Shown: positions 1 through 39,890 of the stretch, in pieces | Layout of the letters: each line of letters opens with the position of its first letter | Position numbering within the stretch: position 1 is the stretch's first letter | From: an uncultured Oscillochloris sp. | GTDB lineage: Bacteria; Chloroflexota; Chloroflexia; Chloroflexales; Chloroflexaceae | NCBI GenBank assembly: GCA_903916565.1 | Contig: CAIWXH010000276.1 | Coordinates: 1 to 39,890 of the forward strand | DNA length: 39,890 nucleotides | Direction: 5' to 3' | Made by a program: the position numbers and the translations under genes | Notes under the pieces: model-generated | Database searches by the model: none | What the model was told of the DNA's origin: nothing | The model's input: the letters and a program-made list of their open reading frames with translations, nothing else

Positions 1-180
1 CTGACCGGGCGGCTTGCTTCGCTCGCTGACCGGGCCGCTCGCTTCGCTCGCTGACCGGGCCGCTTGCTTCGCTCGCTGACCGGGCCGCTTGCTTCGCTCG
101 CTGACCGGGCCGCTTGCTTTGCTCGCTGACCGGGCGGCTTGCTTTGCTCGCTGACCGGGCCGCTTGCTTCGCTCGCTGAC
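1..180. repeat. 25-bp tandem repeat array (ctgaccgggccgcttgcttcgctcg), 7 full copies plus a partial, truncated by the window start
   Basis: Direct reading: units start at 1, 26, 51, 76, 101, 126 and 151, with ctgac at 176-180. Few substitutions and no spacers. Confidence 0.95.
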
Positions 181-360
181 AAGGGAACAAGGGGACAAGG
201 GGAGCCTAGCGGCGTCCCAGGGTGGTCTCCTTGTCCCCACGTCCCCGTGTCCCCACGTCCCCGTGTCCCCACGTCCCCGTGTCCCCACGTCCCCTCGTCC
301 CCACGTCCCCACGTCCCCTCGTCCCCGTGTCCCAGAGTGGTCCCCGCGTCCCCGTGTCCG
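181..360. repeat. Low-complexity array of 8-9 bp units (gtccccac/gtccccgt/gtcccctc), preceded by a reverse-complementary arm (aagggaacaaggggacaagggga)
   Basis: Repeated gtccccacgtccccgtgt units at about 234-357. The 181-203 arm is complementary to tctccttgtcccc at about 226-240. Confidence 0.9.
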
Positions 361-364
361 AGCG

Positions 365-1861
365 CTACTCCACCCAATCGAAAGTGCGCGTCACCGCCTT
401 CTTCCAGCCCTTATAGAGCGCGGCCCGCTTCACATCGTCCATCGCGGGGTGCCAGGTGTGGTCAATCTGCCAGTTCTGGCGCATCTCGTCGGTGTTGTTC
501 CAGAAGCCCACGGCCAAGCCAGCGGCGTAGGCCGCACCGAGCGCCGTCGTCTCCGCCACCTGCGGGCGCACCACCGGCACGCCCAGCAGGTCGGACTGGA
601 ACTGCATCAGGGTGTTGTTGTAGACCATGCCGCCATCCACCTTGAGCGCCGTCAGCCGCACGCCCGAGTCCTGCTCCATCGCGTCAAGCACCTCGCGGGT
701 CTGGTACGCGGTCGCCTCAAGCACGGCGCGGGCGATGTGGCCCTTGGTCACATAGCGCGTCAGGCCGACAATCGCGCCACGGGCGTCCGAGCGCCAGTAC
801 GGCGCAAAGAGGCCCGAGAAGGCGGGCACAAAGTAGATGCCGCCGTTGTCCTCGACCAGATTCGCCAGCGCCTCAACCTCAGCCGAACTGGTGATCATGC
901 CCAGGTTGTCGCGCAGCCACTGCACCAACGCGCCGGTGATCGCAATCGAGCCTTCGAGCGCGTACACCGCTGGCTGGTCGCCGAACTTGTAGCAGAGCGT
1001 CGTGAGCAGGCCGCTCTTCGAGGGCACAATCTTCGTGCCGGTGTTGAGCAGCATAAACGAGCCGGTGCCGTAGGTGTTCTTGGCCTCGCCGGGGCTGTAG
1101 CAGGTCTGCCCGACCATCGCCGCCTGCTGATCGCCAAGGATGCCGGAGACGGGGATACCGGCCAAGTCGCCTTTGGCGGTGCCGTAGACCTGACTACTGG
1201 CGACAATAGTCGGCAGCATCTGGCGCGGAATGCCCATAAGGCCCAGAATCTCGTCGTCCCAGCTCAGCGTCTCCAGGTTCATCAGCATCGTGCGGCTAGC
1301 GTTCGTCACATCAGTCACATGCACGCCGCCGTCGGGGCCACCGGTGAGCCACCAGGTCACGAAGGTGTCAATATTGCCAAAGGCCAGCTCGCCAGCCTCG
1401 GCGGCAGCCTGCGCCCCGGCGACATTGTCCAGAATCCAACGAATCTTCGGGCCAGAGAAATAGGTCGCCAGTGGCAGGCCCACCTTGGCGCGGAAGCGAT
1501 CCTGACCGCCGTCAGCGGCCAGCGCGTTGCAGATCTGGTCGGTGCGCGTATCCTGCCAAACAATCGCATTGTAGACCGGGCGCCCCGTCTTGCGATTCCA
1601 GACCACCGCCGTCTCGCGCTGGTTGGTGATACCGACGGCGGCGATCTCCTTCACATCAATGTGGCCCTTCTGCAACGCGCCCCGAATCACGCCCTGAGTG
1701 CGCTCCCAAATCTCATCAGGGTTATGCTCAACCCAACCCGGCTTCGGGTAGATCTGCTCGTGCTCACGCTGATCAAAGCAAATCACGCTGCCCGCGTGGT
1801 CGAAGATCATACAGCGCGTGCTGGTCGTACCCTGGTCAATCGCGGCGACATACGTAGCCAT
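365..1861 (-). CDS. glpK: Glycerol kinase
   Basis: [21 protein letters not shown]..., [34 protein letters not shown]. Start trimmed from the ORF track to MATYVAA; FGGY-family glycerol kinase. Confidence 0.96.
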
Positions 1862-1913
1862 GAACGAGACTCCTTTGTCTACAGATCGGTATAAATGGGC
1901 CATCGGGCACCCA

Positions 1914-2555
1914 CTATGGTTGCAGCCCCTCGACCACATCAAGCAGCGCCCGCGCCATCAGATGGGCCGAGGTCGCCCCTGGATCCTGGTGTCCAATCGA
2001 GCGCTCGCCAAGGTACGAGGCGCGGCCCTTCGTCGCGAGCATAGGGATGGTGGCCTTCATTCCCGCCTCGCAGGCCGCCAGCGAGGTACGCAGGGCGGTG
2101 ACAAAATCATCGCCCGTGCCCAGCGCGGCCTTCAGCGCATCAACGCCGGGGCCAATCGCGTCAATCATCGTCTTCTCGCCACGGGTTGATTTTCCACGGC
2201 TCTGGATGCCCTCCAGCGCGGCCTCCAGCGCGACAACCACATCGTCGGGGCCAAGCTCGAAGCGGTCAGCCGTCGCCATGCCAGCCCTGAGAAACGCGGT
2301 GCCGTAGAGCGGCCCGCTGGCACCGCCAACCGTCGAGACCAGCGTGGAGCCGACGGTCTTGAGAATGGAGCCGACATCCTTATCGGCCACGCTCGTCAGC
2401 TTGCCAACCACGGTGCTAAAGCCTCGGTCGAGGTTTACGCCGTGGTCGGCGTCGCCAATCGCCGAGTCGAGCTGGGTCAGGTAGTCGCGCTGATCCTTGA
2501 TCCTGGCCGCGACCGTCTCGATGAATTTAATGACGTGCTCTGCTGTGATTTGCAT
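1914..2555 (-). CDS. dhaL: Dihydroxyacetone kinase subunit DhaL
   Basis: [27 protein letters not shown] and [20 protein letters not shown] are DhaL signatures. Confidence 0.94.
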
Positions 2556-2577
2556 GGTCGGCTCCGTACATGGTGCG

Positions 2578-3579
2578 TTACAGACCCCAGCGCAGCGCCG
2601 GGGTCAGCACCGGGGCATCCCAAAATTTTGTCAGCTCAGCATCAAGCCGAAGCAAGGTGAACGAGCAGCCGGCCATGTCGAGTGAGGTGATGTAGTTGCC
2701 GATCAGCCTACGACTAATCGTGATCCCCTTGCCCTTGAGGATCTGGTTCAGCTCGTTGTACATCAGGTACAGTTCAATCAGCGGTGTGCCGCCCATGCCG
2801 TTGACGAAGGTGAGGACGCTGTCACCCCGTTTGAAGGGCAGATCCTCCAGAATAGGCGCGGCCAGCATCGCGGCAATCGCGCTGGCCCCAGCCAGCTTCA
2901 CCCGCCGCCGCCCCGGCTCGCCGTGAATGCCGACCCCGACCTCCATCTCGTCCTCAGGCAGATCGAAACCGGGCTTCCCGGCGTGCGGCACCGTACAGGC
3001 GGTCAGCGCCATGCCCATGGAGCGTCCCGCACCGTTCACCTTTTCGGCCAGCGCCTGAACGCTGGCTAAATCGGCACCCGCCTCGGCAGCCGCGCCGACG
3101 ATCTTCTCCAGCAAGACCGTCACGCCGACGCCGCGCCGTCCGGCGGTCCAGGTCGAGTTTTCGACCGCAACATCGTCATTCGTCACCACCGAGGCGACCA
3201 CGATACCCTCGGCGGCAGCCAGTTCAGCGGCCATCTCGAAGTTCATAATATCGCCAGTGTAGTTCTTGACGATGTGCAGCACGCCCTTCCCGCCATCAAC
3301 CGCCTTGGTGGCGGCCAACATCTGGTCAGGCACGGGCGAGGTGAAGACGGCCCCAGGGCAGGCGGCGTCAAGCATACCACGACCGACGAAGCCGCCGTGC
3401 ATTGGCTCGTGCCCCGATCCGCCGCCCGAGATGACGCCCACCTTGCCCCGCACCGGCGCGTCGGCGCGCACAATAACGTCGGGGTCGTAGTGAACCTTGA
3501 TCAGGTCAGGATGGGCGTCAGCCATACCGGCAAGGGCTTCCTTGACCACGTTCTCAGGCGCGTTGATCAGCTTCTTCAC
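2578..3579 (-). CDS. dhaK: Dihydroxyacetone kinase subunit DhaK
   Basis: [65 protein letters not shown]. Probable GTG start at 3579 with ggag upstream. Confidence 0.94.
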
Positions 3580-3648
3580 TGATGTATTCTCCGTTGCATT
3601 GGATGCGCGTGGGCGCGACCATGCCGCGCCCATTGCGAACGACTCCGC

Positions 3649-4356
3649 CTACGCCGGAACCAGCACCTTAAACAGCACCGCGCCGACAATGGCCCCGATA
3701 ATCGGCCCGACCACTGGAATCCACGCATACTCCCAGTCCGAACTGCCCTTGTTGGGGATGGGCAAGAGGAAGTGAGCGATACGCGGCCCAAGGTCACGAG
3801 CGGGGTTCAGCGCATACCCGGTGGGCCCGCCCAGGCTCAGGCCCAGACTCCAGATCAAGATGCCGACAAAATACGGGTTGAAGGGCTGGGTCTTCCCAAG
3901 CACCTTCAGGATCATGTTCACAATGAAGATCAGCGCAAAGGTCGCAATCGCTTCCGTCAGCAAGTTATTGACCGGATTGCGGATCGCAGGGCCAGTGCTG
4001 AACACCGCCAGTTTCGCGCCACCGTCAGGCGTCTCGCGGAAATGATCCATATACGCAAGCCAGACCAGCACCGCGCCGATGAACGCGCCGACGAATTGAC
4101 CAGCAATGTTGAGCAGCGCCTTGGGAGCGTCTCCGCCAGTGATGATGCTGGCGATCTCGCCAGCCGGGTTGAGCGAGCCAGGGCCACCGAGGGCACCTGA
4201 GGTCATGGCACCGCAGAAGACCGCGAAGGCCCACCCCGCCGTAATCACGATCCAGCCCGAGCTATTGCCCTTCGTCTTGTTGAGCACCACGTTCGCGACC
4301 ACGCCATCGCCGAGCAGGATCAAGATCATTGTGCCGAACATCTCTGCCAGAAACAT
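3649..4356 (-). CDS. glpF: Glycerol facilitator / aquaglyceroporin (MIP family)
   Basis: Two NPA boxes (GSLNPAGEIAS and GYALNPARDLGPR) and multiple hydrophobic helices. Start MFLAEMFGTM follows gagg. Confidence 0.92.
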   Translation of the reverse strand: MFLAEMFGTMILILLGDGVVANVVLNKTKGNSSGWIVITAGWAFAVFCGAMTSGALGGPGSLNPAGEIASIITGGDAPKALLNIAGQFVGAFIGAVLVWLAYMDHFRETPDGGAKLAVFSTGPAIRNPVNNLLTEAIATFALIFIVNMILKVLGKTQPFNPYFVGILIWSLGLSLGGPTGYALNPARDLGPRIAHFLLPIPNKGSSDWEYAWIPVVGPIIGAIVGAVLFKVLVPA

Positions 4357-4374
4357 GGCTGTGCTCCTCATGAT

Positions 4375-4397
4375 GTGCGGGCTGCCATAGCCCACAC
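4375..4397. promoter_or_regulatory. Imperfect inverted repeat just upstream of glpF (gtgcgggct-gccat-agcccacac)
   Basis: 9-bp arms with one mismatch and a 5-nt loop, 19 nt upstream of the glpF start. Confidence 0.4.
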
Positions 4398-4846
4398 AGT
4401 GCAAATCCCGGATGTCCCTTGTCAGCGTACGCGGCCCAAAGCGCATCGTAACGCGCTTGAGCGTGGCTATAGACGATCTCCCACGCGATCTGGCATGACC
4501 CCGCGCATGCCTCGCCCCGGTCTTGGCCGCGCCAAAGCCAGCCTCGCTGCCAGCAGGCGGCGGCGTCTCACCCCCTCTCGAAAACGGGGCGCAACAAACA
4601 CATGGCACAGCGCACCGGAGCCTACACCGCTGCAATGCTTCGCACTAGGAAGCCACAGCCGTGGAGTTATGCGCCATACACGGATGGACGCAAAAGGGCG
4701 CAGCCAGAGCCTAGCAATGTGCCCCTTGGCGTGCTAGATTGTCTGGTTACGTCAACTTCTGCTGGGTGGGAAGGGATGTTGAAAACGGGAGAGATGCGTA
4801 GCAGGAGAGAGTCGCCTCATTGCGCCCTCCATCATAGTGCGGCGTT

Positions 4847-4942
4847 AGACAAGGTTTCAGGTGCCAGGCTTCAGGTCTCAGGCCGAACACATCAGCAATG
4901 CCTGTGCGTGCCCAAACTGTAAAGTTTCCGCGAACCTTGTCT
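4847..4942 (-). repeat. 96-bp TIR element, copy A
   Basis: agacaaggtt...aaccttgtct with perfect 10-bp TIRs. Its reverse complement aligns without gaps to copies B, C and F. Confidence 0.93.
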
Positions 4943-5041
4943 TAGTGTATGAACTTTAACCGCTTAGGTGGTGCAATCATAACAGTCGCTCACCCGAGCG
5001 TCAAGAGGGGCGAAGGCTTGGCAGCCACAAGATTTGTTTCA

Positions 5042-6946
5042 CTATTGAAACATCCTGATGAAATCCTCCTTGGCGATCCCGTAGCGCACCATCTTTCGCC
5101 ACAGGGTTGCGCGGCTGACGCCCAACAGCGCAGCAGTGCGCCCCAGGTGCCCGCTCGCCTGTCGCCCAGCGCGCAGAATAGCCTCCCGCTCGCTCAACCG
5201 GCTGCTCTCGTCAAGGCTGGCCGTCGCTGGTGGTTCAAGGGGTGCCGCAACCCGCACCACGGCGGTCGGCAGATCCTCAAGCGTGATCACACTCTTCTCG
5301 CGCCCAGCCAGCGCCCGCTCAAGGGTCAGCTCAAGCTCGCGCACATTCCCAGGCCACGGGTAGGCCCGCAGCGCCTGGAGCGCCTCAGGGGCCAGAGCCA
5401 CCTGACGCCCAACCCGCTCGCCAATCACCTGGAGCAGTTGGCTCACCAGCAGCAGCAGGTCATCGCCGCGCTGGCGTAGCGGCGGGATCGCGACCGTCAG
5501 CGTACTCAGGCGGGCGAAGAGATCAGCGCGGAAACGACCTTCGTAGACCTGCCGCTCGATGTCGGCACCAGCGGTGGCGATCACGCGCACATCAATTGGC
5601 AAGGGCCGCGTGCCGTCACTGCGGATGATCCGGCGCATCTCAATCGTACGCAGCAGCGCCGTCTGAAGCTCAGGCGGCAGCGCCCCTACCTCCTGTAGAT
5701 AAAGCACACCGCCCTGCGCCAGTTCGATCTTGCCGGGACGGCCCGACGATCCAGGGCGCAACGGGTCGCCCTCAAGCCCAAAGAGTTCGCTGGCCAACAG
5801 CGGTCTGGGCACTGTGGCGCAGTTCAGGCCAACAAACGGCATCCCGGCTCGCCGACTGGCGTTATGGATCGCCTGCGCCAGAATCTCTTTACCCACACCG
5901 GGTTCGCCCCACAAGAGCACACTGCCCGCTGCACGCGCCGCCAGATGGGCTTGACGCAGGGCCAGCAGCATCGCCGGACTCTGCCCAATAATATCGCGGA
6001 AGGTGAAGCGCGCCTCGGCACCCACCACCCGCTGCACCAGTTGATGGATGCTTTGGGCCAGGCGCAACGTCACCAGCGCACCCAGATAGCGCTCACCGCC
6101 ATCGTGAACGGGCCGTACCGCACCGAGCAGCGCCAGCGTCCCCTTGCGCTCCTGCCAGACCAACTCTTGCTCGGCCAGTTCCTCGCAGCGGGCCAGCGCC
6201 AGACGCACCAGGGGCGGCGGGTTCAGGCTCTCGGTAAACGACCGCCCAGCCACGGCACGCCTGCTGACCCCCAGCAGTTCGGCGGCGCGCCGGTTGATCC
6301 GGCGCACCTCATCGCCGGGGCCGACAAAGATCAGCCCCTCGCTCATCGCTTCAAGAGTGGCGTACAGCTCGGCCAGATGATCATTCGCCTCAGTCAGCAA
6401 CTCGTCGGCGCGCAGTTGATGATGCAGCGCTTGGGCCGCCGCAATCGCCAGCCCAAGCGTGTGCGGGTGTGCCTCGGCGGCGGTCGTAATGATCGCCAGA
6501 GCGCCCAGAGGCTGCCCGCCCACCGCAAAGAGCGGGGCCGCAGCGAAGGCCAGCGGGCGCAAACGCACGCTGTGGTGATCCGCACCCACCGTCTGCACGG
6601 GCAGCGCCTCGCGCAGCGCCAAATCAACCGCGTTGGTGCCAGCCCGTGCCTCATCGAGATGCGTCGGCGGCGCTACCCCACACGCCCGGGCCAGACGCAC
6701 CAACGCGGGGTCGCCCTCTAGCTCGATTGCCACCGCCGCCGGATCCGCCAGCAACACGGCAAAGCCCGGACGCTCGACAAGCTGGTAAAGATCTTCGATG
6801 GAAGAGCGGGCCTGCGCCACAAACTGCTGCTGCCCCGGCGCTAGCGCTGGGGCCGGGGGTGGACACAGGTCAGGATCCAGACCAGCGGCGCAACAGCGCC
6901 GCAACGAGCGGAGAATCGGGGGCGTCGGCTTCAGGTGTGGCTCCAT
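5042..6946 (-). CDS. DhaR-like enhancer-binding-protein family regulator (sensor region, AAA+, Fis-type HTH) lacking GAFTGA
   Basis: Walker A GEPGVGKEILAQAIHNAS, LNCATVPRPLLASELFG, NRRAAELLGVSRRAVAGRSF (PAS), and C-terminal HTH LGRTAALLGVSRATLWRKMVRYGI. Located just upstream of the dhaKL operon. Confidence 0.88.
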   Translation of the reverse strand: MEPHLKPTPPILRSLRRCCAAGLDPDLCPPPAPALAPGQQQFVAQARSSIEDLYQLVERPGFAVLLADPAAVAIELEGDPALVRLARACGVAPPTHLDEARAGTNAVDLALREALPVQTVGADHHSVRLRPLAFAAAPLFAVGGQPLGALAIITTAAEAHPHTLGLAIAAAQALHHQLRADELLTEANDHLAELYATLEAMSEGLIFVGPGDEVRRINRRAAELLGVSRRAVAGRSFTESLNPPPLVRLALARCEELAEQELVWQERKGTLALLGAVRPVHDGGERYLGALVTLRLAQSIHQLVQRVVGAEARFTFRDIIGQSPAMLLALRQAHLAARAAGSVLLWGEPGVGKEILAQAIHNASRRAGMPFVGLNCATVPRPLLASELFGLEGDPLRPGSSGRPGKIELAQGGVLYLQEVGALPPELQTALLRTIEMRRIIRSDGTRPLPIDVRVIATAGADIERQVYEGRFRADLFARLSTLTVAIPPLRQRGDDLLLLVSQLLQVIGERVGRQVALAPEALQALRAYPWPGNVRELELTLERALAGREKSVITLEDLPTAVVRVAAPLEPPATASLDESSRLSEREAILRAGRQASGHLGRTAALLGVSRATLWRKMVRYGIAKEDFIRMFQ

Positions 6947-6970
6947 AGCGTGCGTCACCGTAGCGGCGTA

Positions 6971-7066
6971 AGCCAAGGTTTCAGGTGTCGGGTTTCAGGT
7001 TTCAGGCCGAACGCATCAGCAAGCTCTGTGCGTGCCCAAACGGTAAACTATCCACGAACATCGTCT
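6971..7066 (-). repeat. 96-bp TIR element, copy B (degenerate termini)
   Basis: agccaaggtt...aacatcgtct. Gap-free alignment to copies A, C and F along 96 bp. Confidence 0.9.
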
Positions 7067-7081
7067 CAGCGACCAGAATCA

Positions 7082-7131
7082 GATGCAGGCGGAAGGCCGA
7101 CCGTCACAACGGTCGGCCTTCCGCCTGCATC
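7082..7131 (-). terminator. Perfect 23-bp stem hairpin with a 4-nt loop (caca) after the kinase gene
   Basis: gatgcaggcggaaggccgaccgt / acggtcggccttccgcctgcatc, 9 bp beyond the stop of the 7140-9875 CDS. Confidence 0.75.
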
Positions 7132-7139
7132 GTTCCAGA

Positions 7140-9875
7140 CTACTTCCCGTGTTCCGTCGCGGGCAGAATAAAACTGAAGGTGCTGCCCTCGCCGACGACG
7201 CTGCGTGCCCAGATCCGGCCTCCCAGCAACTCGACCAGGGGTTTGACCAGCGAGAGGCCCAAGCCCGTGCCGCCCGCCTCAATCTTCAGTGAATTTTCGG
7301 CACGGTAGAAGCGGTCGAAGATACGCGGAAGATCCTCGGCGGCAATCCCCACCCCGGTGTCACGAATGCTCAACTGGGTATAGCGCCGCCCCTGGGTCAA
7401 CGTGTCACGCACCTCCTCCGGCAATTCATCGTAGCGGGCCGCATGCGCCTCGACCGAAATCTGGCCACCCTTCGGCGTGTACTTCAGGGCGTTCGCCAGC
7501 AAGTTAAGGAGAATCTGATGCAGGCGATGGGCGTCAGCGCGCACGAGAGGCAACCCAGGCGGAATGCTGATCGATAGCTCGTGACGCCGCTCGGCAGTCA
7601 GCCCCTTGAGTTCGGCCACCACGCCGCTCAAAGCCTCGGCGAGGTGCAGCGAACGCCACTCGACCTCCACGCTGCCCGACTCGATTTTCGTGATGTCGAG
7701 TACATCATTAATCAGTGCGATCATGCGCTCGGTGTTATTGTAAATCGTGGTCACAAACTCGCGCTGGGTATCGTTGAGCGGCCCCAGGCCACCCATCGAG
7801 AGGAGCTGCGTGAAGCCTTTAATCGCCGTCATCGGCGTCCGCAGCTCGTGGGACATCGTCCCGATAAACTCGGTCTTCAGGCGGTCGGCCTCGACCTCAC
7901 GAGTAATATCGCGGAGCACCAACAGAGCGCCCAGCAACTCGTTGTCGTCTTTGAGCACCGGCCCAAGCAAAAAGCTGACGGTGCGAACCCCCACCTTCAG
8001 CGTTGACTGGAAGAAGCGCGGCTGCTCATCGTGAGTCAGCGGTCGGCGCAACAAATCCTCAAGCGGCAGCGCCGTCGCACGAACGCCCAGGTAGCGCGCA
8101 ATAATCGCATGCAGATTCCAAAGCAGCAGATCCTCGACCTCGCGCCCGAGAATAATTGCCGCACCGGGATTCGTCACCAGCACACCACCCTCAAGGTCAC
8201 AGACGATCACGCCGTCGCTCAGACTCTGGAGGATGGCCTGGATCTGGCTCGACTCTTTCTGCTGGCGGTCAAGCAACTCGTAGCGCCGCTCGGCTTCGGC
8301 GCTGATCATCTGGAACATGTTGGCGTTGTTGATGCCAATCGCAATCGCGCCAGCACAGGCGCTAAGCAAGCGCAGGTGCCCCTCATGAAAGAAACCGACC
8401 TCCCGATGCGAGAGGCTGATCACGCCAAGGACATCGCCCTGCATGATCAGGGGCACCGCAACCATGGCCCCCTCACGCTTACGAGCTGAGCCGCCCGGCA
8501 TCGAGACCCAGCGCTCGTCCTTCCCGACATCGTCAATCAGCGCCTCAGTACGATGCTGGGCCACCCAGCCAGCAATGCCGCTGCCAATGGGAAAGCGGAT
8601 ATAGTTGTTCGGGTTTGCCGGCACGCCCAGCACGGCCCGCGTCACCATCAGGCTGTTATCCTGCTCGATCAGCATCACCGACGCATGTTCGGCTTTGGTA
8701 ATATCAGCCAGCAACTGCAGCGAGGTGTGGAGCAGCGCGTCGAGATCGAGCGTGCTGCTGACCTCGGTCGCGATCTGGTGGGTCGTCGCCAGACGATCCT
8801 TCTCGTCCTGAAGCTCGCGGGTACGCTCAGCGACGCGCTGCTCAAGCGCAACATTCAGCCCGCGCACCTCAACATAGAGCCGCGCATTCGAGAGCGCGAT
8901 GGCGGTCTGACTGATCACGGCCTGGGCGAGATCCTGTTGCAGACGCAGTTGGTTGAGCGGGTCAGGGTCTTGAAGCACCACGACGGCCAGCGCCTGTTCA
9001 CCACTGACCATCGGCAGCGCCAGCACCCCACAGCCAGGCTGAAGCCAAGCACCCTGGCGGCGCACATCCGGCTTGAACTCAAACTGGAACGTCTTGGTGG
9101 TGAAGGCCCGGGCCACGATGTCGCCCTGGCGCTCAAGCGGGATCAGCATCCCAATCATCGGCATGTGCTCTGCGCCGACCGTATGTGAGGCCAGCAGGGC
9201 GGGTGTACCATCGTCGCCGTCATCAAGGCCCATCCCCAGTTCGGCGGGCATCCAGATCGCAATGTGGGCCACGCCAGTGAGCGAATGGAGGTTCGTAAGC
9301 ACCAGGTCGAAGAGTTGGTCGGGTTCAAGGATCGCCGAGAGTTGTTGCGAAATCACATTCAGCGCTTGGAGCTGAAGCGCACGCCGGTCGGCGGCAGCCG
9401 AGGCCGCGTCCAGACTCTCAGCGATGAACTCGTGGTTACGGATCAACTCACGGCTATGGTCATCCCAGACCTGCGCGACCGCCGTAGCAGCCTGCGCGAA
9501 CAGTTCATCGAGCGCCTCGACCACATCGAGGCGCTCGGCAGGCGCGACCGCACGGCGTACATGCGCGCGCGCACCGCGACTCAACTGACCGTTCAGATCA
9601 AGGCTCGCAGAGAGTCCCGCCGCAGGATGCTCGGCCAGGGCCAGGGCGTGCAACTGCGCGGCTAGGGGGGCATAGTCACCGCATGCCGCGCTGATCATCG
9701 CCTCATACAACTGTGTGATCGCAACGACAGGGCTGATCGTAGCGACCTCGCCCCCCGCAGTATCGCTGGGTTCAGATGCAAGCACTCCAACGTGGGGAGC
9801 CGCCAACAAGTCGGCCCACTGAGGGAGCAGGTCGGGGCGCTGGGCTTCGAGCCAGGCTGCGAGGTCGATGTTCAT
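7140..9875 (-). CDS. Multi-domain sensor histidine kinase (N-terminal sensory region, two GAF-like, PAS, HisKA, HATPase_c)
   Basis: MSHELRTPMTAIKGFTQLL (H box), NLLANALKYTPKGG (N box), DTGVGIAAEDLPRIFDRFYR, GTGLGLSLVKPLVELLGGRI. Confidence 0.93.
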   Translation of the reverse strand: MNIDLAAWLEAQRPDLLPQWADLLAAPHVGVLASEPSDTAGGEVATISPVVAITQLYEAMISAACGDYAPLAAQLHALALAEHPAAGLSASLDLNGQLSRGARAHVRRAVAPAERLDVVEALDELFAQAATAVAQVWDDHSRELIRNHEFIAESLDAASAAADRRALQLQALNVISQQLSAILEPDQLFDLVLTNLHSLTGVAHIAIWMPAELGMGLDDGDDGTPALLASHTVGAEHMPMIGMLIPLERQGDIVARAFTTKTFQFEFKPDVRRQGAWLQPGCGVLALPMVSGEQALAVVVLQDPDPLNQLRLQQDLAQAVISQTAIALSNARLYVEVRGLNVALEQRVAERTRELQDEKDRLATTHQIATEVSSTLDLDALLHTSLQLLADITKAEHASVMLIEQDNSLMVTRAVLGVPANPNNYIRFPIGSGIAGWVAQHRTEALIDDVGKDERWVSMPGGSARKREGAMVAVPLIMQGDVLGVISLSHREVGFFHEGHLRLLSACAGAIAIGINNANMFQMISAEAERRYELLDRQQKESSQIQAILQSLSDGVIVCDLEGGVLVTNPGAAIILGREVEDLLLWNLHAIIARYLGVRATALPLEDLLRRPLTHDEQPRFFQSTLKVGVRTVSFLLGPVLKDDNELLGALLVLRDITREVEADRLKTEFIGTMSHELRTPMTAIKGFTQLLSMGGLGPLNDTQREFVTTIYNNTERMIALINDVLDITKIESGSVEVEWRSLHLAEALSGVVAELKGLTAERRHELSISIPPGLPLVRADAHRLHQILLNLLANALKYTPKGGQISVEAHAARYDELPEEVRDTLTQGRRYTQLSIRDTGVGIAAEDLPRIFDRFYRAENSLKIEAGGTGLGLSLVKPLVELLGGRIWARSVVGEGSTFSFILPATEHGK

Positions 9876-9878
9876 GGG

Positions 9879-10460
9879 CTACTCGGTGATCCGAACCGCC
9901 ACGACGGTTGCGTCGTCATTCTCTTTGCCGTGAAGTGCTAGGATCCGTTCGGCAAGACTCTGGGGGGGCAGCGTCAGACTAATGGTCGTATCAATGTTGA
10001 GCCGACTTGAGATCCCGTCGCTATAAAGAACGAAGGTATCGCCAAAATTATAGCTATAGGTCAGCTTCAGCAGATGGGGCAGTTTGTAGCCAATGATGCC
10101 ATTCTTCGAGATCGGCTTGATCGGCAAGGCGCTGTAGACCTGCGCGCCAATATTGCCGACGCCCATATAGGTGACGCTCCGCAGTTGCAGATTAAAGGTG
10201 AGCAGCGCCATCACCGCACCCCGCGTGCCATGCAGCGCCGTGTGCGAACGCTGGAGCAAGAGCGCCGGGTCGTCACCGGGCTTGGCCCGCACCACGTCGG
10301 CAGCGGCATCCGCCGCACGTGCGGCCTCCACCCCGCCGCCGAGTCCATCGATCACGCAGACCTGCAGACCGGCAGGCTCAAAGCGCTCAACCACATACGT
10401 GTCGCCGCTCACCGTCTGGCCCGTCTTTGGGCGAACCACCGCGCCCCAACTAACGCCCAT
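9879..10460 (-). CDS. PP2C/SpoIIE-type serine phosphatase, RsbX-like
   Basis: GDTYVVERF...VCVIDGLGGGVEAARAADAA, GNIGAQVYS, DTFVLYSDGIS, ENDDATVVAVRI. Confidence 0.82.
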   Translation of the reverse strand: MGVSWGAVVRPKTGQTVSGDTYVVERFEPAGLQVCVIDGLGGGVEAARAADAAADVVRAKPGDDPALLLQRSHTALHGTRGAVMALLTFNLQLRSVTYMGVGNIGAQVYSALPIKPISKNGIIGYKLPHLLKLTYSYNFGDTFVLYSDGISSRLNIDTTISLTLPPQSLAERILALHGKENDDATVVAVRITE

Positions 10461-10881
10461 AGACCGATCTCCGACGCGGCGTACTGAGCCACTTGGTAGC
10501 TCGCACGCACGTGCCCACACCCACCGTAGACTCAATGCTAAACTCGTCCATCAGGCGGCGCACACCCGGCAGCCCCGCGCCGAGCGTATGGGCCGTGCTA
10601 TAGCCATCTTGGAGCGCAAGCTCGATATCGGCAATGCCCGGCCCCGTATCAACGGCAGTGACCGTAAGTCCTGGGCCACTCACCGGGTCACTCATGCGGG
10701 TCAGCGTCAGCGTGCCGCCCCCAGCGTGAACCAGCAGGTTACGAGTCAACTCAAGAATAACGATCTCAATACGGGTGCGATCCACGGCACTAAAGCCCAC
10801 GGCGGTAGCCAATTCACGGGCGTGGCTCATCGCGACGTAGACATCGACCTCGCGCTGGATCGAGCAGTCGATAGGCTTCAT
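10450..10881 (-). CDS. RsbT-like anti-sigma/switch serine kinase (HATPase)
   Basis: ELTRNLLVHAGGGTLTL, VDTGPGIADIELALQDGYSTAHTLGAGLPGVRRLMDEFSIES. Overlaps the start of the phosphatase gene. Confidence 0.85.
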   Translation of the reverse strand: MKPIDCSIQREVDVYVAMSHARELATAVGFSAVDRTRIEIVILELTRNLLVHAGGGTLTLTRMSDPVSGPGLTVTAVDTGPGIADIELALQDGYSTAHTLGAGLPGVRRLMDEFSIESTVGVGTCVRATKWLSTPRRRSVYGR

Positions 10882-10978
10882 CTAATTTGTCGTCGGTGTA
10901 AAAAAAGGGGGGAGCGGGGGCTACAACGTCCGGGCATTATAACACTCGGCGGGGGCAGACACAGCCTGCGCTTCAGCC

Positions 10979-11455
10979 TCACGCGAGTACTGGCGAGCGC
11001 CGTGGGAGCTTCCATGTCGCACTGTCCAAGATGATCGTGACCGGCCCATCGTTGACCAGCGCAACGCGCATCATGGCCCCAAAAACGCCTGTCGCAACGG
11101 GGACACCGAGGGTACGCAAGGCTTCGGCGTAGGCGACAACGAGGGGGGCGGCAAGGTCGGGGGGCGCGGCATCGGTGAAGCTTGGGCGGCGCCCCTTGCG
11201 GGTGTCGGCGTAGAGCGTAAACTGCGAGACCACCAACGCATCCCCGCCCACATCAAGCAGCGACAGGTTAAACTTGTCCTCGCCATCAGCGAAAATACGC
11301 AGGCCGACGGTCTTCTCGGCCAACAAGCGCGCTTCTTCGGCGCTGTCGCCATGGCCGACGCCCAACAACACGAGCAAACCCATGCCCGTGCGCCCCACAA
11401 TCTGCCCCTCAACTTCGACCGAAGCCGCGCTTACGCGCTGGATGACTGCACGCAT
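10979..11455 (-). CDS. dtd: D-aminoacyl-tRNA deacylase
   Basis: [48 protein letters not shown]. Confidence 0.95.
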
Positions 11456-11467
11456 ACACGTTTCTTT

Positions 11468-11563
11468 AGACAAGGTTCGCGGTTACTTTACAGTTTGGGC
11501 ATACGCAGGGCGAACTGGTGCGTTCGGGCTGAAACCTGAAACCTGAAACCTGAGACCTTGTCT
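11468..11563 (+). repeat. 96-bp TIR element, copy C
   Basis: agacaaggttcgcgg...ctgaaacctgaaacctgaaacctgagaccttgtct. Same length as copies A, B and F; abuts the yacL-like stop codon. Confidence 0.93.
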
Positions 11564-12660
11564 TACGACGAACTAGCGACGGACTCTTGGCTCGGTGCCA
11601 ACGTGGCAAAGACGAGACGGCCAGTCTGGGTCTGATGCAGGCGCGTAATCACAACCTCAATGGTCTGGCCAATCAAATGGCGGGCATCCTCAACAATGAC
11701 CGGGGTGCCGTCATCGAGATAGCCAACGCCCTGCTGACGCGCATTGCCCTCGTTACGGATCGTCAGCTTGAGGCGCTGCTCCTGGACAACCAGCGGGCGC
11801 ACGGATTCGCTGAGAATGTTCAGGCTCAGCACCTTAACACCCTGAAGGGCGGCAACCTTGTTCAGATTAAAGTCATTGGTGATGATCGGGCAGCCATACT
11901 CACGCGCCAGGGCCACCAGCTTATCGTCAACCTTGGTAACCCCAGAAACCTCGACACTGACCACCTCGACGGGCAGCGGCGACTGACGCTGCATCTCATT
12001 CAGCAGTTCGAGACCACGGCGCCCCTTGCCACGGCGCAGGTCATCAGCCGAGTCGGCCAATTGCTGCAACTCGGCAAGCACAAAGGCCGGCACGATCAGC
12101 GTGCCATCGAGAAAGCCGGTGCGGGCGACAGCGGCAATGCGCCCATCAATAATCGCACTAGTATCGAGCAGCAGGCGTCTGGGCGGCGGCGGCAGTGCCT
12201 CAGGGTCGGGCAAGCTTTGGGCCGGGGGTGTCCGCTGCAAACCCCTGAGCAACTCGACCATATCGTGGCGGCGCAGCGCAAAGATCGTGCCGCCAATATA
12301 GGCCAAGCAGCCAGCGCCAACGAGGGGCAGGAACTGACCAAACGGGGCGGGCAGGCTTGCCAGCGGCACGGTCAGAAACACAGCAAACACGAGGCCAAGC
12401 ATTGACCCTGCGCCCACAAGCAGCAACTCGGGCAGGGGCACGCTGCGCGAGCGGCGCAGCAGCTCAGCAATGGGGTCAATCGTCACCCGTGGCGTCACCA
12501 GCAGGCCGAGGCCAGCGCCAGCCAAGGCGAGCAACTGAATCGCGAGTTGTTGAAACTCGTCGGGGTGAAAATTCGAGAGGTTGAGACCAACCGACCAGCC
12601 TACATAGGCTAGGACAACCATCCCAACGATCCGTGAGACAAAATTAAGGCTGACGTTCAT
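11563..12660 (-). CDS. YacL-type membrane protein with PIN and TRAM domains
   Basis: Hydrophobic N-terminal half, then RRLLLDTSAIIDGRIAAVARTGFLDGTLIVP...IITNDFNLNKVAALQGVKVLSLN (PIN), followed by a TRAM-like C-terminus. Confidence 0.88.
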   Translation of the reverse strand: MNVSLNFVSRIVGMVVLAYVGWSVGLNLSNFHPDEFQQLAIQLLALAGAGLGLLVTPRVTIDPIAELLRRSRSVPLPELLLVGAGSMLGLVFAVFLTVPLASLPAPFGQFLPLVGAGCLAYIGGTIFALRRHDMVELLRGLQRTPPAQSLPDPEALPPPPRRLLLDTSAIIDGRIAAVARTGFLDGTLIVPAFVLAELQQLADSADDLRRGKGRRGLELLNEMQRQSPLPVEVVSVEVSGVTKVDDKLVALAREYGCPIITNDFNLNKVAALQGVKVLSLNILSESVRPLVVQEQRLKLTIRNEGNARQQGVGYLDDGTPVIVEDARHLIGQTIEVVITRLHQTQTGRLVFATLAPSQESVASSS

Positions 12661-12699
12661 AAGGTTTCGCCCGCTGGCGAACGAGTATGTGCGGGGCGT

Positions 12700-14067
12700 C
12701 TACTGTTTACGGGCGAGGAGATCGACCACCTCAGCTAACGAGCGCGCAGGCATCTGGCTCAGGCCGTTCACCGCGCCAGCCTGGGCGGTTGCGGGCACCA
12801 CCGCCCGGGTGAAACCGAGCTTGGCCGCCTCGGTGAGCCGACGGTCAAGGTGGCTCACACTGCGTAGTTCGCCCGAGAGGCCGACCTCACCGACCATCAC
12901 CAGATCGCTCTCGATGCACTGGTTGCGGTACGACGAGGCGATTGCCAGGGCCACGGCCAAGTCAGCGGCTGGTTCGCCAATCCGCAGCCCGCCCACAATA
13001 TTGACATACACATCCTGGTTGAAGAGCGGCAGACCCACGCGCTTGGTGAGCACCGCCGTGAGCATCAGCAGGCGATTAAGATCGAAGCCGTTGGTCGTCC
13101 GACGGGGCTGGGCACTGCCCGTCGTCGAGGTAAGCGCCTGAACCTCGACCAACAACGGGCGCGTACCCTCCATCATCACCGCCACCGTCGAGCCGGGGCT
13201 GCCCGCGCTACGCTCAGCCAGAAACACCTGCGAGGGGTTGGGCACTTCGCGCAGACCATCGCCAGCCATCTCGAAGACGCCAACCTCGTTGGTCGAGCCG
13301 AAGCGATTCTTCACCCCGCGCAACAGCCGGTACTGGTGGAAGCGGTCGCCCTCAAGGTAGAGCACCACATCAACAATGTGTTCAAGCACACGCGGCCCAG
13401 CGATAGCGCCCTCTTTGGTGACGTGGCCGACCAAAAAGATGGGGATGCCAAGCTCTTTGGCAAGCTGCATCAGGCGCAGGGCACCCTCCCGCACCTGTGA
13501 AACACTGCCCGCAGCGCTGCTCAACTCCTCAAGATAGACCGTCTGGATCGAGTCGACAATCACCATGCCGGGGCGCAGATCGCGAATCTGCTGCAAAATC
13601 GTGTTGAGGGAGGTTTCGGAGTAGACATACAGGTCGTCGGCGTCCATCCCCAGACGCTCGGCGCGCAGCTTAATCTGCTGGGCCGACTCCTCGGCGCTGA
13701 TGTAGAGGGCCGTGCCGACCTGTGCGGCGAAGTGAGCCGCCACTTGGCCGAGCAGTGTAGACTTCCCCACGCCGGGGTCACCACCAATCAGCACCACCGA
13801 GCCAGGCACGAGGCCGCCACCAAGCACGCGGGCGAGTTCCTCGGTGTAGACGGGGAGGCGCTGAAAGCCACTGATGGGCACATCACGGAGGCGAATCGGG
13901 CGGGCACCGGCGCTGCCACTCTCACGAATACTGCCCCGACTGTCGGCCTTCACCTCAGTCTGCTCGACCAGACTGTCCCAGGTGCCACAATCGGGACACT
14001 TACCCATCCAGCGGGTTTGCTGGGCGCCGCACTGCTGACAGACAAAAATGGTGCGTGGCTTCGCCAT
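12700..14067 (-). CDS. radA: DNA repair protein RadA
   Basis: Zinc finger CQQCGAQQTRWMGKCPDCG, GGDPGVGKSTLL, KNRFGSTNEVGVFEM, and a Lon-like C-terminal region. Confidence 0.95.
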   Translation of the reverse strand: MAKPRTIFVCQQCGAQQTRWMGKCPDCGTWDSLVEQTEVKADSRGSIRESGSAGARPIRLRDVPISGFQRLPVYTEELARVLGGGLVPGSVVLIGGDPGVGKSTLLGQVAAHFAAQVGTALYISAEESAQQIKLRAERLGMDADDLYVYSETSLNTILQQIRDLRPGMVIVDSIQTVYLEELSSAAGSVSQVREGALRLMQLAKELGIPIFLVGHVTKEGAIAGPRVLEHIVDVVLYLEGDRFHQYRLLRGVKNRFGSTNEVGVFEMAGDGLREVPNPSQVFLAERSAGSPGSTVAVMMEGTRPLLVEVQALTSTTGSAQPRRTTNGFDLNRLLMLTAVLTKRVGLPLFNQDVYVNIVGGLRIGEPAADLAVALAIASSYRNQCIESDLVMVGEVGLSGELRSVSHLDRRLTEAAKLGFTRAVVPATAQAGAVNGLSQMPARSLAEVVDLLARKQ

Positions 14068-14137
14068 AGGCGCATTATACCACCGCAGCGCGTTCGACAG
14101 ACGTGAGGGCAGCGCCACGTCGGCGCTCTGTGGTGAT

Positions 14138-14178
14138 AAAAAAAGCCTCACCAATGGGCTAAAGCTCAGTCTGAGGCT
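14138..14178 (-). terminator. Rho-independent terminator downstream of the glycosyltransferase
   Basis: On the minus strand: AGCCTCA...TGAGGCT followed by TTTTTT, overlapping the end of the 14166-15167 CDS. Confidence 0.75.
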
Positions 14179-15167
14179 TGCTGGTTGAAGAGCGCCCGCG
14201 AGCGATCAACCGAGGCAGATAAGCCCGCGATAAGCCCCTGGGTCAGGCCAAGGCAGCGCCCAAGCACCGGCGGCTTGTGCAGGCGCAGCAGGCTTGTGAT
14301 CGTCGGGAGGAGAACCATCGAGTAGCAGACCGCAAGGTAGTAGCGAAGCACGGGCCAAATGCCGCACTTGATCAGCTTGCCACACACGGCACCGACGGCG
14401 AACATATTGTTGCGAATGAGCTTGCGCCGCTGAGCATGGGTGCGGAAGCCGTGGTGTATGATGCTCACGCGGTTGGTGCGATAGATCTGGTAATGACTCA
14501 TCAGCATACGCAGCGCAAAGTCAAGGTCATTCCCGCTGCGAAAGCGCGATCCAGAACCCAGACTTGGGTCGAACCCGCTGATGCTGCGTGCCGCCGAGCG
14601 CCGAACCGCCATGCCAGCCCCGATGCCAAGATTGACCCCATCGCAGGTCTGCCAGTGCGCCAGATCCTCGATCAGCAGCGAACGCTGCGAGACATTTGTT
14701 GGCACCGAACCCAGCTTGAGGTCGCATGCCTCAGCAACCACATCGCAGAAGACCAGGCCGACGCGGGGGTAGCGCAAGAACGGGGCGATCATCTCGACGA
14801 TCCAGTTCGGCGGCACCACACAGTCGTCATCGGTGACAATGACCAGATCGGTGTTGACAAAGGCGAGTCCGAGATTGAGCGCCTGACTCAACCCATGGGT
14901 GGGTGTGCTGATGTAGCGTAGGTTCGCAACATCTTGCATAGCCGTAATCGCATGGGCAGTCCGATGATCTTCGCTCTGATCAACAACCACGAGCGTGAGG
15001 TTCGGGTACCCACAGGCCGTAATGCTACGGATGGTGCTCGTAACTGAGTCGCCGCGATCACGGGTGGCGATCAAGACGGTGACAGGCAACACCGTGTAGC
15101 CGATACTGGCGGGCGAAGGATTGGTCGCACGCTTGTACGTGGGTGGCGTTACTACCAAGCTGTTCAT
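14166..15167 (-). CDS. Family 2 glycosyltransferase
   Basis: VTVLIATRDRGDSVTSTIRSI...LVVVDQSEDHRT...LSQALNLGLAFVNTDLVIVTDDDCVVPPNWI (GT-A fold, DDD motif). Confidence 0.9.
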   Translation of the reverse strand: MNSLVVTPPTYKRATNPSPASIGYTVLPVTVLIATRDRGDSVTSTIRSITACGYPNLTLVVVDQSEDHRTAHAITAMQDVANLRYISTPTHGLSQALNLGLAFVNTDLVIVTDDDCVVPPNWIVEMIAPFLRYPRVGLVFCDVVAEACDLKLGSVPTNVSQRSLLIEDLAHWQTCDGVNLGIGAGMAVRRSAARSISGFDPSLGSGSRFRSGNDLDFALRMLMSHYQIYRTNRVSIIHHGFRTHAQRRKLIRNNMFAVGAVCGKLIKCGIWPVLRYYLAVCYSMVLLPTITSLLRLHKPPVLGRCLGLTQGLIAGLSASVDRSRALFNQQASD

Positions 15168-15268
15168 ACGAATTACTCGTACTACATCGTACTGCTACAC
15201 TCCTACGACGTATTATAGATGGTAATCGTACGAACTTGGGCCGGATTCTCATCTTGGGCGCACGAACG

Positions 15269-15307
15269 CCAACGGCCCCGCCAGCACGGTGCTGGCGGGG
15301 CCGTTGG
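15269..15307 (-). terminator. 17-bp GC-rich hairpin after clpC
   Basis: ccaacggccccgccagc-acggt-gctggcggggccgttgg. Lies 18 bp beyond the clpC stop. Confidence 0.75.
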
Positions 15308-15324
15308 GAGCGGCTACGTACGGC

Positions 15325-17856
15325 CTACTGAACGAGCGCGGGGCTTTCCTCAGCGGTAAGAACCTCGGGCGACTGGCTATCGGCGTCGATCTTGCGCTGC
15401 GAGCGAAGCCGCAACTCCTCGCCCTCGATGTCAACCACAATCGTGTCACCCTCCTGGAAGCGCCCATCCAGCAAACCCTCGGCCAGCGGGTCTTCGATCA
15501 GGTTGGTGATGATCCGGCGCAGCGGGCGGGCACCAAAGGCCGGGTCATAGCCCCGCCGCGAGAGCAGGTCGAGGCCGTCCTGGCGCACATCAAGGTGCAT
15601 CTGGTGTTCATCAAGCTGCTTCTGCACCCGATTGAGCATCAGGGTCGTGATCTGCTGAATCTCCTGGTTGGTCAGGGGGTGGAAGATAATGGTGGCGTCG
15701 ATGCGATTAAGGAACTCGGGGCGGAACAGCGTCTTCAGCGCATCGTCCACCTTGCGGCGCATGTCAGTCTGGTCAATCTCGTCGGCGCTGCCGCCAAAGC
15801 CAATCCGACTGGCGCGCCGGATGTGCTCGGTGCCGACATTCGAGGTCATAATGATGACCGTGTTGCGGAAGTCAACCTTGCGGCCTTTGCCATCAGTCAG
15901 GTTGCCGTCCTCAAGCACCTGGAGCAGCAGGTTGAAGGCGTCGGGGTGGGCCTTCTCGATCTCGTCGAAGAGGATCACGCTGTACGGCTTGCGGCGTACC
16001 GCATCGGTGAGCTGACCGCCCTCGCCGTAGCCGACATAGCCGGGAGGCGAGCCGACCAGGCGCGAGGTGGTGTGGCGCTCCTGGAACTCGGACATATCAA
16101 TCTTGATCAGGCTCTCCTCAGAGCCGAACATGAACTCGGCCAGCGTCTTCGCCAACTCGGTCTTGCCGACGCCGGTGGGGCCAAGGAAGATAAAGCTACC
16201 GATGGGCCGCTTGGGGTCCTTGAGCCCGGCGCGGGCGCGCCGAACGGCCTTCGAGATGGTGACGATGGCCTCCTGCTGACCGATCACCCGGTTATGCAGA
16301 AAATCCTCCATCTGCATCAGGCGCATCGTCTCATCACCCTTGAGGCGGGTCACGGGGATGCCCGTCCACATGCCGACCACCTCGGCAATGTCCTCCTCGG
16401 TGACATAGGGGCGCTCGGCGATGCGGTTTTCGCCACCGGCGGCCCCAATCTCAGCCTCAATGGCGGTGATGCGGCCCTGCATCCGATCCTCGCGCTCGCG
16501 CAGGTCGCTGGCAAGGTCAAACTGCTTATCCTCAAGCGCAGCCTCGCGCTCTTTGCGGAGCGCTTCGAGGCCACGCAGGGCGTCGCGGAGCTGGGGCGGG
16601 GTGGCGCTACGGTACATCCGCACGCGGCTGGCGGCCTCGTCAATCAGGTCAATCGCCTTATCGGGCAACTGGCGGTCGGGCACATAGCGTGCCGAAAGCG
16701 CCGCCGCCGCCTTAATCGCCTCGTCGCTGATCTGAAGCTGGTGGAAATCCTCGTAGCGCGACTTGATGCCGCGCAGGATGAGTACCGTATCCTCAAGGGT
16801 CGGCTCATCGACCTGCACCGGCTGAAAGCGGCGCTCAAGGGCGGCGTCACGCTCAATGTACTTGCGGTACTCATCAAGCGTGGTGGCCCCAATCGTCTGA
16901 AGCTCGCCGCGACTCAGGGCCGGCTTGAGGATATTCGCGGCGTCGAGCGTGCCCTCGGCCCCACCGGCACCGATGATGGTGTGGAACTCATCAATAAAGA
17001 GGATGCAGCGCGTCTCTTTAATCTCGTCAATCACGCGCTTGAGGCGCTCCTCAAACTGGCCGCGATACTTGGTGCCAGCGACCAGCGCGCCCATGTCAAG
17101 CGTGACGACGCGCTTACCCTTGATACTGTCGGGCACATCGCCCTGAATAATGCGCTGGGCCAGACCCTCGACAATCGCGGTCTTGCCAACGCCAGGCTCG
17201 CCAATCAGGGCCGGGTTGTTCTTGGTGCGGCGACTAAGGATCTGGATGACGCGCTCGATCTCGTGCTGACGCCCGATGATTGGGTCGAGGCGTCCAGCCT
17301 CAGCCATCTCGGTCAGGTCGGTGCCAAGCGCGTCGAGGTAGGGTGTTTTCGACTGGCGCTGGGCACCGGCCTGCCCAGGTGCCCCGGCGCGCTGTTCGGC
17401 GGTACCGGCGGTGCCGTGCCGCAGCACCCGCATCACCTGGTTTCGCACCTGCTCAAGGCTGACGCCCATAATGTCGAGTACGCCGGTAGCCACGCCCTCG
17501 CCGTTACGAACGAGGCCGAGGAGCAGATGCTCGGTGCCGATATAGTGGTGATTGAGGCGGCTCGCCTCCTCAATCGCATACTTAATGACCTTCTGGGCGC
17601 GGGAGGTAAGTTCCTGGTCAGTGAGGGGCGTACCCTCGCCCATGCCGACGATGAACTCTACGGCGCTGCGGGCCTGGGCCAATTTGACCCCCAGATCATC
17701 GAGGACGCGCGCGGCAATCCCCTCGCTCTCACGGATGAGGCCGAGCAGAATATGCTCGGTGCCGATATAGGGATGGTTGAACGAGCGCGCCTCTTCATGC
17801 GCGAGTTGTAGCACCTGCTTGGCCCGCTTCGTAAATTTGCTGTAGAGGTCAGACAT
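15325..17856 (-). CDS. clpC: ATP-dependent Clp protease ATP-binding subunit ClpC
   Basis: [100 protein letters not shown]. Confidence 0.97.
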
Positions 17857-17895
17857 GGGGTTCTCCAAATAGCTATCCCAGGGAACAACCGCAGG

Positions 17896-19107
17896 TTACG
17901 CCTCCGTAGGCGGTTCACGCTCGGCGTCCTCTTCGCCGAACTCGTGTTGGAGGCGGAGGCTCAGGCCCATCCGCTTGCGGGCCGGGTCGATACGGATGAT
18001 CCGAGCCTTAATCACCTGGCCCTCGGCGACGCTTTCCTTCGGGTGTTGGATGCGCTCGTCGCCCATCTCAGAGATATGAATCAGGCCCTCGATCCCATCC
18101 TCAATACGGGCGAAGGCACCGAACGAGGCAAGCTGCGTGATCGTACCCTCAACGATCTGGCCGAGCTGGTAAAGCTCACCAGCCCGCGTCCATGGCTCGC
18201 TCTGGGTACGCTTGATCGACAGGGCGATGCGCTTGCGCTCATTGTCAATGCTGAGAATAGCAACCTGAACCTTATCGCCCACCGTGAGGACATCGCCGGG
18301 GTGCTTGACCCGGCTCCACGAGATTTCGGAGAGGTGGACGAGCCCATCGGCGCCGCCGATATCGACGAAGGCGCCAAAGTCGCAGACCGAGCTAATCGTA
18401 CCGGTGCGAACGTCGCCCTCTTGCAGCTGGGCGAGCAGTTCGTCCTTCTTGCTCTCACGCGACTCCTGGACGGCCTGACGCTCAGAGAGGATGAGCCGGT
18501 TACGGTTGCGGTTGATCTCGATCACCTTCAGCATCAGATCGGTATTGACCATCTTCGCCATATCCGATTGCTTCTGGGTGTCGGGGCCACGGCTAATGCC
18601 CGACACCTGCGAGGCGGGCACAAAGCCGCGCACGCCATCGAGGTTGACGAGCAAGCCGCCCTTGTTATAGTTCACCACGCGGGCCGGGATCACCTCGCCC
18701 TGCTCAAAGGCGGTCTGGAGCACGCGCCAACTCCGCTCCTGACGGGCCTTATCGACCGAAAGAATGGCGCGGCCCTCTTTGTCCTCGGACTGTACAATGA
18801 AGACGAGCAGCGCATCACCGACATGCAGCGCGGCACGATCCTCGGGGGTAAGCGACTGCATCTCACGGGTTGGGACGATCCCCTCGGCCTTCGCACCAAT
18901 ATCGACCATGATCTCATCGCGGTCAACGCGCATGATTTTGCCATCAACCGTATCCCCATACTTCAGGTTACGGTAGTCATGCGCGGGGTCACTGAGGAAT
19001 TGCTGCATCAGAGCCAAATCCTCAGCCTCAAGGGCAATGCCTTGCTCAGCGTGTTCGGGCGTGGTTGGCACGTCAGAGTCGGCAGCGTTCCCCATTAATT
19101 GTTCCAT
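17896..19107 (-). CDS. S1 RNA-binding domain protein (ribosomal protein S1-like)
   Basis: Repeated S1 domains: GDTVDGKIMRVDRDEIMVDIGAKAEGIVP, GTISSVCDFGAFVDIGGADGLVHLSEISW, GTITQLASFGAFARIEDGIEGLIHISEM. Confidence 0.93.
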   Translation of the reverse strand: MEQLMGNAADSDVPTTPEHAEQGIALEAEDLALMQQFLSDPAHDYRNLKYGDTVDGKIMRVDRDEIMVDIGAKAEGIVPTREMQSLTPEDRAALHVGDALLVFIVQSEDKEGRAILSVDKARQERSWRVLQTAFEQGEVIPARVVNYNKGGLLVNLDGVRGFVPASQVSGISRGPDTQKQSDMAKMVNTDLMLKVIEINRNRNRLILSERQAVQESRESKKDELLAQLQEGDVRTGTISSVCDFGAFVDIGGADGLVHLSEISWSRVKHPGDVLTVGDKVQVAILSIDNERKRIALSIKRTQSEPWTRAGELYQLGQIVEGTITQLASFGAFARIEDGIEGLIHISEMGDERIQHPKESVAEGQVIKARIIRIDPARKRMGLSLRLQHEFGEEDAEREPPTEA

Positions 19108-19245
19108 GCGCCGTCCTTCGTACAGAGCGATGGACCCCCGAATACGCGACCAGGAATTTCGGAAACAGTCGTACACATTATACGGCGCTGCGATGCAAAG
19201 CGCAAGAGTATAGGCCCATCTAAGGCATTCTACTGCGGTGAATAC

Positions 19246-20208
19246 TTACTTCATTTGCAGAGAAATAGCGAAGGCGTGGGGGGAGTCACCGCTGGCGGGC
19301 AGATGCACAGCGGGGCGGGAGGAAGCAACACCGAGACGGCGCAGGCCAAGATAGGCCGCTTCGGTGCAGACAAAAAGGTCACCGCCCGCGAGACGTTGGA
19401 GGGCAAATGCCTGCGCGACGGGCGGGCCGACCACAGTGAGACCGAGGCCGGGGAGGATGACCGCCCGCCCTTGTCCACTCGTGAGGATGAGCCGAGGGCG
19501 CTGGTCTGGCGAACGAGCGCTCCATGCGGCGCTCAGCGCCTGGGCGGCATGGTGTGCGCCACGCAGGGTCGCAAGCGCATCCTGCTGGCTAAAAACACCA
19601 AAGACCAGCACGACACCTTCACCCCAGCGCGAGAGCAGGGCGTCGTGGAGTTGCGCTTGGTGGAGGGCGGCGTAGGCCGTGTCGCAGAGTTGTGCGATGC
19701 GGTCGTCCGGGCCACCGGGGTGGACGAGGGCGAGAACGACCACATCGCAGGGCAACCCATCGTGGGCCAGGCTCAGATCGGCGAGCCGCGCCGCGCTGGT
19801 CACCGGCAGGGCGGGCAACAGATGCCGCAGCCGCTGCTCGGCCCGGCGCTGCTGACGCATGTCGTTCAGGGCGTGGCATAGCTCGCCCCAGGCACCCTCG
19901 GCCACCTCAAATTTAAGATCCGGCAACGGCGGCGCGTCAGCTTCGCGAACGGTCGCCGCCACGCTGGCGGCCAACACGCGCACATCGGCAGAGAGGGCCA
20001 CACTATCCAGGAGGATGAGGGCGCTGGCGATGAGGATCAGCGGCAGGGCCAGGGGCGACGCCAACAGCGTAGCGACCGCAGCGCTAAGCAACGCAAACAG
20101 GGCCAAGCCAAGTCTGACCCGGCACACGATCCGTCCGGTGAAGTAGCGCCCCATACAGCCCTTCGCACCGATCATTCGCCCCTTGAAGCCCACCGCCGAG
20201 GTCAACAA
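19246..20208 (-). CDS. Membrane-anchored degenerate class III nucleotide cyclase-like protein
   Basis: Two N-terminal hydrophobic segments, then a cyclase-like pattern WGEGVVLVFG...ALATLRGAHHAAQ...ILTSGQGRAVI...LTVVGPPVAQAFALQRLAGGDLFVCTEAAY. Expected metal-binding Asp residues not seen. Confidence 0.6.
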   Translation of the reverse strand: MLTSAVGFKGRMIGAKGCMGRYFTGRIVCRVRLGLALFALLSAAVATLLASPLALPLILIASALILLDSVALSADVRVLAASVAATVREADAPPLPDLKFEVAEGAWGELCHALNDMRQQRRAEQRLRHLLPALPVTSAARLADLSLAHDGLPCDVVVLALVHPGGPDDRIAQLCDTAYAALHQAQLHDALLSRWGEGVVLVFGVFSQQDALATLRGAHHAAQALSAAWSARSPDQRPRLILTSGQGRAVILPGLGLTVVGPPVAQAFALQRLAGGDLFVCTEAAYLGLRRLGVASSRPAVHLPASGDSPHAFAISLQMK

Positions 20209-20373
20209 GCGACCGCGCGGCTGCCGCTCATGCGCCGCGCGGCCAGCTCTGCGGTCGGGGCAGAGCGGCCTGGGAAGACATCCGACGTGCCTTACCAGGG
20301 GGATACGAGGATACCACTGCGGGGGGCGATGGGACAGATGCGTAGATTACGGGAGCATGACCTTGGGGCAGAC

Positions 20374-21048
20374 CTACTCTTCGCGGAGGATATACCCGGC
20401 GCCGCGAACGGTCTGGATGACGCGGGGCGTGCCGCCGACCTCAAGTTTCTGGCGCAGGTAGCGCACATAGACCTCGATGATATTGCTCTCGCCGCCAAAG
20501 TCGTAGCCCCAGACCCGGTCGTAGATCACCTCGCGGGTGAGTACCTGGTTTGGGTGGCGCATAAACAGCTCTAGCAACTCATATTCCTTGGCGGTCAACT
20601 CGGCCCGGCGCTCGCCGACGCGCAGTTCGCGGGCAGCAGTGTCAAGGGTGAGCGCACTAAAGCGCAGCACATCACTCTGCTGGCCCGCCTGACGCCGGCG
20701 CAACTGCACCCTGATCCGTGCGAGTAACTCCTCGAAGGCGAACGGCTTGACGAGGTAGTCGTCGGCCCCGTTCTCAAGGCCGCGCACCCGATCAGCCACG
20801 GCATCGCGGGCCGTGAGGATGATAATCGGGATGTCAGAGGCGGCACGCAGGCGGCGGGACACCTCAAGGCCATCAATGCCGGGGAGCATCAGGTCGAGGA
20901 TGACCAGATCGTGGGGCGTCTCACGGGCGGCGGCCAAGCCCACGGATCCATCACTGGCCATGGTCACCTGGAAGCCCTCAAGCACCAGCCCACGGCGTAA
21001 GTAGTTTGCGATCTCTTGCTCGTCCTCAATCACCAGGATGCGCTGCAT
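20374..21048 (-). CDS. OmpR/PhoB-family response regulator
   Basis: [55 protein letters not shown], and winged-helix C-terminus [34 protein letters not shown]. Confidence 0.96.
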
Positions 21049-21142
21049 AATCAGGTTGGGGGTAATCAGCTACAGCCCAAAGCTCGCTCTTGCCCCTAGT
21101 ATATAGGGGGAGGGGCGACTACGCAATGTGGCACCGTATCGC

Positions 21143-23740
21143 TCACACAGACTGAATAAAGCTGCTGACGACATGAGTCAGCAGCTTCAGGCTGATCGGC
21201 TTGCTCATGTAGGCGTTGGCCCCGGCTTCGAGGCAGCGCTCACGGTCGCCCGGCATCGCCAGGGCGGTCAGGGCGACAATTGGGATGCAGGCCAGCGCCG
21301 GGGTGGCGCGGATCTGCCGCGTCGCCGCGAGGCCGTCGAGCTTCGGCATTTGCACATCCATCAGGATGAGGTCCGGGCGCAGCGCGGCGGCGAGTTGCAC
21401 GGTTTCCAGACCGTCATGGGCAACGACCAGGCGCAGCCCGCGAACCTCAAGGTACGCTGTGATCAGATCAATTGAGGCCACATTGTCATCGGCAAGCAGA
21501 ATCAGCGGCCCGTCTGTAGACCGCTTGGCGGAGGAGGGTAGATACAAACTGGGGACAGACAAGGGCAACGGCTCGCTCGGCTCAGACGTGCGGCTGTGCC
21601 AGGGCAGCGTGACCGAGAAGCGACTGCCCTGACCGACCACGCTCACGACCTCGACGCTGCCGCCGTGCAGCCTGACGAGGTGCGAAACAAGCGTCAGGCC
21701 AAGGCCGCTGCCTTCGTGGGCGCGGGCAAAACCACTGTCAACCTGCATAAACGGCTGGAAGAGGCGCGCAAGGTCGGCGTCGGCGATGCCAATGCCGGTG
21801 TCCCAGACCGTGAAGCGCACCAGCCCGTGTTCGCTATCGCCAACAACCTCAAGGCCGATTGCGCCGCCGCTGGGCGTGAACTTGACCGCGTTGCTCAGCA
21901 AATTAACCAGAACTTGCTTGAGCCGCCGCCCATCGGCGGAGACTTTGGTGACGGCGGGATCAATCTGCTGGGTAAGCCGCAACTGTTTCTTCAACGCCTG
22001 CTGGCTCACTAAGCGTACGCTGGCCTCGCAGAGCGAGCTGACTGGGACGCCGATGATGTCGAGATCGACCCGTCCGGCCTCGATCTTCGCCACATCGAGT
22101 ACATCGTTGATCAAGTCAAGCAGGTGCCGCCCACTCTCTTCGATGATGTGCAGCGCCGCGCTCTGGCCCTCGTTCAACTGGCCGTAGAAGCCCTCTTGGT
22201 ACATCTCGGTGCGCCCAAGAATCGCGTTCAGGGGCGTCCGTAGCTCGTGGCTCATATTCGCCAAAAACTCATCCTTGACCCGTACGGCGCGGGCCAGATT
22301 CTTGTTGGCGACGCTTAACGCATGGGTGCGCTCAGCGACGCGCTGCTCAAGCTGATCAAGCGCCTGCTTCAGGTGCAACTGCGAGGTGTGCAGATCGGCC
22401 TCGGCGCGGCGGCGCTCGGCCTCCAGGTCAATCTTGTGCAGCGCAAAGGCCAGGTCACGCGCCACCTCGCCGAAAAGACTCTGCTCCTCCTGATCGTCCA
22501 CAAAGCCAGAGGCCAGTCCGACGCTCATAACCCCGTAGCTTCGCCCGTTATAGAGCATCCGAATTAACATGCGCGCCTCGGTGGGGCAGAGCGCGCCAAG
22601 CGGGCAGCTTCCGCAAGACACGGTAGGCTTACGAACCGCAACCGCAGCGGCAGCGGCGCACGTCAGGGTTTGTTGGGCGCACGACGGGAACTGGTCGCTG
22701 ATGGTCATGCTCTTCAACTCAGCAAAGCCACTGGCAAAACCAGCACTTGCGGTGCTGGTGATGTCGCCTTCCTCGTTCGTCAAGGCGATCCAGGCGTTAT
22801 GGTAGCCAAAGGTCTGGAGCAGACTTTCGCAGGCCCCTTGAATCAGCCGGTCGCGGTCGGACTCCTCGGCGATCAGACGATTGACCCGCCTGATTCCATT
22901 CAGTACGGCATTCAGGTGGCTGATGCGCTGCTGGGTCGCAATATGCTCGGTAATATCTTCAAGGGTGAGCAGCAGCGCCTCGTGCCCATCGAAGGCCATC
23001 AGGTCGAATGAGCAACTCGCCTGAAAGGCGGTGCCGTCCTTGCGGCGCATCGTCACTTCAATGTGTCGCACGCGGCCCTCGGCAACAACCCGCTGCATCA
23101 GCGCCAGGCGCAGCGTAGGGTCTGCGTAGAGTTGCGCGAGGTTAAACTGGCGGAGTTCGTCAAGCGAATAGCCAAGAATGCGGAGCAGCGCGTCGTTGGC
23201 AAGCAGCGCTTGGCCGTCGAACGTGGCTAGACCGATGCCGACGGCGGCGTGTTGGAAGAGCAAGCCGAAGCGGTGCTCGGCCTCGCGCAAGGCACGCTCG
23301 GCCTGCTGAAGGCGGCGCTCGGTGGCGATGCGCTCGACCGTCTGGCCTACCACAGTCGGCAGCAGGTCAAGAAAGGTTTCGGTCTTCGTCAGATAGTCGC
23401 GGGCACCCAACTTCATCATTTCGACCGCAATGCGCTCGTCGCCGTTGCCGGTCATCACGATGAAGGGCACCACCCGCTGTTGCGCGGCCAACGCCAAGAC
23501 GATCTCGGTGGCCGTCATATCCGCCAGCCGATAGTCAAGCAAGAGCAGCGGGTCGGCGAGCGCGGCGGCACGACACACCGCCTCGGCCCCACTCGCTACC
23601 CCCTCGGTAGTGAAGCCGTGGCGCCTGAGACATTTCTGGATCAGTCGGTTGAGTCCCTGGTCATCCTCGACGACGAGCAAGGTAAGCTGGCGCATGCTGG
23701 TTTCGCCTGCGTTAAGCGGTGGCATGTCATGGTCAGACAT
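21143..23740 (-). CDS. Hybrid histidine kinase (REC-PAS-GAF-HisKA-HATPase-REC)
   Basis: LTLLVVEDDQGLNRLIQ, ILGYSLDELRQFNLAQL (PAS), MSHELRTPLNAILGRTEMYQEG, GSGLGLTLVSHLVRLHGG, LILLADDNVASIDLITAYLEVRG...LILMDVQMPKLDGLAA. Confidence 0.94.
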   Translation of the reverse strand: MSDHDMPPLNAGETSMRQLTLLVVEDDQGLNRLIQKCLRRHGFTTEGVASGAEAVCRAAALADPLLLLDYRLADMTATEIVLALAAQQRVVPFIVMTGNGDERIAVEMMKLGARDYLTKTETFLDLLPTVVGQTVERIATERRLQQAERALREAEHRFGLLFQHAAVGIGLATFDGQALLANDALLRILGYSLDELRQFNLAQLYADPTLRLALMQRVVAEGRVRHIEVTMRRKDGTAFQASCSFDLMAFDGHEALLLTLEDITEHIATQQRISHLNAVLNGIRRVNRLIAEESDRDRLIQGACESLLQTFGYHNAWIALTNEEGDITSTASAGFASGFAELKSMTISDQFPSCAQQTLTCAAAAAVAVRKPTVSCGSCPLGALCPTEARMLIRMLYNGRSYGVMSVGLASGFVDDQEEQSLFGEVARDLAFALHKIDLEAERRRAEADLHTSQLHLKQALDQLEQRVAERTHALSVANKNLARAVRVKDEFLANMSHELRTPLNAILGRTEMYQEGFYGQLNEGQSAALHIIEESGRHLLDLINDVLDVAKIEAGRVDLDIIGVPVSSLCEASVRLVSQQALKKQLRLTQQIDPAVTKVSADGRRLKQVLVNLLSNAVKFTPSGGAIGLEVVGDSEHGLVRFTVWDTGIGIADADLARLFQPFMQVDSGFARAHEGSGLGLTLVSHLVRLHGGSVEVVSVVGQGSRFSVTLPWHSRTSEPSEPLPLSVPSLYLPSSAKRSTDGPLILLADDNVASIDLITAYLEVRGLRLVVAHDGLETVQLAAALRPDLILMDVQMPKLDGLAATRQIRATPALACIPIVALTALAMPGDRERCLEAGANAYMSKPISLKLLTHVVSSFIQSV

Positions 23741-23771
23741 CCAGAACCTCCTGGGCGGATAAGACGAACGC

Positions 23772-24242
23772 CTAGCCATGTCCGTTCAGGAGCGGTACTT
23801 GAACCACACTGAGGAAGAGGCCGAGCTGACGAATCGCCGCAATGAACTTGTCATAGTCAATCGGCTTGGTCACATAGTTGCTACAGCCAAGGAGATGACA
23901 GCGCTCGATCTCGCGTGGGTCGTCGGTGGTACTCAGCATCGTCACCGGCAACTTCCGTAGCTCGGGGTCAGCCTTGATTTCACGCAGCACCTCGACACCA
24001 TCAACCTTTGGCATGTGGATGTCGAGCAGCAGCAGATACGCACGGCGATGGTCGCGTTGTGGTCCGTCGCCGCGCCTAAAGAGGAACTCAAGGATTGTTT
24101 GGCCATTGTTGAACACGAGGATCGGGTTACGCAGACCGGAACGACGGAGATTTTTCAGAATAAGAGCCGCGTGACCATCGTCATCTTCAGCGATCAAGAT
24201 AGTTACTTCTTCCGTCACGTTCGCTTCCTTACTGGCAATCAT
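23772..24242 (-). CDS. Single-domain response regulator (Rcp1-like)
   Basis: VTILIAEDDDGHAALILKNLRRSG, YLLLLDIHMPKVDGVEVLREIK, NYVTKPIDYDKF. Confidence 0.93.
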   Translation of the reverse strand: MIASKEANVTEEVTILIAEDDDGHAALILKNLRRSGLRNPILVFNNGQTILEFLFRRGDGPQRDHRRAYLLLLDIHMPKVDGVEVLREIKADPELRKLPVTMLSTTDDPREIERCHLLGCSNYVTKPIDYDKFIAAIRQLGLFLSVVQVPLLNGHG

Positions 24243-26501
24243 TCATGCGACCTCTGGCAGAGCCACAAGGAACTGACTGCCAACACCTGGCGTTGAAACC
24301 ACGCGCACCCAGCCACTATGGCGGTCAACAATCGTACGCACAATCGTCAGGCCCAACCCATCGCCCTCAACCCGCGTGGGGTCGAGCCGATAGTAGAGTT
24401 CAAAGATCTTCTCGTGCTGATCGGCGGCGATACCAAGGCCGTTATCGGCGACACCGTAGACGGTCATGCCGGCGGCACGGTCGCCGGTGATGGTAATCTG
24501 GCCGGGACGGGCAGGGGCGAGGTATTTCAGGGCGTTGCTGATCAGGTTGGCGAAGATTTGGCCGACCTGAACCGCGTCGCCGCGACAGGGTGGCAGCGGG
24601 CCGACCTCGACCGCAACGCCAGCATGCTTGATCTCAAAGTCGAAGGCCACCAGGGTCTCGGCGATAAGCTGGCCGACATCGAGCGGCACAATGCTCAGGG
24701 CGGCGCGGCCAAGCCGGGAAAGCCGCAGCAAGCCCTTGAGCAGCGCGTCCATTTTGCTCACGCTGGTCAGAATATAGCGGAGCGACTCGGGGAGATCTTC
24801 CTCCAGCAGGAAGGTGAGCAGGGCACGCTCCGCGACAGGGAGGTCGAGCGAGGCCAAGATGCGCCGTAGCTCATCAAGCGAGGACTGTAGCTCGTGGCTG
24901 AAGCCCTGGACATTCACCAGGGGCGAACGCAAGTCGTGCGAGGCAACGTAGACGATCTGCTCAAGCTCACGATTCTTGCGGGCCAACTCTTTGCCCAAGC
25001 GCTCTTGGGCAGCCTCGGCCTGCTTGCGCGCAGTGATGTCAACTGCCAACTCAAAGCGCACGTCGCGCCCGTCGGGCCAGCGGATAATCTGGTCGGTCAG
25101 CAGCAGATCGAGGTTCAAGCACTGGTTGTGCTGTTCCCAGGTATACGGCTGACGGGTGCGTAGGATGATCTCGTTGGTGCAGAATGAGCAGCGCGTCTCA
25201 AAACCCTGAAGTTCGCGATAGCATACGCCGCCGACGGGGTTGTGCCCAAGGCGATCCTGGAAGACCTTGTTGACGAAGAGGACCTCGTCGGTGGCCGGAT
25301 CAACGACGTAGAGCATCTCGGGGAAGGCATCGAAGATGGTCAGAAACTGTTTGTGCTGGGCGTGTAGGGTGCGCTGGGCCTGGCGCTGCTCGGTGATGTT
25401 ACGCACAATCGAAAGCGCATCGTTGTCTTCGCCGACGACGACGCGGGCCTCAAAGAAGCCGAGTGTACCATCGAAGAGCGGCAGATCATACTCGAAGCGC
25501 TGAAGTTCGCCCGTGCGATAGGCGCGGGCGAGGGCCGCCGTGAGGGGTTCGCTGATCACCGACGGGACGACCTCGCGGTAGTGTTTGCCGAGAAACGCCT
25601 CGGGCGGCATGATCGGCGTGACCTCGTTTGGGGCATGATAGTCAATAAAGTGACCAGCAGCATCGTGGCGAAAGACGCGGTCGGGAAGCGCATTGAGGAG
25701 GCTGCGGTAGCGCGCCTCGCTGCGGCGCAGGGTCGCCTCAGCCTGCTTGGTCGCCGTGATGTCGCGGGCAAAGACAACAAACAGCCTCTCATCACGCTCG
25801 ACGAGCCGGACGTTCACCTCAACATCAATGTTGGTGCCATCCTTACGCCGGTGGCGCGACTCGAAGCGCTCGTAGCGCTGGTGCAGCAGGCGCTCGATGT
25901 GGGCAGCAGTCTCTTGCGGGCGCTCGATGGCCTCGATGTCGGGAAGCGTCATGGTCAACAGTTCAGCGCGGCTATAGCCACTCATGCGACAGTACGCCTC
26001 GTTGACCGCGAGGAAGCGCGCATCGCTGGCCCTGATGATCCAGAAGCCGTCAAGCGTGGTCTGCACGATCTCCTGATAGAGCAGATCGACCGCGACGGCG
26101 TCAGCGTAATCGCGCTGCTCGGCGGCGTAGACGCGCAGCAACAGGCGCACCAGCGCCAGCACCTCGGTGGCGCTAACGGGCGTGACGATCCACGCATCGG
26201 CGAGCGCAGCTTGGGCCGTAGCTTCATGCGCCGCAGGGGGCGCAGCGGCGATCAGCGCGCAGAGCACCGAGCGCGTGTTGGGGCTACTGCGTAGCGCACG
26301 GCAGACCGCAGGGCCGTCGCGGTCGGGCAAGGCGAGCGCCACCAGGGCGACGGACGGGCAACACTCGGCGGCAAGGCGCAAACCCTCGTCGCCCGAGGTG
26401 GCCTCGGTAACGCGGTAGCCCGCCGTCCCAAGGATGTGGGCAAGCGTGGTGCAAACAGCAGAATCGGGGTGGATGATCAGGATGTCAGGGTGTGATACCA
26501 T
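24243..26501 (-). CDS. Multi-PAS sensor histidine kinase with an N-terminal degenerate receiver
   Basis: MVSHPDILIIHPDSAVCTTLAHILGTAGYRVTEATSGDEGLRLAAECCPSVALVALALPDRDG; several PAS domains; VASHDLRSPLVNVQGFSHEL; GDGLGLTIVRTIVDRHSG. Confidence 0.92.
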   Translation of the reverse strand: MVSHPDILIIHPDSAVCTTLAHILGTAGYRVTEATSGDEGLRLAAECCPSVALVALALPDRDGPAVCRALRSSPNTRSVLCALIAAAPPAAHEATAQAALADAWIVTPVSATEVLALVRLLLRVYAAEQRDYADAVAVDLLYQEIVQTTLDGFWIIRASDARFLAVNEAYCRMSGYSRAELLTMTLPDIEAIERPQETAAHIERLLHQRYERFESRHRRKDGTNIDVEVNVRLVERDERLFVVFARDITATKQAEATLRRSEARYRSLLNALPDRVFRHDAAGHFIDYHAPNEVTPIMPPEAFLGKHYREVVPSVISEPLTAALARAYRTGELQRFEYDLPLFDGTLGFFEARVVVGEDNDALSIVRNITEQRQAQRTLHAQHKQFLTIFDAFPEMLYVVDPATDEVLFVNKVFQDRLGHNPVGGVCYRELQGFETRCSFCTNEIILRTRQPYTWEQHNQCLNLDLLLTDQIIRWPDGRDVRFELAVDITARKQAEAAQERLGKELARKNRELEQIVYVASHDLRSPLVNVQGFSHELQSSLDELRRILASLDLPVAERALLTFLLEEDLPESLRYILTSVSKMDALLKGLLRLSRLGRAALSIVPLDVGQLIAETLVAFDFEIKHAGVAVEVGPLPPCRGDAVQVGQIFANLISNALKYLAPARPGQITITGDRAAGMTVYGVADNGLGIAADQHEKIFELYYRLDPTRVEGDGLGLTIVRTIVDRHSGWVRVVSTPGVGSQFLVALPEVA

Positions 26502-26624
26502 GGGCACCCGTATGCTAAAAGGTATAGGCGATGAACGAAGTATAGCTTGTTTAGTTAGGCAGTTCAATGCGCCTCTGGTAGGACTTCAGGGCTGATACAA
26601 AGTCGTGCTACGGCCCCTCGCCCG

Positions 26625-26731
26625 GTGGCTGAAGCCACGGGCTACGCGGTGCGAAGGCCGCCTACGCGGCCTGGATAAGCCTGCCTTCGCAGGCTTCGCA
26701 ACCAAGAGCCGGGGGCTTCAGCCCCCCGGCT
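26625..26731. repeat. Four consecutive short hairpins (complex intergenic repeat)
   Basis: gtggctgaagccac, ggccgcctacgcggcc, aagcctgccttcgcaggctt, agccgggggcttcagccccccggct. Confidence 0.85.
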
Positions 26732-26810
26732 GACCACTGGAGGAACGCTCTTACAGGGGGGATGGCAGAGGTAAAAGAAGGCCATTGTTACAACCGCTCT
26801 GTGGGGACAC

Positions 26811-27065
26811 CTAGCGGCGACGACGGCGCGAGGGCGGGCCACCGCGCTGCACCATCGTCTGCCAAGCGCTGTCGTTGTCAAGCGGGCGGGTAAGCTGCTG
26901 GTCGCTGACACGGTTGGCCTGGGCGTCGTTCAGCGCGGCAAGCTCGTGTTCGCGGGCTTCGTCTTCGGGCGAGCGGTTGGTGTAGCTGGCCCAGACGCGC
27001 CAGAGCAGCACGACGAGGCCAATCAGAAGCGCTGCCGTTAGGGCCAGGAACAGGTAGAGCGTCAC
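26811..27065 (-). CDS. Small single-TM protein with a charged C-terminal tail
   Basis: GTG start 8 nt after AAAGGAGG. MTLYLFLALTAALLIGLVVLLWRVW...GGPPSRRRRR. TATAAT-like hexamer upstream on the minus strand (27102-27107). Confidence 0.65.
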   Translation of the reverse strand: MTLYLFLALTAALLIGLVVLLWRVWASYTNRSPEDEAREHELAALNDAQANRVSDQQLTRPLDNDSAWQTMVQRGGPPSRRRRR

Positions 27066-27134
27066 TGGCTGCGCCTCCTTTCACTGAATGCGTGCATTAC
27101 AATTATACACAGCTTGGACGCGCCGAATGATTCT

Positions 27135-27221
27135 GGACAAGAGGACAAGGGGATGGGGCATCGCATACGGTGCCCCATCCCCTTGTCCCCTTGTCCCCTT
27201 GTCCCCTTGTCCCCTTGTCCC
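27135..27221. repeat. Long hairpin (26-bp arms, one mismatch) extended by a (ccccttgt)n tandem array
   Basis: ggacaagaggacaaggggatggggca - tcgcatacgg - tgccccatccccttgtccccttgtcc, then further ccccttgt units. Confidence 0.92.
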
Positions 27222-27230
27222 GCGCCCACC

Positions 27231-28838
27231 TCACCGCATCTCGACGCCAAGCAACCCTAGCAGCACCCGGTAGGGGTCCTGATTCTCAGGGTGCCACTCA
27301 AAGCGCGCCCGCTCGAACCACTGCGTCGTGTAGGCATTCCCCTGAATAAACTCCGTCTGCGGCTCGCTGAGCGGCAGCCCGAAGAGGGCAACGCTCTCGC
27401 CGAGACTATAGCCGAACTGCCCGTCAAACTCTAGCCCCTTGCTCCGAAAGTAGCTCAGGAATGGCTCGCACAAACTATGTCCAGTTTCAGCAAAGAAGAG
27501 GCAGCCGCCGACGGCACCGCCCACCTTGCCAAACTGCTGCCAGTCCCGGCCCTGACGGGTCAAGACCTCGGCGCCCAGACGACCCAGCAGCACATCGTAG
27601 GGGCGGCCATTCTCAGGGTGCAGTTCGAGCCGGTTGCGCTCGAACGCTTGCGCCTGATACGACCTGCCTTCGATATTCACCGCCTGCTGTGGGCCGATGG
27701 GGTAGCCAAACACCGGCAGACCGCCGTTCTCGCGCCAGTACGAGAGCAGCCGCCCGCAGACTTGGTAGTTCGTCTCGGGGAAAAATTGGCAATCGCTATC
27801 GTTGATGGGCGGCAACGGCGTGGATGGCACCGTGGGCGGAGTCGTGGGCTGTATCACGGGCACTTGGCCCCCGGCCCTAAAGCTGTCGCTCAGTTCCTTG
27901 GTCAGGCGCAAGTAGAGGTCGCCGTAGCGCTCGCTCGGCTCGATGTGGCTGCCCTCAAAAAACTCGTTGAAGCTAGTCAGCACCACGGCCTGGGCGTTCC
28001 GCTCAATCGCGGTCTGCCAAGTGCCCTGATAGTAGGCTCCGTCCTGGCGGTCGCGGGCGTGGCCGCTGCGGAACTTCAGGTCATCATAGCCCGGCATCAC
28101 CGTCGCGACAAAGGGCCGACTCTGCCCATTGTTCTTGTTATAGGTGGCAAGGCGCTGGGCATAGCTCGCCATCGCCGCGCCCGGTCGGCTCTCCCAAGTA
28201 ATATCGAAGTAGTAGAGCGCGTCAAAGACATCGAGGAAGCTGAAGTTGTCGGTGCCGCCAAACCAGTACTGCTCGCGGTTTGGGTCAGCTTGATTCCGTA
28301 GCGTCTGCCAAGTGCCAAGGTCGCCGAGCGAGGGCGGATAGAACCAGAAGACCACCGGCTTGCCCTGGTAACGCAGATAGTTCGACTGACCGAAGAAGTC
28401 GCTCTTCAGCACATTCAGCGCTCTCGTCAGGCCATCCACACTCTTGAGCGCGCCCCACGCCGACTGGTCGGGGATGATCGCGACCTGGAGGTCGCGCCCG
28501 CCTTCGCGGGCCAGTTCAATCAGGCGGCGGCAGCGCTTGTTGAGGCGATCCTCGTCGGGGCCGTACCACGTGCAGATCAGCGCGTCGATCCCCGCATCAT
28601 CGGCCTGTTGAATGTGTCGGCGCAGAACCGCATCGTCGCCGCCCGTGTAGCGCGGGGACGGCAGATCGCTCATACGGTCGTACGTCCAGTCCGTCGGCTC
28701 CCACCAGGGGTAGTAAAAGGCCATGATGGGCCGGTCTGACACGGCACGGGCGGGCGTGGGGCTGGGCAGACTCGCCAGGGCGACCAGAGCAATGAGCGCG
28801 AGGATCGGCGTGAGCCGGCGCACATGGCGCATTGACAT
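27231..28838 (-). CDS. Secreted GH99-like glycosidase with C-terminal LGFP-like repeats
   Basis: Signal peptide LTPILALIALVALASLPSPTPARA; MAFYYPWWEP, QADDAGIDALICTWYGP, VVLTSFNEFFEGSHIEPSERYGD; repeated GxPVFGYPIGP / FERxRxExHPENxxPYxVLLGxLGxE. Confidence 0.8.
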   Translation of the reverse strand: MSMRHVRRLTPILALIALVALASLPSPTPARAVSDRPIMAFYYPWWEPTDWTYDRMSDLPSPRYTGGDDAVLRRHIQQADDAGIDALICTWYGPDEDRLNKRCRRLIELAREGGRDLQVAIIPDQSAWGALKSVDGLTRALNVLKSDFFGQSNYLRYQGKPVVFWFYPPSLGDLGTWQTLRNQADPNREQYWFGGTDNFSFLDVFDALYYFDITWESRPGAAMASYAQRLATYNKNNGQSRPFVATVMPGYDDLKFRSGHARDRQDGAYYQGTWQTAIERNAQAVVLTSFNEFFEGSHIEPSERYGDLYLRLTKELSDSFRAGGQVPVIQPTTPPTVPSTPLPPINDSDCQFFPETNYQVCGRLLSYWRENGGLPVFGYPIGPQQAVNIEGRSYQAQAFERNRLELHPENGRPYDVLLGRLGAEVLTRQGRDWQQFGKVGGAVGGCLFFAETGHSLCEPFLSYFRSKGLEFDGQFGYSLGESVALFGLPLSEPQTEFIQGNAYTTQWFERARFEWHPENQDPYRVLLGLLGVEMR

Positions 28839-28906
28839 ACGGGATCTCCTTGCATAAGCACGACAATCCCGGCCATTGTACCCGCCGCGCCGAACCATTC
28901 ACATGA

Positions 28907-28941
28907 AAAGACCTGTCAGGTGTCGCACCTGACAGGTCTTT
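28907..28941. terminator. Perfect 16-bp stem hairpin (aaagacctgtcaggtg-tcg-cacctgacaggtcttt)
   Basis: Direct reading. Lies downstream of the gp19-like CDS and upstream of the GH99-like CDS on the minus strand, and ends in a T-run on that strand. Confidence 0.75.
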
Positions 28942-29095
28942 GGGCACCGGCGGCTAGTACAGCTTTCTGGAAGTTCCTGTCGGGTTGCGCGGTAATTCTC
29001 GTCAGGCACGGAGCGTAGCAGCACGCAGTTCGGCCTTCGTGGCCTTCGTGACCTTCGTGGTAACAAACCTGCCGCGCATGTCCGCCGACGCAGCA

Positions 29096-29536
29096 CTAGC
29101 TGTAAGATAGCTCGTCGTAGACGATCTCAAACGTCTCGATGTGCAGGCCAGGGCTGGCCCCCACGCCACGCGCACCCTGGTAGAAGCAGGGCCAGCCGCC
29201 ACGAAAGCGGTACGAGGTCCTGATATGGCCCCAATCATCGAGTTCGACGATGGTGCCATCGTGACGCTCGGCGTGGCCCTCGGCGGCGGTGTGCTGCCAG
29301 GCATAGAGGACATCATCGAAGGCGATCCCTTGGGCCAAAACGAGGTGCGACGGCTGCACCTGCTCTGGCTCAGCCACATCGCGCAGATCGACCTCATCGT
29401 CGCTGATGAAGAACTCGATTGGGCGCAGCGCGTGGCCCAGGCCCGCACAATAGCCGAAGGCCGCCCGCGCAACGCCGTCAAGCTCGACCAGATACTTGAA
29501 GCCCTTGTAGTGATTCCCTATCAGTCCCGTAGCCAT
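29096..29536 (-). CDS. T4 gp19-like (contractile tail tube family) protein
   Basis: FKYLVELDGVARAAFGYCAGLGHALRPIEF...HLVLAQGIAFDDVLYAWQHTAAEGHAERHDGTIVELDDWGHIRTSYRFRGGWPCFYQG...GLHIETFEIVYDEL matches the gp19-family residue pattern. Confidence 0.68.
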   Translation of the reverse strand: MATGLIGNHYKGFKYLVELDGVARAAFGYCAGLGHALRPIEFFISDDEVDLRDVAEPEQVQPSHLVLAQGIAFDDVLYAWQHTAAEGHAERHDGTIVELDDWGHIRTSYRFRGGWPCFYQGARGVGASPGLHIETFEIVYDELSYS

Positions 29537-29706
29537 ACGATACCTCCCGCTCATCGGTGAAAGCGCCGCAGCCGCATACAGGGGCAGGCGTCAGTCAATG
29601 TATTAGAGGAATGGTGAGGTGTGTGGATGCAAGTATAACGCCACGACCAGCGTTGCAGAGAAAAGAAAGTTAGCGCCTCGGTTGCGGGCATTTCACCAAC
29701 AAAAGA

Positions 29707-29734
29707 CCCCCGCTCCCTTTCTTGGGAGCGGGGG
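29707..29734 (-). terminator. Terminator hairpin after bchE
   Basis: cccccgctccc-tttctt-gggagcggggg, followed on the minus strand by TCTTTTG. Confidence 0.8.
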
Positions 29735-29760
29735 CCGTCGCTAGGACAGGGCGAGTTGCC

Positions 29761-31425
29761 TTAGCAGCCGATCTGCGTGTTGGTATCGCGGGTTCCGAAC
29801 TCCGCCTCAACCACCGGCTCAAGCGGCAGGTTCAGGCTGTTCTCGGACTGGTGCTTCACCAGCTCGGGGTCGAAGCGGTCGGGGATCGCGCCGCCGAAGG
29901 TGGTATCGGCCACCTGCTCGGGGTGATCCTCCTTCATCCTGGCGATCTGATCGCGGGTGAAGACGCGGCTCTCATCAAAGCCGAGGTCAACCTCCATCTC
30001 CGTCCCATTCATGTGAATGCGCCCGATGTCGTAGAAGCGCTTCTCGAAGGTCGTCTTGGCGAAGGCGCGCAGACAGCCGAGCATATACTTGCGCTTGGCC
30101 TTCTCCTTGATGAAGGGGTACTCAAGGAACGCCTTGCGCGCATAGAAGCGGGCGTAGTTCCGCAGCACGCACTTCAGCACGTCCTCGCGCTCCATCAGGT
30201 CGGGCTTCATAATCGGGGTGACGAAGTTGTACTTCGAGTAGTCGCGCACCTCGACACGGTCGCCCAACTCCTCGAACAACTCGGCGAACGGCCAGGGGGT
30301 GTACATGTTCCAGTTGGCCATGTCCACCTTCCAGTCGAGCGCCAGCCGGTAGGTCTCCTCGATCAGCTCAGGGGTCTCATTCTCCATGCCCATGATGAAC
30401 TGGGCCTCGGCGACCATACCCGCCGCCTGAATGAGCTGGACGGCCTTCTTATTCTGCTCGATGGTCGTCTGCTTGCGGAAGATCTCCAGGTTCATCTGGG
30501 CCGCCGCCTCGGTGCCAAGCGAGATGTGGATCAGGCCCGCCTTGCGCCACAGGGGCAGCAGCGCCTGGTCGCGCATAATGTCGGTCACGCGGGTGTTGAT
30601 GCCCCAGAGGATCGGCAGCTTGCGCCGCGCCAACTCTTCGCAGAGCGCGGTGAACTTCTTGCGATTGAGCGTCGGCTCCTCGTCGGCCAGAATGAAGAAG
30701 CCCACGTTGAAGTCGCGCACCAGCGTCTCGACTTCGTCAACAAACTTGAGCGGGCTGCGTGAGCGATAGCGCCGCCAGAACTTCCACTGCGAGCAGAAGC
30801 GACAGGTGAAGGGGCAGCCACGGGCAAAGTTCGGCACCGCCACGCGCACATTCATCGGCACGTAGATGTACTTATCCCACTCCAGCAGGCTCCAGTCAGG
30901 GGAGAGCGTATCGAGGTCGGCGATTGGCTCGCCCGCGACGGTCGCGATGACCTTCTCGTCCTCGATGTAGGCGATGCCCTTGATGTTGGCGCGGTCTTTC
31001 CGATCCGAGCCAGCCTCAATACTCCTGAGCAGCTCGACAATGATCTCCTCAGCCTCACCACGGACAATGTAGTCAATCCAGGGTGCCTCGCTAAAGACCT
31101 GGGTGTACATGAAGGTGGGGTGGATGCCACCGAGGATCAACTTGGCGTTGGGGCGCTCCTCACGCGCAATGCGGAGGGTCTCCTGGGCCTTGATGATCAT
31201 GGGCGTGATCGCCGTCGCCATAATCACATCGGGCTTGTTGAGCCGAATGATCTGCCGCAACTGATCATCGGGGACATCAAACGTCATCGCGTCAATGAAG
31301 CGCACTTCGTGGAACCCCGCCGCCTTGAGCGCGCCCCCGATATAGGGCACCCAACTCGGCGGCCAATTCCCGGCAATCTCGGCACCACCCGCGTGGTAAT
31401 TCGGCTGGATCATCATGATCCGCAT
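29761..31425 (-). CDS. bchE: Mg-protoporphyrin IX monomethyl ester oxidative (anaerobic) cyclase, B12-binding radical SAM
   Basis: MRIMMIQPNYHAGGAEIAGNWPPSWVPYIGGALKAAGFHEVRFIDAMT (BchE N-terminus); radical SAM CPFTCRFCSQWKFWRRYRSRSP. Start assigned to the MRIMMIQ Met. Confidence 0.92.
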   Translation of the reverse strand: MRIMMIQPNYHAGGAEIAGNWPPSWVPYIGGALKAAGFHEVRFIDAMTFDVPDDQLRQIIRLNKPDVIMATAITPMIIKAQETLRIAREERPNAKLILGGIHPTFMYTQVFSEAPWIDYIVRGEAEEIIVELLRSIEAGSDRKDRANIKGIAYIEDEKVIATVAGEPIADLDTLSPDWSLLEWDKYIYVPMNVRVAVPNFARGCPFTCRFCSQWKFWRRYRSRSPLKFVDEVETLVRDFNVGFFILADEEPTLNRKKFTALCEELARRKLPILWGINTRVTDIMRDQALLPLWRKAGLIHISLGTEAAAQMNLEIFRKQTTIEQNKKAVQLIQAAGMVAEAQFIMGMENETPELIEETYRLALDWKVDMANWNMYTPWPFAELFEELGDRVEVRDYSKYNFVTPIMKPDLMEREDVLKCVLRNYARFYARKAFLEYPFIKEKAKRKYMLGCLRAFAKTTFEKRFYDIGRIHMNGTEMEVDLGFDESRVFTRDQIARMKEDHPEQVADTTFGGAIPDRFDPELVKHQSENSLNLPLEPVVEAEFGTRDTNTQIGC

Positions 31426-31506
31426 AACAGTCTCCCTTGTGGTGTGAAGGGGGCAAACCACGCCCCATGCATCACGACAGACTCTGAACTACAGATTTAT
31501 AAAAAA

Positions 31507-31524
31507 AGGGAGGCGACCCTCCCT
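31507..31524 (-). terminator. Rho-independent terminator after bchJ
   Basis: agggagg-cgac-cctccct, with TTTTTTT following on the minus strand. Confidence 0.8.
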
Positions 31525-31534
31525 GAATAGGCGC

Positions 31535-32140
31535 TTAGCGCACCTCAAAGACACAAGCCTCGGCACCTTGGGCGGTGCAGGCCACCTCGCGCACGACGAG
31601 ACGCCGGTCGATCAGTGGGCGCAGCAGCGCCTGGAAACAGCGCTCGTAGTAGTGGCAGATGGGCGCATCGGCGACGATGCCGCGACTCTCGGGCGAGTCG
31701 GCCAAGCTCAGAACGGCCCCTTTGGCATCAACCGTGTAGCTGAAGCGGCCCGTGCCGGCGAAGGTCCAGGCGTGACCAGAGATCGCCTTGAGCAGCAGGC
31801 TGAGGCCGAGACGACGTGGCAGGCGGGGGAGAACGAGGTGGGCGGGGGCGGGGATGCGGTTCGCCAGAAGATAGTCGGCGGTACGTTCGCCCGCACGGGC
31901 CAGGATGCGACCAGCGGCTTCAACGCCCATATCGGCGCGGATGGCCCCGATCAGGCTAATGAACGCGAGCTCATCAATCATCGTCGTCGGTAGCTGGTCG
32001 GCGAAGTCGCCCTGCCCAATCCGACGCAGGAAGTTCTGCGTCTCTTTGTAGCCGCGCTCCTCCTCAAGGGCACCGACGGTCTGAATGATGGAGTTCGGGC
32101 CGATGCGCGCCGCGCCCACAGCAGGGTGCGTCGCGTGCAT
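31535..32140 (-). CDS. bchJ: BchJ-like V4R-domain protein (bacteriochlorophyll biosynthesis)
   Basis: RIGPNSIIQTVGALEEERG..., IPAPAHLVLPRLPRRLGLSLLLKAISGHAWTFAGTGRFSY, and V4R-like C-terminus PICHYYERCFQALLRPLID...EVACTAQGAEACVFEV. Upstream AAAGGAG. Confidence 0.85.
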   Translation of the reverse strand: MHATHPAVGAARIGPNSIIQTVGALEEERGYKETQNFLRRIGQGDFADQLPTTMIDELAFISLIGAIRADMGVEAAGRILARAGERTADYLLANRIPAPAHLVLPRLPRRLGLSLLLKAISGHAWTFAGTGRFSYTVDAKGAVLSLADSPESRGIVADAPICHYYERCFQALLRPLIDRRLVVREVACTAQGAEACVFEVR

Positions 32141-32285
32141 AGGGAGCTCCTTTCTCGGGAGTACAAGAATTGACATTTTATACAGACGTAGGTACACGCA
32201 GTCTACCACGGCACTACGTTGCTAGAGGTGGCGATCAGTCAACAGAGAGTGAGGTTTTCTTCCCAGAGGACCATCAGCGCCGGTG

Positions 32286-32303
32286 CTACCATTGCAGTGG
32301 TAG
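32286..32303. promoter_or_regulatory. Operator-like palindrome CTACCATTGCAGTGGTAG upstream of hoxE
   Basis: 18-bp palindrome with one mismatched pair, in the divergent bchJ-hoxE spacer. Confidence 0.5.
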
Positions 32304-32306
32304 TAT

Positions 32307-32318
32307 TGCGTCAACGCA
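32307..32318. promoter_or_regulatory. Inverted repeat TGCGT-CA-ACGCA upstream of hoxE
   Basis: Perfect 5-bp arms with a 2-nt spacer, 3 bp after the previous palindrome. Confidence 0.4.
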
Positions 32319-32337
32319 GCCGAAATAGGACAGCCTT

Positions 32338-32841
32338 ATGTCCACTCCTCACACACAGATCGAACGAACAACGCACGTCGGTGACAACCGCCTCAAAATC
32401 CTTGAGGCGATGATGAAGCGGCACCAATACCGCGCCGACGCCCTGATCGAGGTTCTCCACAAAGGCCAGGAACTGTACGGTCATCTGTCACCAAGCCTGC
32501 TCACGCTGATCGCCCATAGCCTGCACCTGCCGCCAAGTCGCGTCTACGGTGTCGCTACATTCTACCATTTCTTCTCGCTGGCGCCGCAGGGCGAACACAC
32601 CTGTACGGTCTGTCTCGGCACCGCTTGTTATGTCAAGGGTGCCGCGACGATTTTGGCTGCCCTTGAACGTGAGACAGGGCTACGCGCGGGCACCACCAGC
32701 CCTAATGGTCGCCTCTCGCTGCTGACTACCCGCTGTCTGGGTGCCTGCGGCATCGCCCCCGCCGTGGTGATCGACGGCACCGTTATGGGTCACGCCGACG
32801 ACGACGGGCCGCGTACCAAGCTGCACGAGTTGCTCGATTAG
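32338..32841 (+). CDS. hoxE: Bidirectional [NiFe]-hydrogenase diaphorase subunit HoxE (NuoE-like)
   Basis: GVATFYHFFSLAPQGEHTCTVCLGTACYVKGA...LLTTRCLGACGIAPAVVIDG: 2Fe-2S thioredoxin-like ferredoxin, first of hoxEFUYH. Confidence 0.93.
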   Translation: MSTPHTQIERTTHVGDNRLKILEAMMKRHQYRADALIEVLHKGQELYGHLSPSLLTLIAHSLHLPPSRVYGVATFYHFFSLAPQGEHTCTVCLGTACYVKGAATILAALERETGLRAGTTSPNGRLSLLTTRCLGACGIAPAVVIDGTVMGHADDDGPRTKLHELLD

Positions 32842-32918
32842 ACAAGGTTCGCAGATGCGTTCCAGTTTCGGCACTGCGCTCGGCTGAAACCTGAAACCTG
32901 AAACCTGAAACCTTGTCC
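32840..32918 (+). repeat. TIR element copy D (79 bp, internal deletion) at the hoxE/hoxF junction
   Basis: agacaaggttcgcagatgcgttccagtttcggc...ctgaaaccttgtcc. Begins inside the hoxE TAG stop codon. Confidence 0.9.
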
Positions 32919-32937
32919 TTAGCATAAAGACGCCATT

Positions 32938-34566
32938 ATGGATCTCACCGAACTTCACGGGATCGCCGAGCGCGAGCGCGCCCGCCGCAAGGCAATTCGT
33001 ATTCACTGCTGCACTTCCTTGGGCTGCCATGCCTCGGGTGCGCTTGAACTCCAACGCCGCCTTGAGGCGGCGGTCGAGGCTGCTGGACGGGCCGACACGG
33101 TTGAGGTGGTCGGAGTCGGCTGTATCGGCTTCTGCGGCCACGGCCCGCTGGTCAGCGTCGAGCCAAGTGGCCTGCTCTTTGAGCGGGTGACGCCCGAGCA
33201 GGCTCCCGACATCGTCGCCGCCCTTGACGGCGGGCCGTGCGCGGCCCAGCGCGGCGACCCCAATCACCCGTTCTTCAGTCGCCAACTGCTGGTGGTGCGG
33301 CGCAACGGCGGGCGCATTGACCCCGAGCGCATTGAGGAGTACATCGCCGCCGGGGGCTACCAGGCGCTCTACGATGTGCTGCACGACCAAAGCCCCGCCG
33401 AGGTGATTGACGCCATTACGCGCAGCGGGCTGCGCGGGCGCGGCGGTGCCGGGTATCCCACCGGGCTCAAATGGGCGACGGTCGCCAAGAGTAAAGGTGC
33501 CCCGCAAGGTGCCCCGCGCAAGTTTGTGGTCTGCAATGGCGACGAGGGCGACCCCGGCGCGTTTATGGACCGCAGCATTCTGGAGAGCGACCCGCATCTG
33601 GTGCTTGAGGGCATGAGCATCGCGGCCTACGCCGTGGGCGCCGACCAGGGCTTTCTCTACGTGCGCGGCGAGTATCCCCTGGCGATCCAACGGCTCAGTA
33701 AGGCGATCACGCAGGCGCGCAAGCACGGCCTGCTCGGCAGCCAGATCTTCGACACCGCCTTCGACTTCAAGGTCGAGATTCGCGTCGGCGCGGGGGCGTT
33801 CGTCTGTGGCGAAGAGACGGCGCTGATTGCCAGCATCGAGGGACGCCGGGGCCAACCGCGCCCGCGCCCGCCCTATCCCGCCGAACGCGGCCTCTGGGGC
33901 TGCCCGACGCTGATCAACAATGTCGAGACTTTTGCCAACATTGCGCCGATTATCAGCCGGGGCGCTGACTGGTACGCGGGCATCGGCACCGCCAAAAGCC
34001 GGGGCACCAAGGTCTTTGCCCTCGCCGGGAAGATCCGCAACACGGGCCTGATCGAGGTGCCGATGGGCATCACGCTGCGCGAAATCGTGGAGGAGTTGGG
34101 CGGCGGCACCGCCGACGGCAGCCCGGTGAAGGCCGTCCAGACCGGCGGCCCGTCGGGCGGTTGCATCCCGGCCAGCCTGTTCGACACGCCCGTGGACTAC
34201 GAGTCGCTGGCGGCGGTCGGCTCAATCATGGGTTCCGGCGGCATGGTCGTGATGGACGACGCCACCAGCATGGTTGAGATTGCCCGCTTTTACATGGAAT
34301 TTTGCATGGACGAGTCGTGCGGCAAGTGTGTGCCCTGCCGCGTCGGCACCGTCCAGATGCACCACCTGCTCGACCGCATCTGCAATGGTGAGGCTACGCC
34401 CGCCGAAATTGTCCAGCTCGAAGAGCTTTGTCAGTTGGTGCGCGAGACGAGCCTCTGCGGCCTTGGTCAGTCGGCGCCCAACCCGGTACTCAGCACCCTG
34501 CGCTACTTCCGTGACGAGTACGAGGAGCGCTTGCGCCACGAAGCTCTGGCAGAGGAGGCACCCTAA
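32938..34566 (+). CDS. hoxF: Bidirectional hydrogenase diaphorase subunit HoxF (NuoF-like)
   Basis: N-terminal [13 protein letters not shown]...[56 protein letters not shown]. Confidence 0.96.
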
Positions 34567-35274
34567 ATGTCAGCCAAAACTCTGACCATTGACGGCCAGA
34601 TGGTGAGCGCCGGAGCCGACGAGAGCATCCTTCAGGCGGCCCGCGAGGCGGGCATCCGCATCCCGACGCTCTGCCACCTCGACGGCCTTTCAGAGATGGG
34701 CGCCTGTCGCCTCTGTTTGGTTGAAGTCGTCGGAACGAGCAAATTGCAGCCCGCCTGTCACACCAGCGTGGCTGAAGGGATGGAGGTACGCACCGACACC
34801 GAGCGCCTGCGCGCCCATCGGCGGGCGATTGTCGAGCTGATCTTCGCCGAGCGCAACCACGTCTGTGCGGTGTGCGTCGCCTCGGGCCACTGTGAACTCC
34901 AGAACCTTGCGGCAGCCGTGGGCATGACCCACGTGCGCTACGAGTATTTGGCCCCAAGCTGCGCGGTGGACATCAGCCACGCACGCTTCGGCATTGACCA
35001 CAACCGCTGTGTGCTTTGCACGCGCTGTGTGCGCGCCTGCGACGAAGTTGAGGGCGTCCACACCTGGGATATCGCCGGACGCGGCACCGAGTCACGCCTC
35101 ATCACCGATCTCCATGTGCCCTGGGGCGAGGCGGCGAGCTGCACCTCATGTGGCAAGTGCCTGCTGGCCTGCCCAACTGGGGCGATCTTCCACCGTGGCA
35201 GCACCGTGGCCGAGCTTGAGCATGAACCGACGCGCATCGCCGCGATTGTCGCGGCGCGGAGTGAGCGCTGGTGA
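34567..35274 (+). CDS. hoxU: Bidirectional hydrogenase subunit HoxU (NuoG-like ferredoxin)
   Basis: MGACRLCLVEV, CAVCVASGHCELQ, CVLCTRCVRAC, CTSCGKCLLACPTGAIF. Start abuts the hoxF stop. Confidence 0.95.
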   Translation: MSAKTLTIDGQMVSAGADESILQAAREAGIRIPTLCHLDGLSEMGACRLCLVEVVGTSKLQPACHTSVAEGMEVRTDTERLRAHRRAIVELIFAERNHVCAVCVASGHCELQNLAAAVGMTHVRYEYLAPSCAVDISHARFGIDHNRCVLCTRCVRACDEVEGVHTWDIAGRGTESRLITDLHVPWGEAASCTSCGKCLLACPTGAIFHRGSTVAELEHEPTRIAAIVAARSERW

Positions 35275-35302
35275 TAGGACTAACCGCTTACGGTGCCGGG
35301 GC

Positions 35303-35380
35303 GATCTCGCGCCAAGCCGGACAGATCTCGCGCCAAGCCGCAAAGCCGCAAAGCCGGGAAGATCTCGCGCAAAGCCGCAC
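35303..35380. repeat. Microrepeat array (gatctcgcgccaagccg x3 with caaagccg units)
   Basis: gatctcgcgc(c/a)aagccg at 35303, 35324 and 35361, with caaagccgcaaagccg between. Confidence 0.88.
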
Positions 35381-35382
35381 AG

Positions 35383-35433
35383 GCGCTCAGACTAAAACCT
35401 GAAACCCGGCACCTGACACCTGAACCCTTGTCT
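35383..35433 (+). repeat. TIR element copy E (3' half only) at the hoxU/hoxY junction
   Basis: gcgctcagactaaaacctgaaacccggcacctgacacctgaacccttgtct aligns to the 3' half of copies B (reverse complement) and F. Confidence 0.82.
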
Positions 35434-35445
35434 AAGGACTCTTGT

Positions 35446-35982
35446 ATGGCTGACAAACTACGTCTGGCAACCGTGTGGCTCGGGGGCTGCTCGGGCTGCC
35501 ATATGTCGCTGCTCGATATGGACGAGTGGCTGATTGACCTCGCCGCCGTCGCTGATCTGGTTTACAGTCCCATCGCCGACCACAAACACTACCCGAAAAA
35601 CGTAGACCTTGTCCTGGTTGAAGGGGCCGTGGCGACCAATGAGCATCTGGAGTTGGCCCGCAAAGTGCGCCAGCGTAGCCGCCTGGTGGTGGCGCTGGGC
35701 GACTGCGCCGTGACCGGCAATGTGACCGCGATGCGTAATCCCCTGGGAGCGGCGGCCACGGTGCTTCAGCAGGTCTATATCACCCACGGCGACCCACGGG
35801 GCGTACTGCCCGACGACCCCGACATCGTGCCGCGCCTGCTCGACACGGTGGTGCCCCTGCACGCCACGATCACGGTGGATCTGTTTCTGCCGGGCTGCCC
35901 GCCCTCGGCCCCCGCCATTCGCGCCCTGATCGAAGCCCTGCTCAAGGGCGAAACGCCGCCGGCGGCAAGCCGCTTTGGATAA
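35446..35982 (+). CDS. hoxY: [NiFe]-hydrogenase small subunit HoxY
   Basis: [54 protein letters not shown] aagga. Confidence 0.95.
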
Positions 35983-36078
35983 AGATGAGGTTCGCAGATG
36001 CTTTCTAGTTTTGGCACACGCATAGTTTTCTGATGCGCTCGGCCTGAAACCTGAAACCCGGCACCTGAAACCTTGTCA
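35983..36078 (+). repeat. 96-bp TIR element, copy F, at the hoxY/hoxH junction
   Basis: agatgaggttcgcagatgc...cctgaaacccggcacctgaaaccttgtca. Starts on the base after the hoxY TAA. Confidence 0.92.
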
Positions 36079-36091
36079 AAGAGAGCTACTT

Positions 36092-37522
36092 ATGGCCCAG
36101 ACAATTGTGATTGACCCCGTGACCCGCATCGAGGGGCACGCCAAAATCAGCATCTATCTCGACGATGCGGGCGCGGTGCGGGACGCCCATTTTCACGTTA
36201 CCGAATTTCGCGGCTTCGAGCGCTTCTGCCTGGGGCGACCCTTTTGGGAGATGCCGGCCATCACGGCGCGCATCTGCGGAATCTGCCCCGTGAGCCACAT
36301 CCTGGCCTCGGCGAAGGCGGGCGATGGTATTCTGGCCGTGGCGATTCCGCCCGGCGCCGAGCAGTTGCGCCGCCTGATGAACCTGGCCCAAATCGTCCAA
36401 TCGCACGCCCTGAGCTTCTTCCACCTGAGCGGGCCGGATCTCTTTCTGGGCTTCGAGAGCGACCCGGCCAAGCGCAACATCTTTGGGCTGGTGGCCGCCG
36501 ATCCCGCCTTCGCCCGTGGCGGCATCAGGCTGCGCCAGTTCGGCCAGTCAATCATCGAGGCGCTGGGCGGGCGGAAGATCCACCCGGCCTGGGCTGTGCC
36601 GGGCGGCGTGCGCTCGGGCCTCACCGCCGAGGCGCGGGCCGTGATTGCCGCTGGGCTGCCCGAGGCGATCCAGGTCGCCGAGGGTGCGCTCAACCGCTTC
36701 AAGGGGCTGCTGGCACGCTGCGAGGAGGAGATCGCCACTTACGGGCAGTTCCCCAGCCTCTTCCTGGGCCTGGTCGGCGAAGATGGCACCTGGGAGCATC
36801 ACGGCGGTCGCCTGCGCGTGATGGACGCGCAGGGCAACATCTTGGCCGATCACATCGCTGCCGAACACTACGACGAGCTGATCGGCGAGGCGGGCGAGCC
36901 GTGGAGCTATCTGAAATTCCCGTATTACCGGCCCCAGGGCTACCCCGAGGGCATTTACCGCGTTGGGCCACTGGCCCGGCTAAACATCTGCCGCAGCGTC
37001 GGCACGCCCGTGGCTGACGCCGAGTTGGTCGAGATGCGCCAGCGGGCGGGCGGCGGGCCAATCAGCGCCAGCTTCTTTTATCACTACGCCCGCTTGGTGG
37101 AAATCGTGGCCGCGCTTGAGCGTATCGGTATGCTGATCGCCGACCCTGAGGTTGGCACCGGCCCGCTGCGGGCGAATGCCGGGGTCAATCGGCGCGAGGC
37201 GGTCGGCGTCAGCGAGGCGCCGCGTGGCACGCTCTTCCATCACTACAAGGTGGACGAGGACGGCTTAATCACTTATGTCAATCTGATTATCGCCACAGGG
37301 CAAAACAATCTGGCGATGAACCGCACCGTCGCCCAGATTGCCCGGCGCTATCTGCGCGGCGACCGCCTCGACGAAGGGCTGCTCAACCGAGTCGAGGCAG
37401 GCATTCGGGCGTATGACCCCTGCCTAAGTTGCTCGACGCACTTGGCGGGCCAGCCCACGGTTGAACTGGCCTTGATTGGGCCTGACGGGACTGTGATCGA
37501 CCAGATTGGCCCCGACCTCTGA
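36092..37522 (+). CDS. hoxH: [NiFe]-hydrogenase large subunit HoxH
   Basis: [70 protein letters not shown] (Ni-ligand motifs and a C-terminal extension after the conserved His). Confidence 0.97.
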
Positions 37523-37586
37523 CGGGTTAGGATTGCGGTTTTGCGTGGCCTCGCAGAGCGGTTGCAACGTCTGCTTGCCGCGCCCG

Positions 37587-37693
37587 CCCTCACCCCCCAG
37601 CCCCCTCTCCCTTCCAGGGAGAGGGGGAGCCGAACGCATCCTGCTGCGAAATCTCCCCTCTCCCCGTGAGGGAGAGGGGCAGGGGGTGAGGGG
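37587..37693. repeat. Large imperfect inverted repeat (ccctcaccccccagccccctctccc ... gggagaggggcagggggtgaggg) with nested hairpins
   Basis: Direct reading. Lies between hoxH and the next gene. Confidence 0.88.
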
Positions 37694-37802
37694 TGAAAAG
37701 CGTCGTTGACACAGCCCTCTCCACCCCCAAGCCGTTAGACAGCACCCCCCTATGGTATACTCTTCGCGCACGACGCGCGCGAAACGAGGGGTTTGAGCGG
37801 CG

Positions 37803-39890
37803 ATGCGCTTCCTGCGCCCACTGGCTCGGTTCTGGACAGTGATCCTCGGCTGCACGGTGCTTGCGCTCACGCTCGCCGTTGTCGCCCGCTCCCTTGTGCC
37901 CCTGACCCCGTGGGTTACCGCCCCTAGTCTGCTTGCGACTGACCCGCCCGACGGCGCGGTCGATGTGCTGCCTCACACGGCGATCACCCTGCGCTTCAGC
38001 GGCCCCATGAACCGGGCCAGCGCCGCCGCCGCCCTGCGGATCGACCCGCCTTCCCTGGGCAGCCTTAGCTGGTCGCCTGACGCCACGAGCCTTACCTTTC
38101 AGCCCACTGTGGCGCTCACGCCTGCGGTTACCTACACCATCAGCCTCGACGGCGCTGCGCTAGGCCGCTGGTGGAAGCCCCTTGCCGCCCCAGTCACGGT
38201 GCGCTTTCGCACCGCGCCCCAGCCTGCGGTCGTCGCGGCCCTGCCAATGGCGACGAACGCCCCCACCGACACGCCCCTCGCCGTGGTCTTCAGCCAGCCA
38301 ATGGTCGCTCCGGGCGCGGTAGGGCTGCCGACGGCGCTGCCCGAAATTCGGCTCGATCCGCCCATCCCGCTTAGCGCCCGCTGGGCCGACCAGAACACGC
38401 TCTTGCTCGTCCCCACGTCCCCGCTGGCGCTCGCGACACGCTACAGTGCCACCATCAGCGCGACCTTGACCGACCTGCGCGGCGTCGAGTTGGGTGCCCC
38501 CTTTAGCTGGAGCTTTGCTACCGCGTGGCCCGCCGTCATTGGCCGTGAACCCAAAGACGGTGCCCGCTGGGTTAGCCCGCATACCGCACTGAGCCTGCGC
38601 CTCGCCGAACCGCTTGACCCGGCCCTGCTGCGCCAGTCGCTCCGTATAACTCCCACCGTCGAAGGTGATTTGACCGCCGAGCTCATCGGCGTGACCCAGG
38701 TCGTCACCTTCACGCCCCGTGCAGCATGGGCCTACGGCACCACCTACAGCGTGACGCTGGTTGCGCCGTCGGGCAGCGGTTTGGGTGCCCCGCCACCGCT
38801 GACCTGGCAATTTAGCGTTGAGCCAGCGCCGCGACTGGTGGCCTTCTTCCCTGGACAGGGGCAGACCTTGTTGCCTGGTGAGACGATCCGCCTGGTCTTC
38901 AGTACGCCAATGGACGAGGCGGCGCTGCGCGCTGGGCTAACGCTTGCGCCGCATGTCGGCGATCTGCCGATCAGCGTGAACGAAACCGAGGTGCGCCTGC
39001 TGCCGACACTGCGCCCTTCGACCCGCTACACAATCACGCTGGCCGCCGACACGCACGACCGCAGCGGTGAACCCTTGGGCGCGGCAACGGCGGTCAGTCT
39101 GCTCACGGCACCTGCGCTGCCTGCGCTCACCACCCCCGACGCCTTCGCGGGCCTCGTCAGCCTGCCGGTCAGCCGCACGGCGACGGTCGCGCTCAACACC
39201 GTCGGCCTCTCGGCGCTTGAACTGCGTCTGTACCCCCTTGATGCGCCGACCCTCCTGCGGGCGCTGGCACTACGCCCCGACGAGTGGGCGACCTTCAGCC
39301 CTGAGCGCTACGGCCAGCGCCTGGCCCGCAGTTGGCGCGTAAGCCTGGGCACACCGTCGGATCAGCCGAGTCGTTTGGCGCTGCCCGTGGGCCTCGCCGA
39401 TGGGGCGGGGCTACCTGCTGGCGCCTACTACCTGCGCGTAATCGCCCCGGAGGGGCCACGCGCCGACCTGATGCTCATCGCCTCCGAGGCCCGTTTGGCC
39501 TTGCGCCAAGGAACAGGCTACGCCCTGGTCTGGGCCACTGACACGGCGGGCGTGCCGCTCGCGGGGCTGCCGGTGAGCCTCTACAGTGGCGGTGTGCCGG
39601 TTGCGCGTGGGCAGACGGCACCTGACGGGACGTGGGTGCAGCGCCTCAGCCGCAGCCCCGGCGACCCGCCGCTGCTTGCCGTGGCTGATGGTGACGCTCC
39701 GGCGGTGGTGCGCGGCGACTGGCAGATCGGGACGCCGCCTGTTGCGGTGCCCGTGTCCCGCAGCCTGCTCTTTGCTGACCACGCCCACTATGCACCCGGT
39801 GAACTGGTGCAGGTGCGCGGCTTGGCTCGCCGCCAGACCGCCGACGGCACGCTCGCCCTCCCCGCTGACGGCACCCCCTGTCGCCTCCAA
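37803..39890 (+). CDS. Bacterial alpha-2-macroglobulin-like protein, N-terminal part, truncated by the window end
   Basis: Open frame without stop to 39890. N-terminal TM/signal FWTVILGCTVLALTLAVVARS; repeated Ig-like Big_5-type units (PPDGAVDVLPHTAITLRFSGPMN, PGETIRLVFSTPMDEAAL, FTPRAAWAYGTTYSVTL); MG-like ALVWATDTAGVPLAGLPVSLYS. TG-G-TATACT extended -10 at about 37752-37760. Confidence 0.72.
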   Translation, partial: MRFLRPLARFWTVILGCTVLALTLAVVARSLVPLTPWVTAPSLLATDPPDGAVDVLPHTAITLRFSGPMNRASAAAALRIDPPSLGSLSWSPDATSLTFQPTVALTPAVTYTISLDGAALGRWWKPLAAPVTVRFRTAPQPAVVAALPMATNAPTDTPLAVVFSQPMVAPGAVGLPTALPEIRLDPPIPLSARWADQNTLLLVPTSPLALATRYSATISATLTDLRGVELGAPFSWSFATAWPAVIGREPKDGARWVSPHTALSLRLAEPLDPALLRQSLRITPTVEGDLTAELIGVTQVVTFTPRAAWAYGTTYSVTLVAPSGSGLGAPPPLTWQFSVEPAPRLVAFFPGQGQTLLPGETIRLVFSTPMDEAALRAGLTLAPHVGDLPISVNETEVRLLPTLRPSTRYTITLAADTHDRSGEPLGAATAVSLLTAPALPALTTPDAFAGLVSLPVSRTATVALNTVGLSALELRLYPLDAPTLLRALALRPDEWATFSPERYGQRLARSWRVSLGTPSDQPSRLALPVGLADGAGLPAGAYYLRVIAPEGPRADLMLIASEARLALRQGTGYALVWATDTAGVPLAGLPVSLYSGGVPVARGQTAPDGTWVQRLSRSPGDPPLLAVADGDAPAVVRGDWQIGTPPVAVPVSRSLLFADHAHYAPGELVQVRGLARRQTADGTLALPADGTPCRLQ

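Follow-up and report, generated by a model that had tools for sequence, protein, structure and literature searches.

We found that a gene for a 146-aa protein of the T4 gp19 tail-tube family in an uncultured Oscillochloris sp. belongs to a single clade of phototrophic Chloroflexaceae, in which it has been inherited vertically, in synteny with bchE and hydrogenase genes, and under purifying selection. It persists where no contractile apparatus was found, and its product has diverged in the loop responsible for ring stacking in related tubes. The orphan gene is neither a decaying remnant nor, within the window genome, a part supplied in trans; in our judgment it probably encodes a domesticated tube protein of an extracellular contractile injection system (eCIS). 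The window, that is, the whole stretch of DNA analyzed (39,890 nucleotides), is one whole contig, and its relevant features are listed in Table 1.

Table 1. Features in and around the orphan tube gene (window coordinates)
Feature	Position	Strand	Basis
Stand-alone gp19/eCIS-tube-fold protein gene, 146 aa	29096..29536	−	PF06841 match, predicted tube-type fold, 14-member orthologous clade
Shine-Dalgarno site GGGAGG of the tube gene	29543..29548	−	G-A-rich site upstream of the start, conserved in orthologues
Putative −10 box TATACT within the GTTATACT block	29632..29637	−	Aligned upstream regions of G000–G002 and G013–G015
Intrinsic terminator just 3' of bchE, between bchE and the tube gene	29705..29736	−	13-bp stem, T tail
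Perfect palindrome with 16-bp arms (AAAGACCTGTCAGGTG), 3' of the tube gene, likely terminator	28907..28941	−	−27.1 kcal/mol, z = −7.25
bchE, conserved neighbor	29761..31461	−	TIGR02026, 820 bits (cut-off 481); adjoins the tube gene in 11 genomes
bchJ (V4R protein), conserved neighbor	31535..32209	−	TIGR02019, 206.9 bits (cut-off 74.3)
HoxEFUYH-type NiFe hydrogenase genes, conserved neighbors	32338..37522	+	Gene order kept in relatives; large subunit is a NiFe hydrogenase

Results

The gp19-like tube protein named in the initial annotation was borne out: Pfam family PF06841 (Phage_T4_gp19) matched residues 12–143, nearly the full length, at 45.4 bits (E = 8.9e-12; curated cut-off 28.2 bits). 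This was the sole Pfam match at E ≤ 1, and the Hcp family profile in Pfam gave none. The protein scored below the curated cut-off of TIGR02241 (phage tail region/eCIS tube; 34.8 against 62.4 bits), a model for which three canonical tubes of relatives reached 104–140 bits, and far below that of NF053770 (NCBIfam CIS5 inner tube adaptor; 39.9 against 260 bits); a search of PHROGs returned no match. Against the PDB, the single sequence matched eCIS tubes weakly (E = 6e-4), and the orthologue profile gave E = 3e-9 for 9r9h and 7e-9 for AlgoCIS. The fold had been set beforehand as the refuting test, and AlphaFold2 predicted a tube-type β-barrel (pLDDT 76.6, pTM 0.70; a monomer model from a shallow alignment, as for the other models here). 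Foldseek placed the AlgoCIS tube 7adz_1a first (E = 1.1e-5), and the top ranks were taken by AlgoCIS, PVC, Anabaena CIS, AFP, and Hcp structures (TM about 0.5). As modeled, the protein has the tail-tube β-barrel of a contractile-system inner tube.

Conservation in relatives, a check proposed with the initial annotation, proved extensive. A profile search recovered 14 orthologues from five genera of phototrophic Chloroflexaceae (210–237 bits, against at most 109 bits for canonical tubes), sharing 38–77% identity with the window protein. In 400 members of the phylum sampled outside the family, no orthologue was found (E ≤ 1e-25); a scan across species with this one protein as query, which reaches close relatives only, returned the same genus only. 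The orthologues were monophyletic in the tube tree (support 100/100), with the canonical tube on contig C724 of genome G001 (L047:730-1167) as nearest relative (90/88). Pairwise dN/dS values of 0.05–0.25 indicate that the orphan tube genes are under purifying selection. In the HoxH tree, the sampled carriers fell on one side of a branch (support 73/62; 76% of bootstrap trees), within a group supported at 98/97 whose sole non-carrier was G016; gain of the gene after the split from G016, or its loss in that sister genome, are both possible. Viral contigs yielded only distant matches, up to 34% identity. We rejected a phage or plasmid origin of the clade, as phages gave no match and plasmid matches were only 23–37% identical, the two best being eCIS tubes of the ordinary kind, with genes for sheath and gp25 next to them.

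The reported lack of a sheath gene beside the tube gene held beyond the window. The orphan was the only PF06841 gene in a search of the whole window genome, a draft of 850 contigs (97% complete, 4.4% contamination), in which neither sheath (PF04984) nor gp25 (PF04965) was found. Because the window genome is a draft, G027 matters as a second case: it is 99% complete in about 90 contigs, carries an orthologue, and gave no sheath, gp25, or other tube. Tube-type matches occurred in 33 of 82 genomes of the order, and only the window genome and G027 had them without a sheath. Encoding together with sheath and baseplate, as for a working inner tube, was not observed for the orphan: whereas 51 of 55 canonical tube matches shared a contig with a sheath gene, none of the 14 orthologues did, on contigs of up to 164 kb. 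A PF04984 match was present somewhere in the genome of 12 of the 14 carriers, and each contractile locus sampled there had its own tube, of several unrelated types placed at several separate points in the tree; therefore, no single system has the orphan as its dedicated partner. As a separate observation, G001 (7% contamination) contained six sheath matches, on contigs C540, C724, C1604, C831, C1588, and C710, which suggests that the bin is mixed or that its genome encodes several contractile systems.

These distributions bear on whether the orphan acts in trans as a tube variant, adaptor, or regulator of distant contractile systems, being a recent left-over in the window genome and G027. With sheath matches in most carriers, contractile use there is conceivable; in addition, the tube-like fold is retained, and eCIS tubes do have specialized adaptor paralogues, although the CIS5 model scored the orphan far below its cut-off. 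Nevertheless, the carriers hold several unrelated contractile loci, of which the sampled ones bring their own tubes, whereas the orphan forms one vertically inherited clade that never shares a contig with a sheath gene. Pairs that include the window genome or G027 were also as constrained (dN/dS) as other pairs. We thus regard a role in trans as unlikely. The narrower suggestion in the initial annotation, a component of a distantly encoded machine, is contradicted in the window genome and G027, and elsewhere the sampled loci have their own tubes; the orphan as the missing tube of a distant eCIS was rejected on these grounds.

The neighbors first proposed from the window, bchE and a GH99-like gene, were confirmed (GH99-type domain, 63 bits, cut-off 33). 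We take the hydrogenase genes to be hox genes. The order orphan–bchE–bchJ was kept in 11 genomes of three genera (g1, g4, and g11), with the hydrogenase next wherever the contig reached. In G031 (L038, L132; estimated 100% complete, with reaction-centre genes), the orphan directly adjoined the hydrogenase genes, the bchE–bchJ block was absent between them, and a BchE search of the genome gave no match. In G039 and G040, bchE–bchJ–hox was intact and the orphan lay elsewhere. With 11 genomes and G031 linked and these two unlinked, linkage to bchE and the hydrogenase is ancestral and not obligatory. Among the bchE loci examined, bchE–bchJ adjoined the hydrogenase cluster (window 29761-37522) only in the carrier clade; other Chloroflexaceae had bchE and the hydrogenase apart.

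A role in this locus, such as that of a sensor ring or assembly scaffold in anaerobic bacteriochlorophyll synthesis or for the hydrogenase, would accord with the three-genus synteny, with the attachment to hox alone in G031, and with the restriction of bchE–hox linkage to the carrier clade. However, the orphan has left an intact locus in G039 and G040, stays in G031 without BchE, and is missing from phototrophs outside the clade that have both bchE and hox, and a terminator separates it from bchE. We consider such a dedicated role improbable and rejected a strict functional tie to bchE, which is broken in G031, G039, and G040; the gene may still have some functional link to the hydrogenase or to the synthesis of bacteriochlorophyll.

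Two further features of these loci were recorded. In the product of the GH99-type gene (window 27231-28898), a repeated module lies C-terminal to the GH99-type domain, and parts of this module match a stretch next to the G031 orthologue (L038:8512-9009). Beside the G039 orthologue, L036:3211-3911 is tandem-repeat-like, with PPPEGCFAGAMPP-type frames repeated on the opposite strand, and is probably an intergenic repeat array.

Local signals in the DNA point to the tube gene as an expressed, perhaps regulated, separate unit. An alternative upstream ATG at 29554 would lengthen the protein by 6 aa, but the start at 29536 is preferred because the Shine-Dalgarno site, 7–12 bases before its ATG, and the orthologues support it. 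The upstream block was common to two genera (g1 and g4), and its TATACT box, which a simple sigma-70 scan did not report, may belong to the promoter of the tube gene. Hairpins comparable to the bchE terminator occurred in several relatives, not in all. The palindrome 3' of the tube gene, a single copy in the window lying between that gene and the GH99-type gene, is likely the terminator of the tube gene, with a short T tail. In genus g11, the last ~75 bases upstream of the orthologue were nearly invariant (L040:8502-8590, L043, L044, L045, and L046), and a predicted hairpin, CCTCCTC-N6-GAGGAGG, covered the Shine-Dalgarno site in 5/5 genomes with slight covariation support; translational control by this leader is possible. 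Rfam gave no match in the window or in five relatives' loci; of the five g11 leader loci, the search covered L040 and L046, neither of which matched.

The initial annotation had also offered a remnant, and decay after loss of a phage tail or eCIS would explain a solitary gene in a genome with no apparatus found. It is highly improbable, and we rejected it, given 14 intact orthologues across five genera, the low dN/dS values, and the conserved leader and Shine-Dalgarno site. Mesophilic Chloroflexales form sheets of filaments spaced 18 nm apart, of unknown make-up, beside gas vesicles (PMC7332563); the carriers appear to overlap with the mesophilic, gas-vesicle-bearing genera, and such sheets have been seen in 'Ca. 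Viridilinea', but GvpA was not found in carriers G023, G025, and G031 and is present in many non-carriers, a mismatch on which we rejected the gas-vesicle link and which leaves a part in the vesicle or filament-sheet apparatus with very little probability.

The third proposal, a repurposed tube-forming protein, fared differently in its two halves: repurposing is the best supported of the three readings, and tube formation is doubtful because the ring-stacking loop of related tubes has diverged. In T4 gp19 and pyocin tubes, a loop of 25–28 residues forms a hairpin under the neighboring subunit and contacts the next disk (PMC6088184), and mutants of the Hcp1 loop were prevented from stacking (PMC4650826). 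In the orphans, the loop between the second and third main strands is similar in length to the canonical one and changed in sequence. A basic [KR]-x-P-G (K-x-P-G) motif marks this loop in 25 of the 27 canonical tubes of these bacteria; at the corresponding position none of the 14 orphans has K or R, and acidic or small residues precede the proline. Two other signatures separate the groups, [GS][DP]D[EA][IV] (14/14 orphans versus 0/27 canonical tubes) and H[DN]G (14/14 versus 1/27). With the orphan and a canonical control folded from the same 21 sequences, AlphaFold2 left the orphan loop unstructured (pLDDT about 42) and made a β-hairpin in the control (about 70). Low confidence of this kind can reflect poor evidence rather than lost structure, and even in functional tubes the stacking loop varies and can be flexible (PMC6088184). 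The changed loop suggests, without proving, a loss of tube stacking in the orphan clade.

Discussion

We favor domestication of an eCIS tube protein. An inner-tube gene would have been captured once, in the ancestor of the phototrophic Chloroflexaceae clade, and then domesticated, and a promoter of its own probably drives its transcription. Its product would fold as a tube β-barrel and probably form small cytoplasmic rings, hexameric as in Hcp, that may no longer stack into a long tube; each could act as a binding or scaffold ring for a putative client. Ring formation without stacking is perhaps correct, at somewhat less than an even chance.

Encapsulins are well known as domesticated phage capsid proteins. 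More tentatively, the orphan might be their tail-tube counterpart, a stand-alone cytoplasmic ring or short-tube scaffold, possibly for anaerobic bacteriochlorophyll or hydrogen metabolism; we hold this specific form to be rather unlikely. Our searches of the open-licence literature turned up no report of a clade of contractile-tail tube proteins that are solitary and vertically inherited. If expressed and ring-forming, the orphan would offer a clear example of a tube subunit that has parted from injection, would reveal which elements of the fold stacking requires, and would point to an unassigned structure in little-studied green filamentous phototrophs.

Relation to known tube proteins

The closest known systems are the inner tubes of eCIS and phage-tail-like particles (AlgoCIS, 7adz; Anabaena CIS All3324, 7b5h; PVC; AFP; TIGR02241), to which the orphan is homologous over its whole length and with which it shares the predicted β-barrel fold. 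Unlike them, it has no sheath, baseplate, or paralogous tube adjoining, its stacking loop and K-x-P-G motif are changed, and it scores below the TIGR02241 cut-off. Even the C724 tube of G001, the nearest to the orphan clade, differs in sharing its contig with a sheath gene and another tube and in keeping RKLPG. Hcp, the type VI secretion tube, has the same fold class and forms rings on its own, independently of the other machine components (PMC6088184). Its similarity to the orphan is structural only: the Hcp family was not matched in Pfam, and no type VI genes were seen beside the orphan. Encapsulins offer a parallel in that a structural protein of phage type was domesticated and is encoded on its own; their fold is unrelated to that of the orphan, and the likeness is one of analogy only.
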